Origin: Chloroflexota bacterium
Lineage (GTDB): Bacteria > Chloroflexota > Dehalococcoidia > Lucifugimonadales > GCA-2722455
Direction of reading: 5' to 3'
Length of the DNA: 64,000 bases
Assembly (NCBI GenBank): GCA_002722455.1
Contig: PBMB01000019.1
Coordinates: 1-64,000, forward strand
Positions 1-64,000 of the stretch are shown here, piece after piece (the first letter of the stretch is position 1; every line of letters starts with the position of its first letter). The position numbers and the translations under genes were made by a program. The notes beneath the pieces were generated by a model. That model saw only the letters and a list, made by a program, of their open reading frames with translations, ran no database searches and was not told the DNA's origin.

Positions 1-109
1 AGGTATATAAGCGGTAAAAACGGTTTTTTAGGTGGCGACAAAGTGGGTTTTGCGCAAGAAGTTTTAAAACTTACCACTCTTGTCAGGTTCGAATCCTTGA
101 TTACGACCA
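1..109 (+). tRNA. 3' part of a tRNA-like RNA, truncated by the window
   Basis: A T-loop-like GTTCGAATC lies at 87-95 inside a short imperfect stem, and an encoded CCA ends at 109, both as at the 3' end of tRNAs or tmRNA. No 5' acceptor strand matching the 3' strand is visible within 76-90 nt upstream, so the 5' end may lie before base 1. The T-stem is one pair short of canonical. An internal stem pairs the region near 42-47 with 74-80. It could be a class II tRNA, the end of a tmRNA or a decayed tRNA; the sequence does not decide. Confidence 0.4.
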
Positions 110-134
110 AATTTTATTTTGGGAGGACGATAAT

Positions 135-443
135 ATGGATTTAAAAGAGGTTGTTTTTGAAAAAGAAGAAACACTTTTCAAACGTCCTTTTGGTTTACAG
201 GTTTATGTAAAACAACCTATTGCCACGAGGGATTCTCCTTTGTCAGTATCCGTTGAAGGACGTTGGGTAGAACATGGTATCTTTAATGTTACAGAGAAAA
301 AAGTATCTGTCATCTTTAAGAAATCAGTGAGTGTAGAAAAAATCCCAGAGTTTGATTTTTCTACTGAATTTGCTGAAGCTTCTGTTACTTATGTTCCTGT
401 TGAAACTTTCTCTTATTTACTTGAAGAAGTCATACACGATTAA
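135..443 (+). CDS. hypothetical protein, 102 aa
   Basis: The ORF is preceded by an excellent Shine-Dalgarno sequence (GGGAGGA at 121-127), 7 bases before the ATG. The product is soluble, acidic and valine-rich with alternating hydrophobic residues suggesting beta structure. No family is recognised. It follows the tRNA-like RNA directly and no separate promoter is visible between them. Confidence 0.8.
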   Translation: MDLKEVVFEKEETLFKRPFGLQVYVKQPIATRDSPLSVSVEGRWVEHGIFNVTEKKVSVIFKKSVSVEKIPEFDFSTEFAEASVTYVPVETFSYLLEEVIHD

Positions 444-596
444 ACGATCAACCTTGGCAAGCTACCGCCAGTTTTTAACTGGACATCGTTAAGTTTTAAT
501 ACTGAGTTTTCTTAACGATTAATCATTAAACCAGTAATTTTAAAGTTTCTAAAATCTGCACTTTGCGGAGCCTCTTTTTGAGGTATTTTATTTAAG
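444..596 (+). other. structured intergenic segment
   Basis: There is no ORF here. A perfect 9-bp inverted repeat (485-493 with 511-519, loop 17 nt) and a smaller hairpin around 470-482 (CCAGT/ACTGG) could fold in the transcript. It may be a structured 3' UTR or small RNA of the preceding unit. A terminator follows. Confidence 0.3.
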
Positions 597-623
597 AAAG
601 CACTCTGTCTAGGGTGCTTTTTT
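597..623 (+). terminator. intrinsic terminator
   Basis: AAAGCAC pairs with GTGCTTT around a short loop and is followed by a T-run. It closes the unit containing the tRNA-like RNA and the 102-aa gene. Confidence 0.75.
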
Positions 624-685
624 ATTGCCTTTATTTTTTTTATATGTTATTATTTGCATTATTTTGTTAAGTTAAAGGTCTTTAT

Positions 686-1576
686 ATGTCTGATTTTTCA
701 TTACCAAACATTGAAAACATTCCTTTGGAAATCGTAAAAGGAACTCAGAAAGAATTTTGTGATCATATTGGTTATATTACGGTTCCTCTTCATTCTACTA
801 GTGTATTTAATGAAGCTTTACATTTTGAAAATGAGCTTTTTGACGTTAAACTTTTATTAAATTCAAGTATCAAATTTATTTCTGTTCTACCACAACGTCA
901 GAAATTGAAGCGAGACCTTTCCGAAGTGAAAATTTCTGCTGCTGATAGTCTTAAATACCATATCGATCAAATCTTAGAAAATCGCTTTTCAAGTTCTAAT
1001 TATCCGATTAAAGATAAAATTAAAGAAACATTTTCTGGTCAAGCATCAGACAAACTCAATGTCTTTGAAAAGAATAAAGCAGAATTAACTTCGTTATCAC
1101 AACAATTATCAGATTATTATGGTATTCTTTCTTTATACCAAAATGTTGTTCCTGAATTATCTCTTGAAGAATACGAAAAAAAACAAAGAACTTACCTTAA
1201 ATCACCATTCAACGTTAAAGACCAATTTTATGCTGTTTGTTTTAATAACCGATGTGATATTTCTAAAAATAAACCATTAGTTGAAATAAAAAAAATGGAA
1301 GTGGAGCATATCAATTGCAATATTCATCATGCTGACGAATTTGACGCAGGAGCAGAACACTACTCTTATAAGTATTTTTTAAAAGAAATTGTTAAAAACA
1401 AAGACATCTATCGCAGTTTTGTTGAGCTTAAAGTTGAAAATAAAGATGGTAAATTTTTCGGTTCTTATTTTGATAAAAAGATTTCGTTGTTTCTTACGAA
1501 AGGAGAGGCAGAAGACTTTGCCAGAAAAGAATTAAACAACTGTTTTGACCTTATTGGTTTACTGACAAGCGTATAA
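686..1576 (+). CDS. hypothetical protein, 296 aa
   Basis: No family is recognised. The middle (about residues 70-170) is Lys/Glu-rich and probably helical. The C-terminus (about 255-290) carries an aromatic-x-[ST]-x-x-EA module (LFLTKGEAEDFA) that recurs in several other small proteins of this window. A full-length uninterrupted frame and a long leader support a real gene. Confidence 0.8.
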   Translation: MSDFSLPNIENIPLEIVKGTQKEFCDHIGYITVPLHSTSVFNEALHFENELFDVKLLLNSSIKFISVLPQRQKLKRDLSEVKISAADSLKYHIDQILENRFSSSNYPIKDKIKETFSGQASDKLNVFEKNKAELTSLSQQLSDYYGILSLYQNVVPELSLEEYEKKQRTYLKSPFNVKDQFYAVCFNNRCDISKNKPLVEIKKMEVEHINCNIHHADEFDAGAEHYSYKYFLKEIVKNKDIYRSFVELKVENKDGKFFGSYFDKKISLFLTKGEAEDFARKELNNCFDLIGLLTSV

Positions 1577-1620
1577 GAAAAAATCTTTATAAACATACAA
1601 TTAACACCTTATTTTTTATC

Positions 1621-1649
1621 TTGATTTTATGCTTTTTGTTTGCTATTAT
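1621..1649 (+). promoter_or_regulatory. sigma70-type promoter
   Basis: TTGATT (1621-1626), a 17-bp spacer and TATTAT (1644-1649) precede the 188-aa gene. The region also holds the Shine-Dalgarno GAAGGTG just before the ATG at 1686. Confidence 0.65.
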
Positions 1650-1685
1650 TACTCTACCATTTAAAGAAAAAACGAAGGTGTCTCA

Positions 1686-2252
1686 ATGACTAAACGTATT
1701 ATCTTAGAAAGTCCATTTGCAAATAATGACAAAAATAAATTTATTGAAAATTATTTGTATCTATGTCTTGTTGCACGAATTCTTATGAAAAAAGGCAATC
1801 ATTCTCCGCTTTTTTTTCATGCTCTCTATACTCAATTTTTAAACGATAGAGACGAAGCAGAACGTAAACTTGGTTTATATAATAGCTTTGATTGGCATAC
1901 ACACGGTGATTTTAAACTTTATGCAATTGATCGTGGCTTTTCTGAAGGAATGCTAAAAGGTGCATTAGACGCCATTGAAAAAAACATTGATATTTTCTTT
2001 TTTACTGCGCTACCAAAAGAGCATTGGGTATCAAAGAAGATTGAAGAAATTAACGAATCAGAATCAAATGAAAAACGTTTAGAATTAGGTCAAAAACTTG
2101 TTGTTACTCTTGCTGAATATTCTACTACTTTTGAAAGTAAAGGCGAACTGACTGAGTACAAAGAACATAATACTGAATACCTTTCTGATATTAAGAATTG
2201 TATTCTTAACTTCTTTGCTCCTATTGTCGATTTCATTCGATCAGAGCGATAA
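1686..2252 (+). CDS. nucleoside 2-deoxyribosyltransferase-like (DUF7768-type) protein
   Basis: The N-terminus shows the pattern of the DUF7768/deoxyribosyltransferase-like family found in many phages: a beta strand ending in ESPFA (residues 8-12), then NYLYLC, then a helix and the strand and loop G-x-x-PLFFHALYTQFLND (about 37-54) followed by ER-x-x-G. Relatives are thought to bind nucleotides or cleave N-glycosidic bonds, but most are uncharacterised. At 188 aa it is longer than minimal family members. It has its own promoter and a terminator at 2273-2300. The family call is by motif recall only. Confidence 0.55.
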   Translation: MTKRIILESPFANNDKNKFIENYLYLCLVARILMKKGNHSPLFFHALYTQFLNDRDEAERKLGLYNSFDWHTHGDFKLYAIDRGFSEGMLKGALDAIEKNIDIFFFTALPKEHWVSKKIEEINESESNEKRLELGQKLVVTLAEYSTTFESKGELTEYKEHNTEYLSDIKNCILNFFAPIVDFIRSER

Positions 2253-2272
2253 TCTAGTTTGAAAAAACGATT

Positions 2273-2300
2273 AAAAGGCTAATTTCATTAGCCTTTTTTA
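2273..2300 (+). terminator. intrinsic terminator
   Basis: AAAAGGCTAA and TTAGCCTTTT form a perfect stem followed by T-rich sequence, just after the 188-aa gene. Confidence 0.8.
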
Positions 2301-2355
2301 TTGTTTTTTTTTCATTGGAATGTATAATTACCCTATCTTAAACGAAACGAGTTTT

Positions 2356-2793
2356 ATGATGAAAACGATTTTAAAATACTGGCAACAATGGAATCACTTA
2401 GATCAACTTATTGAAAAGAGAAGAAAGACGTTTATTGAAAAACACCAAATGTCTTCTTACGAAGTTGAACAAACTCTAATGCGTGAATTTGGCAATGAAT
2501 ATCCGAACCATTATCTTTCTGTTATTCAAAAAATTGCTGCTGACTTTTTAAGCCTTACTGACGAATACGATTCATTTCATGTTGACGTCAAGGAACAGCT
2601 TGAAAATAGCTCATTGCTTAGACTTTCATTTTCTGGTGAAAACAATATGGAAATCTATTTGAAATACACTTTCAAATCTGATCCTAAAACTGGTGACATT
2701 ACTGTTTTGTCTAAAACTTATCGTGATTTTCAGTACTTCATTCCAATTTGTAATGATGCTACGGGACTTGAATTATCTTACCTTTTTGAGTAG
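2356..2793 (+). CDS. hypothetical protein, about 145 aa
   Basis: The longest frame opens at 2320, but that codon overlaps the promoter -10 (TATAAT at 2323-2328), so translation must begin at the ATG at 2356 or the adjacent ATG at 2359, behind a weak ACGAG. The product is helical, with a basic N-terminal segment and an acidic C-terminal half. No family is recognised. Confidence 0.75.
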   Translation: MMKTILKYWQQWNHLDQLIEKRRKTFIEKHQMSSYEVEQTLMREFGNEYPNHYLSVIQKIAADFLSLTDEYDSFHVDVKEQLENSSLLRLSFSGENNMEIYLKYTFKSDPKTGDITVLSKTYRDFQYFIPICNDATGLELSYLFE

Positions 2794-2864
2794 TTTTTTT
2801 CTTGCTTTTTTAGGTTTGTTTGTATATAATTAGTGTTATCTTATTTAGGGCAATCGAGATTTTT

Positions 2865-3278
2865 ATGAATATTGAATTAAAGAAAATCCTATTCACATTT
2901 AATGATAAATTGGCGTCTATTCCGAACCTTAATGGTTCTCCAAATGTTCGTTTGTATGCTTTAAAAAACGTTAACCCTAATCTTTTGCGTTTATCTGTTA
3001 ATGTCAACACAAATGAATGGAATATCCTATATTCTAACAATGGTTCAAGTTGGGAACGTGTTCCAGAAAACCCGCTTCTTGCTGTTTCTAAGGGTGGTAC
3101 AGTTTTCTATAAAATCTTTCCACAAAGAAAGCCTTTTTGGAACCCTAAACAAAGCAATACTAGTTGTATGGCTTGGATGCAATCTCTTGTCAATACTGTC
3201 GAAAAGATTGTTAAAGAGTCAATTGAACAATACCAAATCAATTACTTAAATAGTTTTTCTAGTGAAGTTTCACATTAA
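2865..3278 (+). CDS. hypothetical protein, 137 aa
   Basis: The frame opens at 2820, but the promoter lies inside that extension (TTGCTT 2802-2807, 17-bp spacer, TATAAT 2825-2830). The ATG at 2865 (MNIELKK) is the plausible start. The protein is small, soluble and lysine/asparagine-rich, and unrecognised. A second gene follows after 18 bases and probably shares its transcript. Confidence 0.7.
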   Translation: MNIELKKILFTFNDKLASIPNLNGSPNVRLYALKNVNPNLLRLSVNVNTNEWNILYSNNGSSWERVPENPLLAVSKGGTVFYKIFPQRKPFWNPKQSNTSCMAWMQSLVNTVEKIVKESIEQYQINYLNSFSSEVSH

Positions 3279-3296
3279 TTAAAATAAGGTTTAAAA

Positions 3297-3566
3297 ATGT
3301 CAAAATCATACTCTATTGTTGAAATGAATTGGAAGTTTAAAATCGAAGAGAGTTTTTCTCTTATGGTTGAAAGTAATGTTGACTCTGGTTATGCGGAAAT
3401 CACTAATGCTGACTCTGGTATTCGACTTTCTGAAAAAGATCAGGCTACATTAGGTCAGCCTTTCGCTACTGAAACTGAAGCTATTGAAGCATTATTGGAA
3501 GCCGACCTTGAAACCGTTGATGACGTTATTATTCAACGGTTTCTCCGAAAAGTCAGAAAAGACTAA
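3297..3566 (+). CDS. hypothetical protein, 89 aa
   Basis: The Shine-Dalgarno AAGG lies ahead of ATG 3297, and the gene starts 18 bases after the previous one with no promoter between, so the two probably form an operon. The acidic product contains PFATETEAIEAL, another copy of the F-x-[ST]-x-x-EA module. It ends just before a fused terminator/promoter. Confidence 0.75.
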   Translation: MSKSYSIVEMNWKFKIEESFSLMVESNVDSGYAEITNADSGIRLSEKDQATLGQPFATETEAIEALLEADLETVDDVIIQRFLRKVRKD

Positions 3567-3581
3567 CATTTTAATCCCATT

Positions 3582-3629
3582 AAAAGCAAGGCTTAGGTCT
3601 TGCTTTTTTCATTTCTACTGTTGTATAAT
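3582..3629 (+). promoter_or_regulatory. fused terminator-promoter
   Basis: The terminator stem AAAAGCAAG (3582-3590) pairs with CTTGCTTTT. The descending arm contains TTGCTT (3600-3605), which lies 18 bp before TATAAT (3624-3629). The T-run forms the start of the promoter spacer. Confidence 0.65.
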
Positions 3630-3659
3630 AATACTTTTTAAATCGAAAGAGGCTTCCTT

Positions 3660-4256
3660 ATGACTTTTGTTATTGAAAATCTAACAGACCAAACAGAACC
3701 TATTGATAATTTTGGTGCTGCTTTAAAAGAATTTTATAATTATGAACCATACAACAAATATATTGACGAAATGGAAGAAAAACGAAACTTTGTCCCAATG
3801 ATTCATATTTATCAAGATATTCACAATTTAAAAGAACGTTTCAAAAGAAGTCTTAAAGGTACTTTTTTTGTTGAAATGAATACCGCTCTTCTTATAAGAA
3901 CTGAAGAAACCCTAAAAGACTGCTTCTTTCTCGACTATTATATTAATCTTGTTTTTCACGAAGGCATTGACAAAAATTTTGAATTGAGTGCTCCCAATAA
4001 TTATAAACTCAAACTCTATCGTTTCACGTCTTATATCTTACGGGCTATTTCTATTCATCCTGATATTATTAAGGCTTATCGAGAACATTTTGAAATTGAA
4101 TATGACAAAAAATTGAATACACTGAATGAATCTTCTGTCATTTCTGGTGTTACAGATTGTTTAGAAGTTTATAAAATACTTGTTGAAGCAGGTATTTATG
4201 ACAAAATTAATCAATTTGCAGAGATTTGCAAAAAACATAAAGTTGTATTCCACTAA
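3660..4256 (+). CDS. hypothetical protein, 198 aa
   Basis: It starts at ATG 3660 behind GAAAGAGG. The product is a predicted soluble, mostly alpha-helical protein with no recognised motif. It forms a single-gene unit between the fused elements at 3582-3629 and 4274-4321. Confidence 0.78.
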   Translation: MTFVIENLTDQTEPIDNFGAALKEFYNYEPYNKYIDEMEEKRNFVPMIHIYQDIHNLKERFKRSLKGTFFVEMNTALLIRTEETLKDCFFLDYYINLVFHEGIDKNFELSAPNNYKLKLYRFTSYILRAISIHPDIIKAYREHFEIEYDKKLNTLNESSVISGVTDCLEVYKILVEAGIYDKINQFAEICKKHKVVFH

Positions 4257-4273
4257 TCTATTGAAATAGATTT

Positions 4274-4321
4274 AAAAGCAAGAATAGAACCTTGCTTTTT
4301 TTGTTTTAGTTATGTTATAAT
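4274..4321 (+). promoter_or_regulatory. fused terminator-promoter
   Basis: The stem AAAAGCAAG (4274-4282)/CTTGCTTTT (4291-4299) supplies TTGCTT at 4292-4297 as a -35. TATAAT lies at 4316-4321 after an 18-bp T-rich spacer. Confidence 0.65.
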
Positions 4322-4354
4322 TCTTTTGTTAATCAACTACTACAAAGGTTAAAA

Positions 4355-5821
4355 ATGAGCATTTCTTATCGTGATATGAAAAATCTTTTTGAAAAGGAAA
4401 TTCGTTCTCTCAAAAACTTACTATCCAATCTTCGTGGCGAAGAATCAAAGTATGAATCAGAACTACGTAGCCTCAAAGATGTAAAGAAAAATCAGCTAGA
4501 TAAACTGCATCATGTTGTTTTACGATCAATAGGTAACAATGATGACATGTTAGGGTATGTTAGAGCCATCAAATCTAATCTAAACATTCCTTTTGAAGTA
4601 GGTTTTTCGCTTAATGAGCGTTTGGTTAATGAAATGAATCAATCAAAAGAAGTCTATGAAAAGGCAAGAACACAAGTCGTTATATCTCACCAAAAACTAG
4701 ACGAGCTTGAAAAAGACAAAAGCGAAAAATCAGATCTTTATTATTCGAATCGTGAAAAGTTCAATATTTTTCAAAATTTAAATAGCGATGTTAATGACAT
4801 TAAGCAATTTGCAAAAGAAAAAGGAATTGATATTTCTGAGTGTGAAAAAGTCGGATTCTTTTCTCGCTTATTTATGACTTCTCGTTCAGCATTATCTAGG
4901 GATATTCATTCTTTGATTGCGTCTATTGAAAAACTAGACCTTGAAGAAGTATCAACCCGAAATGGTTTTGCACAATTTGATCGTATGGCAGAAGAAATTG
5001 TTGACGGAAATATTCACTATCAAGCTTTCCGACAAGATTTTGATAATGCTGTTGAAGCAGTAGATAAATACACAGAAGACGTTGTTTTTAAAGTTCAGAA
5101 TAAACGCACTACTGCAAAATATGATTATGAAGATAAGCGTAATAAGCTTGATAAACGCCTCTTCTTTAAACTTTTCGATCTTTTGACAGAAGAACAACAA
5201 GAACAACTTTTTAAAGCATATTTGATTTCACCATTTGCTAACGCCCAGAAAGATGCAGAATCACGTATCAAGTTCTTGAATAAAGTTATTTCTGGTATTG
5301 AAGCTGATAAAAAACAGATCAAGGAAACTATCAACTCTCTTGATAAAAATATGTTTAAACTAAATCGTGCTGCACGAAAAGCACCTAATAAGCGTAATAA
5401 CAAGTTTAACCGACCTCAGTTTGATAAGAACATGAATAATCTGAAACTGCATTATTCTAAAAAACAACGTTGGTATGAAGATACGCATTCAAAATACAGA
5501 AACAACTACAACGACACTATGTTTGATTCTGTTGACGCATTAATGTTAATTCTTGTTATCAATAGTATTTCTGATAATGCTGAAGTTGGTCACGCTTTGT
5601 TTGCGAATGAACTAAGTGACTTCTCTATTGACGATCTCGATCTTGAAAGTCTAAATATTAATTCTTTCGAAATTGACAATCTTTCTGACGGTCTAGATTT
5701 GTCTGATTTAGCAGAAATTGCACTTGACTTTGATATTCCTGATATTCCAGAAGTTCGAGTTGATATCCCTGATATTGGCGGTGGTAGCTCTGATTTTGGT
5801 GGCGGTGGTTGCTGCGATTAA
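4355..5821 (+). CDS. coiled-coil protein with acidic repeats and Gly/Cys tail, 488 aa
   Basis: Residues 1-140 and about 220-400 are rich in heptad-like Lys/Glu/Leu and predict long coiled coils. A hydrophobic patch (VDALMLILVINS) lies near residue 395. After it come acidic D-L-x-x-L segments (about 410-470, repeated DLDL, DNLSD and DIPDI motifs) and a short tail ending GGGGCCD. The tail recalls the Gly/Cys-rich ends of some bacterial TPM-type and membrane-stress proteins, but the body does not. No signal peptide is present. The gene is a single unit with promoter 4292-4321 and terminator 5833-5857. Function is unknown; a scaffold or membrane-associated role is a guess. Confidence 0.8.
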   Translation: MSISYRDMKNLFEKEIRSLKNLLSNLRGEESKYESELRSLKDVKKNQLDKLHHVVLRSIGNNDDMLGYVRAIKSNLNIPFEVGFSLNERLVNEMNQSKEVYEKARTQVVISHQKLDELEKDKSEKSDLYYSNREKFNIFQNLNSDVNDIKQFAKEKGIDISECEKVGFFSRLFMTSRSALSRDIHSLIASIEKLDLEEVSTRNGFAQFDRMAEEIVDGNIHYQAFRQDFDNAVEAVDKYTEDVVFKVQNKRTTAKYDYEDKRNKLDKRLFFKLFDLLTEEQQEQLFKAYLISPFANAQKDAESRIKFLNKVISGIEADKKQIKETINSLDKNMFKLNRAARKAPNKRNNKFNRPQFDKNMNNLKLHYSKKQRWYEDTHSKYRNNYNDTMFDSVDALMLILVINSISDNAEVGHALFANELSDFSIDDLDLESLNINSFEIDNLSDGLDLSDLAEIALDFDIPDIPEVRVDIPDIGGGSSDFGGGGCCD

Positions 5822-5832
5822 ATTAAAAAATT

Positions 5833-5857
5833 AAAGACTACTTCGGTAGTCTTTTTT
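5833..5857 (+). terminator. intrinsic terminator
   Basis: AAAGACTAC, a TTCG-type loop, GTAGTCTTT and a T-run follow the coiled-coil gene. Confidence 0.85.
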
Positions 5858-5954
5858 TATTTATTGTTTTTAAATAGATTAAAACTTGCTTTGTTTTTGT
5901 TTGTTTGCTATTATATAGCCATATTAAAGAGATACTTAACCAAAGGGGTTAACA

Positions 5955-6446
5955 ATGAATATTTTGAAAATTGCAGTTACAGCACTTGCTTCATTATCAC
6001 TTATAGCTTGTTCTTCTACACCTTCGGCAAATACTCATTATGAGAAAATTGGTCGAGTTCAAAAAATGGAACTTGTTGAAAAAACAGATAGCGCAAACTT
6101 AATTGAAGTCGCTATTGCAGCTACTGTTGGTGGTTTCATTGGTAATCAATTTGGTGGCGGTTCTGGTAAATATTGGACTACAAGTGGCGGTGCTATTCTT
6201 GGTGCAGTAGCAGGTAATGAAATCATGTCTGAAAAATATAAGGCTATTCGTTATACTATTATTTATCCTAATACTGGTGAAAAAGAAATATTTACTCAAC
6301 GTAATTTGAGTTCTGATATTAATAAAGGCGACCTTGTTCATATCAAGCGAAATGGTCGAAATGCAAGCATTGATTCATACGGTCAATACACCAGAAAAAA
6401 TTATCAGACCTTAGTTAATATGCATATGAACGGTGAATTAGATTAA
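5955..6446 (+). CDS. glycine-zipper outer-membrane lipoprotein
   Basis: The N-terminus is a lipoprotein signal: basic start, hydrophobic core and lipobox LIAC with the lipidated Cys at residue 19, followed by SS, which favours outer-membrane sorting. Residues about 50-80 (VGGFIGNQFGGG and GGAILGAVAG) form a glycine-zipper 2TM domain as in the SlyB/PcpC/17-kDa antigen family. Its 163 aa fit that family. These proteins insert hairpins in the envelope and influence its stability. Here it is a single-gene unit among unknown genes, so it may remodel the host envelope. RBS: AAAGGGG. Confidence 0.8.
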   Translation: MNILKIAVTALASLSLIACSSTPSANTHYEKIGRVQKMELVEKTDSANLIEVAIAATVGGFIGNQFGGGSGKYWTTSGGAILGAVAGNEIMSEKYKAIRYTIIYPNTGEKEIFTQRNLSSDINKGDLVHIKRNGRNASIDSYGQYTRKNYQTLVNMHMNGELD

Positions 6447-6460
6447 CAAAAAATTTTTTA

Positions 6461-6492
6461 AAAAGTCGTCCTACACGTAGGACGATTTTTTT
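6461..6492 (+). terminator. intrinsic terminator
   Basis: The stem AGTCGTCCTA/TAGGACGATT is followed by a T-run after the lipoprotein gene. Confidence 0.8.
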
Positions 6493-6572
6493 TATTTTTA
6501 AAACAAAAAAAGCTTTTATTTTTATTTAAATTTTGGTACACTAAAAAAAAATTAATAAATTGAGGGGAAAAT

Positions 6573-6971
6573 ATGGCTGAAATTATCATTCACACGCTCG
6601 ACAAAGATCTTGTTCAAAATTCTGTAAAAAGTAAAATCCAAACCTATCAATCTCTGAAAGATAATCGCATTAAAACAGAAAAACGAATTCACCAAGAATA
6701 TCAAAGAGCTGTTGAAGGTGGTAAAGCAAAAACTTGGTCAAAACCAAGAACCGACCTTAAAAAAGACCTTTCTGAAATTGAAAATTGCTACAACAATATG
6801 ATCAATCAAGAGAAATATTACTATTCTTCTGTTCGTGTTCTTGAATGTACAGATTCAAAAATGTTTTATTTGGCTTATGGTGATGAAACTCAAAACTGTC
6901 CTGAAAAATGTGAAAAATCATTTAAATCATTAGAACAGGCACAAGAATTTTTCTTTAAAAACCAACGATAA
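6573..6971 (+). CDS. hypothetical protein, 132 aa
   Basis: A strong GAGGGG precedes the ATG. The N-terminal two thirds is basic and predicted coiled-coil. The C-terminus (SFKSLEQAQEFFF) matches the recurrent F-x-S-x-E-x-A module. Two Cys pairs near the end (around residues 108-115) could bind metal, but the spacing is not a standard zinc finger. Confidence 0.75.
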   Translation: MAEIIIHTLDKDLVQNSVKSKIQTYQSLKDNRIKTEKRIHQEYQRAVEGGKAKTWSKPRTDLKKDLSEIENCYNNMINQEKYYYSSVRVLECTDSKMFYLAYGDETQNCPEKCEKSFKSLEQAQEFFFKNQR

Positions 6972-6975
6972 AGCA

Positions 6976-7031
6976 TTGCGTTAATAGTCTCTCTTTGCTA
7001 TAATTCTTTTATTCCAAAACAAGAGACTATT
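6976..7031 (+). promoter_or_regulatory. promoter flanked by a 10-bp inverted repeat
   Basis: TTGCGT (6976-6981), 17 bp and TATAAT (6999-7004) form the promoter. A perfect inverted repeat, AATAGTCTCT (6983-6992) and AGAGACTATT (7022-7031), brackets the -10. The downstream arm includes the Shine-Dalgarno of the next gene. It could be an operator pair or a hairpin formed by readthrough transcripts. Confidence 0.5.
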
Positions 7032-7035
7032 TGTT

Positions 7036-7317
7036 ATGACTATCGAAATTAATGTAGAAGAACTTAACCTAGAAAACCAAGAAGATTTGGATATGGCAAA
7101 AAATGCTATTCGTGAATCTGTTAATTCTTCTATTAATCAAGGTTTCGCTCTTTATGGTGATAACTTTATCGGTTATCGTGCCTTTAAAGAAGATGGTACA
7201 GAGTTTGATTTTAATCCAGTTTCAGATCTTTTCCGAGACGAGGAACTTTGTGATTACTTTAATGAAATGTGTTTTAAACTTCGTTCTGGCGAACATAACG
7301 ATTGTAAATTTTGGTAA
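7036..7317 (+). CDS. hypothetical protein, 93 aa
   Basis: This acidic small protein follows the AAGAGA ribosome site within an inverted-repeat arm. No family is recognised. The next gene starts 6 bases downstream, so the two are probably co-translated from the promoter at 6976. Confidence 0.75.
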   Translation: MTIEINVEELNLENQEDLDMAKNAIRESVNSSINQGFALYGDNFIGYRAFKEDGTEFDFNPVSDLFRDEELCDYFNEMCFKLRSGEHNDCKFW

Positions 7318-7323
7318 TTTATC

Positions 7324-7653
7324 ATGTCAAAAGAATTGTTTAATGCTCGAATGAAGAAAATCAGAAAGCTTCGTAGTCTTAAAGAAATCGGTAAGTTTTA
7401 TGCACTTGTCGATCTTAAAGCCACCCAATCAAATCAAACACCTTTGTTATTAAAAGGTGAAAATGAAATCACTACTGATTTCACCAAAATTAATATTTTC
7501 TTCTCAGAAGAAGAAGCTAATAACTATGCTAACAAACGTTTCTCTGTTACTGAGGTTTACCCTAGCGACCTAGAAACACAAGTGCAGTGCATTATGGATT
7601 TGAACATTGATAATCTAGATCACCTAGATGACTTATCTCATATCGCTGTATAA
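7324..7653 (+). CDS. hypothetical protein, 109 aa
   Basis: Its ATG lies 6 bases after the previous stop with little Shine-Dalgarno, suggesting translational coupling. The middle carries INIFFSEEEANNYANKRF, a clear copy of the aromatic-x-S-x-EEA module seen in neighbours. No wider family is recognised. No terminator separates it from the Nudix gene 40 bases downstream. Confidence 0.75.
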   Translation: MSKELFNARMKKIRKLRSLKEIGKFYALVDLKATQSNQTPLLLKGENEITTDFTKINIFFSEEEANNYANKRFSVTEVYPSDLETQVQCIMDLNIDNLDHLDDLSHIAV

Positions 7654-7693
7654 CTAATCTAACTAAAATTTTTACACAAAGGAAAAAACTATT

Positions 7694-8098
7694 ATGAAAA
7701 GTGTTGTTAAATGTCTTATTATTAACGATGACGATCAAATCCTACTTATTCAACGTGCTGACGAAGATTCTCACGGTGGTTCTTGGGAAACCCCTGGTGG
7801 TGGTTTAGACGGTGAAGAAACACTTCATGAAGCTTGCGTTCGTGAAGTCAAAGAAGAAGCAGGTGTCGATCTTCAACTTGCTGACGTTATGCTTGCTCAT
7901 AATCTTGAAATGCCCGACAGCGAAACACAAGAGGCTTTTGATGTATCTCTATTTACGGCACTTGTTCCAAATGGAACACTAGTAGATTTATCCGACAACC
8001 CTGACCATCAAGACCATAAATGGATTTCTGTTGAAGATATTCGCTCTGGTCAAGTCAAAGTTGATAGTTGGACAGCAAAACAACTTGAATATGTTTAA
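7694..8098 (+). CDS. Nudix hydrolase, 134 aa
   Basis: A complete Nudix box, G-x5-E-x7-REV-x-EE-x-GV, spans residues 36-58, with catalytic glutamates E51, E54 and E55. Length and layout fit the MutT/ADP-ribose pyrophosphatase-like group, which hydrolyses nucleoside diphosphates linked to another moiety with Mg2+. The substrate cannot be told from sequence; damaged dNTPs, NAD-derived compounds and capped RNA are all known for the family. AAAGGA precedes the ATG. It may be transcribed with the two genes upstream, since the 40-base gap has no terminator; its own terminator is 8117-8143. Confidence 0.9.
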   Translation: MKSVVKCLIINDDDQILLIQRADEDSHGGSWETPGGGLDGEETLHEACVREVKEEAGVDLQLADVMLAHNLEMPDSETQEAFDVSLFTALVPNGTLVDLSDNPDHQDHKWISVEDIRSGQVKVDSWTAKQLEYV

Positions 8099-8116
8099 TC
8101 ATATTTAATCTCTTTT

Positions 8117-8143
8117 AAAGCACACTTCTTAGTGTGCTTTTTT
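8117..8143 (+). terminator. intrinsic terminator
   Basis: AAAGCACAC/GTGTGCTTT stem with a T-run after the Nudix gene. Confidence 0.85.
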
Positions 8144-8234
8144 GCTATTTTAGAAAAAAGCCAATTTTTCTACTTGTTGATTACTCTTAACTTTGCTATA
8201 ATTAATGCAATTAAAAAGCAAAGGCAATCGAACA

Positions 8235-8690
8235 ATGTATACAGACGGTTTTAATAAATTCAAAACTTTAGAAGAACTATTCTCAGAAAGTAGTTCTTGT
8301 TTTTCTGTTATGCCTGAAATGCTTGAGTTTGCGATTACCTTAACCCAAAAATATGGTTTGCCTATTGGTCACGGTTTAACTCGTGTCGTTTGGAATACAA
8401 ATAAGGGTCATGTATTCAAAGTCCCACGTTGTGACAAAGGTTCTCTTGACAATTCTTGGGAATCTTCAATCAGCATCGAGCAGACAGAAAAGTACGAAGA
8501 AGGGTATGCCAAAACAAAAAGCTTCTTAGTTAATGATTACCTTGTTTGTATTGCAGAACACATCACAATTGCGAGTAATTCAGAAATAGAAAAAGTTTTC
8601 GGTAAAATCCCTGACTGGACATATTTTATTGACTGTCAGCAAGTCGGATTCGATAAAAAAGGCTTCTTGAAAGCATACGATTTTGCTTGA
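8235..8690 (+). CDS. short protein-kinase-like protein, 151 aa
   Basis: The frame opens at 8205, but the ATG at 8235 lies properly downstream of the promoter (TATAAT just before 8205) and behind AAAGG. Residues about 55-75 read G-x-G-x-x-RVV-x-N-x-x-GHVFKVP, resembling a kinase glycine loop followed by the VLK strand. The end (QVGF-x-KKG-x-LKAYDF) resembles the short kinase-like proteins of phages. No HRD or DFG catalytic loop is visible, so activity is doubtful. The family call is tentative. Confidence 0.4.
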   Translation: MYTDGFNKFKTLEELFSESSSCFSVMPEMLEFAITLTQKYGLPIGHGLTRVVWNTNKGHVFKVPRCDKGSLDNSWESSISIEQTEKYEEGYAKTKSFLVNDYLVCIAEHITIASNSEIEKVFGKIPDWTYFIDCQQVGFDKKGFLKAYDFA

Positions 8691-8746
8691 TTTTTTAGTT
8701 TTTGTTTGTTATTCTTTGTTTGATTTAAATTGATAGAGAAATTATT

Positions 8747-9073
8747 ATGATTGGCACTACATTATACGCTGTTGGTTCTGACAATGTTATTTACCCTGTT
8801 AAGGTCACTAACTTCGAAAATAAAACAAAAGATGTTGATGCTGTTTATATTGAAACTATTGAAGAACAAGACAGTGATTTCTATGAAATCATTTTGAATG
8901 CAAGAAACAAAAAGGTTTATGTTTCTGAGCACAACACATTAGAAAGAAAACACTTTTTCAAAACAGAAGCAGAAGCAAAGGCGGTTCTTATTGCCTTTTA
9001 TGAAGAAAAAGAAGAAAACTTAAAATCACAACTTAAAACAATCAAAAAAACTTTAAATGAATTAAAAAAATAA
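8747..9073 (+). CDS. hypothetical protein, 108 aa
   Basis: A promoter TTGATT, 17 bp, TATTCT precedes it. The N-terminal half looks beta-rich. HFFKTEAEAKAVLIAFY repeats the F-x-[ST]-x-x-EA module, then a Lys/Glu coiled-coil tail ends the protein. Unrecognised. Confidence 0.75.
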   Translation: MIGTTLYAVGSDNVIYPVKVTNFENKTKDVDAVYIETIEEQDSDFYEIILNARNKKVYVSEHNTLERKHFFKTEAEAKAVLIAFYEEKEENLKSQLKTIKKTLNELKK

Positions 9074-9136
9074 CTTGCTTTTGCTTTTTTGTTGTCTTAT
9101 AATTTAACCATTGAAAACACATAGAGAGATAATATC

Positions 9137-9559
9137 ATGGGACGCACAGTTTCTATCCGTTTTAAAACAAAACAAAACACTCTTACTGCTATGAAACAAG
9201 TTCTTGACGCTGTAAATAAAGCGCAACGTAAAATTTGGCATTCTATTGCAGAAGATCAAGGTCTAAATACCATCGAGTTTTTACATGCTGAAAATCAGAA
9301 AGAAAACTGGAGTAATGGTGCTCATATTCACTCTACTGATTTTACAACTTTTGCCATTCTTTTTAAAATGGACGGTAAAGAAAAATCCATTCTAATTAAT
9401 GACTATAGTTGCGTGAATGCAAGTATGGGCTTTACAGAAGAAAACGCAGACTTTATGAATAAAGTCCTAGACGAATTGGAACACTTGGCAGATGAAACAC
9501 TACGTCTATACCACGAAGACGAGTGCCAACGAACTGTTCATTCTAAAACAGTTGCATAA
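9137..9559 (+). CDS. hypothetical protein, 140 aa
   Basis: The promoter TTGCTT, 17 bp, TATAAT and the Shine-Dalgarno AGAGAG are visible. The product is soluble with a basic N-terminus and acidic His-rich C-terminus. Unrecognised. The following gene starts 14 bases downstream behind AAAGGTG, forming a two-gene unit. Confidence 0.78.
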   Translation: MGRTVSIRFKTKQNTLTAMKQVLDAVNKAQRKIWHSIAEDQGLNTIEFLHAENQKENWSNGAHIHSTDFTTFAILFKMDGKEKSILINDYSCVNASMGFTEENADFMNKVLDELEHLADETLRLYHEDECQRTVHSKTVA

Positions 9560-9573
9560 TAAAGGTGTTGAAT

Positions 9574-9906
9574 ATGTTTAAAAGTATTATTCCTGAATCT
9601 TGGCAGTCTCTAAGAGAATCTTCAGAAAAAGGTTTAACTGACATTGCTCTTAAACACATTCAGATCTTTGAAAAAGAAGTCACACAAGATAACTATTCAG
9701 AATTTGCTCACAATGCACTAAAAGAAATGGCTGTATTTATGATGGATAATTCAAGTAATGGTGCAAGTGACAGTGAATGTATTGAAACAGTGATTGATTT
9801 CTTTACAGAACTACTTAACAACTACGTTACAGATCAAGAAAGCATTATTTGTGCATTTCAATATCATTTCTATAACGAAGTTGAAACAGAAAAACCCCTA
9901 TTATAA
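9574..9906 (+). CDS. hypothetical protein, 110 aa
   Basis: The GTG at 9565 in the same frame lies inside the Shine-Dalgarno AAAGGTG, so the ATG at 9574 is preferred. The product is an acidic helical protein of unknown function, cotranscribed with the preceding gene. Confidence 0.75.
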   Translation: MFKSIIPESWQSLRESSEKGLTDIALKHIQIFEKEVTQDNYSEFAHNALKEMAVFMMDNSSNGASDSECIETVIDFFTELLNNYVTDQESIICAFQYHFYNEVETEKPLL

Positions 9907-9951
9907 CAATAAGCTCTTGCCTTATTTAAGAGTAACCCCTATAAACCCATC

Positions 9952-9978
9952 GGCACTGCTTGCAGTGCCATTTTTTTT
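9952..9978 (+). terminator. intrinsic terminator
   Basis: GGCACTGC/GCAGTGCC stem and T-run downstream of the two-gene unit. Confidence 0.85.
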
Positions 9979-10044
9979 ACTTTTTTATTGCTTTAATTCA
10001 ACATTTTTGATAAGATATCAATAATTAAAATAATTGAGGTTATC

Positions 10045-10890
10045 ATGTTTGGGTTAATTAGCGATTGTCATCTTGAAGAAGTAAAATACTACTTTTCAAA
10101 ACGAAACACTCGAAAACACTGTGAAAAAATTGCAACTTTGCCTGTCATTCCAGAAGGCGTAAAGACGCTTCTTATTGGCGGTGATCTGTGTGAAGCTCGT
10201 GATACCGAACTTTTAGAAAAGACTTTGGGTTATTTCTCAAATGAATGTGAGAATGTTATTTACATTGACGGAAACCATGAATTTTGGAAAGAGGATATCA
10301 CTAAAGTCAAAGCAAAAATTCAAAACGTTGTTGATAAATTTGATAATGTTCATTACTTGAATAATAATTGGATTGAAATTGACGGTGTTAAAATCTTTGG
10401 CACTAATGGTTGGTGTGACTACGGTAAAGACGGTGGAGTAATCTCAGAGCTAAACAACATTTACACCACAATGAAAGTTCCTGCTGATTGTCGTAAAATT
10501 AAAGACCTTTCGGCTACTGGCACTGGTTGTAAACTTTCTGCCTATAAAGTTATTTCTCTTAATAAAAAAGCAAAACTTGCTGTTGCTGATTTTGTTAAAG
10601 AAGAAGGCAAGAAGATTATTTTAACTCACTTTGCGCCATTCGATAAAGCCGTTTATGACAAGCTTGGACTTTTCAATCGAAACTTTTTTGACGTTCGTTT
10701 TGATACTATTGGATTAGATATTAATGACTTTAAAGACATATCTACTGACGAGCTTATATTTGCACACGGTCATGTTCATTGTGAAAATGGCTATAATGTT
10801 GATGGCTTTGACGTATATCTAAATCCGAGAGGAACATTCTTTGAAGATATGGACGAATATAAAGTCTTAACATTTTCTTTTAAATCTTAA
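10045..10890 (+). CDS. calcineurin-like metallophosphoesterase, 281 aa
   Basis: All dimetal-binding motifs are in order: D-x-H (D7, H9), GGDL (45-48), GNHE (76-79), a lone His in LTHFAP (H195) and G-x-H in HGHVH (241-245). The family hydrolyses phosphomonoesters, phosphodiesters or nucleotides with Mn, Fe or Ni; phage members include protein phosphatases and nucleases, and the substrate here is open. Size fits a single-domain enzyme. Its RBS is TTGAGG; the gene has its own leader and no partner gene nearby. Confidence 0.88.
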   Translation: MFGLISDCHLEEVKYYFSKRNTRKHCEKIATLPVIPEGVKTLLIGGDLCEARDTELLEKTLGYFSNECENVIYIDGNHEFWKEDITKVKAKIQNVVDKFDNVHYLNNNWIEIDGVKIFGTNGWCDYGKDGGVISELNNIYTTMKVPADCRKIKDLSATGTGCKLSAYKVISLNKKAKLAVADFVKEEGKKIILTHFAPFDKAVYDKLGLFNRNFFDVRFDTIGLDINDFKDISTDELIFAHGHVHCENGYNVDGFDVYLNPRGTFFEDMDEYKVLTFSFKS

Positions 10891-10967
10891 TTTTCGAAAA
10901 TTAAGGTTTATTTCTCATTGTTTTTTTGATATAATTCCTTATCGTTATTTTTTATAAGTAGGGAATT

Positions 10968-11522
10968 ATGTCAAAAACATTCGACTATCAAGGCTTTCAC
11001 GCTACTGCTGACATTCTATTGAAATCATATCCAGAAGATATTGTTTCAATTGTTCGTGATTCTATCAAATATTCAAAATTAAATATTGTTGCTGAAAAAA
11101 TTCATGATTTTGGCGGTGCTGTCACAGGTGTCTGGGTTCTCAGTGAATCGCACTATTCTTTGCACGAGTACCCTGAACACAACTACATTACAGTAGATTG
11201 TTATACTTGTGGTGAAGAGGGTGATCCTCTTGCGGCTATTGAAAATCTTATCAAAACACTTGATGCACTTGTTGGTGTTAAAGATTTCAAAATTAATGAG
11301 CTAGATCGTGGTAATTTCGACAAATCAACACTTTCAATGATAGAGAAAGCATTTTGGAATACTCCTGTTTCAGAAGTGAATGAAATGCAAGAAAAAATGG
11401 ATAAAATTGCAAAATCCCTTAATCCAGAACAATTGAAAATGTTAGACGAAGTTATTACTTGGGTTGCTAATGAGCAAAGATGTGACGATAGTTACAACAA
11501 TGAAATGTTTGAGAGTGATTAA
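10968..11522 (+). CDS. speD: S-adenosylmethionine decarboxylase (SpeD/SpeH-type) proenzyme with C-terminal extension
   Basis: Residues 58-82 match the class 1B AdoMetDC signature. Autocleavage would fall between E60 and S61, giving a pyruvoyl from S61, with H66 and C81 spaced exactly as the processing His and catalytic Cys of known SpeD (S63, H68, C83 in Thermotoga). The enzyme normally makes decarboxylated AdoMet for spermidine synthesis; some relatives have become arginine or ornithine decarboxylases. Typical SpeD of this class is about 120-130 aa, while this one has about 55 extra C-terminal residues that look helical and acidic. No speE lies in the window. The next gene begins 1 base after the stop. 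Confidence 0.82.
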   Translation: MSKTFDYQGFHATADILLKSYPEDIVSIVRDSIKYSKLNIVAEKIHDFGGAVTGVWVLSESHYSLHEYPEHNYITVDCYTCGEEGDPLAAIENLIKTLDALVGVKDFKINELDRGNFDKSTLSMIEKAFWNTPVSEVNEMQEKMDKIAKSLNPEQLKMLDEVITWVANEQRCDDSYNNEMFESD

Positions 11523-11523
11523 G

Positions 11524-11832
11524 ATGAAAATTCATGTTCTCTCTCCACTTGGAGATTGTCGAGAAGTTAAACGAATCCATTTAAACAAACGAAAAAATGA
11601 TTTGCTTTATTCTTGCCCGAAATGCAAGGAAGAGCACTCTTACGTTGATAAATGGTTTCATTTAGAACCTTATGGCAAAAGCATTATGTGCGATCCACAA
11701 CGCTATCCTGTTGTTGACTTGGAATGCTCTAATTGTTGCTTTGTCGGAGTTTTTTTTACACTCAAAGAACTTGAAGAAGACCATATCATTGTCGAAGACG
11801 GGGATTTCAATTTAGTCGTCAAAAAACACTAA
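11524..11832 (+). CDS. zinc-ribbon protein, 102 aa
   Basis: The longest frame opens at 11464 inside speD, but the ATG at 11524, one base past the speD stop, is the likely coupled start. CPKC (31-34) and CSNC (68-71) form a two-knuckle zinc ribbon. No further family is recognised. Tight linkage to speD suggests shared expression, though not necessarily function. Confidence 0.72.
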   Translation: MKIHVLSPLGDCREVKRIHLNKRKNDLLYSCPKCKEEHSYVDKWFHLEPYGKSIMCDPQRYPVVDLECSNCCFVGVFFTLKELEEDHIIVEDGDFNLVVKKH

Positions 11833-11841
11833 ATCTTAAAC

Positions 11842-11872
11842 AAAAAAAACACCTTTCCAAAGGTGTTTTTTA
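11842..11872. terminator. bidirectional terminator
   Basis: A-run, ACACCTTT/AAAGGTGT stem and T-run sit between the converging 102-aa gene and the minus-strand gene ending at 11881. Confidence 0.85.
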
Positions 11873-11880
11873 TTAGTTGT

Positions 11881-12246
11881 TTATTCTTTAAAAGATTTTT
11901 TATAATCATTAATTATTTTACTTTTTAACCAAATTGCACATTCTCCAGTAATTTTATTAGCTTTATCGTCTCTCAATTCATAAGGGCTTTCGCAAACTAC
12001 TTCATAACCTGCAGCTTTTAATACTTCTTCTTCTGAAAAATCAATTTCTGGCTCTGATATGGACTCTAAGATTTCTTCAATTTTTTCAAGTGCAAATTCT
12101 TCTATTAATTTATCAGATTTAGACGCCATAAATCTGCAGCCTGTTTCTACGTTTTGTAAATACGCTATTTCAGAAGTATCAATATCTACATGAATTTTCC
12201 AACCATGTTTTTGCAAAAACTTAATTTGTTGATTCGATAAAGCCAT
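11881..12246 (-). CDS. hypothetical protein, 121 aa (paralog of the gene at 33688)
   Basis: The product aligns along its length with the 122-aa product at 33688-34056: FLQKHGW near the N-terminus, an N-x-ETG motif, FA-x-x-KIE, then GY-x-V-x-C-x-x-P and GECA near the C-terminus. The shared Gly-Glu-Cys and second Cys suggest a conserved site. Function is unknown. A minus-strand promoter with TATAAT lies at about 12280. Confidence 0.78.
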   Translation of the reverse strand: MALSNQQIKFLQKHGWKIHVDIDTSEIAYLQNVETGCRFMASKSDKLIEEFALEKIEEILESISEPEIDFSEEEVLKAAGYEVVCESPYELRDDKANKITGECAIWLKSKIINDYKKSFKE

Positions 12247-12388
12247 TTTAAGAACCTCTTTTCTTTTTTAATAGCCTTTATTATAGCAAAAATCACTTAA
12301 AAATTAAAGAATTATCTTTTTTTCTTGCTTTATGCTTTTGATTGTATTATAATTCAAGGACTATTGATTAAATATAAAAGGAAAAACA

Positions 12389-12994
12389 ATGAAAAACCTA
12401 AAACCATTATTGGTATTTGACGCTGATAAAGTCCTACTTGATTGGATTGGTGGTTTTTTATCTTTCTTAAAAGATACTGGTCATTGTGTTAAGCATTTAG
12501 AGCAATACATTGGCACAACTGCATTCTTAACCACAGAAGAAATGACAAAAAGCGATTGTAAGCGATACAATCGTGAAGTTTTAGATAAATTCGTTGAATC
12601 AGGTTATTTGCGTAAATTGGATACGTTCCAAGTCGATGCAAAAGAAATCCTTATGGAGCTTAAAAAAGAGTTTGATTTCGCTATTGTAACCTGTATTGGT
12701 ACTGACGAAGAAAGTATCAATCAACGTCACGAAAACATCGAGCTTCGTTATGGTGATATTTTCCTAGACGTTATCTGCATTGGTTTTCACGAATCGAAAG
12801 AACACCCACTTCGAGAACTTGCTAAAACTCGTAATGTCGTTGGTTTTGTTGATGACCGACCTAAACACTTGGAAGAAGCGATTTCAGCAGGTATCAAACC
12901 TATCCTTATGTCTCGTGGCGTTGACGTTTGTCCTGTTAACGCTGAACGATACAATGTTATTTCTTGTTTGAGTGAAATTAAAAACATTCTTTAA
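12389..12994 (+). CDS. HAD-superfamily phosphatase, 201 aa
   Basis: Motif I is DADKV (D11 nucleophile, D13 acid/base), motif II T101, a lysine near K137 for motif III and VDDR (D155, D156) for motif IV. A helical cap sits between motifs I and II. The arrangement resembles the 5'-nucleotidase (NT5C-like) branch, which removes phosphate from deoxynucleotides; phages use such enzymes in nucleotide metabolism. RBS AAAGGA. It has its own promoter (TTGCTT, 17 bp, TATAAT) and ends before the fused element at 13021. Confidence 0.8.
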   Translation: MKNLKPLLVFDADKVLLDWIGGFLSFLKDTGHCVKHLEQYIGTTAFLTTEEMTKSDCKRYNREVLDKFVESGYLRKLDTFQVDAKEILMELKKEFDFAIVTCIGTDEESINQRHENIELRYGDIFLDVICIGFHESKEHPLRELAKTRNVVGFVDDRPKHLEEAISAGIKPILMSRGVDVCPVNAERYNVISCLSEIKNIL

Positions 12995-13020
12995 ACTTAA
13001 CAACATTCATTAGGTTGATT

Positions 13021-13066
13021 AAAAGCCAATAATCTTATTGGCTTTTTTTGTTTTTTTTGCTATAAT
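13021..13066 (+). promoter_or_regulatory. fused terminator-promoter
   Basis: The stem AAAAGCCAATAA/TTATTGGCTTTT ends the HAD gene; TTGGCT in its descending arm (13038-13043) lies 17 bp before TATAAT (13061-13066). Confidence 0.7.
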
Positions 13067-13096
13067 TTCTATACTTTAAATCAATGAGATAATTTT

Positions 13097-13405
13097 ATGC
13101 TACGTATTATCCTTAACGACGAAATCAAATGTTTTCCATTTCTAGACCTTGAAGAAGCAAAAGAAATGCGAAAGCTTTACATTGATAAACTCAATGCAAA
13201 CCCACAAATCGCTGTTATTAAGTTAGAACACACTGATATACATCCTGTTCCTAATGAAAGTGAGAATAATTTTTACATTATTCTTCTTAAACGTAAAAAT
13301 GGTCGAATGGGTTTCCGTGATAAAGACAGTTATGTTTACTACGATCCAGAACAACCGTTTTACGACATCCTAGACGAAGAGGAAAAACAACCAAATGTTA
13401 GTTAA
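13097..13405 (+). CDS. hypothetical protein, 102 aa
   Basis: FPFLDLEEAKEMRKLY near the N-terminus is another aromatic-x-x-x-EEA module. The acidic C-terminus is unrecognised. Its end overlaps the next gene by 11 bases, implying translational coupling. Confidence 0.75.
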   Translation: MLRIILNDEIKCFPFLDLEEAKEMRKLYIDKLNANPQIAVIKLEHTDIHPVPNESENNFYIILLKRKNGRMGFRDKDSYVYYDPEQPFYDILDEEEKQPNVS

Positions 13406-14099
13406 TATCCCGTTTATTGTTTCCACCGAAGAAGAACTTAAAAAGTGCAAAGATAAATTAATGGCTGTTCGTGGTGAAGCAGGTGAAGATTTAGAAATTT
13501 TTGATTTTCAAAATAAAGTTCCCCAACACTGCACAGAATCATTTTTAGGCTTTGAAGATTCAACAGGTCTATATGACTGCCGTTTACGTAGTAAAAGTGT
13601 TTATTATTCTGTTGATCCTCAATTTGAACTGTTAAGTTACACAACTAATTTTCCACTGCCTGTTAAACTGGTTGAAAATATTCCTACTTTTTATGACGGG
13701 GAGTTCGAGAAACAAGAAGATTTATTGTGGAAACGATACGGATTCACTCGAAGTGTTGAAGATTTTATGACACTTATTGGAAATCAATTAAAAGAGTCAA
13801 AGCGAAAATTTGCTATTATCTTAAGTGAAGTTGAATACTACGACACTCTGTTTAATAAAAATGGGCGTATTTACCATACCGATCATTCTTCATTTGATTT
13901 AAAAGAAGGTGATAAACTGATTAATTTTAGTATTTACGAATTAAAAGAAAAGTCAGAATACACAGTCCCTAATGAAGAAAAAATGACAGCATTAGCTATT
14001 GTTATTCAAAGTGAAGATTTTAAAGAAAAAATTGATTTTCTTGAAAATATTAACAACAAAGAACTAACAGAGCAAAAATTAAAAGATTATCAACTTTAA
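13395..14099 (+). CDS. hypothetical protein, 234 aa
   Basis: It starts within the end of the previous gene, with GAGGA 11 bases upstream of the ATG. It begins with VSTEEELKKCKDKL, a helix resembling the neighbour's EEA segment. The rest is acidic and mixed alpha/beta with no recognised motif. Confidence 0.75.
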   Translation: MLVNIPFIVSTEEELKKCKDKLMAVRGEAGEDLEIFDFQNKVPQHCTESFLGFEDSTGLYDCRLRSKSVYYSVDPQFELLSYTTNFPLPVKLVENIPTFYDGEFEKQEDLLWKRYGFTRSVEDFMTLIGNQLKESKRKFAIILSEVEYYDTLFNKNGRIYHTDHSSFDLKEGDKLINFSIYELKEKSEYTVPNEEKMTALAIVIQSEDFKEKIDFLENINNKELTEQKLKDYQL

Positions 14100-14110
14100 A
14101 AGGCTAAATA

Positions 14111-14221
14111 ATGACATTAACAAAAACACAAGAAACAGAAGACCAAAAAGAACTGCGAGAGCAACACGAATCTGGTGTTGACATCGATACATTTATGCTT
14201 GCGTTCTTACACGAACAATAA
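14111..14221 (+). CDS. small hypothetical protein, 36 aa
   Basis: ATG 14111 follows AAAAGG and starts 11 bases after the previous stop. The product is very acidic (many Glu and Gln) with a hydrophobic TFMLAFLH near its end. Third gene of the unit starting at 13097; the terminator at 14238-14271 follows. Confidence 0.55.
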   Translation: MTLTKTQETEDQKELREQHESGVDIDTFMLAFLHEQ

Positions 14222-14237
14222 TTTATTTTTATTTTTT

Positions 14238-14271
14238 AAAGGAAGTTTTTGCTTGAAAACTTCCTTTTTTT
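14238..14271 (+). terminator. intrinsic terminator
   Basis: AAAGGAAGTTTT/AAAACTTCCTTT stem with a T-run ends the three-gene unit. Confidence 0.85.
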
Positions 14272-14340
14272 CTTTAGTGATGTTATGATATTTGTATCCC
14301 AAAAAGAAACCTTAAATAAAAAAACTTCGGAGAAACAAAT

Positions 14341-14628
14341 ATGTTAGAACAATTTATGATCGCAATTAATGGACTTATCGCAATCGCTCTAACTCAACTA
14401 CCTGTTCCTAAATCTTGGGTTAAATTCGCACCTGTATTTGGTCTTATTGGTCAACCATTCTGGCTAATCTCTACATACCAAAATCAGCAATTTGGTATTT
14501 TCACTGTTTGTTGTTGCTACTTAGGTCTATGGTCTATCGGCATTTATCGTTCTTGGCTTGCAAATGACAAAGAAGGTTGGAAAGATTTTAAAACCAACTT
14601 TCAAAAAACTGAAAAACTAATTGGTTAA
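14341..14628 (+). CDS. small inner-membrane protein, 95 aa
   Basis: CGGAG precedes the ATG. Three hydrophobic segments are likely (about 5-20, 28-46 and 50-70), with GLIGQPFWL and LWSIGIYRSW near membrane borders. This GQPFW...W pattern recalls PnuC-like or other small three-helix phage membrane proteins, but the match is weak. Basic and acidic residues follow the last helix, suggesting a cytoplasmic C-terminus. Confidence 0.7.
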   Translation: MLEQFMIAINGLIAIALTQLPVPKSWVKFAPVFGLIGQPFWLISTYQNQQFGIFTVCCCYLGLWSIGIYRSWLANDKEGWKDFKTNFQKTEKLIG

Positions 14629-14876
14629 AAAATTACTATTCATTAACTTTGCAACAAGTTGCAATTAATTTTAATAAAGCATTGTTATTTCGAATCAAAA
14701 AAAAGAAATTTTAGCCAAGCCATTTCGCTTTGGTGTGATTATCGGGACTTAAAGAGAGTAGCATTGCTGCTCTCTTTCTTTTTTGCTGACTCAAAACCTT
14801 ACTATATAGATGTTAAACTTTTTTATTTCATTCTTTTTAAAGATGTGGTATAATTACCTTTCTCTATGGAGGAATT
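14629..14876 (+). other. intergenic region with possible small RNA
   Basis: A TTGCAAC/GTTGCAA hairpin (about 14648-14663) comes first and a strong terminator ends the segment at 14781. An in-frame stretch at 14659-14853 crosses both the terminator and the next promoter (TATAAT near 14849), so it is not considered coding. A short untranslated RNA is possible. Confidence 0.3.
14751..14783 (+). terminator. intrinsic terminator
   Basis: AAAGAGAG and CTCTCTTT pair around a GCATTGC-type loop, followed by a T-run. Confidence 0.75.
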
Positions 14877-15332
14877 ATGGATCTATTAAAAAAATTAAAA
14901 GAAATTTCTGATTCTGACCTTAAACTACCCGTTTTCATTCGTATGTCTACTTTTGTTGGTAACATCAGAAGTGTTGATGTTGTCAGTTCAAAAGTATTCA
15001 AAAAAGGAGACGGCGAGCTTTGTCAGGTCTTATCTTTGCGAAACTCAGACTTTGACAAAGATTATATTCAAAATTATTGTGAAGCTAAAGGTGTTGAATT
15101 AGAATATGATGAAGACGAAGGTTATTTAGAAGACCTTTGTATTGACCCTATTGAATCAATTGAAGAATTAATTGCCGATTTAGAACTTAATCTAAACAAA
15201 AACATTCAAGATATTAGATATAGCGCATTAACAGGATTATCAGGCAAAGAGTATGTTATTACTTCAATTAATAAAGATGTTTATCATATGTTTGGACTTC
15301 CAAATGATTGTTTTATTATAGAAGTTAAATAA
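14877..15332 (+). CDS. hypothetical protein, 151 aa, tandem paralog A
   Basis: GGAGG is placed ideally before the ATG. The acidic product shares layout with the next gene: LLKKLK at the N-terminus, a beta-rich middle, then an I-x-x-LE-x-x-x-N-x-x-x-D-x-R helix. A local duplication is likely. Function unknown. Confidence 0.78.
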   Translation: MDLLKKLKEISDSDLKLPVFIRMSTFVGNIRSVDVVSSKVFKKGDGELCQVLSLRNSDFDKDYIQNYCEAKGVELEYDEDEGYLEDLCIDPIESIEELIADLELNLNKNIQDIRYSALTGLSGKEYVITSINKDVYHMFGLPNDCFIIEVK

Positions 15333-15342
15333 AGGAAATATC

Positions 15343-15723
15343 ATGAATCTATTAAAGAAATTAAAAAACATTCCTAATGATAAAAGACATTTAAATCTTT
15401 ATCATCATTATCCTAAAAAATATTTTAGAATTACAGAGATTAGTTCTGAAATTGTTAGTTTTTATGAAAAAGACAAGAATCTTAAATATCAAAGTATCTT
15501 TTTCAAATATGATAGTGAAAATATTTTTACGAAAGATAAAGTTAAACCATTAACTATAAATGATATTATTGAAATTTTAGAAAATACCATTAATGAAAAT
15601 GTTACTGATCATAGGTTCTTTTATATTGGTATGTCTGACTTAGTTTATCAGTGCTCTGACACCATTAGTTATAATACAGATGAGGAAGGAGAAAACGAAT
15701 GCTGTTACGTTATTCACAATTAA
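15343..15723 (+). CDS. hypothetical protein, 126 aa, tandem paralog B
   Basis: It starts 10 bases after paralog A with AAAGGA. MNLLKKLK, the I-x-EILE helix and V-T-D-x-R-F repeat the order seen in paralog A. The rest has diverged. No terminator until 15828. Confidence 0.75.
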   Translation: MNLLKKLKNIPNDKRHLNLYHHYPKKYFRITEISSEIVSFYEKDKNLKYQSIFFKYDSENIFTKDKVKPLTINDIIEILENTINENVTDHRFFYIGMSDLVYQCSDTISYNTDEEGENECCYVIHN

Positions 15724-15827
15724 TTATTTTCAAAAAAGTTGATTAAATCAGGTTTTTATAGCAAAGAAACAACCAACTTTGAACCTATAGGTTGTTGCCT
15801 AGAAGAATAATTTCATACAAAATATTT

Positions 15828-15857
15828 AAAACGCAAGAGGCAACTTGCGTTTTTTTA
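15828..15857 (+). terminator. intrinsic terminator
   Basis: AAAACGCAAG/CTTGCGTTTT stem, six-base loop and T-run downstream of the tandem paralogs. Confidence 0.8.
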
Positions 15858-16032
15858 TGGAATTTATAGCATAATTTAAATTAAGGATTATTCGCTAAAA
15901 CAAACATAAAAAACATTAACAACAGCTTAGTTCTTAAATTAATATCCCTTCCATTCAGTTTGTATGACTTCTATTGTATACCTATTTTTTGCTATTTTTA
16001 CCATTATTAGATTAATTTTTTATTTTATTTAA

Positions 16033-16064
16033 AAAAAAAGACTACCCGAAGGTAGTCTTTTTTG
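16033..16064. terminator. bidirectional terminator
   Basis: AAAGACTACC/GGTAGTCTTT with A- and T-runs on either side; it terminates the minus-strand gene 16082-17356. Confidence 0.85.
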
Positions 16065-16081
16065 TTTTATAATTTACGAAA

Positions 16082-17356
16082 TCAACGTTTTTTGTTAAGT
16101 TTAAGCAGTTCTTTTGATTCACCTGCACGTTTATCAAAGACCTCAAATGCTTCGTTTGTCACCTGTCGAATTCGCTCACGTGAGATACCGTGGTTTTCTG
16201 CAATATCAGACATATTCCATTTCAATGTATCTGTAATTTCGTCAAGATAAGGAACAGGCTTACGCTTCTTCGTCTGCAGGTAAACAATTGAGCCTTTCCA
16301 GATAGGTAGGAATACATTTTTGATATCTTCAAGAATAAACGGGACCTTTACGTGTTTTTGAAGAATCTTTTTGTATTTCACTTCACTAACCGTCATATCC
16401 AGATTTATATTTTCATAACGAGCAAGCACTTTCTTTTCTTTCCAATTAAGACGTTCTTTGTGCTCTTTAATAAAGTTAATATCAAGCTTGATGTCATGAT
16501 TAATTACAAATGCTGCTTCTTTCCAAGTAGATACTTTTGTTTCTGTGCTTGGCTTTTTAGCTTTTTTCGTTGCAATTTCATATGATACGTCTTCTTCACC
16601 TGCTGATTTACTAGCAATCAGATAAACTTTCTTTGTTGTTTCTAAGTCATGAACTTGCTTCATTTGGTCATATTTGATTAGAGCTTGCATACGATCAAAT
16701 ACGGGACAGCAAAGCACTTTCTCAAAACATTCTTCACCGATCTTTTCAAGAGTCGATTGCGCCATTTTACCCTGCTTTTGGTAAGATTTCTGGCTTGACG
16801 CCCAGAAATTAAATGATTCTTTTGTTGTGCTTGCCGAAATCATTTGCAGATTATGAGGTTTAATACCAAATTCAAGAGCTTTTTGAAGAACAGGCAAGTA
16901 AGCTTCTAGTTGTGAAGGCTTACGCTTAAACAATTGAACGCCATGAGATTCTAAAAGTTCATTGATTTTCGTTGCTTTATCTTCGTCCATACGACTTTGA
17001 GCAAGCCAAGTGCTTATACCACGATTAAAAATTGGTTGAAGTTCTTCATCGGAAGGTAGAATAGACACATCGTTTTCTTCCAAATACTTTTCAAGACGAG
17101 CAAATGTTGTCTCCCAAGGCACACCTTGATTGTCAGCACCGATTTTGCCCATTACTTCGTATCTTTCAAACAGCTCTATCAGAACCGCACGATTGTTCAT
17201 TCGGGTAGGTGAGTTTTTATCTTCACGAACATTTCGCTCAATGAAGCCCAATAGATACTTATCCTCTTTCTCAGTTGGTCTACGACCATGTTTTTGGATA
17301 AATTTTTCAAGTTTCTTTACATTGTTTTTAAATATAGTTTCATTTTTTGTTGACAT
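16082..17356 (-). CDS. sigma70 region 4-like / helicase-associated-domain-like protein, 424 aa
   Basis: The C-terminal 60 residues contain WNMSDIAENHGISRERIRQV, which matches the helix-turn-helix of sigma70 region 4 (the -35 recognition helix and R-E-R-I-R-Q core). Upstream, the middle 270 residues are homologous to the next gene but to no family I recognise; no region 2 (-10 recognition) is visible. Residues about 10-140 hold two W/F-x-x-x-L-x-x-[FY]-like units with R-P-T and WLAQSR patterns, similar to helicase-associated DNA-binding repeats. A TTG at 17365 extends the frame by three codons, but the ATG at 17356 is preferred. Probably a DNA-binding transcription regulator or divergent sigma factor. 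Confidence 0.72.
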   Translation of the reverse strand: MSTKNETIFKNNVKKLEKFIQKHGRRPTEKEDKYLLGFIERNVREDKNSPTRMNNRAVLIELFERYEVMGKIGADNQGVPWETTFARLEKYLEENDVSILPSDEELQPIFNRGISTWLAQSRMDEDKATKINELLESHGVQLFKRKPSQLEAYLPVLQKALEFGIKPHNLQMISASTTKESFNFWASSQKSYQKQGKMAQSTLEKIGEECFEKVLCCPVFDRMQALIKYDQMKQVHDLETTKKVYLIASKSAGEEDVSYEIATKKAKKPSTETKVSTWKEAAFVINHDIKLDINFIKEHKERLNWKEKKVLARYENINLDMTVSEVKYKKILQKHVKVPFILEDIKNVFLPIWKGSIVYLQTKKRKPVPYLDEITDTLKWNMSDIAENHGISRERIRQVTNEAFEVFDKRAGESKELLKLNKKR

Positions 17357-17393
17357 ACTTCCCAACCATTGTTTATTTTCAGATAGTGTCCTA

Positions 17394-17422
17394 ATTCTAG
17401 CTTAACTTTAAAAGGTGTACAA
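17394..17422 (-). promoter_or_regulatory. sigma70-type promoter
   Basis: On the minus strand TTGTAC (17422-17417), 17 bp and TAGAAT (17399-17394) precede the sigma-like gene ending at 16082. Confidence 0.65.
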
Positions 17423-17482
17423 GATTTTTTTTCTAAAATCAAGCTAAAATTAGATCTCCCTCTCATTTTTTATTAAGTTTTT

Positions 17483-18325
17483 TTATGCTTTTCTATTAAT
17501 GTTTTTAACTTTAACAGAACGAACCAAGCGTTTATCGAAAGATTCAAAAAGATCATTCGTTACCTGACGAATACGTTCACGAGTTAAACCATATTCGTCA
17601 CCAATATCAGACATATTCCATTTTAGACTTTCTGTGATTTCTTTCATATAAGGCAATTTACGACCTTTTTCTTTAAAACTTTCTTCTACGACTTTTTTCC
17701 ATAGCTCTAACGTTAGTGATTCCAAATCTTTGAAATCAAAAGCACCTTTAATATGTTTTTTCAATATCTTTTTAAACTTCAATTCACTTACTGAAAGTTC
17801 TGTATTTACATTTTTATACTTTTCAAAGAAAGCACGTTCTTCTTTTGATAGTAGTTCTGACTTTTCACGAATTGAATCAATATCGTTTTTAATGTCATGC
17901 ACTACGACAAACTCAATATCATTCCAATTCGCTGCTTTATCAGCTTTAAATTTCTTTGGTTTCTTTGTTGTTACTTCATAAGTAAGATTTTCTTCACCTG
18001 CTTTTTTAGTCATTACAAGGAATACTTTTCGAGTTGTTTCTAGGTCAATATTGGTTTCCATTGAATCAAACTTAGCAACAGCACGTATTTTATCAAATAC
18101 AGGGCAACAGAATACTTTGTTAAATGGTTTCTCACCAATTTCTTCCATTACCATAGGGTTTAGCTTACCGTCTTGACTTTGCTTCTTCTGGTATGACGCC
18201 CACCAGTAAAAATCGTCATTAGCTTCTGTTACTGCAAACATTTGTAGGTTCTTGGGTTTTAGACCTAGTTCAAACGCTTTTGAAATTACAGGTAGGTAAG
18301 AGATCAAACGTTCTTGTGGTGACAT
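17483..18325 (-). CDS. sigma70 region 4-like protein, 280 aa (paralog of the previous gene)
   Basis: It aligns over its whole length with residues about 150-420 of the gene at 16082: LPV-x-x-KA-x-E-G-x-KP-x-NLQM, FCCPVFD, LETT-x-KV-x-L, a conserved KILKKH and the region 4-like WNMSDIGDEYGLTRERIRQV. It lacks the N-terminal helicase-associated-like part. The frame extends to 18388, but the ATG at 18325 has AAAGG upstream and lies downstream of a promoter (TTGACT, 17 bp, TAAATT). Probably a second regulator from duplication. Confidence 0.72.
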   Translation of the reverse strand: MSPQERLISYLPVISKAFELGLKPKNLQMFAVTEANDDFYWWASYQKKQSQDGKLNPMVMEEIGEKPFNKVFCCPVFDKIRAVAKFDSMETNIDLETTRKVFLVMTKKAGEENLTYEVTTKKPKKFKADKAANWNDIEFVVVHDIKNDIDSIREKSELLSKEERAFFEKYKNVNTELSVSELKFKKILKKHIKGAFDFKDLESLTLELWKKVVEESFKEKGRKLPYMKEITESLKWNMSDIGDEYGLTRERIRQVTNDLFESFDKRLVRSVKVKNINRKA

Positions 18326-18483
18326 AATATTAACCTTTTTTTGTTTAGGAATTAGACATAATTTATTCTTTTTGATGCATAAAGTCAAGCTTTTTATTTG
18401 ACTTTATTTCTTTTTTTTTCTTGCCTTTTTTCTTTTTCTTTAGTATTATTTACACACTTCTTAACTGAAAGAGAGATTTTATT

Positions 18484-18804
18484 ATGCCACATTTAAACCA
18501 AGGCGCTACCATTATCAATGAAAATGCCAATCACGGTGCAACGATTCAAGAAGTTTTATCAAATCTTGAAATTGAAGCGGTTGAAGTATTGACTTTCATA
18601 GTAGAGACAATTGAAGATAAAGACGTTTCAAAAGCAATCGTTCGTTCTTCTGACAACAATACTGCCCCGTTTGTTGCTTCTGCATTAGGCGACCTTGTTA
18701 ATATTGGCTTGGTTCAAATCTTAGACACAAAAGGTAATGAATCTATTGCTACTGTCAAACAAGACGTTTATGACGCTGTTATTAACTTCGAATTTGATTT
18801 CTAA
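18484..18804 (+). CDS. hypothetical protein, 106 aa
   Basis: Transcribed divergently from the sigma-like gene, with a shared AT-rich spacer of about 160 bases. The acidic product has alternating short helices (QEVLSNLEIEAVEVL, DKDVSKAIVRS, ALGDLVNIGLV) that could form a small winged-helix fold. Unrecognised. Confidence 0.72.
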   Translation: MPHLNQGATIINENANHGATIQEVLSNLEIEAVEVLTFIVETIEDKDVSKAIVRSSDNNTAPFVASALGDLVNIGLVQILDTKGNESIATVKQDVYDAVINFEFDF

Positions 18805-18953
18805 TCTTCTTCATTGATTTTAAGGCATAGTTTCGACTATGCCTTTTTCATTTCTGTCTCAACGAGATTTTGCTACTTTTTAATGTTTTTTATATTTTTA
18901 TTTTATGATAAAATATTTATTATTCAAAAAATTTAATTTATAGAGGAAGAACA

Positions 18954-19385
18954 ATGGAATACAGTTTAAATGACATAGTTGTTGTGTCATTCACTATTTT
19001 TGGTGTAATTTATGCCATTTTGTCTGATTATGCTGATTTTAATGAAGCCACTCGATTTAAAATCTTAAAAGCATTATCAACAAACAAAAAAGAGATTTTA
19101 AGTCGCAAAGATTTTCTTAATGATAACCTATCAGAAGAAGATAAAAACGAATCTATTGATATCTACACTCGTTATATTCAAGCGAAACTTGACAGTAAGG
19201 CAAAAGAACGAGGTTATTTTGCTGATACTAAGTCTATCCTTGATCAATTTAAATCTAAAAACCATTTTCATTATGCACAAATCCAAACAGGGGTTTTTAA
19301 AGAGAAACATACTCGACAAGGTTCTAACGGAACTGAAACCAAGTTTTTCTTTGTTCTTAATGATGAAATGTTAAACGCTGCTTAA
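18954..19385 (+). CDS. hypothetical membrane-anchored protein, 143 aa
   Basis: GAGGA precedes the ATG. Residues 7-24 (IVVVSFTIFGVIYAIL) form a probable membrane anchor or internal signal. The remainder is charged and helical. The stop codon lies in the first of three stacked hairpins. Confidence 0.75.
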   Translation: MEYSLNDIVVVSFTIFGVIYAILSDYADFNEATRFKILKALSTNKKEILSRKDFLNDNLSEEDKNESIDIYTRYIQAKLDSKAKERGYFADTKSILDQFKSKNHFHYAQIQTGVFKEKHTRQGSNGTETKFFFVLNDEMLNAA

Positions 19386-19470
19386 ATTATCCCCTACAAA
19401 GGATAATTTAGCGATTATCCCCTGTAAGGGATAACAACGTCGATATCCCCGCTTGGGGATATTTTTTTTC
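19384..19470 (+). repeat. three stacked related hairpins ending in a terminator
   Basis: AAATTATCC/GGATAATTT (19384-19409), TTATCCC/GGGATAA (19415-19434) and ATATCCCC/GGGGATAT (19443-19462) follow one another. The last has a T-run and would terminate. The shared ATCCC core suggests internal duplication. Confidence 0.7.
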
Positions 19471-19526
19471 TTTACTTCTGAAAACATCGATGAGATCATA
19501 ATGTCTCTACAATATGAGGCTTTATT

Positions 19527-20090
19527 ATGGCGAATTTTAACAATCTCCCTACATTAAAAAAACGATTTGAAAGTTACGCAAAAATGGAACTTCCAGAAAT
19601 GTTCCATGTTACTACTGAAAGTAATGCCCGTAGAATACTCGAAGAAGGTCTTTTAACTCAACATATGGGTAAAATACACGGTAGTATGGACACACAGCCG
19701 ACAGAACCCGTAGTTTATCTTTCTAAATATCCTGATTCAAACAACCTTAATTCAGATCTTTTTAATACAAATGAAAAGATTGTGTCTTTACATATAAACC
19801 CAAAATGTATAGACCTTAGCAAGATTTACCCTGATGATGGTATGTTTGCTGCTATTGGTAATGAAGATTACTTTGAAACTACAGAAGAAATTGCAGAATT
19901 GTTAAATATACCTATGGAAGAAGCTCAATATATCTATGAAAAAACATATGAAGTGAATTCTGATAATTTAAAAGAATGGAAGTGCTTTGCTCTGTTTTAC
20001 TTGTTTACAGAAGGTGAAATCTCTGTTGCTCACGATATCCCGAAAGAACATATTAAGTTCGACCACTATGTCGAGATAAAATATCTCTAG
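19527..20090 (+). CDS. possible ADP-ribosyltransferase-fold protein, 187 aa
   Basis: Residues 25-45 (MFHVTTESNARRILEEGLL) and VYLSKYP near residue 68 fit the [YF]H-x-T...I-x-x-x-G-L...VYLS pattern of small ART-fold enzymes such as KptA/Tpt1 2'-phosphotransferases and DarT-like toxins, which use NAD. A candidate Glu lies near the C-terminus but its assignment is uncertain. It could instead be a non-catalytic ART-like domain. RBS TGAGG. Confidence 0.45.
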   Translation: MANFNNLPTLKKRFESYAKMELPEMFHVTTESNARRILEEGLLTQHMGKIHGSMDTQPTEPVVYLSKYPDSNNLNSDLFNTNEKIVSLHINPKCIDLSKIYPDDGMFAAIGNEDYFETTEEIAELLNIPMEEAQYIYEKTYEVNSDNLKEWKCFALFYLFTEGEISVAHDIPKEHIKFDHYVEIKYL

Positions 20091-20191
20091 AATAATTTTT
20101 GTGCAAAAAATAAACGAAACTCCTTGGCATTAAAAATCAGCTTTGTTACAATATCTTTACTTTCTGAAACAACTGACAAAAAGGTGATAAT

Positions 20192-20317
20192 ATGACTTTA
20201 CAAGAAATTTTTACCAACCTATCTTTGCCAGAGATTTTGACGTTTGGTGTTGGTGGTGCAATCGTTGCCATGTATGGCATGAGCAAGCTTCATAAAGACG
20301 AAAATATCGACGATTAA
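20192..20317 (+). CDS. small membrane protein, 41 aa
   Basis: ATG 20192 follows AAGGTG. A glycine-containing hydrophobic segment (ILTFGVGGAIVAMYGM, residues 15-30) is followed by a charged tail, a single-pass topology. It forms its own unit, with a fused terminator-promoter downstream. Confidence 0.7.
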   Translation: MTLQEIFTNLSLPEILTFGVGGAIVAMYGMSKLHKDENIDD

Positions 20318-20337
20318 AAACAGATTTACTTACAAAG

Positions 20338-20371
20338 AAGGCTTGTTTATCAAGCCTTTTTTTTGTATAAT
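20338..20371 (+). promoter_or_regulatory. fused terminator-promoter
   Basis: The terminator stem AAGGCTTG/CAAGCCTT (20338-20358) has TTGTTT at 20343-20348 at the arm-loop junction; TATAAT follows at 20366-20371 after 17 bp made largely of the U-tract. Confidence 0.75.
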
Positions 20372-20407
20372 TTAACCATCAAAATACTTATATTTAAGGT
20401 TATCAAA

Positions 20408-21124
20408 ATGAAATTGATTCATAATATTAAAGATTCAATCCTTACTTTTTTAAAAGGCAATGACGGCTTTGAAGTTCTTTACAAAAAAGAAGCTAATAAT
20501 ATCGATCAAATGAACAAAGATAGTGAAACCTTAATCAAAATGATTCAGACCTTTGAGAACGAAAACAAAGATAATACTGGATATGACGTTTCCCTTGTTC
20601 TTGCTAATCTTGTCAACGAGATGACCAAAAGCGAACAAAATAACAGTTTTAAATTCAACAAGTTATTTTCTCACCTCATTACTAATAAAGTTGCCGCTCA
20701 GATTGAAGACTTAAAGTATCTAATGCTTAAATTAGAAGAAAATAATTTTATTAACACAACAAGTAAAACTGAAATGTATGACCAGTCACAATCAGCAAAC
20801 CACTTTTACAGTGTAATCAAAAATGGTGAAGAAAAAGCACTTTATGTTAACTCAACAATTCAGTTTATTGTTTTTATCAAAAAAGAAACAATTTACATTC
20901 GCAAAGTTTCTACCAATGATATTGAAAAAATTATTTCAAATGGCTTTGTTGACTCATTTTTTGATTTATATAATTTTGATTCTGACTTCATTCTTGAATC
21001 CGATTTATTTAATGATTTATCTTTACCCAAATCTCGAATCCAATCAATGTCGTTATTAGAATTGGCTTTGTTTAATATCCATAGTGGAGCTTGCTCTATT
21101 GAAATCGAATTTAAAGAAGAATAA
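20408..21124 (+). CDS. hypothetical protein, 238 aa
   Basis: The frame opens at 20363 inside the promoter, so the ATG at 20408 (MKLIHN) is chosen. The protein is Lys/Glu/Asn-rich, mostly helical in its first half and beta-rich after residue 150. Unrecognised. Confidence 0.75.
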   Translation: MKLIHNIKDSILTFLKGNDGFEVLYKKEANNIDQMNKDSETLIKMIQTFENENKDNTGYDVSLVLANLVNEMTKSEQNNSFKFNKLFSHLITNKVAAQIEDLKYLMLKLEENNFINTTSKTEMYDQSQSANHFYSVIKNGEEKALYVNSTIQFIVFIKKETIYIRKVSTNDIEKIISNGFVDSFFDLYNFDSDFILESDLFNDLSLPKSRIQSMSLLELALFNIHSGACSIEIEFKEE

Positions 21125-21126
21125 TT

Positions 21127-21192
21127 ATGGATCTAGATTGTTCTTGTTTAAAATGTAATGGTCAAGAAATTACGGACGATATTTCACATTAA
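21127..21192 (+). CDS. Cys-rich microprotein, 21 aa
   Basis: ATG 21127 is 2 bases past the previous stop. It encodes C-x-C-x-x-C within 21 residues and stops right at the terminator. It could be a real coupled microprotein or a remnant of a longer gene. Confidence 0.35.
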   Translation: MDLDCSCLKCNGQEITDDISH

Positions 21193-21225
21193 AAGGTTGT
21201 TTTTTGCGACCTTTTTTTGTATAAT
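21191..21225 (+). promoter_or_regulatory. fused terminator-promoter
   Basis: AAAAGGTTG/CGACCTTTT hairpin; TTGTTT (21197-21202) begins in the ascending arm and continues through the loop, and TATAAT (21220-21225) follows after 17 bp. Confidence 0.72.
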
Positions 21226-21260
21226 TATCTTATTGAAATGAGAACTTTAAAGGTTATTTT

Positions 21261-21782
21261 ATGCAAGATACTCAGAAACGCCACATTGTAGCAAATCTAG
21301 ATTCAGTTGATTTAGGTAATTCCGTTCTTTGTGTTTTAGAATATGACAAAGAAGGTCATTTTCCTACCGACCTTATTGTTGTTGCCGAATATGACGAAAT
21401 TGACGATAAACTAACTTGTGATTTCTCTCGTTTTCCAGATCTTGAAGGTAAAGCAGTTGGTGATGATTCTTTTGACCAATATTTGTCTCTTGTTGACGCT
21501 ATGGAAAAAATCTATCTAAACTCAACAAACGACAACGAAAATAAAGTTTCAAAAATTAAGATCCCCGTTTATACTTCTATTGACCATATTAAAAAGAAAA
21601 GTGGCGAAGTTCTTTGTTCAGAAGATTTTGAAAACAAACATATGATTGAGTTTGCAAAAGATAAATGTCATATTGAATATGCAATTGAAGACCACTACCG
21701 AAATCAATCTAACCTAAGTCCATTTGGTGGCATGTTCTTAGACGACTACTTGAAAGACAGAATGAAACGATTAGGTTATTAA
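21261..21782 (+). CDS. hypothetical protein, 173 aa
   Basis: AAAGG precedes ATG 21261. The product is acidic and soluble with no recognised motif. Single-gene unit between fused elements at 21191 and 21791. Leader contains TTATTGAAA. Confidence 0.78.
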   Translation: MQDTQKRHIVANLDSVDLGNSVLCVLEYDKEGHFPTDLIVVAEYDEIDDKLTCDFSRFPDLEGKAVGDDSFDQYLSLVDAMEKIYLNSTNDNENKVSKIKIPVYTSIDHIKKKSGEVLCSEDFENKHMIEFAKDKCHIEYAIEDHYRNQSNLSPFGGMFLDDYLKDRMKRLGY

Positions 21783-21790
21783 AATTAAAG

Positions 21791-21829
21791 AAAAACGACT
21801 TGATTCATGAGTCGTTTTTTTTGTATTAT
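21791..21829 (+). promoter_or_regulatory. fused terminator-promoter
   Basis: AAAAACGACT/AGTCGTTTTT hairpin with TTGATT (21800-21805) overlapping the loop; TATTAT (21824-21829) lies 18 bp on. Confidence 0.65.
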
Positions 21830-21864
21830 ATAACTATTGAAACAAAGCGATAAAGGCTATTGAA

Positions 21865-22449
21865 ATGATTACTTTAAAAGAAAATAAATCTAACGCACCA
21901 TTGTTTATCAGCTTCTATAATGTTGTTACCAAAGAAAAGCAAAACAATATTGTTAAATTCGATACTGTTAATGAATTAGCACTTGGTTTGGTTAAAGAAA
22001 TCCTGACTATCGACAAAAAACTGTCTGACGTTGTTGTTGCTGACTTAGATTTTGTTTTACTTGCTAACGGTGATAAAAAAGAAAATCTTTCAACAACCCA
22101 AGATTTTAATCACAAAATGTTACTTGTTCCTTTCTCTGGTTGGAATATCAATCTTTCTGTTGTAAATCGTGGTCGTCGAACTCGACTTTATTTTGCAGAC
22201 AAAGAACTTATGCCTGATTTGGCTGATCCTGATATTGACCTATACCACGTTGTGAAAGTACCTAAGAATATCTCTAAGCATGTTAGTAAAGGTAAAATGA
22301 TTGTTTCTTGTTCTGACGAATACGCTAAAATTTACCATGACTCTGCTTACACAATCATTGATACCGTCAATAAAGACGAACTTTATGAAAATATTAACGT
22401 AGACTTTGAAAAATACGACTACTTTATCGCCAAAGAGTTTGTTAAATAA
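21865..22449 (+). CDS. hypothetical protein, 194 aa
   Basis: AAAGG precedes the ATG. Mixed alpha/beta soluble protein, acidic, with NRGRRTRLYF in the middle as a basic patch. Unrecognised. The terminator AATAAGGCAC/GTGCCTTATT follows at about 22454-22480. Confidence 0.78.
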   Translation: MITLKENKSNAPLFISFYNVVTKEKQNNIVKFDTVNELALGLVKEILTIDKKLSDVVVADLDFVLLANGDKKENLSTTQDFNHKMLLVPFSGWNINLSVVNRGRRTRLYFADKELMPDLADPDIDLYHVVKVPKNISKHVSKGKMIVSCSDEYAKIYHDSAYTIIDTVNKDELYENINVDFEKYDYFIAKEFVK

Positions 22450-22521
22450 TTTTAATAAGGCACTTTCATAGTGCCTTATTTTTTGATATAATAAAGAATA
22501 GTTATAAAAGGAGTGATCATC

Positions 22522-22674
22522 ATGATTATGAATATTTTAGCTAAAATCTTTTTATCAAAAGAAGCCAGAGAACTTGCTGAAATTGCTCGTGAGCAAAATT
22601 GTCAGTTTAAAATGACTCAAAATAGTGGCGGATACTGTATACACAGAATTGATAATGTAGATAAGAAAAAATAA
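22522..22674 (+). CDS. small hypothetical protein, 50 aa
   Basis: AAAGGAG and a promoter (TATAAT at 22487-22492) precede ATG 22522. The basic helical product has a Lys-rich end. A terminator (22673-22698) follows directly. Confidence 0.65.
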   Translation: MIMNILAKIFLSKEARELAEIAREQNCQFKMTQNSGGYCIHRIDNVDKKK

Positions 22675-22698
22675 ACAGCTTTCTTGGCTGTTTTTTTT
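22673..22698 (+). terminator. intrinsic terminator
   Basis: An AACAGC/GCTGTT stem and long T-run follow the 50-aa gene, overlapping its stop codon. Confidence 0.75.
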
Positions 22699-22776
22699 AT
22701 TTTTAAAACAAAACCTTTCTTTTCTCTAACTATTGTTGTATAATACAATCAGTTTGAAACGTTAAGAGAAATTTAA

Positions 22777-23094
22777 ATGCAGTTTTTTATTAGTCAAAAT
22801 GGACATATCCTTGCTATTGATTTTGAAGTAAATCTATCAAATATTGATGGGCAAGTTTCTATTTATAACAATGAAGAAGAACTGCAGTTAGACTACCCTA
22901 ACATTACAGACAATGACATTTCTAACAATATCCCTGTTCTGACGAAAAAAGTAACTGGTGAAGACGTTGAATATTTTCTCAATTCTTCCAAACTTAACAA
23001 CGAACACGTTAGCTTAAGTTATGATGAAGATATTGAAGATTGGATTTCCGTGCAAGCTGAAACTTTCTCGACTAACTCAGGTTTACATTTCTAA
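22777..23094 (+). CDS. hypothetical protein, 105 aa
   Basis: Acidic, beta-rich small protein with no recognised motif. First of three closely spaced genes (gaps of 14 and 9 bases). Confidence 0.75.
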   Translation: MQFFISQNGHILAIDFEVNLSNIDGQVSIYNNEEELQLDYPNITDNDISNNIPVLTKKVTGEDVEYFLNSSKLNNEHVSLSYDEDIEDWISVQAETFSTNSGLHF

Positions 23095-23108
23095 GAGAGG
23101 ATTAAATT

Positions 23109-23384
23109 ATGGTTAAAATGCACCCTATGTTCAAAACGTCAATCCCTAGTGGTTTAAGCAAATCGCAAAAAGAATTGTTTGATAAATTATCCAATAAAGG
23201 CTATCAACTATTCTGTAACGAGGGCGAAAAATACCGTTGTTGGATTGAAAAAGGCAGTCAAAAAGCTTATGTTGATAATCGCACGGTCAATGCCTTATCA
23301 AACAAAGGCTATTTACTTCCCGATGATTCTTATCAAAATGATAAAATCGCCAAGTTCCGAATGAAACTAAATACTCGACTATAA
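23109..23384 (+). CDS. hypothetical protein, 91 aa
   Basis: GAGAGGA precedes the ATG. Basic protein with two similar segments, LSNKGYQL and LSNKGYLL, around residues 29 and 67, suggesting an internal repeat. Unrecognised; second gene of the unit. Confidence 0.75.
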   Translation: MVKMHPMFKTSIPSGLSKSQKELFDKLSNKGYQLFCNEGEKYRCWIEKGSQKAYVDNRTVNALSNKGYLLPDDSYQNDKIAKFRMKLNTRL

Positions 23385-23393
23385 GGTTAAATA

Positions 23394-23678
23394 ATGAAAT
23401 TCCATTCTGTTTCTCATTTAATTGAACAGCTTAAAGACCCAAGCCTGTTTGAAAAAATCAGAGAGTTATTTCTTTCTGGTAAAATTGGTGAATCACTTGG
23501 TAAAAGCCCTGCTGAGTTTGACGTTTTTTATATTGACACATTAGATTGTTGTTTGAAAATCAAAAACAAATCGGCTGTAGTTAATTTTGGTCGTGGTAAA
23601 GATCCTTATGGTGAAGAACCCAACCATTTTATCAAAATACCGCATGGATTTATAAATAATGAAACTATAGAACATTAA
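23394..23678 (+). CDS. hypothetical protein, 94 aa
   Basis: AAGG 6 bases upstream of the ATG; third gene of the unit. Soluble, unrecognised. It ends before a fused terminator-promoter. Confidence 0.75.
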   Translation: MKFHSVSHLIEQLKDPSLFEKIRELFLSGKIGESLGKSPAEFDVFYIDTLDCCLKIKNKSAVVNFGRGKDPYGEEPNHFIKIPHGFINNETIEH

Positions 23679-23700
23679 ATAATTCTTTTATTTTTAAAAC

Positions 23701-23734
23701 AAGCCTTGCTTTTATAGCAAGGTTTTGGTATTAT
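23701..23734 (+). promoter_or_regulatory. fused terminator-promoter
   Basis: The CCTTGC/GCAAGG hairpin contains TTGCTT (23706-23711); TATTAT (23729-23734) follows after 17 bp. Confidence 0.7.
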
Positions 23735-23769
23735 ATGTGCATTAACTAATTGACGTTATGGGGTGTAGA

Positions 23770-24099
23770 ATGGAAAATAAAACATTAAAAATAGTTTTAG
23801 AATCTGTCGCAAAAGACAATAAAAAATACAATGAAATGATGGATTCTATTAGCAGTGAAGTTTATCAAGCGATTAATCGCTATGTTGGCGGCTACAATGA
23901 CTCACTAGGTAGTTTTGAAAAATCTTTTAATATAAATGAAATCGATCTTATTAAGCGTATTCGAAATCACACTGAAATGACGGTTGAAAAACTTGAAATG
24001 AAACTTGATATTGACATTAACAACCCTGAAACTGTTCAGCTTATCAGTGATCTTGCTAGTGGTGAAAAAGACATTGTTGATATTGAGGTAATTGCATAA
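23770..24099 (+). CDS. hypothetical protein, 109 aa
   Basis: The frame opens at 23758, but GGGGTG just upstream makes the ATG at 23770 (MENK) the likely start. Acidic helical protein. Its TAA overlaps the ATG of the next gene (TAATG). Confidence 0.75.
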   Translation: MENKTLKIVLESVAKDNKKYNEMMDSISSEVYQAINRYVGGYNDSLGSFEKSFNINEIDLIKRIRNHTEMTVEKLEMKLDIDINNPETVQLISDLASGEKDIVDIEVIA

Positions 24100-24317
24100 T
24101 GTATGCAGTCTTTCAAGAAGAAAACCGAAAGAAAAAAGACGCTACCAGAAATGGCGTCTTAACTACGGTGCTCCATGATTCTAAAAGAAATGGCACATAC
24201 CGAAATAACAAGATTAAACGAAATTCTTCTTGCCCTTGCGAAAGCGGCAAGAAATACAAAAACTGTTGTTTAAAAAGCGAACGAACAGTTGATATATTCA
24301 AAAAATTTAATTTTTAA
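24099..24317 (+). CDS. SEC-C zinc-motif protein, 72 aa
   Basis: Residues 45-57 (CPCESGKKYKNCC) are a clean SEC-C zinc-binding motif, as at the C-terminus of SecA and in many small bacterial and phage proteins. The N-terminal 40 residues are basic and may bind nucleic acid. The start overlaps the previous stop, so translation is coupled. Confidence 0.8.
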   Translation: MYAVFQEENRKKKDATRNGVLTTVLHDSKRNGTYRNNKIKRNSSCPCESGKKYKNCCLKSERTVDIFKKFNF

Positions 24318-24379
24318 TGTAGCATTTTAAACCATATCTTGTTATAATAACCCTATCTTAATTAGCGAGAATATTCACT

Positions 24380-24673
24380 ATGGCTTCTAAAACGATTCTT
24401 ACAATGGATAAAATTTCAGACGTTTGTCTTGGTTACTGGATTCGTAATGATACGCCTTATTACCAAGTCCAAGTCCAAGCTAAAAATGGAAGACGTTTTA
24501 TTCTTTTAGGTTCAAGAACAACTAGTGAAGAAAAATGTTCTAATTTAATAGAAAAAATTAAATCAAAAGGGCAAATCGATCTTAGTAATTTTATCGAAGT
24601 TCAGCCTGATCCTGAAAGTGAAGCCTATTCTATTATGAAAGAAAAAGGTATTCTTGAAACATTAGAATCATAA
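24380..24673 (+). CDS. hypothetical protein, 97 aa
   Basis: Its own promoter (TATAAT near 24342) gives a leader with CCTATCTTAA. A beta-hairpin region (PYYQVQVQAKNGRRFILLGSR) is followed by a helix, like the small F-x-S-x-EEA proteins but without the motif. Unrecognised. Confidence 0.72.
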   Translation: MASKTILTMDKISDVCLGYWIRNDTPYYQVQVQAKNGRRFILLGSRTTSEEKCSNLIEKIKSKGQIDLSNFIEVQPDPESEAYSIMKEKGILETLES

Positions 24674-24788
24674 CAGAAACTTTTTTTCGAATAATGAAAA
24701 AAAACACTTGCAAGAAGATTTAAAGTTTACTATTATACACACCAACGAAACAACTTATTGAAATATAAACAAAAAAAAAGGAAAATTA

Positions 24789-25397
24789 ATGAAACCAGTA
24801 TTTAAAATTCAAGATCTACTAGCTAAACAACTTAAAGCACAAGGTAAAGCACACAACGAAGAAACTGTTGAAAAACTTTTCCGAGAAGCAATTTCTACAC
24901 GAATGGCTGAAGACCCTGAATTTTTCGCTGACGTTTTGAATCTTGCTACAGCCAAGCAACTTCAAAAGCAACATACTGAAAAGGTAGCACAGAATAACGA
25001 AGAAAAAGCGGAAACACTTTTTGACCTTGGCAATGTTCTTTCTCAAATTGCACAACAAAAAGTAACAGGAAAGCAACCAAACAGTCAAAAACAAGCAATG
25101 ACGAATGATACACCTGAATCTGATATTCTTACTACTATGGTGTTTATGCCTTTTGTAGAAGAAGAACCAGAGCAACCTAAATCTCTTACACAAGATCAAG
25201 AGGCACTGATTAAAGCGTCTATCACAGAACTGAAAAAATTTGGACTGCCAGTAGAACAGCTTTATGCAGAGCTAGAAAAAATTGAATCAGAAAAGCAAGC
25301 ACCAAAAGACCAACATGCTTTTATGCGAAACTTTGCTGAAAAACTTGCAGAAGATTTAAATATTGATTCGGAAGATATCATTATTATTGCAAAATAA
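24789..25397 (+). CDS. hypothetical helical protein, 202 aa
   Basis: AAGGA and a promoter (TTGCAA, 17 bp, TATTAT) precede it. The product is Gln/Glu/Lys-rich and predicted largely helical with a flexible middle. No family recognised. A terminator follows at 25414. Confidence 0.78.
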   Translation: MKPVFKIQDLLAKQLKAQGKAHNEETVEKLFREAISTRMAEDPEFFADVLNLATAKQLQKQHTEKVAQNNEEKAETLFDLGNVLSQIAQQKVTGKQPNSQKQAMTNDTPESDILTTMVFMPFVEEEPEQPKSLTQDQEALIKASITELKKFGLPVEQLYAELEKIESEKQAPKDQHAFMRNFAEKLAEDLNIDSEDIIIIAK

Positions 25398-25413
25398 ATA
25401 TTTATTTACATAC

Positions 25414-25445
25414 AAAAGCCGTATTGAAAAATACGGCTTTTTCTA
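25414..25445 (+). terminator. intrinsic terminator
   Basis: AAAAGCCGTAT/ATACGGCTTTT stem and T-run. Confidence 0.85.
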
Positions 25446-25511
25446 TTGCTTTATTTTATTTCTATTGCTATAATACACCTATCAATAAAAAAGATTAAAA
25501 AGGTTTTAATA

Positions 25512-25769
25512 ATGTTTATATTTAGATTCTCATTTATTTTTATTTTTAAAAACCTTTATCTTTTTGCCAAAAATCTTATTGTTTTTTCTAAACATTTTTC
25601 AGTATTCCCATTCTCTCTATATCAATTTAGAATTATTAAAGTAAGAAAATTTAAACCTTGGCAAATACAAAAAAGACATCGTATTTTTTTTTGGAAAGAT
25701 ATAGAGGGTGGTTTCGACTCTTTTCAGGAAGCAAAAAACAAGGTAGAAGAAATTAAAGCAAATAGATAA
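25512..25769 (+). CDS. hypothetical protein with hydrophobic N-terminus, 85 aa
   Basis: The frame opens at 25446 across the promoter; the ATG at 25512 follows AAGG. Residues 1-45 are strongly Phe/Ile-rich and could be membrane-inserted. The basic C-terminus ends with FFWKDIEGGFDSFQEAKNKV, a version of the F-x-S-x-EA module. Confidence 0.6.
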   Translation: MFIFRFSFIFIFKNLYLFAKNLIVFSKHFSVFPFSLYQFRIIKVRKFKPWQIQKRHRIFFWKDIEGGFDSFQEAKNKVEEIKANR

Positions 25770-25794
25770 GTCTGCAAAGGCTTATCTTTTTTTT
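25764..25794 (+). terminator. intrinsic terminator
   Basis: AGATAAG/CTTATCT stem plus eight Ts, overlapping the end of the 85-aa gene. Confidence 0.75.
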
Positions 25795-25809
25795 GATGAA
25801 ATATATATT

Positions 25810-25977
25810 ATGCAATTTGTTAAAGCGACAAACAAAATCACTTACCCTAATCAGGCTATTTTTTCAGTTCTCTCTGACAATAAATCATTGATTGACTATA
25901 TATTTAAAGATTACAGTCAAAAAGAAGATTTAAAAGACGCTATCGGTAGCCTTGCCAAAAGTATTTCTCGAATTTAA
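25810..25977 (+). CDS. small hypothetical protein, 55 aa
   Basis: ATG 25810 lies 40 bases after the previous stop; no clear promoter or strong ribosome site. Residues SVLSDNKSLIDYI then KEDLKDAIGSLAKS suggest two helices. Followed by a terminator at 25993. Confidence 0.5.
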   Translation: MQFVKATNKITYPNQAIFSVLSDNKSLIDYIFKDYSQKEDLKDAIGSLAKSISRI

Positions 25978-25992
25978 AAATAAGCAACCAAT

Positions 25993-26019
25993 AAAAAACC
26001 GCCACTTAGCGGCTTTTTT
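25993..26019 (+). terminator. intrinsic terminator
   Basis: CCGC/GCGG core hairpin between an A-run and T-run. Confidence 0.7.
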
Positions 26020-26049
26020 GTTTTTGTATTAAACTCAAAATTTATGCAC

Positions 26050-26078
26050 AAAAAAAAGCCCTAACAATAGGGCTTTTC
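26050..26078 (-). terminator. intrinsic terminator of minus-strand gene
   Basis: AAAAGCCCTA/TAGGGCTTTT on the minus strand with a trailing T-run (A-run on +). Confidence 0.8.
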
Positions 26079-26090
26079 TTTTCAATACTT

Positions 26091-26456
26091 TTAAGCGAAA
26101 TCGAACATTACCATTTCTGTATAAACTTGAGCTTGTTCTTTCAATTCCTTAATTCTACATTCTACGTCATAATCTGTTAGATTTTCTGCAAATTGATTTT
26201 CTGGATAACCCATCTTTTGCCACTCTTCAGAAGTACAAACTTTTGCAGATTCTAAGAATCGAGTTAGATTACCTTTTTCATCCAAATATAAAGGTTCTCC
26301 ATCCGCCATATGTGGAATACGGTCATCACAAATCACAACAAGAGAACATTTATTTCTACCCGAAATAAAATCGTCTCTTTCTCGAATATCACCTAAAAGA
26401 ACTTCCAGTTTTTGAATCTTTGATAGCAAAAATAGGTAAGCAGTTTTATGATTCAT
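26091..26456 (-). CDS. hypothetical protein, 121 aa
   Basis: The frame opens at 26534, but that part contains a minus-strand TATAAT promoter; the ATG at 26456 (MNHKTAY) is preferred. Helical N- and C-termini flank a segment with CDDRIPHMADGEPLYLDEKGN. Unrecognised. Confidence 0.72.
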   Translation of the reverse strand: MNHKTAYLFLLSKIQKLEVLLGDIRERDDFISGRNKCSLVVICDDRIPHMADGEPLYLDEKGNLTRFLESAKVCTSEEWQKMGYPENQFAENLTDYDVECRIKELKEQAQVYTEMVMFDFA

Positions 26457-26626
26457 TTTTTCATCTCTATGTTGTTTTAAACTATCGTTATTATAGCAAT
26501 AAAAATTTATTTTCTCAATCATTTTTAAAAACAAATTATACTTACTCTTGTATTTTATTATTTCTATGCTATTTTAATTTTCATTGTTAATAATTTTATC
26601 TAATTTAAAAATAAAGGAGACCAACA

Positions 26627-27160
26627 ATGACAGAAAAAAAAGAAGACAAGAAAGAAGAACTTAAGGCAAAAGCAGAAGAACTTAAAGCAAAAACAACAGA
26701 GCAAGCCAAAGAAAAAGCCGAACTAGCGAAAGAACAACTTTCAAAAGTTGATTTTAAGGATAAAAAAGTTTTAGGTGGACTTGTGGGTGGTGGAGTTGCA
26801 GTCATTCTTTTAGGTAGCTTGCTATTTGGTGGCACACCTATTATTGAAAAATATCAAAACACCTCTTTAAAAGCTGACGTATCTTACGATAGAACACAAG
26901 ATGAAGATTACTCAATTAGTAAAGGTGCTGCAATGAACTACAAAGGCAAATATGATGTCCAATTTACAAAATCAGGCATTGTTGTTGGAGGTACAAATAA
27001 GGTAGATGGCACTTGGGAAGATAACGGCAGTACATTTAAACTTTTGAATCCGAAAGAACCTTCTCGATATTTTGAATTTTATGAAGAAAAAGATGGCGTC
27101 TTGTGTATGACTAAAAGTGGTGATAACAAATACATGTGTTTTAAAAATTTAAACACATAA
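26627..27160 (+). CDS. single-pass membrane protein with Lys/Glu coiled coil, 177 aa
   Basis: AAAGGAG precedes the ATG. Residues 1-45 are a Lys/Glu/Ala-rich coiled coil, 48-70 a Gly-rich membrane helix (GGLVGGGVAVILLGSLLFGG), and 75-177 a probable periplasmic beta domain with a Cys pair near the end. Topology is cytoplasmic N, periplasmic C. Unknown function. Confidence 0.75.
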   Translation: MTEKKEDKKEELKAKAEELKAKTTEQAKEKAELAKEQLSKVDFKDKKVLGGLVGGGVAVILLGSLLFGGTPIIEKYQNTSLKADVSYDRTQDEDYSISKGAAMNYKGKYDVQFTKSGIVVGGTNKVDGTWEDNGSTFKLLNPKEPSRYFEFYEEKDGVLCMTKSGDNKYMCFKNLNT

Positions 27161-27180
27161 TTAAAAGATAAAAAAAATAA

Positions 27181-27203
27181 AAAAACCGCTTCCTGCGGTT
27201 TTT
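27181..27203 (+). terminator. intrinsic terminator
   Basis: AAAAACCGC/GCGGTTTTT stem ahead of T-rich sequence. Confidence 0.8.
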
Positions 27204-27372
27204 ATTTTTGTCATATTACTCTAATTTACTGAATTTAAAATATAAATTATATTGATATTTTATATATTCTTTGTTATTTTTTCAAAAATAAAAAAAAATA
27301 TATAAAAAGATGAAAAGTTTTTTAACATAAACGTTCCCTTATACCAATACTAAAAATTAATGAGGGTAGGTC

Positions 27373-29286
27373 ATGGACATTTTTAATAAAATAACTGTAA
27401 AAACAAAATTAGTGATTATTTGTATATTAGTCGCTTCTTTATCTCTAATTTATGCAATATTTGAAAACCACAGCATAAATAAAATAATTGAACTTGAAGA
27501 TATTAAATCATTAAATTGGAAAGTTGAGGCTGAAATATTAACATTAAGAAGACACGAAAAAGATTTTCTTAATAGACACGAATTTAAATATGTTGATAAA
27601 TTCGAAAAAACAATGGATCATTTAATTCACGATCTTGAAGAACTAGACCAATACTATTCAGACGTATTTAATGACAATCATTCTTCTGGTTATTTAGAAA
27701 TCCGTGATAAATTAAAACACTATGACGAAATCTTTCATAAAATTGGTCAAGAGTATAAAACACTATATCAAGACGGTGGATTATTACTTGATATAAAAAC
27801 ATTGAGACATGAAGTAGAAGCAGAGCTTATAAAAAATATAAAGTTACTGAGAAAATCTGTTGAAACTGAATTATTAAAAGGTCAAGATATTCAGCAAGAA
27901 CATTATTTCTTAGTTATGATTGAAAGTGATTATGAGTTTTTAATCGATCATACTCAAAAGAACTTAAACGCTTTCATAAAAGCAAAGTCTGACTTTACTG
28001 AATCTATTAAAAATTCAAAAAATCCTGCTCTATTAACTAAAACTGAAGAATATATAAATGCTTATTCTATTTATATTGATATTATATCAAGAATTGGTTT
28101 TAAATATGATGAAGGTATGTTATTAGAACTAAGAGAAGATGTCCATGCAGCAGAAAAATTTATTATCAATAAAATTCGAGAAATAGATATTATTATTAGA
28201 AATGAAATTTCTATTGTTAAATCAGAATTACATTATTTTTCTATCTTTATTACTGGTCTTTCATTAACTTCCATTATTTTTGTCGCTTATCTAATTAGCG
28301 GCAGAACAAGATTACTAATGAATAAAATGGATAATGTTGCAAATGGTGATAGAGATTTAACAACTAGATTAACATTGAAAGGCAACGATGAATTTACAAC
28401 TATTGCTAATCACTTCAACACTTTTGTTAAAGGTTTGCAAGAATCATTTAAAGAAATAAAAGACATATCTTTAACTATAGATACAAGCACTAATAACTCT
28501 TTAAACAATATTGAAAAAACAGAAGAAAATTATCAATCAACCTTATCTGAAATAACACATATGGGTAGTGCAATCCATGAAATGGTTACTGCCAACAAAG
28601 AAATAAGCAATGCCTTAATGCAAGCAGATTTTTCTGCTGAAAATCTTAAAGGTGTTAATGACGAAGCACATAAAATATTTGTTGAATCTAACGAAAAAGT
28701 TGCAAATCTTTATTTACAACTAATTGAAGGTCAAAAACATATTGATGAACTTCATCATAAATCAGAAAACATACAATCTGTAACTCAATCTATTCAAAAT
28801 ATAGCCTCTCAAATCAACTTACTTTCCTTAAATGCAGCCATTGAAGCCGCAAGAGCAGGAGAGCACGGAAAAGGATTTGCTGTTGTTGCTGACGAAGTTA
28901 GACAGCTTTCAATACAAACAGATCAAGCTACAAACAATATTGATTCGACAATTCAATCATTAAAAAAAGAAATTCATGAAGTTATTGACCTTATGAAAAG
29001 TGCTTCAAATGTCGCAGAGAGTACAAGTGAACATAGTGAAGAAGCTACGCAAAAATTTGGCACTGTTTATGATCACACTATGGATGTTAAAGACCGAATG
29101 ACACAAATCTCAACCGCAAGTGAACAACAAAGCTATGCTAACAAGGAAATTGACGTTAATTTACAAAGTATTACAGGATTTTCAAACAATATTGCGAATG
29201 ATATTTCGAGTTGTCGTGAAGAAGCTAAAAACATAAATGATAAAGCGAGTAAACTTACACATATAGTGGATCAATTTAAAATCTAA
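27373..29286 (+). CDS. methyl-accepting chemotaxis protein, 637 aa
   Basis: Full receptor layout: TM1 at residues 12-29, a long helical periplasmic sensor (about 30-285) with [13 protein letters not shown] near its start, as in HBM/helical bimodular sensors, TM2 at about 287-309, HAMP (about 310-365) and a cytoplasmic signalling domain whose hairpin tip ([20 protein letters not shown], from about residue 485) is canonical. It would couple a small-molecule signal to CheA/CheW. No other chemotaxis gene is nearby. Arginine is mostly AGA, unlike neighbours that favour CGT/CGA, suggesting separate acquisition. GAGGGTAGG precedes the ATG. Confidence 0.92.
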
Positions 29287-29291
29287 AACAT

Positions 29292-29316
29292 AAAAAGCGG
29301 CTTTTAGTCGCTTTTT
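29292..29316 (+). terminator. intrinsic terminator
   Basis: AAAAAGCG/CGCTTTTT stem after the chemotaxis gene, T-rich downstream. Confidence 0.75.
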
Positions 29317-29381
29317 GTTCTTGTTTTTTGTTTTTGTTTTTGTTATGGTATTTGTCATCCATAACAAAGAGAAATTTACAA

Positions 29382-30293
29382 ATGTCCATTAAAATCAAGA
29401 AATCAAAACATTCAGTATCTTTTGAAACAGAACTTCAAACCATTCCTTTAAACAAAGATTACTCTGTTTTTAAATCTGTTCGTAAAGAGATTAAAAATGG
29501 TAAAACCGTTAATACCGAAACAACACAAGGGGTGTCTTTAAAATCTGAGATTAATAAATTAGTCGAAGAAGGTCGAGTTGTAAGCCCTGATTCTAGTTTT
29601 GTTTTTTACACCGAAGATGTTCGACACTTGCTTACTCATTATGGCTTTCCTCGTTTTTACAACGTAACTCAAATGTGTAACAGCAAAGGTGAAGTGCTTG
29701 AGCTTCAAGAAGCTTGGTTAAAGTCATATTCAGAAGCTGCCATTGATTTCGATTCTGTTGCCAACGATCTTTCTTTGCTTGATAACATTTTACGCCTTGA
29801 CAGTTTTCAACACGTTCCAAAATTTGCTTCTACTAACAAAGTAGCAAACTTTGCTATTAGCACTGAAAATCTTTTAATCAAATCAGAATATATTGGTTCT
29901 GAGTTTGTCCCTACTTTGGCAGAACTTATCAAACAAGAACGTTTGTCATTTGAGTTAATCGACGAAATTGATTATGAACTTGCGACTAACATTCAAGAAT
30001 ATCAAGTTCGTAAAACAGTTTCTGAAAACTTGGTTAGTTATGTCTCAGGGATTGGTCAATGTATTCACCATACAACTGTTGTTAGTTTTACTGACGAAGA
30101 GTTTGAAAAACTTATGACACTAAATAACGAACTTCAAAAAGAAAGTAAACACAGATTACACTCAGATATATCCCTTGTCGGTGTTGCTCTATTTAAACTT
30201 GATCTTTTCAATATTTCAAGTGACTATTATGGTTATGAAGACGGCAACGTTTATAAAACTCGTGACGATTTTGAATACGAAGACGATTGTTAA
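29382..30293 (+). CDS. hypothetical protein, 303 aa
   Basis: The frame opens at 29328 upstream of the probable transcript start; the ATG at 29382 after AAGAGA is chosen. Soluble, acidic C-terminal tail (YEDGN...DDFEYEDDC). No family recognised. Confidence 0.78.
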   Translation: MSIKIKKSKHSVSFETELQTIPLNKDYSVFKSVRKEIKNGKTVNTETTQGVSLKSEINKLVEEGRVVSPDSSFVFYTEDVRHLLTHYGFPRFYNVTQMCNSKGEVLELQEAWLKSYSEAAIDFDSVANDLSLLDNILRLDSFQHVPKFASTNKVANFAISTENLLIKSEYIGSEFVPTLAELIKQERLSFELIDEIDYELATNIQEYQVRKTVSENLVSYVSGIGQCIHHTTVVSFTDEEFEKLMTLNNELQKESKHRLHSDISLVGVALFKLDLFNISSDYYGYEDGNVYKTRDDFEYEDDC

Positions 30294-30373
30294 AAAAAAC
30301 AAATTAACTCTTGATTTTTAAGGGCTAGTTATATAAAATCTCACTATCTTAAACAAACACAAAGAGAAAAATT

Positions 30374-30847
30374 ATGACTATTGTTGCAAAAAAAATGACT
30401 TTAGCTAAACACAAAAAACTATCAAAAATTCTAGGTTCTGACGGTGAAAGAATCACTAACCCTGAATTTTCAATTTCTACTGACCGAAGTGAAGCTAATC
30501 TTCCTGCATACATTATGAAGAAAGCACAAGAGCTTCAAGAAATTGCTGATATTCTTGAATGTGACGTTTCTGAACTTCAAATGCAATACAATTTTGACAC
30601 CTCTGATCATGAAGACGCAAATCACGAAATTGACATGAACAACGAAACAGTGGTTGTTGGTGGTTTGTGTGAATACAAAGATTCTGTTTGGACTATTGAA
30701 AAAATTGATGGAGAAACAGATATTGTTAGCCTTTCTCAAGGTGAAAAGACTGCTCAAATCGGTTTGAGTGCTGTTAAAATGGCAAGTTGGAATACGGTCT
30801 TTGTCTCTCGTGGCGAAACAACCTATGAAGAAGTTTATTCATATTAA
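30374..30847 (+). CDS. hypothetical protein, 157 aa
   Basis: An N-terminal helical region with a KAQELQEIADILECDVSEL helix-turn-helix-like stretch precedes a beta-rich end (VWTIEKIDGETDIVSLS) that could be a small SH3/KOW-like barrel. This reading is tentative. Single-gene unit with its own terminator. Confidence 0.72.
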   Translation: MTIVAKKMTLAKHKKLSKILGSDGERITNPEFSISTDRSEANLPAYIMKKAQELQEIADILECDVSELQMQYNFDTSDHEDANHEIDMNNETVVVGGLCEYKDSVWTIEKIDGETDIVSLSQGEKTAQIGLSAVKMASWNTVFVSRGETTYEEVYSY

Positions 30848-30874
30848 AATGCATTAAATTGAAAATTAAACATT

Positions 30875-30900
30875 AAGACTGCATTTATGCAGTCTTTTTT
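30875..30900 (+). terminator. intrinsic terminator
   Basis: AAGACTGCAT/ATGCAGTCTT stem with a T-run. Confidence 0.85.
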
Positions 30901-30989
30901 CTTTTAAACATAAATAACCTTTTTAAAACTTGATTTGATATATCAATTTTGATATTATTGTTCCAGTTTAGTTTAATGAGAAATAACAA

Positions 30990-31784
30990 ATGGTCAGTAA
31001 AGAAAAACTAATTAAATCTTTAAAAAACAAAGAAGCAATTAAAATTGTTAAAAAAGTTCTTAATTATAACTTTAAAGATGAAAAAAAAACCGATTCTTTA
31101 ATTGATGTTATAAAAAACTATCTTATCGAAAACAAATCTTCTCTAAGTGAAGTCCATGATTATGTTAAAAAAAATTCACTCCAGATAACAGAAGACAATG
31201 AAAAAGAAAGAGTATTTAGAAAAGTATCAGATCTTACAAATATTCTAAAATCAAAATCGAACACAAACCTTAACATTAAATCAATTTTAGATATCGGCAC
31301 TGGAAATGGAAATATTTTAGTCAATTTAGGTAAAAATCTAGGAATTGAAAAAGAATATTTATATGGTGTAGATACAGTCGATTACACAATAAACAATGCT
31401 TTTAATCATTTGTCTTACGACAATAATTCTATTCCAGTAAAAGACAATTCCATTGACTTAATTACAATCATGATGGTGCTTCACCATACAGATAACCCTC
31501 TTGATATACTGAATGAATCATATAGAGCATTGAGCGAAAATGGAACTGTCATTATTCGAGAAACTAATGCTTATAATAATGATATCTTAGAATTTAATAT
31601 TATTATGGAGTATATATTTTACACTATTTTACTCGATATCCCAGTTAGCATCACAGAAAACTATTTATCAGACAATGAATGGGAACAATTGTTTGAATCA
31701 GTTGGCTTTAAATTTGAAAAAGTTGTAGAAAACAAACTAAAAGATGACCCTTTTACTTCAATGTATTATATTCTCAAAAAATAA
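30990..31784 (+). CDS. class I SAM-dependent methyltransferase, 264 aa
   Basis: Motif I DIGTGNG (101-107), an acidic residue D128 at the end of strand 2 and NSIDLITIMMVLHH (153-166) for motif IV/post-IV fit the Methyltransf_11/25 group. An N-terminal helical, Lys-rich region of about 85 residues precedes the Rossmann fold. Substrate unknown; no DPPY-type DNA-methylase motif is present, so a small molecule or RNA/protein target is more likely. AGA-rich arginine codons resemble the chemotaxis gene. Confidence 0.85.
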   Translation: MVSKEKLIKSLKNKEAIKIVKKVLNYNFKDEKKTDSLIDVIKNYLIENKSSLSEVHDYVKKNSLQITEDNEKERVFRKVSDLTNILKSKSNTNLNIKSILDIGTGNGNILVNLGKNLGIEKEYLYGVDTVDYTINNAFNHLSYDNNSIPVKDNSIDLITIMMVLHHTDNPLDILNESYRALSENGTVIIRETNAYNNDILEFNIIMEYIFYTILLDIPVSITENYLSDNEWEQLFESVGFKFEKVVENKLKDDPFTSMYYILKK

Positions 31785-31884
31785 AAAAAACTGATCGTTT
31801 ATAAAGCGAAAATCAAAGCTTTTTTCTTGTTTTTTCAACAATGTTTTACTATAATTACCTTATTGAAACGAATTGAGATAAATT

Positions 31885-32457
31885 ATGAAAACTATCACAT
31901 TGGAACAACTTCTAAATCTTCAATATATGGCATTTACAGGTAAACTATTCAATGAATATAATATTTACCTATTTAAACGCTATAATGAATTTTTTAAAGA
32001 AATCGGTTCTAATTTAACTGTTGAAACGCTCATCAACAGCGAAATTAATGACTATTCTAATAAAATTAAAATCGTTTTGGAAATGGTTGAATGTTTGGTT
32101 AAGACTAACTCAAATCAAGATAGTGTGAAAAACTCACTTTCTACTTTTGATATCGAAGACCTTATTGTTGTTCTTAATGAGAATAATTTTCAAAAAGAGA
32201 CTTTTTATATCAACGAAGATACTTATAAGATTCTTCGTGATTCTTTTATCTTTGCTTACGATACCAATAGAGAACAACATAAATTCGTTATTAAAAAACG
32301 TAACGTTGCTATGCTAATTCCTGATGAACACATTCATCAACTTGATAAAATTCATAAAGAAATAATCAATAAACGTTGGGCTATGAATTGCATTAATTCT
32401 TTCTTAATGCTTCGAGAATACTTTGACGTTGAAGACGAAGAGTTAGGACTTGTTTAA
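31885..32457 (+). CDS. hypothetical protein, 190 aa
   Basis: The promoter TATAAT with leader TTACCTTATTGAAACG precedes it. Predicted all-helical, acidic, unrecognised. Similar in character to the 188- and 198-aa helical proteins elsewhere, but no clear alignment was seen. Confidence 0.75.
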   Translation: MKTITLEQLLNLQYMAFTGKLFNEYNIYLFKRYNEFFKEIGSNLTVETLINSEINDYSNKIKIVLEMVECLVKTNSNQDSVKNSLSTFDIEDLIVVLNENNFQKETFYINEDTYKILRDSFIFAYDTNREQHKFVIKKRNVAMLIPDEHIHQLDKIHKEIINKRWAMNCINSFLMLREYFDVEDEELGLV

Positions 32458-32481
32458 AAATAATATCAATTAAAACATATT

Positions 32482-32508
32482 AAAGCAGCTATCATGGCTG
32501 CTTTTTTA
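32482..32508 (+). terminator. intrinsic terminator
   Basis: AAAGCAGC/GCTGCTTT stem with a T-run. Confidence 0.8.
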
Positions 32509-32568
32509 TTTGTCTTTTTTTTTAAAAAAGTTATTATTTTATTAAATGAGAATTAAAAGGAATTAATT

Positions 32569-33606
32569 ATGAAAAAATTTATTGTTGGTTTAAGTGTTTT
32601 CATTACGTTAAATACTTACGCAACTGACTTTAATGTAATCATTTCGAAAGAAAATAATAGCTATGACGTTGCAAAAGGATATATCATTGTAACTGAAACG
32701 ACAAACTGGACAACGCTTTCTAACGCTTGTTCTGAAACTACACCTCTTGAAAATATCTACTTTGGCGTTTCTGTTAATGAAGAAGTTGTGTGCCAAGATT
32801 ACCAAGAAAGAGATAAAATAACTAAAAAAGTCTATAACAGTGGAACAGAAGAAATATTAAATACAGAAACAGAATCTCAATATATTGAAACGTCAAGAAA
32901 TACAGTTACATTAGTTGGAACACACCAAGAAGATACTTGCTTAAATATACAGACATTCGACAATACATTACCTGACGGTCAATATTCTGTCTTTATTGAT
33001 AACTCTGAAATACACGTATTATGCGATATGACAACTGACGGTGGAGGTTGGACTAAAGTTGCCAGAATCAATCCAAAAGCGACTCTTGTTGTTGAAAGTG
33101 ATTCTTGGCAAAGCATTCATAACTTAACTTCTTACAGTGGTTCACATGCATTAAAATACTTAGCTAAATTTAATCCACAAAACATATTATTTAAAAACAC
33201 TTCTGTTGAACCCTATTATGGTGGTGATGACTTGATTATTGTTTCAAGAACAACAGGAGCTTGGAATTGGATTCCATATAATTACAACAACAACAGTCAA
33301 CAAACCGCTCGTTTTTATGACGCTTCTGCAGATTCTTGGAATAATTTAGGAAATGCTACTTACGCTTCTCATGAAGGAAATCCTTGGCAACAAGCTTCAC
33401 TTTCATTTACCATTAATGGTATACAGAATGGTTATCGATCTGAGCAGGATAACCGATTGATTTTAGGACCTACTTTTTCTAGTATTTCAAGCAGTAGCGC
33501 ACGTTGGTTTAACTTTTATGGAAATGAGGCTTCAAGTGTTAATAATGCTTGGTCAATGGGAACAAACAGTGATCAGAATGCCACTGGCGAAGTTTGGATG
33601 AAATAA
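32569..33606 (+). CDS. secreted fibrinogen-like-domain protein, 345 aa
   Basis: A signal peptide (residues 1-18, ending TYA) is followed by a beta-rich region and then the start of a fibrinogen-related domain: LPDGQYSVFI (134-143), then CDMTTDGGGWT (152-162), a signature of FReD-like lectin and adhesin domains. The C-terminal 180 residues are Asn/Ser/Trp-rich. Such domains bind glycans or proteins outside the cell. Bacterial versions are known in marine Vibrio-like secreted proteins. AAAAGGA precedes the ATG. It probably acts at the cell surface or is exported. Confidence 0.75.
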   Translation: MKKFIVGLSVFITLNTYATDFNVIISKENNSYDVAKGYIIVTETTNWTTLSNACSETTPLENIYFGVSVNEEVVCQDYQERDKITKKVYNSGTEEILNTETESQYIETSRNTVTLVGTHQEDTCLNIQTFDNTLPDGQYSVFIDNSEIHVLCDMTTDGGGWTKVARINPKATLVVESDSWQSIHNLTSYSGSHALKYLAKFNPQNILFKNTSVEPYYGGDDLIIVSRTTGAWNWIPYNYNNNSQQTARFYDASADSWNNLGNATYASHEGNPWQQASLSFTINGIQNGYRSEQDNRLILGPTFSSISSSSARWFNFYGNEASSVNNAWSMGTNSDQNATGEVWMK

Positions 33607-33620
33607 CACACTTTTAAAAC

Positions 33621-33658
33621 AAATAAACCTTGTTCAATGAGCAAGGTTTTGTTATAAT
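33621..33658 (+). promoter_or_regulatory. fused terminator-promoter
   Basis: AAACCTTG/CAAGGTTT hairpin; TTGTTC (33630-33635) lies at its loop and TATAAT (33653-33658) follows after 17 bp. Confidence 0.72.
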
Positions 33659-33687
33659 TAGAATATTATTTATTCAGAGGTATTCTT

Positions 33688-34056
33688 ATGTTTATACACA
33701 AAAAACACCTTCTTTTATTAAAAAAGAACAACTGGAACTGTATAGTTGATAAAGAAAAAGATATCGTTCTCTCTATTAAAAATACTGAAACAGGACATGA
33801 CCTTACTGGCACATATGCTCATACTTTTGCAGTTCAAAAAATTGAAAAGTATCTTGAAGAAGAAATTAAAGACAAGAAAGAAAGTTTAACTCTGAAAGAA
33901 AAACAAGATCTTTTGGGTGAATATGGATATTTTATTACTTGCACCAATCCGCTTGTTATTCATACTGAATCTGCTCACGCTGCTTCTGGTGAATGTGCCG
34001 AGCATTTAATGGATATGGTTCTTACAAGCAAACTTCGTAATGATTTTATACTTTAA
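33688..34056 (+). CDS. hypothetical protein, 122 aa (paralog of the gene at 11881)
   Basis: Shares with 11881-12246 the order LLLLKKNNW, N-x-ETG, FA-x-x-KIE, GY-x-x-x-C-x-x-P, SGECAEHL. The two sit more than 20 kb apart on opposite strands. RBS CAGAGG. Function unknown. Confidence 0.78.
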   Translation: MFIHKKHLLLLKKNNWNCIVDKEKDIVLSIKNTETGHDLTGTYAHTFAVQKIEKYLEEEIKDKKESLTLKEKQDLLGEYGYFITCTNPLVIHTESAHAASGECAEHLMDMVLTSKLRNDFIL

Positions 34057-34068
34057 TAGGTTTTTATT

Positions 34069-34284
34069 ATGCAAGAATGGCAAATTTATCTAGCTCTTTA
34101 TTTTTTAGTCGTTTTTCTGTGGTTTTGTGATGTTTTGTTTATCCCGCTATACAGAATACGACAAAGAAGTGTTTTATTTAGAAAAACTTGGGATAAATCA
34201 CTAATTCCAAACATTTCAATTTCTCAATCTCAAATCATACAAGATAGAGCCTTTAAGATCTTAAATAAGTCTGTTGTGTATTGA
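34069..34284 (+). CDS. small membrane protein, 71 aa
   Basis: It starts 12 bases after the previous gene. Residues 5-28 form one long hydrophobic helix; the rest is basic. Unrecognised. Confidence 0.65.
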   Translation: MQEWQIYLALYFLVVFLWFCDVLFIPLYRIRQRSVLFRKTWDKSLIPNISISQSQIIQDRAFKILNKSVVY

Positions 34285-34400
34285 TTTTTTTTACCGTCAG
34301 TCTTGGCGGTTTTGTTTTTTTAATCAAGAAATTCATTGTTTTGTTTATTCAAATTTGCTATAATTACTTTGTTGAAACGCACACACACTAAGGCTTTAAA

Positions 34401-34967
34401 ATGAAAAAAGTAGAATTCCAAGATGTCCTACAACGCACTATTCGATTTGAATCTTTTATTGATGAAGAAGAACTTGAAGGTCGATACACTCTTGCTTGTC
34501 AATCTATTAGTTCTAAATTTTTCGACGAAGCACATTTACACAGTGGGCTTTTCATTATTAGAGCAGAAAATAAAGATGTTTTAGAAGAAAAAACATTTGA
34601 ACTTATTTCAGAAATTACTCGCTTGCAAAAAAACCGTATCTATTCTGATTACAACGGTGAAATTGAAGAAACAGGCATTAATATGTCTCCAAGTGAGTTT
34701 AAACGTTCAGAGGTTGGCAATTCTTATGTTTTGTGGACAGACGAAAATGATGAAGACGAAAACGAGCTAGAATACGCAATCTTTTTTGAAGATCACTCAA
34801 AGTTTGTTGAAAGCATTAAAAACGACGAAGAAGAAATGCAAAACTTTTTAGACGATTTCCCTTTGAACCCTAAATCTTCTGATTTCGATATCGAAGGTGA
34901 CGTTTATGGTGACATTCATGTTTTCACTAAACAAGACGCTTCTATGTTTTTTAAATTTGAAGAATAG
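34401..34967 (+). CDS. hypothetical acidic protein, 188 aa
   Basis: AAGG precedes the ATG; leader has TTTGTTGAAACG. The product is very Asp/Glu-rich (for example DENDEDENELE) and may be a DNA mimic or a partner of basic proteins; that is only a compositional idea. Unrecognised. Confidence 0.75.
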   Translation: MKKVEFQDVLQRTIRFESFIDEEELEGRYTLACQSISSKFFDEAHLHSGLFIIRAENKDVLEEKTFELISEITRLQKNRIYSDYNGEIEETGINMSPSEFKRSEVGNSYVLWTDENDEDENELEYAIFFEDHSKFVESIKNDEEEMQNFLDDFPLNPKSSDFDIEGDVYGDIHVFTKQDASMFFKFEE

Positions 34968-35035
34968 GTAGGTTTTTATTGTTGGATTTATTTTGGTTTT
35001 TCTTCAAAGACAAAGAACTTAGCCAACAACACAAT

Positions 35036-35070
35036 AAAGCTTTGCAACTGCAAAGCTTTTTTTGTATAAT
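35036..35070 (+). promoter_or_regulatory. fused terminator-promoter
   Basis: AAAGCTTTGC/GCAAAGCTTT hairpin; TTGCAA (35042-35047) spans arm and loop and TATAAT (35065-35070) is 17 bp on. The T-run makes up most of the spacer. Confidence 0.75.
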
Positions 35071-35101
35071 AAATTTAACTTAAAACAATAGAGAACATAT
35101 C

Positions 35102-35509
35102 ATGCTCAATACACAAAATGTGAATCTTGTTATCGAAAAACGTAAACGAAACTTAAATGATATTAAGTCTTACATTGAAGATTATCATCAAGATTTAGAT
35201 CGAGAAGTTTCAAAATTCAATATTCAAGCAGTCGATAAAATGTTTACTGTCAATGAAGGTGTCTTTGATCTTCAAGTCATCGATATTCTTTCAAGAGCTA
35301 AAAGTGATTACACTATTAAAAAGTACATTTCATTGTTTGATGGTCAAATGAAAGATCTTACAAGTCTTCTTGGTCGAATTGAAGATAGCTTTATTAAAGA
35401 AGGTAAAGACGTAGATTCTTATTTTGCAGCAAAAGTAAAATCACTTAAAAATGAAATTGGGACTATTAAAAAAGCAATTTCAGATCTAAACTTTGCTATT
35501 GAAGTTTAA
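35102..35509 (+). CDS. hypothetical helical protein, 135 aa
   Basis: AGAGAA precedes the ATG. Almost entirely helical with heptad-like spacing, so a small coiled-coil protein is likely. Unrecognised. Confidence 0.75.
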   Translation: MLNTQNVNLVIEKRKRNLNDIKSYIEDYHQDLDREVSKFNIQAVDKMFTVNEGVFDLQVIDILSRAKSDYTIKKYISLFDGQMKDLTSLLGRIEDSFIKEGKDVDSYFAAKVKSLKNEIGTIKKAISDLNFAIEV

Positions 35510-35511
35510 TT

Positions 35512-35583
35512 ATGTCTCCTGAATATCCTATTCCTAATGTCGTTTTATTTGCTCGGCTTGGGCGAAGGCTTGTTGCTAAGTAA
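35512..35583 (+). CDS. possible microprotein, 23 aa
   Basis: The ATG is 2 bases after the previous stop and the frame runs 23 codons to a TAA. There is no strong ribosome site. Basic end (ARLGRRLVAK). Could be coupled translation or chance. Confidence 0.25.
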   Translation: MSPEYPIPNVVLFARLGRRLVAK

Positions 35584-35617
35584 GAACATTCAACCCATCG
35601 TTTTTATTTCTTATAAC

Positions 35618-35645
35618 AAAAGACCTCTCGATGAGGTCTTTTTTC
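35618..35645 (+). terminator. intrinsic terminator
   Basis: AAAAGACCTC/GAGGTCTTTT stem with a T-run. Confidence 0.85.
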
Positions 35646-35706
35646 TTTTTTTAATATAAAAAAAGCAAGGTATCAAACCTTGCTTAATCTTTTCTGTATT
35701 ACTTTG

Positions 35707-36117
35707 TTATTCATCAATATCAGCATAGTTGTAGAAGCCACGAGTTAAAGAGAAAAACGGAATTTTCTTCTTATTCGTTTTCTTCTTTCTGTCTTCTCCA
35801 AGAGTGTTTTTCTCAAAACCCCAACTTAGAATGTAGTTACAATGACCTTTATAGTAATAATAAACGCCTTCCACTTTACCTGTATCAGTATCATAAAATG
35901 TTACCGTTTTATCATACTTCATGCCACGTTCTTTTTTGTCGAGCACAAATTCAGTAACAAAACCTAAATCACCGCTAAATGATTTACAAAGTTCATCAGC
36001 AGGACGACCTACTTGTGGAAAAGAATTTAACTCATCCACAATTTCTTCAGGCGTTTTTGTAACCAAATAATCATCCAACATTTTTAGTCGTTCTTCTAAA
36101 GGCAATATTTTTTTCAT
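35707..36117 (-). CDS. hypothetical protein, 136 aa
   Basis: Minus-strand promoter TTGTTT, 17 bp, TATAAT lies upstream. The protein contains EERLKMLDDYL and KTPEEIVDELNSFPQVG helices and a beta-rich middle with VTFYDTDTGKVEGVYYYYKG. Unrecognised. Confidence 0.75.
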   Translation of the reverse strand: MKKILPLEERLKMLDDYLVTKTPEEIVDELNSFPQVGRPADELCKSFSGDLGFVTEFVLDKKERGMKYDKTVTFYDTDTGKVEGVYYYYKGHCNYILSWGFEKNTLGEDRKKKTNKKKIPFFSLTRGFYNYADIDE

Positions 36118-36317
36118 TTTTCAATACTCTTTTTTTTAAGATAGCTTATTATAGCATTAACAACACTTAAAAACAAACTTTTCTTGTTTGCTTTTTTTGT
36201 TTTTTTCATACCGATAGTGTTAAAATCTTTAGCTTATTAAACTAAAAAAAACATTGCTTTAATTTTTGGCATTTGTTATAATTTAGTCTCTTTCGAAAAC
36301 ACACATAAGGTTTTAAA

Positions 36318-36803
36318 ATGCTTAATTATCTAACACTCAAACTTATTGATGAACGTATTCAATCTTCTGTTATTCAAGCAATCCTTGAATCAATGGATGA
36401 AACTCACAAAGCTATTCTTGAAAACTTCCAATCTACTTACAACAGTATTGTCAATACTTCTGGTGGTGAAGGTTTCTTTACTTCTTGTGCTAGTGATGTT
36501 CAAAATGGTTATTCACTAGAAATTCAACTTCAAGTTTTTGATCGCTATCGTCGCATTCTAAAACTAAAACCGCAAACTGCGTTTGTTGAAGCTGTAGACA
36601 ATTCTGAAATTGTCGAAGATCTTGGTAAAGTCCTTGATTCCATGAAAGACGACATGCTTCCACCAACAAAAGGAACGCTTTATGGTGATAATTTAGCTCG
36701 ATACCAATCTGAAATGCAAGCGATTCAGAAGATTAATAAAAACATGACACTAGGTTTAGTTTCTGCACTTCGAATTCTGGAAAGTTACAAAGAAACGGCT
36801 TAA
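36318..36803 (+). CDS. hypothetical helical protein, 161 aa
   Basis: AAGG precedes the ATG. Mostly helical, with one loop rich in Gly and Cys (TSGGEGFFTSCASD, about residues 49-62). Unrecognised. Terminator AGGCTTG/CAAGCCT follows at 36823-36848. Confidence 0.75.
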   Translation: MLNYLTLKLIDERIQSSVIQAILESMDETHKAILENFQSTYNSIVNTSGGEGFFTSCASDVQNGYSLEIQLQVFDRYRRILKLKPQTAFVEAVDNSEIVEDLGKVLDSMKDDMLPPTKGTLYGDNLARYQSEMQAIQKINKNMTLGLVSALRILESYKETA

Positions 36804-36822
36804 ATCAACATTAAAATAATGT

Positions 36823-36848
36823 AGGCTTGTCTTTGGCAAGCCTTTTTT
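36823..36848 (+). terminator. intrinsic terminator
   Basis: AGGCTTG/CAAGCCT stem with a T-run; the next ATG is only 18 bases beyond and has no promoter of its own, so partial readthrough is implied. Confidence 0.75.
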
Positions 36849-36865
36849 CTTAAAGGTTTAAAATT

Positions 36866-37195
36866 ATGAAAAAAATCCCTTTACTGGTTGTTCAAATCAG
36901 TAATGACGACAAACACGCTGTTTCTGACGCCAATGCAAAACATTGGGCTGATAATCTTATTTCAGAACTTATTGAAAAAAAAGAAGAAAGAAGCGTTGTT
37001 AAGCTTTCTACTGGCACTATGTTTGCTTACCTACGTATTGCTTTAAAAAAAGGTATAATTGAAAAATTATTAGTCTCATTTGACGGTTTTGAATTTGATT
37101 GCATTGATAATAATGGCAAAGTCCGAGCATACATTCTACCCGATCATTATCAAATCTTTCCAGAATATAGAGAAACTTTAATGGAATTATTATAA
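36866..37195 (+). CDS. hypothetical protein, 109 aa
   Basis: AAAGG precedes the ATG. Soluble, mixed alpha/beta; unrecognised. It seems to depend on readthrough of the terminator just upstream. Confidence 0.7.
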   Translation: MKKIPLLVVQISNDDKHAVSDANAKHWADNLISELIEKKEERSVVKLSTGTMFAYLRIALKKGIIEKLLVSFDGFEFDCIDNNGKVRAYILPDHYQIFPEYRETLMELL

Positions 37196-37378
37196 TTTTT
37201 GTTAAATACATTCATTAAAATTATATGATGCACCGTTTTTATATGAAATTACATTAAGTTTTTGTTTTATTGAAATATTACTCGTAAAATAATTCTATAA
37301 TAAGCGAATTATTTTTTTACTTTCGTTTTTAATTCTTGTATTATTAACTCAATTAATCAACCAAATTAAGGAAACACA

Positions 37379-38566
37379 ATGAAGTCAAAAATCTTTGCCT
37401 CGGCTCTTATTGCAGCTATGTCTTTTTCTGCTAATGCTGTAGTTGGTAATCCTGACGGGGTAAGAGCAAGTTTTAACAACTATCCATTTTTCGCACAACT
37501 TGGTCATCTTGTTGACTATGGTAACGGTGATGGCGTGGAATTCGGACAATTTTGTGGTGGCTCTATCATTTCTGCCGATCAAATCCTAACAGCAGCTCAC
37601 TGTGTCGATGACTATGTTTATGGCGGCAAAGATTTCACTAAATTAAAAGTTCTTGTTTATAACAATGAAAAACAATATATTGGAATGCAAGAAGTTAAAG
37701 GTGTTGACAACATTATCATCATGGGTAGTGCTGATGACGCTTTAACTGGAACAGATTTATATTTATCTCGTAACTACCCAAGTGGTGTTTATGAAGAATC
37801 TACGACCCCTGCTGCCAATGACGTTGCTATTATCACACTTGAGAGCGCAATTCAAGACAATGTTCGAGTTGCCAATCTTGCCCACAGTGTAAACAATTCA
37901 CTTTCTTTGAATGACGGTGATTTATTGCAAGTTGCAGGTCAAGGTAAAGATTCGATGGTATACAAATATACCGATTCAGATGGTAATTTGGTTTATGACG
38001 CTCATGACGACTCTACCTTTAACGAAGCTGATACTGTTTTTGTTGATGACACTTCTTGTTCTAGTTTGGGAACGAGTCTTGTAGACATAAACATTGAAAA
38101 GTCTCAAACAATTTGTACAACACACATTGATTTTTCTAACAATCAATTAGGTCGTGCTTGTTCTGGTGACTCAGGAGGACCATTAGTTCGTTCTGGTGTT
38201 CAAATTGGTATTGTAAGTCGTGGTTCTAGTGGTTGTTCAGATGACGGATACTCAATGTTTGTAGACGTTCAAGATCCAGAAGTTCAAGCATTTATTGATC
38301 ACTACAAAAATTCTGATACTTTACCTGCATTCGTCCCTGTTTCAAACGGTATTGCAACCCAAAAAAGTGTTGGTGACGGTCTTACTAATTTAGAAGTTTG
38401 TGCAGACTTAGGTATTGATTCAACTAATTGTCCTGACGGTTCAATGAGTGACGGTGGCGGTAGTGATAATGGTGGTTCTAATGGCGGTGGCGGTGGCGGT
38501 GGCTCTACTGGTCTACTAACGCTACTTGGTCTTGGTCTACTAACACTACGTCGAGTTAAAAAATAA
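37379..38566 (+). CDS. secreted trypsin-like serine protease with GlyGly-CTERM tail, 395 aa
   Basis: Signal peptide 1-20. The catalytic triad sits in TAAHC (H74), NDVAI (D148) and GDSGGP (S265), typical S1 family. The C-terminus has a Gly-rich linker, then GLLTLLGLGLLTLRR and a final KK, the GlyGly-CTERM sorting signal cleaved by rhombosortase. This architecture is that of Vibrio VesB-type proteases, exported by type II secretion and anchored on the surface. Single-gene unit, RBS AAGGAA. Unusual cargo for a phage-like region. Confidence 0.9.
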   Translation: MKSKIFASALIAAMSFSANAVVGNPDGVRASFNNYPFFAQLGHLVDYGNGDGVEFGQFCGGSIISADQILTAAHCVDDYVYGGKDFTKLKVLVYNNEKQYIGMQEVKGVDNIIIMGSADDALTGTDLYLSRNYPSGVYEESTTPAANDVAIITLESAIQDNVRVANLAHSVNNSLSLNDGDLLQVAGQGKDSMVYKYTDSDGNLVYDAHDDSTFNEADTVFVDDTSCSSLGTSLVDINIEKSQTICTTHIDFSNNQLGRACSGDSGGPLVRSGVQIGIVSRGSSGCSDDGYSMFVDVQDPEVQAFIDHYKNSDTLPAFVPVSNGIATQKSVGDGLTNLEVCADLGIDSTNCPDGSMSDGGGSDNGGSNGGGGGGGSTGLLTLLGLGLLTLRRVKK

Positions 38567-38587
38567 GAGAAACAAATAAACATAAAG

Positions 38588-38615
38588 AAAAGCCTGTCAA
38601 AGACAGGCTTTTTTA
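38588..38615 (+). terminator. intrinsic terminator
   Basis: AAAAGCCTGTC/GACAGGCTTTT stem with a T-run after the protease gene. Confidence 0.85.
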
Positions 38616-38675
38616 TTGCCTTAAAAACACTACTTTGATATAATAACACTAACTTAAATAATTGGTATATTTACA

Positions 38676-39674
38676 ATGAATACTTTTATAGCTAATGTTA
38701 TTAAAAATGTTGCAAAACATCGCACAACATTTCAAACCCTAGCCTTTGACATTAAAGATCAAAGAGTTATTGCAAAAGTAAGTAATCTTAAAGATAAAGA
38801 ACTTGATAAATTCATCAATGAAAAGCTAGAAGAAGGATATTTTCCTTCTGAGGAAGTATTCAAACAACATGGACTTATTCTTTATTATCTTGAAGATCTT
38901 TCAAGATTTACTCGATACTGGCAAGTTAACTACACTGATTTATTTGATATGGAAGATCTTGACCGAATTGAAATTAATGAAGTTGAAGAATGCAATGTTG
39001 AACTAAACAAAATGCTTGATTCTTCTAGCACTGAATACCTTGTAAAAGCTTCACTAAGAACTTGTAATCAAGATCAAATGGAAGCCTTTGAATATGCCTT
39101 AGAAAACTTCTTTAATGTGCTTAGAAAAGACGATTGTGACGATTTTGACCCTATGACTATCACATTACAAGACTATCATAAACAGATTTCAGCTAAACTA
39201 TTATCTGCATTTTCGGAAATATTCCTTTATACTTCTGATATTGAAGTGTTTGAAAGTTGTGATAATGGTCGTGCTGTTATTCCATATCAATTTAAAAACC
39301 TAGCAATTATTAATCATTTAAAAGATATTTTAACTCGTTGTGCTTTCAATAGTTTAGAAGAATATGAAAACCGTTTTCGTTATGCTGAAACACATAACTT
39401 AACTGCTTCTGATTATGAATATATTAAAAAACATTGCTTAGAAATTGAAGTTAATTCTATTAAACCGTTTTCAGATTATGTGACCCGTCATCGTTTTGAA
39501 TATTCAGAAGAAAAATCTGGCTATGTCTGTTATTACTCTACAAAAACAGGTTGGAGCAGTTACAGCCCCGAACAATTAGATTGTTATTTAGTTTGTAACC
39601 ATAATGAGTTTAACAAATTCATTGATTCTCTTCGTGGAGAAGTTCATTCTATCTTTGTTAAATCTAAAAAATAG
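38676..39674 (+). CDS. hypothetical protein, 332 aa
   Basis: Promoter TTGCCT, 17 bp, TATAAT lies upstream. Large helical protein with acidic stretches; no motif recognised. One of the bigger unknown genes here. Confidence 0.78.
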   Translation: MNTFIANVIKNVAKHRTTFQTLAFDIKDQRVIAKVSNLKDKELDKFINEKLEEGYFPSEEVFKQHGLILYYLEDLSRFTRYWQVNYTDLFDMEDLDRIEINEVEECNVELNKMLDSSSTEYLVKASLRTCNQDQMEAFEYALENFFNVLRKDDCDDFDPMTITLQDYHKQISAKLLSAFSEIFLYTSDIEVFESCDNGRAVIPYQFKNLAIINHLKDILTRCAFNSLEEYENRFRYAETHNLTASDYEYIKKHCLEIEVNSIKPFSDYVTRHRFEYSEEKSGYVCYYSTKTGWSSYSPEQLDCYLVCNHNEFNKFIDSLRGEVHSIFVKSKK

Positions 39675-39735
39675 TTGTCTTTTTCCTTTTTGTTCGCTAT
39701 GATGCTTAACAATTAATACAAAGTAAGGTTTTCAA

Positions 39736-39960
39736 ATGAGTGATAAAAAATCAGAAAATAATGGTGAATTTTCATGCGCTACTTTTTCGTATCTAAAAGA
39801 TCCTGATATGAATGGTGGATACAGTCAAGTTGGTGACGGTAATCAAGTTACAGAGCTTTTATTGACAAAAGGTGATCAAAAAATGACTCTTAACGATGAA
39901 GAAATTATTCAATTAATGAAAACTATGCGTGGGATTAACCCAACTATTCAAGTTTATTAA
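39736..39960 (+). CDS. hypothetical protein, 74 aa
   Basis: AAGTAAGG precedes the ATG. Small acidic protein, DMNGGYSQVGDGNQV in the middle. Unrecognised. Confidence 0.72.
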   Translation: MSDKKSENNGEFSCATFSYLKDPDMNGGYSQVGDGNQVTELLLTKGDQKMTLNDEEIIQLMKTMRGINPTIQVY

Positions 39961-39981
39961 TTTTGGAGTAAATTTTTTCTT

Positions 39982-40107
39982 ATGTATCTATTGCCCGTTT
40001 TTTGTTTTTGGTTTATTCTCCACACCCTATCGGGCAAAATTAAATCAGTTCGACAAATACTTCAAAAAATGGACAAAAAATACGAAGATAAATATCAAAA
40101 AAATTAA
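39982..40107 (+). CDS. small membrane protein, 41 aa
   Basis: GGAG lies 13 bases before ATG 39982. Residues 3-16 are hydrophobic and the rest is Lys-rich, suggesting an N-in or signal-anchored peptide. A longer overlapping frame (39929-40180) runs across the next promoter and is less likely. Confidence 0.5.
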   Translation: MYLLPVFCFWFILHTLSGKIKSVRQILQKMDKKYEDKYQKN

Positions 40108-40176
40108 AATTAAGAGTGATATTTGTCGCCCTTTTTGTTATTATATTTGCATCTTAAATTACAAGGTGAAGCTAAA

Positions 40177-40650
40177 ATGAAAAAAGCAATTGAACGAATT
40201 GAACAACTTATCAGCGAACGTTTGTATTGGAATGAAAAAATGAGCAAAGTTGTTTCAACAACAAATTTTACACTCGAACAAGAAAATTTTGTTGAATTTG
40301 CTAAATCAATTCGCACTTCAGAAAGAACACTTAACGAGGTTCTTGTTAATCTTAAGGTTGTTTCGGCACTTCGTTCCCTACAAGAAAAAATTGAATCTTC
40401 TGAATCAAAAGAACAACTTTTCATTGAAAAAATCATTACTGACGCTGCAGAACCATTTTCTGTTTCAAGAAAGCGTCATGAATTATACGTTAAAAGTATT
40501 GAAGATATTCGTGATAATCTCCGAAGTAAAGGTGAATGGAACGATGATAATCGTGCTTCGATCAATCAAGCAATCATTACCACTCAATATTCAGCACAGT
40601 TAAACACACAAGCTTATGTTGATATTGAAACAATTATTGACTATTTGTAA
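40177..40650 (+). CDS. hypothetical helical protein, 157 aa
   Basis: The frame opens at 40123 upstream of the transcript start; the ATG at 40177 after AAGGTG is chosen. All-helical, charged. Unrecognised. Confidence 0.75.
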   Translation: MKKAIERIEQLISERLYWNEKMSKVVSTTNFTLEQENFVEFAKSIRTSERTLNEVLVNLKVVSALRSLQEKIESSESKEQLFIEKIITDAAEPFSVSRKRHELYVKSIEDIRDNLRSKGEWNDDNRASINQAIITTQYSAQLNTQAYVDIETIIDYL

Positions 40651-40756
40651 TTCTTAATTAAAAAAAACAACAGACAAAAGCAAGAATTGCTTGTTCTTGT
40701 TTTTTTTTATTGTTATGATATAAGCAATTAAATAACTATATAAGGCTCAAAACAAT

Positions 40757-41389
40757 ATGGATTCAAAAGAACTTTTTAAGAAAACGAATACATTCCTGAC
40801 GGTTGCAGGTATTGCTTCTTTTCTCATTATGCTTATTTTGTTCTTAATTTTTGGACAAGAAATGCTATGGGTTCCTATTGGTATTTACTCTATTCTTCTT
40901 GTATCTTCTATTTTTACTTATGGAAAACAATACAATCAGGAAAAATTCACGAAGAATCAATTAACAAATTGTTTCCATGAAGTTTTTACACCTATTATTA
41001 CTATTGCTACTGCATTTTTAACTTGGTATTTTACGGGATACAGTTTTGAAGTAGCTTTTTATAATAATATTGGCTTTGCATTAGTTGCATCTGGTTGCAT
41101 TAGCTTGATTTTAGAAAAGAAAAATATTATTCGTCGAAAAGATACGCCAAATGGATATACTAGTGGAACATATTTAATGCTTGGCTTGCTTGCTTTGGTT
41201 GCAAAAGCATTCCTTGGAGAACAAACGTCCTTGTTTTACATAATGATTCTTCGACCTATGCTTTATCCACTACTTATCATTTATAACTGTGGCAAAGAAG
41301 AAGCTCCAAAATATCTAACATACTGTTTAGACTCTATGCTCACTGATAAAATAAAAGACGCAAATAAAACAATTAAATTTAATAAATAA
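40757..41389 (+). CDS. multi-pass membrane protein, 210 aa
   Basis: About six hydrophobic segments are visible (near residues 14-34, 37-52, 73-91, 96-114, 132-148 and 158-172), with a short basic C-terminal tail. AAGG precedes the ATG. No transporter signature was recognised. Confidence 0.75.
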   Translation: MDSKELFKKTNTFLTVAGIASFLIMLILFLIFGQEMLWVPIGIYSILLVSSIFTYGKQYNQEKFTKNQLTNCFHEVFTPIITIATAFLTWYFTGYSFEVAFYNNIGFALVASGCISLILEKKNIIRRKDTPNGYTSGTYLMLGLLALVAKAFLGEQTSLFYIMILRPMLYPLLIIYNCGKEEAPKYLTYCLDSMLTDKIKDANKTIKFNK

Positions 41390-41392
41390 AAC

Positions 41393-41433
41393 ACTAAGCC
41401 GCAATTGATATTGAGGCTTTTTTTTGCTATAAT
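41393..41433 (+). promoter_or_regulatory. fused terminator-promoter
   Basis: The AAGCC/GGCTT hairpin has a large loop containing TTGATA (41405-41410); TATAAT (41428-41433) lies 17 bp on after the T-run. Confidence 0.6.
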
Positions 41434-41464
41434 TCATTTATTGAAATTACGTAAGGTTTTAAAA

Positions 41465-41902
41465 ATGATTTACATTGAATCCACTCTTGAAGACGGAACA
41501 TACATTAACAACATTGAATTTAAAGAAAACAAAGTTGTTATCGAAACTTCAGAGGGCGAAGAACTGGAATTTTTACTAGACGAAGAAATTGAAGTTCGAG
41601 TTTTTGACGTTGTGGAAATTAAAACTGTTGAAGATTTCATTAATGCAGCAAAAGACAATCGTGTTTATTGCAATCAAGATCTTGAAAAAGAAGCATTAAT
41701 GCAAGTATTCCCTGACATTAACCTTAAAGGTCTTATCGTTGACGATTCCTTAGAACTTGAAGAACTTGCTAACATTTCAAATTATGCTTTTGGTAAGCTT
41801 AAAGGCAAAAGAAAAGATATTACTTTTGCTGAAATGAAAAAAATCATTGATAAAGCAGTTATCAGTGAAAAAGAGGAACTTGATTTAAGTTCTTATAAAT
41901 AG
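41465..41902 (+). CDS. hypothetical protein, 145 aa
   Basis: The frame opens at 41405 across the promoter; the ATG at 41465 follows AAGG. Acidic beta-rich N-terminal half and helical C-terminal half. Unrecognised. Confidence 0.75.
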   Translation: MIYIESTLEDGTYINNIEFKENKVVIETSEGEELEFLLDEEIEVRVFDVVEIKTVEDFINAAKDNRVYCNQDLEKEALMQVFPDINLKGLIVDDSLELEELANISNYAFGKLKGKRKDITFAEMKKIIDKAVISEKEELDLSSYK

Positions 41903-41903
41903 G

Positions 41904-41941
41904 TTGATATAACATTATGCCTATTGTATAATATAGGCATA
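41904..41941 (+). promoter_or_regulatory. promoter with its -10 in a hairpin loop
   Basis: TTGATA (41904-41909), 17 bp, TATAAT (41927-41932). The -10 lies in the loop of a perfect 9-bp hairpin (TATGCCTAT 41916-41924, ATAGGCATA 41933-41941) that is followed by TTTT, so the same bases can end the upstream transcript. Confidence 0.6.
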
Positions 41942-41972
41942 TTTTAAAACCATTGCTGAAAAAAGGTCGCAA

Positions 41973-42491
41973 ATGAAAGCACTTATTAAAAATCTTATTC
42001 CTATAATTGAAAACGAAAAAACAGTTGGTCTTCGATTAGATGTTGAAAATGCAACTGATCTTGAAATCAATGTTTATGTCTCTTATATGCAAAATCGAAT
42101 TACTTCCGATACTGTAATGTGTCCTATGCCTTTCATCTCCTCCGATGAAAAGGAAAGAGTTGTTGTAGAGTATGGACATCACCAAAATGTCGAAATCGTT
42201 GTTGATTGGCTTGGTTGTCCCTTTGAATATCGTTCGCTTGCTAATCTTCATAATATTGCTATCATCTCTGTTGAAGGTAGCGGTTTTGTATCTCGAATTA
42301 TGGATCTCAAAGACGATCAAATTGTTCAAAAAGAAGGTTTTGAAGATTGTATAGGTCGTTCAAACTTCTATGCAAGGGCAGGTATTTTAGCTTATATTGC
42401 TTATCGTGAAAAACAAAATCCTGAAAAAATGGCTGATCTTTTAGATTCTCAAATTAAATCGAACGAAAAAGGAAAAATCGTTTTTTCTTAG
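41973..42491 (+). CDS. hypothetical protein, 172 aa
   Basis: AAAAAAGG precedes the ATG. Mixed alpha/beta soluble protein, unrecognised. A 13-bp hairpin terminator follows at 42501. Confidence 0.77.
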   Translation: MKALIKNLIPIIENEKTVGLRLDVENATDLEINVYVSYMQNRITSDTVMCPMPFISSDEKERVVVEYGHHQNVEIVVDWLGCPFEYRSLANLHNIAIISVEGSGFVSRIMDLKDDQIVQKEGFEDCIGRSNFYARAGILAYIAYREKQNPEKMADLLDSQIKSNEKGKIVFS

Positions 42492-42500
42492 AACCTTTGA

Positions 42501-42532
42501 AATAGAACGGTAGTTCTACCGTTCTATTTATT
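42501..42532 (+). terminator. hairpin terminator
   Basis: AATAGAACGGTAG/CTACCGTTCTATT is a perfect 13-bp stem with a 2-base loop, followed by a modest T-run. Confidence 0.7.
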
Positions 42533-42549
42533 TTAAGGGCAAAATAATA

Positions 42550-42750
42550 ATGAAAAAATTAATTGAAATAATATCCGTAATTATCACAAAAGAAAGTGAA
42601 AAAGAAATATACAACAGCATAAAATCAATCAAACCTGATCTTAGCGAAAATGAGGTTTCTGAAATTATTGCTGCTGCTAAACTTTATAATACAAGAAGAA
42701 TGACAAAGACATTCTTAACTCATAAATTAAAAAAATACGGATTTGAATAA
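42550..42750 (+). CDS. hypothetical protein, 66 aa
   Basis: It starts 18 bases after the strong hairpin, with AAGG and no visible promoter. Helical and basic. Unrecognised; readthrough expression is implied. Confidence 0.65.
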   Translation: MKKLIEIISVIITKESEKEIYNSIKSIKPDLSENEVSEIIAAAKLYNTRRMTKTFLTHKLKKYGFE

Positions 42751-42839
42751 AATAAATTATATTTTTTCTTGCATGTTTTTCTTTGTTTGTGTATTATTAC
42801 CTCTCTCCCGCAAACAATAACTAATTAAGAGAATTTATT

Positions 42840-43019
42840 ATGAGTATAATTGAAAAACAAACAACAGAAGTTCTACAATTCAGTCTAACAGAAGCTCGTA
42901 ATCATGCGCTAAATAAAGATAAATCAGAGCAAGAACGTCAAAAAGCAAAAAACCAAGCTGAGAAGATTGCCCTTGTTCTTCAAGAGCGTGGTGAAACAGT
43001 TTCCGAGTGGAACGTTTAA
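42840..43019 (+). CDS. small hypothetical protein, 59 aa
   Basis: A promoter-like TTGTGTATTATT and AAGAGA precede the ATG. The product is a Glu/Gln/Lys-rich helix, highly charged. Unrecognised. Confidence 0.65.
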   Translation: MSIIEKQTTEVLQFSLTEARNHALNKDKSEQERQKAKNQAEKIALVLQERGETVSEWNV

Positions 43020-43196
43020 TTTTTACTTTTATGGCTCTGTCTGAGCCATAATCAATCAAACAGAAATTTTATACAACATAAAATAAAGGATAAGCCACTA
43101 CTCTTATTTGCTTTTTTTCTGTGTTTTTATTATTATTATTTGTTGACTAAATCACGTTTTTTTGATATTATTGCCACAACAAATAAGGGGTTTACT

Positions 43197-43358
43197 ATGA
43201 AAAGTTGCAAATCGTTAAATACGTTTCAAACAAAAATAGTTCAAATATTTCTAATTTTATCTGCTATTGCGTCTCTTATTCAACCTGCTATGATTGCGGT
43301 TTTGATTATTTTCGCTGCACCTATTTTGGCTTATAAATTTAAACAAGCTTGTTTGTAA
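43197..43358 (+). CDS. small membrane protein, 53 aa
   Basis: Promoter TTGACT, 17 bp, TATTAT lies inside the upstream frame extension, so the ATG at 43197 (AAGGGG upstream) is the start. Two hydrophobic segments (about 11-26 and 29-44) suggest a hairpin in the membrane. Confidence 0.65.
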   Translation: MKSCKSLNTFQTKIVQIFLILSAIASLIQPAMIAVLIIFAAPILAYKFKQACL

Positions 43359-43500
43359 TGTAATTTAAATTAACTTAGGGAAAACAAATTTTTGTTGATA
43401 AAGTTTGTTTTCTCTAAGCATATTTATTGTAACAGATTCATTTATTTTCTTAGTTTTTTTATAATTATTCCATATTAAACAACTTTAAAGAGATTTAGTA

Positions 43501-44256
43501 ATGCCAAAATTTGACGTATTTGTAAAAGGAAAAAAAGTTAAAGTTCAGAAAAACGATTCTGGATTTCCTAGTATCATGAATGATTTTCAATATGTTGGCA
43601 ATCTTATTGGAAGCACTAAAATTAATGCTCTTACACAAGCAAAAGCAAAAGTTGCTGCAGGTTTTTTTAACGTTGAAACAAAAGATAATAAATCTTCTAT
43701 GATTGATTTGACTCAATCAATGTCAAAACTTCAAAAGGAAACCCGCAAAAACGATAAGTCTTATATTATTACTGATTTTGACGGAGTTCTTGACGAACCT
43801 AGCGTCAAACAAAGTGTTCCTTACAATTTTAATGAAGTCGTTAATACTTATTTAAGCTCTATTGCTTGTCCACACAAAATGTATCTTTTAGCTAAACTTG
43901 CTATTGAAACGAACTCAAACATTGTTCTAAGTAGCACATATCGCACAGCAGATCCTTGTATGGACATTGTTATTCGAAAAGCACTTCGTCGTTCTGGTGT
44001 TGAAGAATATATCGAATTTGCTAAAAAGTACAAATACGAGCTTCGAGAGCTTTGTGTTGAGCCAAACACAAAATACAATCAGAAATCACGAAATGAACAG
44101 ATCCAAGATTATGTTGATTTTATGAAACTTGATAAATTCGTGGTATTTGAAGACCGAGAACGTATTGATTCTGAACTAAACCCTGTTTATACCGCTTCTT
44201 CTGTTGGACTTACACAAGAACATATCGACAAGGCAAAAGAATACTTAATTTCTTAA
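43501..44256 (+). CDS. HAD-like phosphatase/nucleotidase with N-terminal extension, 251 aa
   Basis: DFDGVL (D92, D94) is HAD motif I, VLSSTYR (142-148) motif II and VFEDRE near residue 220 motif IV. The spacing resembles the HAD domain of Swiss-army-knife RNA-repair proteins. The first 75 residues are outside the family and of unknown role. It differs from the HAD protein at 12389. AAGAGA precedes the ATG. Confidence 0.72.
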   Translation: MPKFDVFVKGKKVKVQKNDSGFPSIMNDFQYVGNLIGSTKINALTQAKAKVAAGFFNVETKDNKSSMIDLTQSMSKLQKETRKNDKSYIITDFDGVLDEPSVKQSVPYNFNEVVNTYLSSIACPHKMYLLAKLAIETNSNIVLSSTYRTADPCMDIVIRKALRRSGVEEYIEFAKKYKYELRELCVEPNTKYNQKSRNEQIQDYVDFMKLDKFVVFEDRERIDSELNPVYTASSVGLTQEHIDKAKEYLIS

Positions 44257-44270
44257 ATTTTTAAAACAAA

Positions 44271-44303
44271 AAGGTTGTTCTCTTAGCAACCTTTTGCTAT
44301 TAT
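44271..44303 (+). promoter_or_regulatory. fused terminator-promoter
   Basis: AAAAGGTTG/CAACCTTTT hairpin with TTGTTC (44275-44280); TATTAT (44298-44303) lies 17 bp on. Confidence 0.72.
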
Positions 44304-44336
44304 TATCTTATCGTTAAAAACAAAGAGAGATTCAAA

Positions 44337-44600
44337 ATGCAAGATTGTGTAATTGAAAAATTTCAAGCTCAACGTGATAAATTACTAACAGATTTTGAAG
44401 AAACAACAAATGTTGTCATTTGTGATCAAAAACATTTTAACTTTACTCACAAAACATTACCTGTCTCTGCTCGTATTACTTTATCTTATGGCGAAGAAGA
44501 TCTCATTAATCGACCTAATGTTGTTGGTATGGAAGTTTCATTTAGTTCTGAAAATCAAAAAACGCTTTCAAAACAGGTTGAAAAGAAATACAAAATTTAA
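44337..44600 (+). CDS. hypothetical protein, 87 aa
   Basis: AGAGAG precedes the ATG. Small soluble protein, unrecognised. The fused element at 44626 follows. Confidence 0.75.
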   Translation: MQDCVIEKFQAQRDKLLTDFEETTNVVICDQKHFNFTHKTLPVSARITLSYGEEDLINRPNVVGMEVSFSSENQKTLSKQVEKKYKI

Positions 44601-44624
44601 GTTAATTTAAAAAAACAAAGTTTA

Positions 44625-44658
44625 AAGCCTTGCTTAGTCAGGGCTTTTTTTGTATAAT
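44625..44658 (+). promoter_or_regulatory. fused terminator-promoter
   Basis: AAAGCCTTG...CAGGGCTTT hairpin; TTGCTT (44630-44635) in the loop and TATAAT (44653-44658) 17 bp on. Confidence 0.72.
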
Positions 44659-44693
44659 AACCTTATCTTGTTTAATCTATACGGTTTATCATA

Positions 44694-45191
44694 ATGCAAA
44701 AATTTATAATCGAGATTACTAACCTTATTCAACTTCACTCTCTTTTCAAAGCAATTCAAAATGAAGACGTTTCAGACCGATTTGTTCGCACTCGAAAAAC
44801 TCGCTTTCACATTAACTTACCAGAGATAGAAGTAAAGGCTGAACTTTCTCTTGATTACCATACGGACGGTTATCTCGCATTTAAAGGGCAAAAAGATAAA
44901 ACATTGTTTTTCTACCCTAATACAAATGGATTTATTAATAAAAACGAACAAACAAAAGAACTGCTTTCTCGAATGATCAAGGCTTCTTTTAAAGATTCTC
45001 TTGTTTTCAATAAACCAGAAGATTATGACGCTGAAAATATCGCTTTCTTAGAGTTATGTGGCTTTGATGCGTCTGACGGTTACGATATTGAAGACTTAGA
45101 ATCTCACCAAGGGATTTTTAGACACTTATCAGAAGTCTTTACCCCTTGCTTGTTAGAGCATAAGAAAATGCTTAATTTTAATCAATATTAA
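44694..45191 (+). CDS. hypothetical protein, 165 aa
   Basis: Leader contains CCTTATCTTG. Soluble protein with no recognised motif. Confidence 0.77.
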   Translation: MQKFIIEITNLIQLHSLFKAIQNEDVSDRFVRTRKTRFHINLPEIEVKAELSLDYHTDGYLAFKGQKDKTLFFYPNTNGFINKNEQTKELLSRMIKASFKDSLVFNKPEDYDAENIAFLELCGFDASDGYDIEDLESHQGIFRHLSEVFTPCLLEHKKMLNFNQY

Positions 45192-45281
45192 TTTGTATTA
45201 TTTGTTTTGAGGTAATGTATTTAAGTCAATATTTTGAGCTGCTTATGCAAAATGGTTTTTCTTAGGATCAAGGAGTGAATT

Positions 45282-45308
45282 ATGTTAAACGAATACGAAG
45301 GTTTTTAA
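45282..45308 (+). CDS. possible 8-codon leader or remnant ORF
   Basis: An ideal Shine-Dalgarno AAGGAG stands 6 bases before an ATG that opens an 8-codon frame ending TAA. Either a leader peptide for the 64-aa gene downstream or the start of a decayed gene. Confidence 0.3.
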   Translation: MLNEYEGF

Positions 45309-45385
45309 TATTAAAAAAAACTTGCCTTTTTATTATTTTTTATGTATAATTTATTCCGTAAGTAAGATTTAAGAGATTATGATTT

Positions 45386-45580
45386 ATGACAACAACAAAA
45401 CGTGAAAGCGAAGCACCTATTACCACCGAACTTGCAAAAGAATTTATTCGAGAGCAAGATCATAATTCTAGTGACGTTTTTTCAAAGTGGGAATGGGACG
45501 CTATCATTAACAATCTTGAAACAGGTGTTTGGGATCGAAAAGAGCTTGATAAAAATATTAAAGAGCTTGCGAATCGATAA
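45386..45580 (+). CDS. hypothetical protein, 64 aa
   Basis: AAGAGA precedes the ATG. Highly charged helical protein. Unrecognised. Terminator ACCG/CGGT at 45592-45620 follows. Confidence 0.7.
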   Translation: MTTTKRESEAPITTELAKEFIREQDHNSSDVFSKWEWDAIINNLETGVWDRKELDKNIKELANR

Positions 45581-45591
45581 TTTATTTTTTG

Positions 45592-45620
45592 AAAAACCGT
45601 CTTTTTAGGCGGTTTTTTTT
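45592..45620 (+). terminator. intrinsic terminator
   Basis: AAAAACCG/CGGTTTTT stem with a long T-run. Confidence 0.8.
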
Positions 45621-45681
45621 GTTTTTATTTTCTATTAATGCTATAATAAACACTCATTAAAAGAATCTTTCTTGGTGCAAT

Positions 45682-46689
45682 ATGTCTCTTAAAAAATTAA
45701 ACAAAGTGATTAACAATATCAATGATTATCACAATGCACGAATTGAAAAAATCAAAAACTACAACCCTAGTTCTTACAAATTAAGGCTAGATGATTTTTT
45801 TGGACGTCTTCATCTTTCAAGAGATTTGCTTCCTGAGTTTTACCCTGAATTAGACGAAAAGTGCCTGAACCACTTTAAAGAAAATATTTCTTTTCAAGAG
45901 TTTGCAACTTATTATCATGAGACAGATTTTCAACATTATTGTGATAAATCTCGAATTGTTAAAGACTTAGTTAATAAGTTCTATCCAAATATTGATTTTG
46001 GCTTATTTGAAGCGATTCAAGCCGCTTCTTGTAACTGGATTGGATATGACCGATTTGATAACGAGTCAACTTTTAAAATTTTTAACTCTATCCACTCTGA
46101 TTTATCTATTCCTTTTGGCGATCAGCGATTCAGTGTAAAACCTATTTATTCAAATATGTTTTGTGGTTTTAGCGATAATTCTTCTTTGTTTCGAGATAAA
46201 AACGTAAAATATAAAGTTCGTCATTACTGCGATAAGCAAGATAAGTATATTGAAAAAGAAAACAATCGACTTTTTCTAGATTCAAGACTTGGGTTAGTTT
46301 TTTACTTTAAAAACAAACCTGCTTTTTATGTTAGTTTTTATATTGACCAAGATATGAACGTATTCATTCGTCAAATACAAGGTTGTCAAAAAGGGCGTGG
46401 TCATTATGTTCTAGGTGACAAATGGAGAACCGAAGTTGTTCAATATTTGAAAGATTCACTTTCTTTTGCGAATGATTTTTATGTAATCACAGAAGACGCA
46501 GCATTTGATTTTGTTATTTCCACTTATGACAAAAATAGTTTAAAAGACGTTGTTTTAAACACAGTAAGAAAAGCATCAAGCGTTTATTTAGAATTTAAAA
46601 ACGAGAATGTTTTTCACCAAGTGCCAAGACATTTATCATTTGGCTTTCGTCATTCCAAAGAGATAAAAGATACTTTCTACTTGTTTTAA
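45682..46689 (+). CDS. hypothetical protein, 335 aa
   Basis: Promoter TATAAT after the 64-aa gene's terminator. The middle contains FYIDQDMNVFIRQIQGCQKG, which resembles the I-x-x-IQG strand of VirK/YbjX-like and related uncharacterised proteins, but the rest does not match. Function unknown. Confidence 0.77.
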   Translation: MSLKKLNKVINNINDYHNARIEKIKNYNPSSYKLRLDDFFGRLHLSRDLLPEFYPELDEKCLNHFKENISFQEFATYYHETDFQHYCDKSRIVKDLVNKFYPNIDFGLFEAIQAASCNWIGYDRFDNESTFKIFNSIHSDLSIPFGDQRFSVKPIYSNMFCGFSDNSSLFRDKNVKYKVRHYCDKQDKYIEKENNRLFLDSRLGLVFYFKNKPAFYVSFYIDQDMNVFIRQIQGCQKGRGHYVLGDKWRTEVVQYLKDSLSFANDFYVITEDAAFDFVISTYDKNSLKDVVLNTVRKASSVYLEFKNENVFHQVPRHLSFGFRHSKEIKDTFYLF

Positions 46690-46694
46690 AAACT

Positions 46695-46728
46695 AAAAAA
46701 ACACAGCTCTTTGGCTGTGTTTTCTTTT
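46695..46728. terminator. bidirectional terminator
   Basis: AAAACACAGC/GCTGTGTTTT between convergent genes. Confidence 0.8.
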
Positions 46729-47380
46729 ATTCTTGAAAAAATATTAACTCACCTTTATCTGAAACATGAGCTGTTTTCTTTTCTGTCTTTGCGCTATACC
46801 ACAATAGAAAATCTAAATCTGGAATTGTCATTTTTGGTTTTACTTTTGAAGCTAACTCTAAAAAGGCACTTTCTAACTCTTCATATAATTTAGGCTTTGA
46901 GGGTGTTTGCTCTGGTGCTTCATAACCATTTGCTCTTAGAAACTTTAATATATGAGTGTCTAGTATTGCACAATCTTCTATATCTGCTCTGTTATACACC
47001 ATAAAGAAACGAGAGCTTTTTTTTCCAACTCCTCTAAGACTTTCTAGCTCTTTTAAACTGCAGTTCATTAAATCCATTTTCGTAGATTTAAGATCTCGAA
47101 AGAAATTCAACAATAATGAATATTTACCTGTCTTGTGTTTTTTTAACATTTCCAACAGTTTTTCAAAATCATTTTTTCCATAATTTTCTATTATGTATGA
47201 AAATAAAGATTCTGGCTTATCTTTACCTATTAAGTCTGCAATTAATTCATTTGTCTTCTTTTTTATTGTTTCCGAGCTTTTACCTGCTACCATAACTGCA
47301 AATAGCAAAAATGATTCTTTATAAAACAAAGGGTAATCTAACTTTCCTTTTACATCATTTGGATCAACATAAATCGTCAA
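46727..47380 (-). CDS. HhH-GPD family DNA glycosylase, 217 aa
   Basis: A helix-hairpin-helix LRGVGKKSS (115-123) is followed by CAILDTHI, whose Asp (D141) is the catalytic Asp; a lysine in the hairpin could make it bifunctional as in endonuclease III or 8-oxoguanine glycosylases of the Ogg2 type. No FeS cluster cysteines are seen at the C-terminus. The start is TTG, supported by a perfect AAAGGAGGA 5-6 bases upstream; the next in-frame ATG is at residue 30, which would remove helix 1. It repairs oxidised or deaminated bases. Confidence 0.75.
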   Translation of the reverse strand: MTIYVDPNDVKGKLDYPLFYKESFLLFAVMVAGKSSETIKKKTNELIADLIGKDKPESLFSYIIENYGKNDFEKLLEMLKKHKTGKYSLLLNFFRDLKSTKMDLMNCSLKELESLRGVGKKSSRFFMVYNRADIEDCAILDTHILKFLRANGYEAPEQTPSKPKLYEELESAFLELASKVKPKMTIPDLDFLLWYSAKTEKKTAHVSDKGELIFFQE

Positions 47381-47431
47381 TTTTTCCTCCTTTTATTTTC
47401 AATTTAAAAAAAATATTAACAAAAGTCAAAC

Positions 47432-47460
47432 AAAAAAAAAGCTTGGCATTTGCCAAGCTC
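47432..47460 (-). terminator. terminator of minus-strand gene
   Basis: AGCTTGGC/GCCAAGCT with a minus-strand T-run below the 60-aa gene. Confidence 0.75.
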
Positions 47461-47477
47461 TTTGGATTCTGTTTAAA

Positions 47478-47660
47478 TTAATGTGCTTCCACTTCTTCCA
47501 TAATGTCGTTTAGTGCGCCTAGTCGAATAGTATAACCTCTTTCAAAAGCTCGTTTTACAACTTCTTTTGGTGTGTTTACTGTTGGATCTTCATTAATCTC
47601 TTGATTCAACTCAACACTCTTTTGATAGTCTTCTACGCTTGAAATATTAATCATGCTCAT
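47478..47660 (-). CDS. small hypothetical protein, 60 aa
   Basis: GGAGAG precedes the ATG on the minus strand. Acidic helical protein with PKEVVKRAFERGY, unrecognised. TATACT upstream may be its -10. Confidence 0.7.
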   Translation of the reverse strand: MSMINISSVEDYQKSVELNQEINEDPTVNTPKEVVKRAFERGYTIRLGALNDIMEEVEAH

Positions 47661-47901
47661 TTTGTCTCTCCAAGTTAGCTTCTCTCGATTAACTTATTAC
47701 AGTATACAATGCTTTCTGAATAATAAAAGTCTTACCAGTATAATTTTCGACATACTTATCACTTCTTTGCAAACGTTACAAATCACTGTTTTATTTTTAA
47801 ATATTAAACTTTTTTTTATTTTTGTATTGAATATTTTTTTGCATTTTTTTCTTACTTTTGTTATAATTTACGCAACTTAAAAGCAAACAAAAGGCACAAT
47901 C

Positions 47902-48225
47902 ATGTCAGAGCCAAAAATCACATTTGAATTTTCTCAAAGCGTTACTATTCTTGGTGGCACTGCTACTCTTTCAATCGTTGAGAGTTCTTATGTGCTCCCA
48001 GAAAAGAGTTTGTATGGCGCAGGACAAACTCGACATAAGACTGACGCAAAAATCACTTACAACCATTCAGGTGATGAATACACGGTTATTTACTGGAATA
48101 CTCCAGAGAAGCAAAATCTTTTAAAAACTGATTTTGAAACTTCTTTTGAAGACCAAGCAAAAGAAATCATTAACAAACACATGCTTGGTGCATTACTTAC
48201 TGGCATTGAAGAAGATTGCGACTAG
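47902..48225 (+). CDS. hypothetical protein, 107 aa
   Basis: Leader has TTTACGCAACTTAAAAGC, one of the recurrent 5' leader types. Beta-rich soluble product; unrecognised. Confidence 0.77.
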   Translation: MSEPKITFEFSQSVTILGGTATLSIVESSYVLPEKSLYGAGQTRHKTDAKITYNHSGDEYTVIYWNTPEKQNLLKTDFETSFEDQAKEIINKHMLGALLTGIEEDCD

Positions 48226-48300
48226 CAATCTTCTCTTACATTGACCTTTTTATTTGATTTTGCTATAATTCATTTTCGATTTAAATATTAAGGCAAAATC

Positions 48301-48435
48301 ATGTTTATTTTAAAATTCCTATTTTTCTTAGCTTGTTCTGGTGCTTTCATTGCCCTTCTTGCTAAAACAACAGGGAAAAATAAAAAACAATATCATTGTG
48401 AACGCAATGGCAGAGACAGAAGCCACAAAGATTAA
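48301..48435 (+). CDS. small membrane protein or lipoprotein, 44 aa
   Basis: Its own GCTATAAT promoter and TTAAGG precede ATG 48301. A hydrophobic FILKFLFFLACSGAFIALL segment includes a lipobox-like LAC-S, followed by a basic tail. Could be a membrane peptide or small lipoprotein. Confidence 0.62.
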   Translation: MFILKFLFFLACSGAFIALLAKTTGKNKKQYHCERNGRDRSHKD

Positions 48436-48444
48436 AAGGTTTAT

Positions 48445-48711
48445 ATGAGCGAACAAAATTACGAAGAACGACTGCAAAAAGCCATAGAAGAAGAATACGC
48501 TAGGAAGTTTCCTACTTGTTCTTGTCAATTCTGTGAAGGTACAGAAGGCAAAGAAGAACTTGTTTGGACTGGCGATGAAGAATCTTTTGGCGGTTGGGAA
48601 ATCTGGTTTTGTTGCAAGTCTTGCCAAGAAAAAGGTCAACCGTCTGAAACTTTCATGTGGCTTGATATACCAGAAGAATTTAAACACGATCATTGGAGAT
48701 ACAATGGATAA
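48445..48711 (+). CDS. zinc-binding protein, 88 aa
   Basis: Cys25, Cys27 and Cys30, with Cys56, Cys57 and Cys60, flank an acidic, Trp-rich middle; this looks like a small zinc knuckle of unknown family. Starts 9 bases after the 44-aa gene; AAAAGG precedes the ATG. Overlaps the next gene by 8 bases. Confidence 0.75.
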   Translation: MSEQNYEERLQKAIEEEYARKFPTCSCQFCEGTEGKEELVWTGDEESFGGWEIWFCCKSCQEKGQPSETFMWLDIPEEFKHDHWRYNG

Positions 48712-48928
48712 TAAAGAACTTTTTGAGCGATTTAAAAGTGATCGCTGTTTTAAATCATATATGTTTTTGCTTTTTTCTCCACTACTAATCATTTTTTGTT
48801 CCGTGATGTCCTACATTGATAAGGGCTTATGTGTGGAATTTGTTTTTGGACTTACTTTTGCTATCTGGACTTTAAAAGTTGCAAATGAAATGATTGGTAA
48901 AAAGTTATTAGAAATCGAATTTGGTTGA
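48704..48928 (+). CDS. small membrane protein, 74 aa
   Basis: The ATG at 48704 with GGAGA is the right start; the longer frame from 48533 overlaps the zinc gene. Two hydrophobic segments (about 19-36 and 44-60). Unrecognised. Confidence 0.72.
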   Translation: MDNKELFERFKSDRCFKSYMFLLFSPLLIIFCSVMSYIDKGLCVEFVFGLTFAIWTLKVANEMIGKKLLEIEFG

Positions 48929-48983
48929 TTTAAGGCTACTTTTAAAGTATAATTCAACTTGTTTTTAATGAAAGGTATTACTT

Positions 48984-49304
48984 ATGTATCAAGAGTTTTT
49001 ATTGTTACCAAAAGGCGTTCAAGATTTACTGCTTTATGTCAAAGAATCACAAACTTCTGATGAAGGATTTGGAGAGGGCAACCCAGGGCATTATTGTGAG
49101 TTTGACTCAGAGGGTATGAAGCCACACTTGCCAGAAGATATCATGATCGCAAAAAAAATCCCTTGGGTTATCTTTGACGAAGAAGAAAGCGATATTCCTA
49201 ATCCATACAAAGAACACGTTTATGGCGTTGCTTTTATCAGTATTAAAGAAGACGCTTTAACAAAAATTCCAGAAATTGGAAGTGAACTCGATAATCGAGA
49301 ATAA
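48984..49304 (+). CDS. hypothetical protein, 106 aa
   Basis: AAAGG precedes the ATG. Acidic protein with several prolines. Unrecognised; next gene follows at 19 bases. Confidence 0.75.
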   Translation: MYQEFLLLPKGVQDLLLYVKESQTSDEGFGEGNPGHYCEFDSEGMKPHLPEDIMIAKKIPWVIFDEEESDIPNPYKEHVYGVAFISIKEDALTKIPEIGSELDNRE

Positions 49305-49323
49305 TCAAATATAAGGTGAAAAA

Positions 49324-49743
49324 ATGCGTAATATTTTTAAATCCGATCTATATCCTATTGTTGCTGTTGTAGCCATTGCTTTCTTTTTATATAAAATGAG
49401 CACTGACTTTGCTGTTATCTTTTCATTCTTGGCTACCATTGGATTGATTTTCAATGTTGCCACGACAAATAATTACAATCGTTTGGAGTTTGTTAACGTA
49501 TTGTTTTTTGGTTTTATCCCTATCTTCTTTACCAGTAATTGCCAAGCAAGCATTATTGTTGGAGCGATGACATTAATCCCGTTCTCTATTTCTGCATATC
49601 GACAATATGTTTTTAAGAAAAGAGGCGACATTTTAATGACTAAATTTGAACATTCAGTCAAAAAAACGTCCACTCTGGTGCAAAAATTGAAAGAGGAATC
49701 TCAAAACGAACTCTATTCAAAAACGTTACAATCGAAAGCTTAA
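49324..49743 (+). CDS. membrane protein, 139 aa
   Basis: AAGGTG precedes the ATG. Three or four hydrophobic segments (about 11-21, 27-42, 57-70 and 75-91), then a charged C-terminal tail. Unrecognised. The fused element at 49767 ends the unit. Confidence 0.75.
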   Translation: MRNIFKSDLYPIVAVVAIAFFLYKMSTDFAVIFSFLATIGLIFNVATTNNYNRLEFVNVLFFGFIPIFFTSNCQASIIVGAMTLIPFSISAYRQYVFKKRGDILMTKFEHSVKKTSTLVQKLKEESQNELYSKTLQSKA

Positions 49744-49765
49744 AATTATTCAATTTTAAAACAAA

Positions 49766-49800
49766 AAAAGGTTGCTTGTTGCGACCTTTTTTTATATAAT
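49766..49800 (+). promoter_or_regulatory. fused terminator-promoter
   Basis: AAAGGTTGC/GCGACCTTT hairpin with TTGCTT (49772-49777) at its loop and TATAAT (49795-49800) 17 bp on. Confidence 0.75.
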
Positions 49801-49834
49801 TATCTTATTCCTTAAACACTTAAAGGCTTTTGAA

Positions 49835-50023
49835 ATGACTACGAATGTTGCTATCCTTGCTGCTCACGTTATTGGCGCTAGTGCTGCTACTTGTGACACT
49901 TACCATATTAAAATGTATCGTGAAAAACCTATTCAGATCCCTACTATTCGTAAGCACAATTACCCTTTCTATCATTCCGTGGGTAAGCGTCAAAATAAAA
50001 AAGCTGTCTACCGTAAACTTTAA
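49835..50023 (+). CDS. small hypothetical protein, 62 aa
   Basis: The frame opens at 49772 across the promoter; the ATG at 49835 after AAAGG is chosen. Ala-rich hydrophobic start (NVAILAAHVIGASAAT), basic tail. Unrecognised; next gene 15 bases on. Confidence 0.7.
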   Translation: MTTNVAILAAHVIGASAATCDTYHIKMYREKPIQIPTIRKHNYPFYHSVGKRQNKKAVYRKL

Positions 50024-50038
50024 CAAGAGGAATCTCTT

Positions 50039-50473
50039 ATGTTAGGACAAAAACTTATTGACCGAATGAACGAAGAAGAACTTAAAGATCTTCAAATTCA
50101 AAAAGAACGCAAAGAAGAGCAAGAACGTAAAGACAAAGAAGAAATTGGCTTTGTTTCTGATCTTATGCAACAAATCCGAGAAGAGGCAGAACGACTTCCT
50201 AATGCCAAAAAGGTTCATGTTCACAATGGCTTGTTCCGTGTTGTCGAAGGTCGTAAATTGAGTGCCAAAAAACGTAAATTTCTTTGCAACGACTATGCAA
50301 CTGAAAGTCTATTCACCCGTTTTAAAGACGCTAAATTTGCAAATGTTATGTCTAAAATGAGTGACTGGATGAAAGAAAATGGTATTGAAGATCTTATTGC
50401 TACTTATGAGCATGACGGGCTTGGACACAGTTCAAAATCTTGGAATAACTTTCATGTTAAACCAAAATACTAA
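50039..50473 (+). CDS. hypothetical protein, 144 aa
   Basis: AAGAGG precedes the ATG. Coiled-coil Glu/Lys/Arg-rich first 55 residues, then a basic region (EGRKLSAKKRKF) and mixed fold. Could bind nucleic acid. Unrecognised. Confidence 0.75.
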   Translation: MLGQKLIDRMNEEELKDLQIQKERKEEQERKDKEEIGFVSDLMQQIREEAERLPNAKKVHVHNGLFRVVEGRKLSAKKRKFLCNDYATESLFTRFKDAKFANVMSKMSDWMKENGIEDLIATYEHDGLGHSSKSWNNFHVKPKY

Positions 50474-50503
50474 ATTGATTATTTATTAATCTTCTTATTA
50501 ATT

Positions 50504-50530
50504 AAAGGTTCTGACTTAGAACCTTTTTTT
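50504..50530 (+). terminator. intrinsic terminator
   Basis: AAAGGTTCT/AGAACCTTT stem with a T-run. Confidence 0.85.
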
Positions 50531-50668
50531 TTATTTTTATCCTTAAAAATGCGTTTTTTATCTTGCAATCCAAGTTAACTATTGATAGTATATACACATA
50601 GTCAAGGCGGAGAGCACTGACTTAAAAATAACTTATTTGTCTTCTAATTATTAAAAAAGGTATGTATT

Positions 50669-50881
50669 ATGAAAAAAGTTATTGAAAACCTAGTTGAAGC
50701 AGTTAAAACCTCTAATCCTGTTGATTCTGTTCAAACCCTGCACCCTAAACTAAGTTCTTCTGCAGCAGAAGGTGTCGTTTCTGACGTTAAAAGCTATATG
50801 GACGGTGATTTAGAGTTTGATAAACTAGCTATGTTTCTAATGAAAGATGGAGTTGTTAATCAAGAAACAATGGAGTCTTAA
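50669..50881 (+). CDS. small hypothetical protein, 70 aa
   Basis: Promoter TTGCAA, 17 bp, TAGTAT; AAAAGG near the ATG. Helical, acidic. Unrecognised. Its leader of about 70 bases is the longest among nearby genes. Confidence 0.75.
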   Translation: MKKVIENLVEAVKTSNPVDSVQTLHPKLSSSAAEGVVSDVKSYMDGDLEFDKLAMFLMKDGVVNQETMES

Positions 50882-50901
50882 GCCACAATATTTATATAAT
50901 T

Positions 50902-50927
50902 AAAGCCTCAAACTTGAGGCTTTTTTT
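50902..50927 (+). terminator. intrinsic terminator
   Basis: AAAGCCTCAA/TTGAGGCTTT stem with a T-run. Confidence 0.85.
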
Positions 50928-50991
50928 ATTGATTAAAATCCTTTATTTTAGTATAATTTACTCAACTTAAAAACAAATCAAAAGGTGTAAA

Positions 50992-51501
50992 ATGAACAAC
51001 CAAGAGAAATTACGTTTAGAAGCTTTTCAGACTTTAATTAATCGTGTTTTGAATATTTTTAATATCATTGACGATATTAAGATTGAAACAGATAGCGGTT
51101 TTCATTCTTTTTCACATCGAAAAGATGATCTTGTTCTTGAGTCTGTTATTGCTCACTTCAACGGATTAACACCCACAATGTCAGATATTTTTGAGATTCT
51201 TAATCTAGCTCGTAAGCTAACTGACAATGAAGACGTTATTGAATCCTTAGAAAAAGCGTTCAAACACCTTAAAGAAGGTAGAGAAGCTTATAAATATAGC
51301 TCTGTCACGTATGAATTAGACCACCCATATATGACAGTTGCTCGATTAATTCTCGATTATAAATGTTATGTTTCTGAGTATGGCTACCCTAAACTAAGTG
51401 ATTCTATGCTAGAAACTGCTTTGGTTCTTTCAAAAAACTTTGAACATGATTTTGTCGTCTCTCGTTATCTCGAATCACTCAAAGAAAAATCAGTCGCTTA
51501 A
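50992..51501 (+). CDS. hypothetical protein, 169 aa
   Basis: AAAGGTG precedes the ATG; leader TTTACTCAACTTAAAAAC is of the recurrent type. All-helical, unrecognised. Confidence 0.77.
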   Translation: MNNQEKLRLEAFQTLINRVLNIFNIIDDIKIETDSGFHSFSHRKDDLVLESVIAHFNGLTPTMSDIFEILNLARKLTDNEDVIESLEKAFKHLKEGREAYKYSSVTYELDHPYMTVARLILDYKCYVSEYGYPKLSDSMLETALVLSKNFEHDFVVSRYLESLKEKSVA

Positions 51502-51510
51502 AGTGTTCAA

Positions 51511-51537
51511 AAAAGAGTCAATTATTGGCTCTTTTTT
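51511..51537 (+). terminator. intrinsic terminator
   Basis: AAAAGAGTC/GGCTCTTTT stem with a T-run. Confidence 0.75.
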
Positions 51538-51600
51538 ATTGCCCCAAATCTCATTCTTTGCTATAATTAACGCAGTTAAAAAGAAAGATATGGTGAAATT

Positions 51601-51879
51601 ATGCTTACTGCAAAAGTTTTTTTAATTGTTACTACTACCGTTAGTATGGTTAATGGTGACAAATTCGCTGAAAACGTTGTTGAACGTGTTACTCCGTATA
51701 CTTCTTATAGTGAATGCAAAGACGCTATTAGAGCTGATAGCAAACGTTACAACGCAGAAAGAAAAGACAAGCGAAAAAGAAAAGATACTTACACTTACAA
51801 AAAGATTAAATGCAAGTCTAAAAGAATCGATTTGGCAGAAGGTGGCATTGCCAAAGAATTATTCAAAATTCGCTTCTAA
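51601..51879 (+). CDS. small basic protein with N-terminal hydrophobic segment, 92 aa
   Basis: Residues 4-18 are a signal-like hydrophobic segment ending near VNG; the remainder is Lys/Arg-rich with two Cys. Could be exported. An overlapping frame (51626-51901) lacks a ribosome site and is a shadow. Confidence 0.68.
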   Translation: MLTAKVFLIVTTTVSMVNGDKFAENVVERVTPYTSYSECKDAIRADSKRYNAERKDKRKRKDTYTYKKIKCKSKRIDLAEGGIAKELFKIRF

Positions 51880-51916
51880 TGTATCATTTCTCGATTTTTA
51901 AAACATTGGGCTAAAT

Positions 51917-52933
51917 ATGTGTAAACTTGAACAATTTAAATCAGAAGCAAGTGAAAAAGGCTTAACTCTTCTTGGTAAGAGCAACAGCCCTGAATCTTAT
52001 TTGTATCGGTTTAATTCATGTGGACACACGAAAGAATACAAGCCCTATGAACTCAGAAACACTAATCCTGTCTGTAATGAGTGTAAACTCGAACAATTCA
52101 AACTTGAAGCCAACGAGAAAGGTTTAACTCTTCTTCACAAAAGTGACAAGCGAAGCCATTACTGGTATCAGTTTGATAAATGTGGTCATCAAAAGGAATA
52201 TAAGCCCTCCCACGTTAGACGTAGACAGCCAACTTGTGAAAGCTGTCAAATAGAGCAATTCAAATTTGAAGCCAAAGAGAAAGGATTAACTCTTATTCGC
52301 AAAGCTGAGAAATTCGGTAATTATGTTTATCAATTTGACAAATGTGGTCATCAAAAGGAATATCAAGCAGTCCACGTTCGAAAAAAACAGCCACATTGTG
52401 AGATTTGTCAATTTGAACAATTCAAACTTGAAGCTGACCAAAAAGATATGAGTATTATAAGCAAAGGGACTAAAACAGGATATTATCTCTATCAATTTAA
52501 TGAATGTGGTCATCAAAAAGAATATCAACCTTCTGACATTCGACATAAAAGCGTCTGTTGTGAGTTCTGTGGCAATTCTCATTTCCACCAAAAAACTTAT
52601 GTTTACTTACTTCTCATACACAATGAAGAAAATTCATTCTTGAAACTTGGTATTGCTAATAATATTTTAAGCCGACAAAAGAACTACAAACTTGATAAAT
52701 CTTATACTGTTGAAGAATTAGATTCTGTTTTAGTCGATACTAAATTCATTGCTCTTGAATATGAAAAAAACATTCATTCTAATTATACTTCAAACAACTT
52801 AGATCACTCTATTATGAATGAAATCATGGCTTCTGGTTATACAGAGTGTTATCCTGTTATTCTCGAAAAGGCGTTACTTGCAGAAATAGACCTTATCAAG
52901 ATAAAAGAAAAAGAACTTAAAAAAGTTGCCTAA
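51917..52933 (+). CDS. GIY-YIG nuclease with four zinc-finger-like repeats, 338 aa
   Basis: Residues 1-218 consist of four ~54-aa repeats, each C-x-x-EQFK-x-EA, then YQF-x-x-CGH-x-KEY and C-x-x-C; CGH begins near residues 35, 89, 143 and 198, and CxxC pairs lie at 53-56, 107-110, 161-164 and 215-218. Residues 227-335 carry VYLLLI and LKLGIANNILSRQKNY, the YIG-like start of a T5orf172-type GIY-YIG domain, then acidic Glu in LEYEKNIHS. The repeats likely bind DNA, as in homing endonucleases that recognise long targets. It has no intron context here and may act as a free-standing homing or phage-competition nuclease. Confidence 0.82.
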   Translation: MCKLEQFKSEASEKGLTLLGKSNSPESYLYRFNSCGHTKEYKPYELRNTNPVCNECKLEQFKLEANEKGLTLLHKSDKRSHYWYQFDKCGHQKEYKPSHVRRRQPTCESCQIEQFKFEAKEKGLTLIRKAEKFGNYVYQFDKCGHQKEYQAVHVRKKQPHCEICQFEQFKLEADQKDMSIISKGTKTGYYLYQFNECGHQKEYQPSDIRHKSVCCEFCGNSHFHQKTYVYLLLIHNEENSFLKLGIANNILSRQKNYKLDKSYTVEELDSVLVDTKFIALEYEKNIHSNYTSNNLDHSIMNEIMASGYTECYPVILEKALLAEIDLIKIKEKELKKVA

Positions 52934-52988
52934 ATCGACGTTTTTTGCTATGATAAACGCAGTTTAAAAACGATTGTAAGAGGTTTAA

Positions 52989-53354
52989 ATGTCAAAACTC
53001 AATGCAGAAAAAATCTTGCCTATCATAGAATCCGAACTTCATCTTGGTTCTGATTTAGTTAGAAAGATTGCGCTTGTTTTTGATAAAACCATTTATTTTC
53101 GTGGTATTGGAGAAAAACGAGTTCTTCAAGCTCTCAACTTATTTCTTCAAAATAAGACCCCAAATCACAACTTGGCTGACTCTTTTTATAATTCGTCTTC
53201 TTCTGGATTTACAGCTATTCTTTCTTCTGTACGATACTTACATAAGCACGACTCCACAGAAGAGCAAGCATTGGCATTTCTTAAAAAATTCAGTGAAAAC
53301 CTAACTAAATTAGAACGTGAACATTTGTTTACACAAGAAAAAATCAACCATTAA
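52989..53354 (+). CDS. hypothetical protein, 121 aa
   Basis: AGAGG precedes the ATG; leader has CGCAGTTTAAAAAC. All-helical protein, unrecognised; next gene 9 bases on. Confidence 0.75.
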   Translation: MSKLNAEKILPIIESELHLGSDLVRKIALVFDKTIYFRGIGEKRVLQALNLFLQNKTPNHNLADSFYNSSSSGFTAILSSVRYLHKHDSTEEQALAFLKKFSENLTKLEREHLFTQEKINH

Positions 53355-53363
53355 GGAAAAGCA

Positions 53364-53840
53364 ATGAATCTTAAACCTCATCTAGTTCCAGAAATTTATG
53401 ATGTTGCGCAAGTTTATGAAAGAACTAATTTGAAAAAATTCCCGATTTTTAAAGAACTGATTGATAAAATGGATCTCAATTCAGCAGAAGAAGAAGAAAA
53501 CGTGTTTAACTCACTGCAAGATATTCTTGAAAATTATCAATCCACAACGCTTCTTCATTTTGAATCCAAAATCGTTCCTATCAATGACGAAGGCGACGAA
53601 ATGCCTGTTTATTTTTACAATGAAGCATTGAACGAATCCGAAGAACAAAAGAAAACAATGGATTATCTGTGTAAGTCTGTTCAGGTAGCTCATTACTTAC
53701 ACAATACAAAAGAACCGTTTAGTAAATTACCAAATGAAGTTAAATTTGTCGATTTCATGGCTAACGAAGGAAATTACAAAAAAATGATTAAGCATTTTTA
53801 TTCTACGCCATTCATTATCCACATGGATCTGCTTTATTAA
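53364..53840 (+). CDS. hypothetical protein, 158 aa
   Basis: AAGGAA precedes the ATG. Soluble, mixed fold; unrecognised. The phosphoribosyltransferase-like gene follows 9 bases on. Confidence 0.77.
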   Translation: MNLKPHLVPEIYDVAQVYERTNLKKFPIFKELIDKMDLNSAEEEENVFNSLQDILENYQSTTLLHFESKIVPINDEGDEMPVYFYNEALNESEEQKKTMDYLCKSVQVAHYLHNTKEPFSKLPNEVKFVDFMANEGNYKKMIKHFYSTPFIIHMDLLY

Positions 53841-53849
53841 ATCTTTTTT

Positions 53850-54287
53850 ATGATTTTTGTTAAAAATTACTATAAAGATTTTGGTGCAAGAGAATTAGCA
53901 CACCGTGTTAAATCCAAAGACCAGAAATCATTACAATTAATGGCTGAAGAGATTTCAGCCATATTACCATCTGACGTTATTATTGTCCCTGTTCCTTCTC
54001 GAAATGGATATGCCACTGACACTTTAGACATTGCTCAGATTATTGTTCGCCTTAATGGTGGCAAAGTTCTTGATATATTAAAAGGAAAAGAGAGAGAATC
54101 ATTATATTCACTGAAAAAAAACAATAAAAAGATCGATGAAGACTTTTTTTGCTTTTATCTCGTTGGTAATGAACCTGATTCTGTATATTATGTTCTTGAT
54201 ACTGTTGTCGATACTGGACGAACATTAAACGAAATAAGTAAGTTACTCTCAAACCCCTTGTTTGTTTGTCACTCAAAAGTTTTCTAA
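53850..54287 (+). CDS. phosphoribosyltransferase-like protein, 145 aa
   Basis: VYYVLDTVVDTGRTL (112-126) is a PRPP-binding loop of type I phosphoribosyltransferases (usual form V-[IL]-[VL]-[DE]-D-x-x-x-T-G-x-T), with the preceding strand VIIVPVPS (43-50) and a disordered flexible loop. The protein is short, lacking a complete hood domain, so it could be a ComF-like or inactive relative. It may handle nucleobases. Weak Shine-Dalgarno, probably coupled to the gene before. Confidence 0.68.
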   Translation: MIFVKNYYKDFGARELAHRVKSKDQKSLQLMAEEISAILPSDVIIVPVPSRNGYATDTLDIAQIIVRLNGGKVLDILKGKERESLYSLKKNNKKIDEDFFCFYLVGNEPDSVYYVLDTVVDTGRTLNEISKLLSNPLFVCHSKVF

Positions 54288-54332
54288 CCAACCATAAAAA
54301 ACGTTGTTTCGTTGGTCTTTTTATTGTATAAT
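54288..54332 (+). promoter_or_regulatory. fused terminator-promoter
   Basis: ACCAAC/GTTGGT hairpin with TTGTTT (54304-54309) in its descending side; TATAAT (54327-54332) lies 17 bp on. Confidence 0.55.
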
Positions 54333-54365
54333 TAACGTAGTTTAAAAACAAAAGGTTTTAAAGTT

Positions 54366-54632
54366 ATGGCTAAATTAGTATTAAGACACATTGATTTTCG
54401 TGAAAAAATTATTGAAATTTCCGATCAAGGTATTTGGGCTGATTATGTCCGTAATGAAGTGACCTATAGTGAATTTATTGCTATGTCTACCGAAGATCGT
54501 AAACAAATGTTCAATGAATACATTATGGACGTAGATTTTGAAGAACTTATCGATCAAAATCGTTGGGAAGGCATTTACAAAGAAGAACCAACATTTAACG
54601 ATGAATTTGTTTCTGGATACGAAGAGGAATAA
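54366..54632 (+). CDS. hypothetical protein, 88 aa
   Basis: AAAGG precedes the ATG. Acidic protein with GIWADYVRNEVTYSEF; unrecognised. The next gene begins 2 bases after its stop. Confidence 0.75.
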   Translation: MAKLVLRHIDFREKIIEISDQGIWADYVRNEVTYSEFIAMSTEDRKQMFNEYIMDVDFEELIDQNRWEGIYKEEPTFNDEFVSGYEEE

Positions 54633-54634
54633 TA

Positions 54635-54934
54635 ATGACTAAGTCAAAAGCAACACTAATGGAAACACTTGTCGCACCTAGTGGCAATTATGACGCATTT
54701 ACCGATTCACAAGGTTTTACCATTGTTGATTTAAATACCAGTGGTGACAATTATTGCCATCGAGCAGAAGCCAATGCCGCATTTGTATATAAAAACCACT
54801 TAATTAGTATGTCTACTTCTGGTCTAAATCATGGTGCTTGTCGAACAAAAATTGCTATTTTTGATAAAAATCGTAAAATTGTTACTGAAACTGACACTGT
54901 TGAAGAAGCCATTGAATACTTAAACGAAATGTAA
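54635..54934 (+). CDS. hypothetical protein, 99 aa
   Basis: GAGGA overlaps the end of the previous gene. Soluble beta-rich protein with DNYCHRAEANAAF and NHGACRTKIA. Unrecognised. Confidence 0.75.
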   Translation: MTKSKATLMETLVAPSGNYDAFTDSQGFTIVDLNTSGDNYCHRAEANAAFVYKNHLISMSTSGLNHGACRTKIAIFDKNRKIVTETDTVEEAIEYLNEM

Positions 54935-54963
54935 TAAATTACATTCTTGATTAATGAAATACG

Positions 54964-54993
54964 AAAAGCCTCTTATCATCAGAGGCTTTTTTT
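54964..54993 (+). terminator. intrinsic terminator
   Basis: AAAAGCCTCT/AGAGGCTTTT stem with a T-run. Confidence 0.85.
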
Positions 54994-55071
54994 CTTGTTT
55001 AACATTATCCTCATTACACTGTTTTACAAAACAAGTATCCCTATTTTTTAAATAATAAATGCGTATTCATT

Positions 55072-55100
55072 AAAAAAAGCAGCTCAAGCTGCTTTTTTTT
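55072..55100. terminator. terminator of minus-strand pair
   Basis: AAAGCAGCT/AGCTGCTTT symmetrical hairpin with A- and T-runs below the minus-strand genes. Confidence 0.8.
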
Positions 55101-55566
55101 AAATTGCTTCCAATTCTACTGCATATCCTGTTTCTCGCCAGTTTTCATCGAGAATTAATAAATACATTTTTCCTTCATTTCTTTGAACTTTTACAAAACC
55201 TGACTCTACTTTATTCCAGAAATGAATAGATTGAGCGTTTTTTAATTTAAAACTCATTTCTGCATACTTGCTGTCAATGCCTGTTAATACACGGATAACA
55301 ATATTCATATCAGGGCTTTTGTTTATTTTATGCAAAAAGTAATCAAATGGAAAAAATGCTTTTGTTGAGGCATTTGCATATTTAAAAGAACCATTTGTAC
55401 TATTCATTCGTTTTAACTTATAAACGCCCCCTTCTCTCGGTGATTTTTGGCTCGGACTTCTACGACTCTCTAATTTTTCAACAAACAAAGAATCTGTATA
55501 CTCAGATACATTATTTGAATAATGTTGTTTGCCCTCTTTGTCCAAATAAACTGCAACTGTCATCAT
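55099..55566 (-). CDS. hypothetical protein, 155 aa
   Basis: Second gene of a minus-strand pair, 7 bases after its partner, with AAGGA. Basic middle (ESRRSPSQKSPREGG). Unrecognised. Confidence 0.75.
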   Translation of the reverse strand: MMTVAVYLDKEGKQHYSNNVSEYTDSLFVEKLESRRSPSQKSPREGGVYKLKRMNSTNGSFKYANASTKAFFPFDYFLHKINKSPDMNIVIRVLTGIDSKYAEMSFKLKNAQSIHFWNKVESGFVKVQRNEGKMYLLILDENWRETGYAVELEAI

Positions 55567-55573
55567 TTTTTCC

Positions 55574-56074
55574 TTACATTACAGGAATCAACATTTCTGA
55601 TTCTTGATTGATTACGCTCATTACCATAACCAAATCTTTATCAGTGCCTACTACAAGAGAAACCTTATCATTGATTAAAGACTGTTCTCCCATTTTTTCA
55701 CAATTCGCTTTTGCTTCTGTCTCTTTGTAGCTTAAAGTGTCACACATTGATTCAAAATCAATATGTTTCAACAGTTTTCTGGTTAACGTAAGAACCTCTT
55801 GCTTTAATTCTTCTTTACTTAATTCTTCGACCTTTGATACTGGTGGAGTCACTTCAAAGAACAAAGTTTTCTGACCATACTGATCTACTTTGATTGAATA
55901 CTTTTGAACACAATCTAAATTTTTCAAGTAATTGTTTACCTTAAAATCTAAAACTTTTGGAATAGTGATTGAAACACCGACTTTAATCATGTTCTTACTT
56001 ATAAATTCTTTAATCTCTGCTTTCAGTGATTCATCTTCAATTTTATTCATAATTGACACTAATGATAATGACAT
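55574..56074 (-). CDS. hypothetical protein, 166 aa
   Basis: First gene of the minus-strand pair; a minus-strand TATAAT lies near 56110 and AAAGG precedes the ATG. Mixed fold, unrecognised. Confidence 0.75.
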   Translation of the reverse strand: MSLSLVSIMNKIEDESLKAEIKEFISKNMIKVGVSITIPKVLDFKVNNYLKNLDCVQKYSIKVDQYGQKTLFFEVTPPVSKVEELSKEELKQEVLTLTRKLLKHIDFESMCDTLSYKETEAKANCEKMGEQSLINDKVSLVVGTDKDLVMVMSVINQESEMLIPVM

Positions 56075-56216
56075 TTTTCAACCTTTAATATGTTTTTAAT
56101 TTTATTAATTATACCAAAATGATTCTTTAAAAACAATCATTTTAATTTATTCTTTTCCTTGTTTTTTTTCTTTTTTTATTTTATAATTTGTTGATTCAAA
56201 CAATGCAGGTTCTTCT

Positions 56217-56513
56217 ATGAAAAATAAAAAAGCACAACTGCTATTAAGCCAAACAACAGAAAAAGGTCGAGTTTCAGTATCTGCAGAAGGTAAACGACTT
56301 AGACTCTATTTCTACAGCGAATCTCAATATCGAATGAAACATAATACTTCTAGTATTTCTGATTCCTCTTACGAGTTTTGTTCAAATCCACAAAAAATTA
56401 TGGTGAATGGTAAAGTTCAAAATTATTCTGAAGTTTGCGATGACGTAACACGTAAAAGTCAATTTCGTGACGCCAAGGTTTTGGCTGTTTCTACAAGTGA
56501 CTCATTAGTTTAA
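56217..56513 (+). CDS. hypothetical protein, 98 aa (shares N-terminal module with next gene)
   Basis: The first 35 residues (MKNKKAQLLL...GRVSVSAEGKRLRLYF) match the start of the 264-aa protein at 56581. The rest is unique. Unknown function. Confidence 0.72.
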   Translation: MKNKKAQLLLSQTTEKGRVSVSAEGKRLRLYFYSESQYRMKHNTSSISDSSYEFCSNPQKIMVNGKVQNYSEVCDDVTRKSQFRDAKVLAVSTSDSLV

Positions 56514-56580
56514 AAACGCTTGTTTTTCTTGCGTTAATATTTTATAATTACCACAACTTAAAAATAAATCGGTATTAAAA

Positions 56581-57375
56581 ATGAAAAATCGCTTTGCTAA
56601 GAGCCTTCTTAAAAAATCTACTGTAAGTGGAACAGTTTCTATTTCAGCGTCAGGCGAACGATACGTTTCGTATCGTGGTGTTCGACCAATCTTTGAATCC
56701 GAATTCAAAGATAACGCACTAACGACAGAAAACTACAAATCCCACTTTTTAGGTCATGCCATTGATATGAATGGCTACAAATCAGACCTTTATTTAATTG
56801 AATACGTTAAAGGCGGTTTTTCAGTTGATCGATATAATGCGATTATTAAATATGCAGAAGACGATCCTTGCTATTCTAGCGGTCTTTGCTTTATGATTAA
56901 TGCTTTGGTTTACAAGCAATCTTACAATGAGGCTTTGATTACACTTTACAAACGTGCCGTTAAAGCAAGTATTCTTAAAGAAGAGTCCTACATTGTTGGT
57001 TATTCAGACAAACTAAACGATTTAGAGGACGAGAAGTATTACAACTCTGAGTATTACCTAAATCGACCTGAAAATGTTAATTACTTGTCAAAAGAAGTTG
57101 AAGAAATGTCGGATGAAGACGTTGACCAACTGGAAAAAGAAACAAAACAAAAGCAAACTGACTATGATAACGCATATCGCAAAGAAAACGGATCTGTGCC
57201 TGTTGCTCCTGTATTAAAAAATCCTAAATATCATACATTTGAGTCAGAAAAAGAAGCTCAAAAATATTGTGGTAAATATTGGCGTAAAGTTAATGCTTTT
57301 TCAAAATCTCATCTTAATGAAATTGTTAAAGAGATTGATTTTAATAAAATGATTATGAAAGACCTTTTTGCTTAA
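56581..57375 (+). CDS. hypothetical protein, 264 aa
   Basis: Starts with MKNRFAKSLLKKS...VSISASGERYVSYRG, similar to the gene before. The C-terminus has HTFESEKEAQKYCGKYW, an F-x-S-x-x-EA module. The middle is helical and acidic. Promoter of TATAAT/CACAACTTAAAAAT type upstream. Unrecognised. Confidence 0.78.
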   Translation: MKNRFAKSLLKKSTVSGTVSISASGERYVSYRGVRPIFESEFKDNALTTENYKSHFLGHAIDMNGYKSDLYLIEYVKGGFSVDRYNAIIKYAEDDPCYSSGLCFMINALVYKQSYNEALITLYKRAVKASILKEESYIVGYSDKLNDLEDEKYYNSEYYLNRPENVNYLSKEVEEMSDEDVDQLEKETKQKQTDYDNAYRKENGSVPVAPVLKNPKYHTFESEKEAQKYCGKYWRKVNAFSKSHLNEIVKEIDFNKMIMKDLFA

Positions 57376-57395
57376 AAATTGACTTTATTTCTTTT

Positions 57396-57431
57396 AAAAG
57401 GTTGAACTGTTCAACCTTTTTTTTGTATAAT
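57396..57431 (+). promoter_or_regulatory. fused terminator-promoter
   Basis: AAAAGGTTGAAC/GTTCAACCTTTT hairpin; TTGAAC (57402-57407) in the stem and TATAAT (57426-57431) 18 bp on. It faces a 170-base stretch without an obvious gene before the next promoter. Confidence 0.65.
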
Positions 57432-57605
57432 TTCTTTATGTTTTTGATACTTAGAAAAAGAGCTAATAGAATATATCCAAGCGCACTTTATTACGACAGA
57501 ACCGAAAAAAGAGAGTTTTTTCGAAAAAATATGGAATTCTCTTTTTTAAATGTATGTTTTTTGCTATAATTTAAAAACAAATTAAAAATAAAAAGGTTTA
57601 CTACA

Positions 57606-57890
57606 ATGTATCAAGATTATTCTTTGGAAACTTCTTTTGGTGACTTCGTGGTTTCTATTCCAGAAAATTCAAAAGACCCACATGCTGCAGCCGTTGAGGA
57701 AATGACTAATCAGTTAAACTCTGCTAATTGTCGTCAATCTTATCCTGACGAAAATGGCACTATTCAATCTATTGACGTTGGTTTTTACTATGGTCATAGT
57801 GTTGTTGATATTGAATATGACACTAACAGTGAGTCTATTGCACTAGATATTGCTACCGATAAATTAATTAAAGAACTTCAAGAACAATAA
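57606..57890 (+). CDS. hypothetical protein, 94 aa
   Basis: AAAGG precedes the ATG; TATAAT near 57566 is a nearer promoter. Acidic, beta/alpha; unrecognised. Confidence 0.75.
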   Translation: MYQDYSLETSFGDFVVSIPENSKDPHAAAVEEMTNQLNSANCRQSYPDENGTIQSIDVGFYYGHSVVDIEYDTNSESIALDIATDKLIKELQEQ

Positions 57891-57937
57891 TCAATAAAAT
57901 AAATTATACTTTTATAATATTTAATTCTAATTATTTT

Positions 57938-57962
57938 AAAGCCCTTTTCTTAGGGCTTTTTT
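57938..57962 (+). terminator. intrinsic terminator
   Basis: AAAGCCC/GGGCTTT hairpin and T-run end the 94-aa gene. Confidence 0.75.
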
Positions 57963-58207
57963 ATTTTAAATGTTTGTCTGCTTTTTATTTTGCTATTGTT
58001 TTTGCGTATTTTGTTTTTTATTCTCTTTTATTTCATAAACTTAAACTCCAATATGTCATGTCTTTTATCCGCTTTGCATTTCTTTTGCTTTAAATAGTTA
58101 GAATTTTAATTCTTATATATAAATCCTTATTTTTTAAATTATTTGTTAATATAGTTTTTTATAATCTCATGTTTCTCATTTTTCCTTCTTTTTCTCTTTT
58201 TTGTGTT

Positions 58208-58276
58208 TTTTTAAAATAATTGTTTTTATTATCAATGTTTTATTGCTCATATATAATATGTAATCCTTTGTTTTTT
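58208..58276 (+). pseudogene. possible decayed copy of the hydrophobic ORF downstream
   Basis: Read in the frame of the later ORF, this segment gives FLK-stop and then fragments matching the IISGLLFIY...NPLF region with frame changes. The match is by eye, in very AT-rich sequence, so chance similarity is possible. Confidence 0.3.
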
Positions 58277-58370
58277 TCCGTCTTTCGTTTTTTTGTTTTT
58301 ATTCAATATAGTCTTACATTTGTAAGACTATATTTAGAAGATTGAAAAATAAAATCCTTATTTTAAAGCA

Positions 58371-58646
58371 ATGGGAAGCCATTATTTATTTTCTTTTTTT
58401 ATTATTATTGTTTTATTTATCTTTTTAAAAAACAATTCTTTTATTATCAGTGGTTTATTATTTATATATACAACATACAATCCTTTGTTTTTGTTAGTTG
58501 TTTGCTTTACTTATTGTTATTTAATGTCTTTTGTTTTTCAAAAGTTAAATTTAAATATCAACCAAATTAAATACTTATTTTTAAAGCTTTTTTTTAAATT
58601 GTATTTTTTACATTTTTTTAATTGCTCACTTTTTTTTGTTTTTTAA
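58371..58646 (+). CDS. possible membrane protein, 91 aa
   Basis: Almost entirely hydrophobic (Phe/Leu/Ile), could form three membrane helices. No clear ribosome site or promoter, and the composition may simply reflect T-rich DNA. Confidence 0.3.
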   Translation: MGSHYLFSFFIIIVLFIFLKNNSFIISGLLFIYTTYNPLFLLVVCFTYCYLMSFVFQKLNLNINQIKYLFLKLFFKLYFLHFFNCSLFFVF

Positions 58647-58889
58647 AATTATTTTGTTTTAGAACAATACCTTAGAGTTTATATAAAGAACCTAAATTTT
58701 GACACTTATTTCTCTCTACTATTTTTAAAGAAGATTTTATTATTATATATAGTTTTCATTTAAATAAAAAAACTTGTTTTTAGATAAAAAACAAATTCCT
58801 TTTGCATTATTGGCTTTCTTTTTATTGGTTTTTTTAGACTTTTTATTGGCTTTCTTTCATGAAACAGTAATTTAAGTCTTAAATAACCT

Positions 58890-58920
58890 CAAAAAAATGC
58901 TGCAAGCTGCAGCATCTTTA
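58890..58920 (-). terminator. terminator of minus-strand gene
   Basis: ATGCTGCA/TGCAGCAT hairpin (58897-58915) with a minus-strand T-run. Confidence 0.8.
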
Positions 58921-58934
58921 TTTTCTTGTCGGCT

Positions 58935-59897
58935 TTATCTTTCTATCACGAAAAATTCTGCTATTTCGAGAGTTTTCTCTGATAATGATTTTGGTAATGT
59001 ATCAAATACCTCCCCTAACAAATCACCTTCTTCATTTTGGTATTCAAAATATGGAGCTGTCATTACCTCAAAGCCTTCAAACAGATCATTGTCCTTACCA
59101 TAAAGCCAAGACCAAAACTCTTTCTCTGCCCCTGCCTGTTTCATTTGAGCAATCATTTCTTCTGGCTTTATAAATTGACCTTCTTCATTAGTTAAAATCC
59201 AAGTTCCAGATAAAGCGCAGTCTATTTCGCCTATTGTGTAAAACACCGTAGAATCGCTTTCTAGTTCGTGTCCAAACAAATGAACAGCCTTGTAGTCTGA
59301 AATAGAATCGTTTTTGATACTTTCATAGTTGAAGCTAACCATTTCTTCAAAAAGAATATAACAGCTTCGAAATGCGTCTAATTCAGAACCATTATCAAAA
59401 TATAAATCGGCTACAATCCCTTCGTCTGTTGTTTTCACTTCAACAAAATGCTCTTTATCTAATTTGATATGCCAACCGTTCCAAACGTCTTGATCTGTTA
59501 GCATCTTCTCAAAAGAACCAAAAGACAGATCTTTTATGAAACCTTCAGAGACAATATTTTCGATAGAAAAACCCATATCTTTTGAAATACCGAGTTCTTT
59601 ATCGTTTATTGCCACATAGTAACAAAATTCTTCTTCTTCGCTAAAACACTCAAATTGTTTTGTGTTTACGACCAAAGGTAAATAAAGAATACCTGATATA
59701 ACGACAGGAGAGCGTTCTTCTAGGTTTTTAGATAGTTTGTTTAAGGGTTTGTTGAATAAACTTCTAGATAGCGCATTTTGCGCTTCTGATAGCGTTTTAA
59801 ATTTTGATTGTTTTTTTAATTTCTTCGCTTCGTTTTTAAGCGTAGATAGTGGTTTGCCGTTTGGCAGAAATGTGAAGTTTTTAGTTTTGTTTTGCAT
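58935..59897 (-). CDS. hypothetical protein, 320 aa
   Basis: The N-terminus is basic and helical (LKNEAKKLKKQSKFKTLSEA), with ALSRSLFNKPLNKL following; the rest is acidic and beta-rich. GGAAC precedes the ATG. Unrecognised. A clear promoter was not identified. Confidence 0.77.
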   Translation of the reverse strand: MQNKTKNFTFLPNGKPLSTLKNEAKKLKKQSKFKTLSEAQNALSRSLFNKPLNKLSKNLEERSPVVISGILYLPLVVNTKQFECFSEEEEFCYYVAINDKELGISKDMGFSIENIVSEGFIKDLSFGSFEKMLTDQDVWNGWHIKLDKEHFVEVKTTDEGIVADLYFDNGSELDAFRSCYILFEEMVSFNYESIKNDSISDYKAVHLFGHELESDSTVFYTIGEIDCALSGTWILTNEEGQFIKPEEMIAQMKQAGAEKEFWSWLYGKDNDLFEGFEVMTAPYFEYQNEEGDLLGEVFDTLPKSLSEKTLEIAEFFVIER

Positions 59898-60150
59898 AAT
59901 GAGTTCCTATTATTTTGCAATACGAAACAGCCCATAGTTCTTAATGCTTAGAAAAACATTAATGTTCGTGTTTGTTTATTTTGTTTTACTTCTCGTATCT
60001 AATACTTTACCAAGTGGGCTTGGAGGCTTAGAAGACAACCTACTCACTAATATTAACTCAAGATTATTTTTAGTACAAGCTTTTTTATTGTTGCTTTTTT
60101 GTTTGTTTTTTAGTATTATATGCGTATCTTAAAAACAAATGAGAAATCAC

Positions 60151-60390
60151 ATGAGTAAAACAACAACCTTGAGCAGTCACAAATGTTTTAACTGTAAAGA
60201 ATCTGATAAATATCACCTTGATGACTCATTTGGTGAAAATTGCTCTCAATGTTCAGAAAATTCTCTTTGTGAAGAATGTCTATTGGACAAAGAATACCCG
60301 CATGTTGTTTCTCATAGTAACCAACATTGTTCTTTTAAAGCCATTGCTCGTGGAAAAACAAAAAAAGAAGCTGTTGAAGCTTGGGAATAA
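60151..60390 (+). CDS. zinc-binding protein, 79 aa
   Basis: C12-x2-C15, C31-x2-C34, C40-x2-C43 and C60 give two or three zinc knuckles. The last residues (GKTKKEAVEAW) resemble the tail of Lar-like restriction-alleviation proteins, but the rest does not. Promoter TTGCTT, 17 bp, TATTAT ends just upstream. Another in-frame ATG lies at 60139. Confidence 0.7.
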   Translation: MSKTTTLSSHKCFNCKESDKYHLDDSFGENCSQCSENSLCEECLLDKEYPHVVSHSNQHCSFKAIARGKTKKEAVEAWE

Positions 60391-60439
60391 AATAACAACG
60401 TTAAAAACGCAAGACAAACTTGTTAATTTTGGAGCTATT

Positions 60440-61099
60440 ATGATCGTCAAACGACTTGAATGTGTTCTCGACAAAGATATGAAAAAACGATTTGTCGCCA
60501 TCTTAAACTCAACTATGGAGAAGCTTAATTACAAGCCTTCTGATTATCACATTGTTGAACGAAATAACATGATTGGAGCATTTTACTCTCCTATTGATCT
60601 AGACCTTGATTATTCTAAAAATGAACCGAAATCAAAACCTTTATACATTGCTGATACGTCTTTTTGTCTTTCCATAGGCAAACACGCTTTTAGCGATGAA
60701 ATCCTGTTCGGTTTAGAACATAAAAACGCTAATTTCTTATTTGGCGCACAGACTCCATATAATGAATCTACTGAATATGCTTCTGTTAGAGCCATTATTG
60801 ATAACTTTGTTCTTTTTACCGAAACAACATTAGAACATTTCTACTTTGGAAACGGCAAACCAGAGTTGTTATTGAAAAACAATCGTATTCTTATGGAAAC
60901 AGACGATTATTTGAAATCTATGCTTAAAAAGATTATGCGCTCTAATCTTTATACTGAAATGAATGAGGAAATTTATTTTAGTCAGCAAGAAATCAAAGCA
61001 AATTTTGAAAAACGCATTAAAGTCGTTGAAGAAATTTTAAAAAAAAAAACACAGCACAAAAAGCCGCCTCCAGTGGCTTTTTTCTTTTGTATTTTATAA
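60440..61099 (+). CDS. hypothetical protein, 219 aa, reading through its terminator
   Basis: The long frame from 60218 overlaps the zinc gene, so the ATG at 60440 after GGAG is chosen. Helical C-terminus. The last residues (KKKTQHKKPPPVAFFFCIL) are encoded by an A11 run (61039-61049) and by the terminator hairpin itself, so a stop codon appears to have been lost or an indel occurred. Unrecognised. Confidence 0.68.
   Translation: MIVKRLECVLDKDMKKRFVAILNSTMEKLNYKPSDYHIVERNNMIGAFYSPIDLDLDYSKNEPKSKPLYIADTSFCLSIGKHAFSDEILFGLEHKNANFLFGAQTPYNESTEYASVRAIIDNFVLFTETTLEHFYFGNGKPELLLKNNRILMETDDYLKSMLKKIMRSNLYTEMNEEIYFSQQEIKANFEKRIKVVEEILKKKTQHKKPPPVAFFFCIL
61058..61083 (+). terminator. terminator inside a coding end
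   Basis: AAAAGCC/GGCTTTT hairpin and T-run, overlapping the C-terminal codons of the 219-aa frame. Confidence 0.7.
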
Positions 61100-61123
61100 A
61101 ATAATACAATCATTTAATCACAG

Positions 61124-61249
61124 GTATTAGAAATAGAATTACAAAGTTTTGTTGAGAAATTAAAAACAGCTTCAATTGATCAAATTAAAGATATGCAAAC
61201 TTCAAGACATCACTTTGTTGAGAATTATTCTTTTTTTCGTCATGTCTGA
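61124..61249 (+). pseudogene. 41-codon fragment without a start
   Basis: An open stretch encoding VLEIELQSFVEKLKTASIDQ and a further 21 residues ends in TGA at 61247. No ATG/GTG/TTG with a ribosome site opens it except an internal ATG. The composition looks protein-like, so it may be the end of a deleted gene. Confidence 0.3.
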
Positions 61250-61360
61250 AAACCAGTCAGTTTTTAAGAAGAAATACGTCAAAAATATAATTTCAAACAT
61301 TGTTTTGTAGTCTTTGTTTTGCTATAATATTTAGACATTTTAAAGCAAAGAGAAATCAAA

Positions 61361-61780
61361 ATGATTAAAGATAAATTAAATGCAATGCCGTATATTGGTG
61401 GACATACAGGGTTTGTCGCTAATTTCGAAACCATGACAAATAAAGACATTGACGTTTATCTTGCTTATTTACTAGGTGAAATTAACGCAGATCAGTTAAT
61501 CAATGGTGTTACTGTTACTCGCTATACTGAATCTGAGACAGAAGCCTACAAACTCATTCATGAAAACAGCATTGCTATTATTCCTATTAAAGAGAATGGC
61601 TACCGTGCAGCAAAAATGGAGTTTAATGATTCCGAAGAAATGGAGTACGTCTCTGGTTACAAATCTTGTTCTGAAAATGATCTTGTCCCTATCGTTTCTG
61701 GATTAAAAACTCTTTGCCGAGTTCTTGAAATCGAAGAATTAGAAAAAGCAATTAATCTGTTTGAAACTCTACAAAAATAG
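61361..61780 (+). CDS. hypothetical protein, 139 aa
   Basis: Promoter TTGTTT, 17 bp, TATAAT and AAAGAG precede it. Mixed alpha/beta; contains YVSGYKSCSENDL. Unrecognised. Confidence 0.77.
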   Translation: MIKDKLNAMPYIGGHTGFVANFETMTNKDIDVYLAYLLGEINADQLINGVTVTRYTESETEAYKLIHENSIAIIPIKENGYRAAKMEFNDSEEMEYVSGYKSCSENDLVPIVSGLKTLCRVLEIEELEKAINLFETLQK

Positions 61781-61852
61781 TGTTTTATTCGTTGATTATT
61801 ATTTTGGATTAGGTTAAGATTAAAGCACATTTCGGAGATAGGAAGAAAAATT

Positions 61853-62191
61853 ATGAGCATGAACCTTCATTTAAAAATCGACGGTGAAGACATTCCATTG
61901 GAGCAGACCAAAACAAAAGAGACTTCTTTTGTCCTTGGTGTCGATGTTGAAAAATGCACAGACGGTCAAGGTTATTCAACTGGATTTCAACTTTCTTCTA
62001 TTAAAAATCCAGATTCATTTAATGAAGCTTACGAGCGACTAAAAGAATTGGCTTTTACAAAATCTGTTGAACATGGCAGTATTGATAACTTGCTAATTGA
62101 AGGAACTATCCGAATCAAAGACTCTTTAAACTATCTTAGTTATAAGGGTAATATCCCTGTTCGTAGTGAAGCAGTTCTTTACTTTCTTTAA
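61853..62191 (+). CDS. hypothetical protein, 112 aa
   Basis: CGGAG and AGGAAG lie ahead of the ATG. Beta-rich, acidic. Unrecognised. Confidence 0.75.
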   Translation: MSMNLHLKIDGEDIPLEQTKTKETSFVLGVDVEKCTDGQGYSTGFQLSSIKNPDSFNEAYERLKELAFTKSVEHGSIDNLLIEGTIRIKDSLNYLSYKGNIPVRSEAVLYFL

Positions 62192-62308
62192 TCTTTGATT
62201 TTTCTTATTAACATTTATTGGACAAAAAAAATAAAAATAATGTAACAGCCTTTTAATTTGTAGATTATTTGGCTATTATATTAAAACAATATATTCTCGG
62301 TTAAATAA

Positions 62309-62947
62309 ATGGACATGACACTAGACGATTTTCTAAACAAAGATAATGTTGAAGTTAAACACATTAGAAAAAATGTAAGAAAAGCAGGAAACGATACTTA
62401 TTATTATTCAGTTGCTCTCATTATTACTATCAAGCAGGGATTTGAAAACAAAGATTTAGAAATCGCATTCTTTCAAGAAAAAGATGAATCAAAAACCAAT
62501 TTAATAATTGCACCTTCCATTAGACTTGGGAATAAAAACATTGGTTTGTTAAGTGTTTTTGAGATTGAACCCGATATTGCAAAAATCGTTAAAAATGAAA
62601 TCGTTTCTTTTTTAACGGCTTTCGAATTTAACTTTTTGGGTTATGGCGAAACGCTTGACGATTTTAAAATCAAAAAACACAAAGATAATCAAGATATTTT
62701 CTCTATTCACCCGCTTAAAGACATTGGCTACAATGACTCATTAGAAATTGAAAAAAATATATTCCGACACTTTCTAAAATCCAATAAAGCATTGAACTTT
62801 GAAAATGAAAATGACATTGATTTTATCAAAGACCCAAAAATTTTTGATATTCTATGCCATTTAAAAATGAAAGAAATTGAAAATTTACTGTCTGGACATT
62901 CTTCTAAAGATTGGGTTGATATTATTTTATTAAACAAAACTATCTAA
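62309..62947 (+). CDS. hypothetical protein, 212 aa
   Basis: Starts MDMTLDDFL after CGG-type weak ribosome site. Mixed fold, acidic; unrecognised. The next gene starts 9 bases on. Confidence 0.75.
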   Translation: MDMTLDDFLNKDNVEVKHIRKNVRKAGNDTYYYSVALIITIKQGFENKDLEIAFFQEKDESKTNLIIAPSIRLGNKNIGLLSVFEIEPDIAKIVKNEIVSFLTAFEFNFLGYGETLDDFKIKKHKDNQDIFSIHPLKDIGYNDSLEIEKNIFRHFLKSNKALNFENENDIDFIKDPKIFDILCHLKMKEIENLLSGHSSKDWVDIILLNKTI

Positions 62948-62956
62948 AGGTATTGT

Positions 62957-63172
62957 ATGACTGAAAAACGAGTTATGATTAAAAATCGACAAACTGGTAA
63001 GTATTGGTATGGGTTTGGAAAAGGTGAGTCAACCAGTAGTTTTTTTGAAGAACGAGATTATGAAGATACGACAATCAAACAAGCTACTCATTATGATCTA
63101 AATGACAAGCGAGAGTCTGATTATCTCAATGCAAACTTTAATGAAAAAGAGCATGAACTTATTGAAGTTTAA
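62957..63172 (+). CDS. hypothetical protein, 71 aa
   Basis: AAAGG precedes the ATG; coupled to the gene before. Small, charged, with KYWYGFGKGESTSSFFEERDYE. Unrecognised. Confidence 0.73.
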   Translation: MTEKRVMIKNRQTGKYWYGFGKGESTSSFFEERDYEDTTIKQATHYDLNDKRESDYLNANFNEKEHELIEV

Positions 63173-63182
63173 TAATTAAAAG

Positions 63183-63208
63183 AAAAGCCGCTTCAAGCGG
63201 CTTTTTTT
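63183..63208. terminator. bidirectional terminator
   Basis: AAAAGCCGCTT/AAGCGGCTTTT hairpin between convergent genes. Confidence 0.85.
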
Positions 63209-63217
63209 GATTCTGAA

Positions 63218-63415
63218 TTATTCTTTCAACGATTCGTCTTTAATTTCCCAACGTCTATTACAGGTTGTGCAACAATCGTGGTTTTGATCGTAAATCAATG
63301 GCATACCAAAAGAACAAAAAGGACAAATCTCTGTCTCAGGCTTTTGTCTTACAGGTGGTTTCTTCTTTGGTTTTGAAAAAATTGCTTTAAGATTTGGAAT
63401 TTTAATCGTCTTCAT
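63218..63415 (-). CDS. zinc-ribbon protein, 65 aa
   Basis: CPFC (32-35) and CTTC (near 50-53) make a zinc ribbon, after a basic N-terminal region (KPKKKPPVRQK). Minus-strand promoter TTGTTC, 17 bp, TATAAT. Unknown role, perhaps nucleic-acid binding. Confidence 0.75.
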   Translation of the reverse strand: MKTIKIPNLKAIFSKPKKKPPVRQKPETEICPFCSFGMPLIYDQNHDCCTTCNRRWEIKDESLKE

Positions 63416-63549
63416 TTTGCTAATCTCTTCTTTGTCTATTTGCTTTATTATAGCAAGAAATCACCATTAGAACAAGTTTGTTTTTTTATTGCTTTAAATC
63501 TATTTTTATCGTATAATTAACTTAGTTTAAAAATCAAAAGGGCGCAGAA

Positions 63550-64000
63550 ATGCTAGTTTCAGTTCAAGACGTTAAAGTAAGAAAGCACACAGATTCTCAA
63601 CGTGAAAAAACGTATTATCTTGATTCTCTAATTAAAAGAAAAATCAAAGAGAAAGGCTCTGTTTTCCCTAAGCTTTTCCGTCACCTTGATACTTTTGACA
63701 TGGAACAAGTTTCTAAGCACATTTCAGAAGATTTTGGTTTAAACATGCGTAAGCTGCAGGTTTCTACCTCTTACATTGGAAGCAGCCACACGGTAAGTTA
63801 TGCAGAAGGTGGTGATATTTTCATTCACAACGGTCATAGACACTCTTTAATGGTTCTTCTTCATGAATACGCTCATATTTTTACAGATTTCTTTTTCCGT
63901 TCTGTAAATGGTTCTGCTCATGACGGTTATTTTAATGCTGCATACCGATTTTTACTAAATCATTATCATATTTTGTCTTATGACGAATTTAATGAACTTG
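63550..64000 (+). CDS. truncated HExxH metallopeptidase-like protein (at least 150 aa)
   Basis: No stop codon is reached by the window end. HEYAH (within LLHEYAHIF, about residue 112) is a gluzincin-type zinc motif, with AHDGYFNAAYRF about 15 residues on offering a possible third ligand His. The N-terminus is basic and helical. Probably a protease or an inactive relative. Promoter TATAAT with leader of the AACTTAGTTTAAAAAT type lies upstream. Confidence 0.65.
   Translation, partial: MLVSVQDVKVRKHTDSQREKTYYLDSLIKRKIKEKGSVFPKLFRHLDTFDMEQVSKHISEDFGLNMRKLQVSTSYIGSSHTVSYAEGGDIFIHNGHRHSLMVLLHEYAHIFTDFFFRSVNGSAHDGYFNAAYRFLLNHYHILSYDEFNEL

Follow-up and report, generated by a model that had tools for sequence, protein, structure and literature searches.

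Paralogous genes encoding a C-terminal helix-turn-helix that resembles sigma70 region 4.2, with no detectable region 2 and a shared core of no known family

In the split sigma factor SigO-RsoA, the sigma4 part (SigO) and the sigma2 part (RsoA) are separate proteins (PMC8103513), and gp33, the late-transcription co-activator of T4, attaches to the beta flap without reading DNA sequence (PMC2988020). For E. coli RpoD, residues R584, E585, R586, R588 and Q589 are listed as contacting the -35 element (PMC4943231). Two neighbouring genes, P1 and P2, in a window of 64,000 nucleotides (the whole stretch of DNA analysed here) are considered beside these systems.

The genes are in tandem on the minus strand, with a gap of 126 nt between them. 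P2 (17483..18325, 280 aa, ATG at 18325 with the ribosome-binding site AAAAGG) encodes a shared core and a C-terminal sigma4.2-like helix-turn-helix (HTH), and P1 (16082..17356, 424 aa, ATG at 17356) encodes two N-terminal HA-like repeats, the shared core and a C-terminal sigma4.2-like HTH. As read from the sequence, each gene is preceded by a plausible sigma70 promoter of its own and a ribosome-binding site, the candidate promoters being TTGACT-17 bp-TAAATT for P2 (18360..18388, minus strand) and TTGTAC-17 bp-TAGAAT for P1 (17394..17422, minus strand), the latter with the spacing of the contig-wide promoter described below. P1 is followed by a strong intrinsic terminator (GACTACC-loop-GGTAGTC and a T run; 16031..16064, minus strand; fold -16.5 kcal/mol, z -4.35). 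In BLASTP, 127 of 275 residues were identical between the two proteins (46%, E 4e-87); divergence at codon positions 1, 2 and 3 was 0.43, 0.27 and 0.59, respectively, and 51 of the 127 identical residues were encoded by different codons. Since the proteins share 46% identity over 275 residues while third codon positions are the most diverged, both P1 and P2 look like real genes under selection. Both products are net basic (76 K+R and 63 D+E in P1, 54 and 46 in P2). Two TTGAC sequences in inverted orientation at the P2 promoter were rejected as an operator because such pairs were no more frequent on the contig than expected by chance (4 observed, 4.8 expected), and the analysis identified no DNA target, operator or regulon of P1 or P2.

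The C-terminal HTH covers residues 372-411 of P1 (16124..16243, minus strand, recognition helix SRERIRQV; detected by Pfam, PDB profile, NCBIfam and hhalign) and residues 228-267 of P2 (17525..17644, minus strand, recognition helix TRERIRQV; detected by Pfam, NCBIfam and PDB search). Pfam Sigma70_r4 (PF04545) matched residues 380-405 of P1 (E 1.3e-4) and residues 236-255 of P2 (E 7.3e-4), both slightly below the curated cut-off, and the P1 match reached 24.1 bits, which is at the cut-off, in a whole-genome search. The only NCBIfam models matched at E<=1 were of the RpoH, RpoS and SigA type, at the same C-terminal residues, and all 17 chains matched in the PDB profile search were sigma region 4 (best E 0.015), chains that were not found by phmmer with P1 alone. 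Aligned by hhalign to RpoD and RpoH, the whole protein gave E 2.8e-5 across 31 columns and the C-terminal part E 1.2e-6, compared with 0.47 for the reversed decoy. The match is about 30 residues long and covers region 4.2, not 4.1; a complete region 4 was not found by Pfam, with only profile positions 21-46 or 21-40 of 50 being matched. On these comparisons, the likeness to sigma region 4.2 is sound and specific, though short. The recognition helix RERIRQV is identical in P1 and P2, and through the shared RERIRQ motif the five RpoD residues listed above correspond to both paralogs. The HTH is also the best-conserved block between the two proteins (66% vs 42% elsewhere), with a best-window permutation p of only 0.16.

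Regions 1.2, 2 and 3 were not detected in P1 or P2 by Pfam scan even at E<=1. Under the identical scan, four true sigma factors (RpoD from the same bin, one RpoH, and two ECF factors encoded on contigs C1 and C2) showed region 2 (PF04542) with E values from 1.4e-8 to 1.4e-23. The assignment of P1 and P2 as sigma factors is not supported by these scans, the defining region 2 having been looked for and not found.

The HA-like repeats occupy the additional ~146 residues of P1, as repeat 1 (residues 8-68; 17153..17335, minus strand) and repeat 2 (residues 79-141; 16934..17122, minus strand; best Pfam HA stretch 80-126). On the whole of P1, Pfam HA (PF03457) gave E 6.5e-4 and 20.4 bits, below the cut-off of 28.4. 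A Pseudomonas plasmid gave a helicase match (E 0.8) that was not counted but prompted an HA test; the HMM for it was derived from 17 repeats, most of which belong to helicase-type proteins (Pseudomonas plasmid, gammaproteobacterial genomes). Of 2000 shuffles, none reached the score of P1 residues 1-80 and one reached that of residues 75-150, so that the two repeats of P1 appear weak but supported. A third HA-like copy where the shared core begins (16/2000 shuffles in P2, 89/2000 in P1) is suggestive only.

The shared core, ~220 residues long (P1 residues 149-370, 16247..16912; P2 residues 6-226, 17648..18310; both minus strand), belongs to no known family and matched no known regulator domain in Pfam or NCBIfam. 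A HisE-like match of P1 (E 0.44) was not counted. Two AlphaFold models from two-row alignments (pLDDT 47 and 66) were too poor for placing the core, the P2 core being mixed alpha/beta in the low-confidence model (pLDDT 66, pTM 0.53), and three Foldseek searches with the predicted models gave no match at E<=0.001. The earlier note on this DNA had described two paralogs ending in a region 4-like HTH, without a visible region 2, with a shared core of no recognised family and with a helicase-associated-like N-terminal part in one of them, and this description is borne out by the coordinates, the identity, the profile matches and the shuffles given above.

No relative of P1 or P2 was found among 50,697 phages (tblastn) or in IMG/VR scans, and no full-length relative was found in plasmids, three viral-contig scans and one GTDB-contig scan (samples), in a sample of 58 further genomes from the order to which the bin belongs, or in ~300 genomes of the order whose DnaK is nearest. 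A search of 369 gammaproteobacterial genomes gave one match, to region 4 of an RpoH, again with no full-length relative. The searches covered samples, and the absence of relatives is weak evidence; within the collections searched, the family has two known members, these genes alone.

The window and the pieces L003-L005 belong to C19, a contig of 115,854 bases in a 30-contig bin. The contig carrying the 16S gene and those like it are mostly 32-37% GC with long genes, and the 16S sequence looks SAR202-like by eye. A second set of nine contigs, about 1.2 Mb in all and with C19 among them, stands apart, with about 25-33% GC and mostly shorter genes. Secreted fibrinogen-like paralogs are shared among these contigs, which also carry gammaproteobacterial-type genes, such as a FadE-like protein closest to Pseudoalteromonas at 54% and a DnaK with 67% at best. 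Contig C2 bears dnaK, and TilS, thymidylate kinase and further housekeeping families are represented among the proteins of C11 and C25. The bin combines SAR202-like contigs with gammaproteobacterium-like ones that have a lower GC content and another gene density, and C19 groups with the latter, which were mis-binned into a SAR202-like MAG.

Families on C19 include trypsin, chemoreceptor, HPr, Nudix, AdoMet decarboxylase and dCMP deaminase, and the contig may be a chromosome, a plasmid or a novel element. Secreted fibrinogen-C-like paralogs are found on several contigs (window 32569-33603; L004:7656-8897; L024:17799-18689; L031:12328-13275; also L006). Secreted trypsin-like proteases are encoded on C19 (window 37379-38563, with a GlyGly-CTERM-like tail; L003:16198-17289), and several contigs of the same organism encode ~700-aa paralogs with a 'WCVxR' motif (L081:15139-17283, L084:15894-18083, L085:16948-19038, L087:9930-12149 and 13727-15757). 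A methyl-accepting chemotaxis protein is encoded at 27373-29283 of the window, amid small hypothetical genes. The bin yielded no RpoD of the organism itself.

Most genes of C19 and its kin contigs have a near-uniform sigma70-type promoter of their own, ~38 nt before the ATG. In the upstream regions of C19, TATAAT was observed 88 times against 24 expected, with a peak 35-43 nt ahead of the start codon; with at most one mismatch it was present at 136 of 196 genes, and the aligned consensus was TTGnTTT, 17 bp, TGnTATAAT. The same architecture was observed on C2, C11, C12, C15, C22 and C25 and, more weakly, on C1 and C21, while the SAR202-like contigs hardly show it (TATAAT at 13% of genes). These are most likely the ordinary sigma70 promoters of the organism. 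Since the elements are also present on contigs with dnaK, the fadE-like gene and tilS, they do not point specifically to a factor encoded at 16-18 kb, and uniform -35 elements were rejected by this cross-contig comparison as evidence of a new sigma factor.

The earlier note had linked these elements to P1 and P2 as possible -35-recognising co-activators or a new type of phage sigma factor; the elements are present, but their tie to the two genes is weakened, and with the -35 link being an organism-wide promoter habit, the main reason for suspecting such a factor is removed. The sigma part of that proposal is not supported, region 2 not having been found. The phage part is not supported either: no phage structural or packaging set was seen on C19 among the families listed (25 of 34; one weak 'portal' PHROG, E 2.9e-7), no phage or viral relatives were found in the collections searched, and the promoters and secreted-protein paralogs are common to contigs bearing housekeeping genes. 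C19 could still conceivably be a piece of an undescribed phage. The suggested co-occurrence with RNA polymerase genes was not observed among the families listed on C19.

The reading preferred here, with a probability of roughly 0.5, is that P1 and P2 arose by duplication and regulate transcription by binding DNA, without being sigma factors, in a gammaproteobacterium-like organism of low GC content or on a plasmid that it carries. It is based on the matches to region 4 only (Pfam, NCBIfam, PDB profile and hhalign), the intact helix, the basic charge, the HA repeats of P1 and the missing regions 1.2, 2 and 3. The HTH would read a -35-like (TTG-containing) DNA sequence, the shared core would carry dimerisation or signal sensing, and the HA repeats may lengthen the DNA contact of P1; binding at or near -35 elements would then repress or activate a subset of the ordinary sigma70 promoters. 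P1 and P2 would probably constitute a new small family of regulators reusing the known region 4.2 HTH.

With no function assigned to the core, these proteins fit DNA maintenance or repair almost as well as transcription. P1 and P2 may act in partition, repair, replication control or as accessory proteins of a mobile element, with the HA repeats and the sigma4-like HTH merely holding DNA. HA repeats sit in helicase-type proteins, the source of most repeats in the model, and the core has no match to known regulator domains, but no helicase, nuclease or ATPase family was detected in P1 or P2 by Pfam or NCBIfam, and this explanation is regarded as rather doubtful.

A role as region-4-only co-factors is unlikely. 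The HTH would dock on the beta flap of RNA polymerase, replacing sigma domain 4 or beside it, and steer the enzyme to chosen -35 elements, with region 2 supplied by a partner or the host sigma factor. The recognition helix is intact and of sigma70 rather than another HTH type, and both SigO with its separate RsoA and gp33 as a flap-bound sigma4 mimic are precedents. However, region 4.1 is unrecognisable, the match starting at position 21 of the 50 profile positions, and the promoters are organism-wide. In addition, no Sigma70_r2 protein that could be a region-2-only partner was present among the 25 families listed at E<=1e-4 (Pfam, 143 contig proteins), a search that a diverged or distant partner could escape. 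A promoter-specificity module without region 2, in which P1 and P2 would be alternative sigma4.2 domains that dock on the polymerase with the host sigma factor and retarget it among near-identical one-gene promoters, is judged improbable.

A complete but extremely diverged sigma factor, of phage or other origin, with regions 2 and 3 hidden in the core, is very improbable: protein length and the C-terminal position of the HTH would fit, and P2 has a marginal PDB match to a segment of E. coli RpoD outside region 4 (E 0.05-0.09), but that match was dropped since P1 gives none, the profile-profile check of the core against sigma by hhalign (E 0.27) was comparable to the reversed decoy (0.57), the core contains strands in the low-confidence models, unlike the all-helical sigma2/3, and Foldseek gave no sigma match of weight.

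If the regulator reading is right, P1 and P2 would be a further case of a regulator that has adopted a sigma region 4 HTH detached from the sigma factor. No description of the combination of a region 4 HTH, a novel core and HA repeats was found in the literature searched. The likeness to sigma70 region 4 of group 1-3 factors (PF04545; e.g., RpoD, RpoS and RpoH) is that of the region 4.2 HTH with RERIRQ near the C-terminus, whereas P1 and P2 are without regions 1.2, 2 and 3 and without a recognisable region 4.1. With HA repeat proteins (PF03457), P1 shares the repeat pattern at residues 8-68 and 79-141, but it is below the Pfam cut-off, has no helicase domain and contains only two diverged repeats. 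SigO and gp33 are set beside P1 and P2 by description, not by sequence. SigO-RsoA is similar in that region 4 is carried by a protein lacking region 2, while P1 and P2 have a large extra core, HA repeats in P1 and no region-2-only partner among the families listed on C19. T4 gp33 is similar in concept, standing in for sigma4 while lacking region 2, but in contrast to gp33, P1 and P2 keep the predicted DNA-reading helix.
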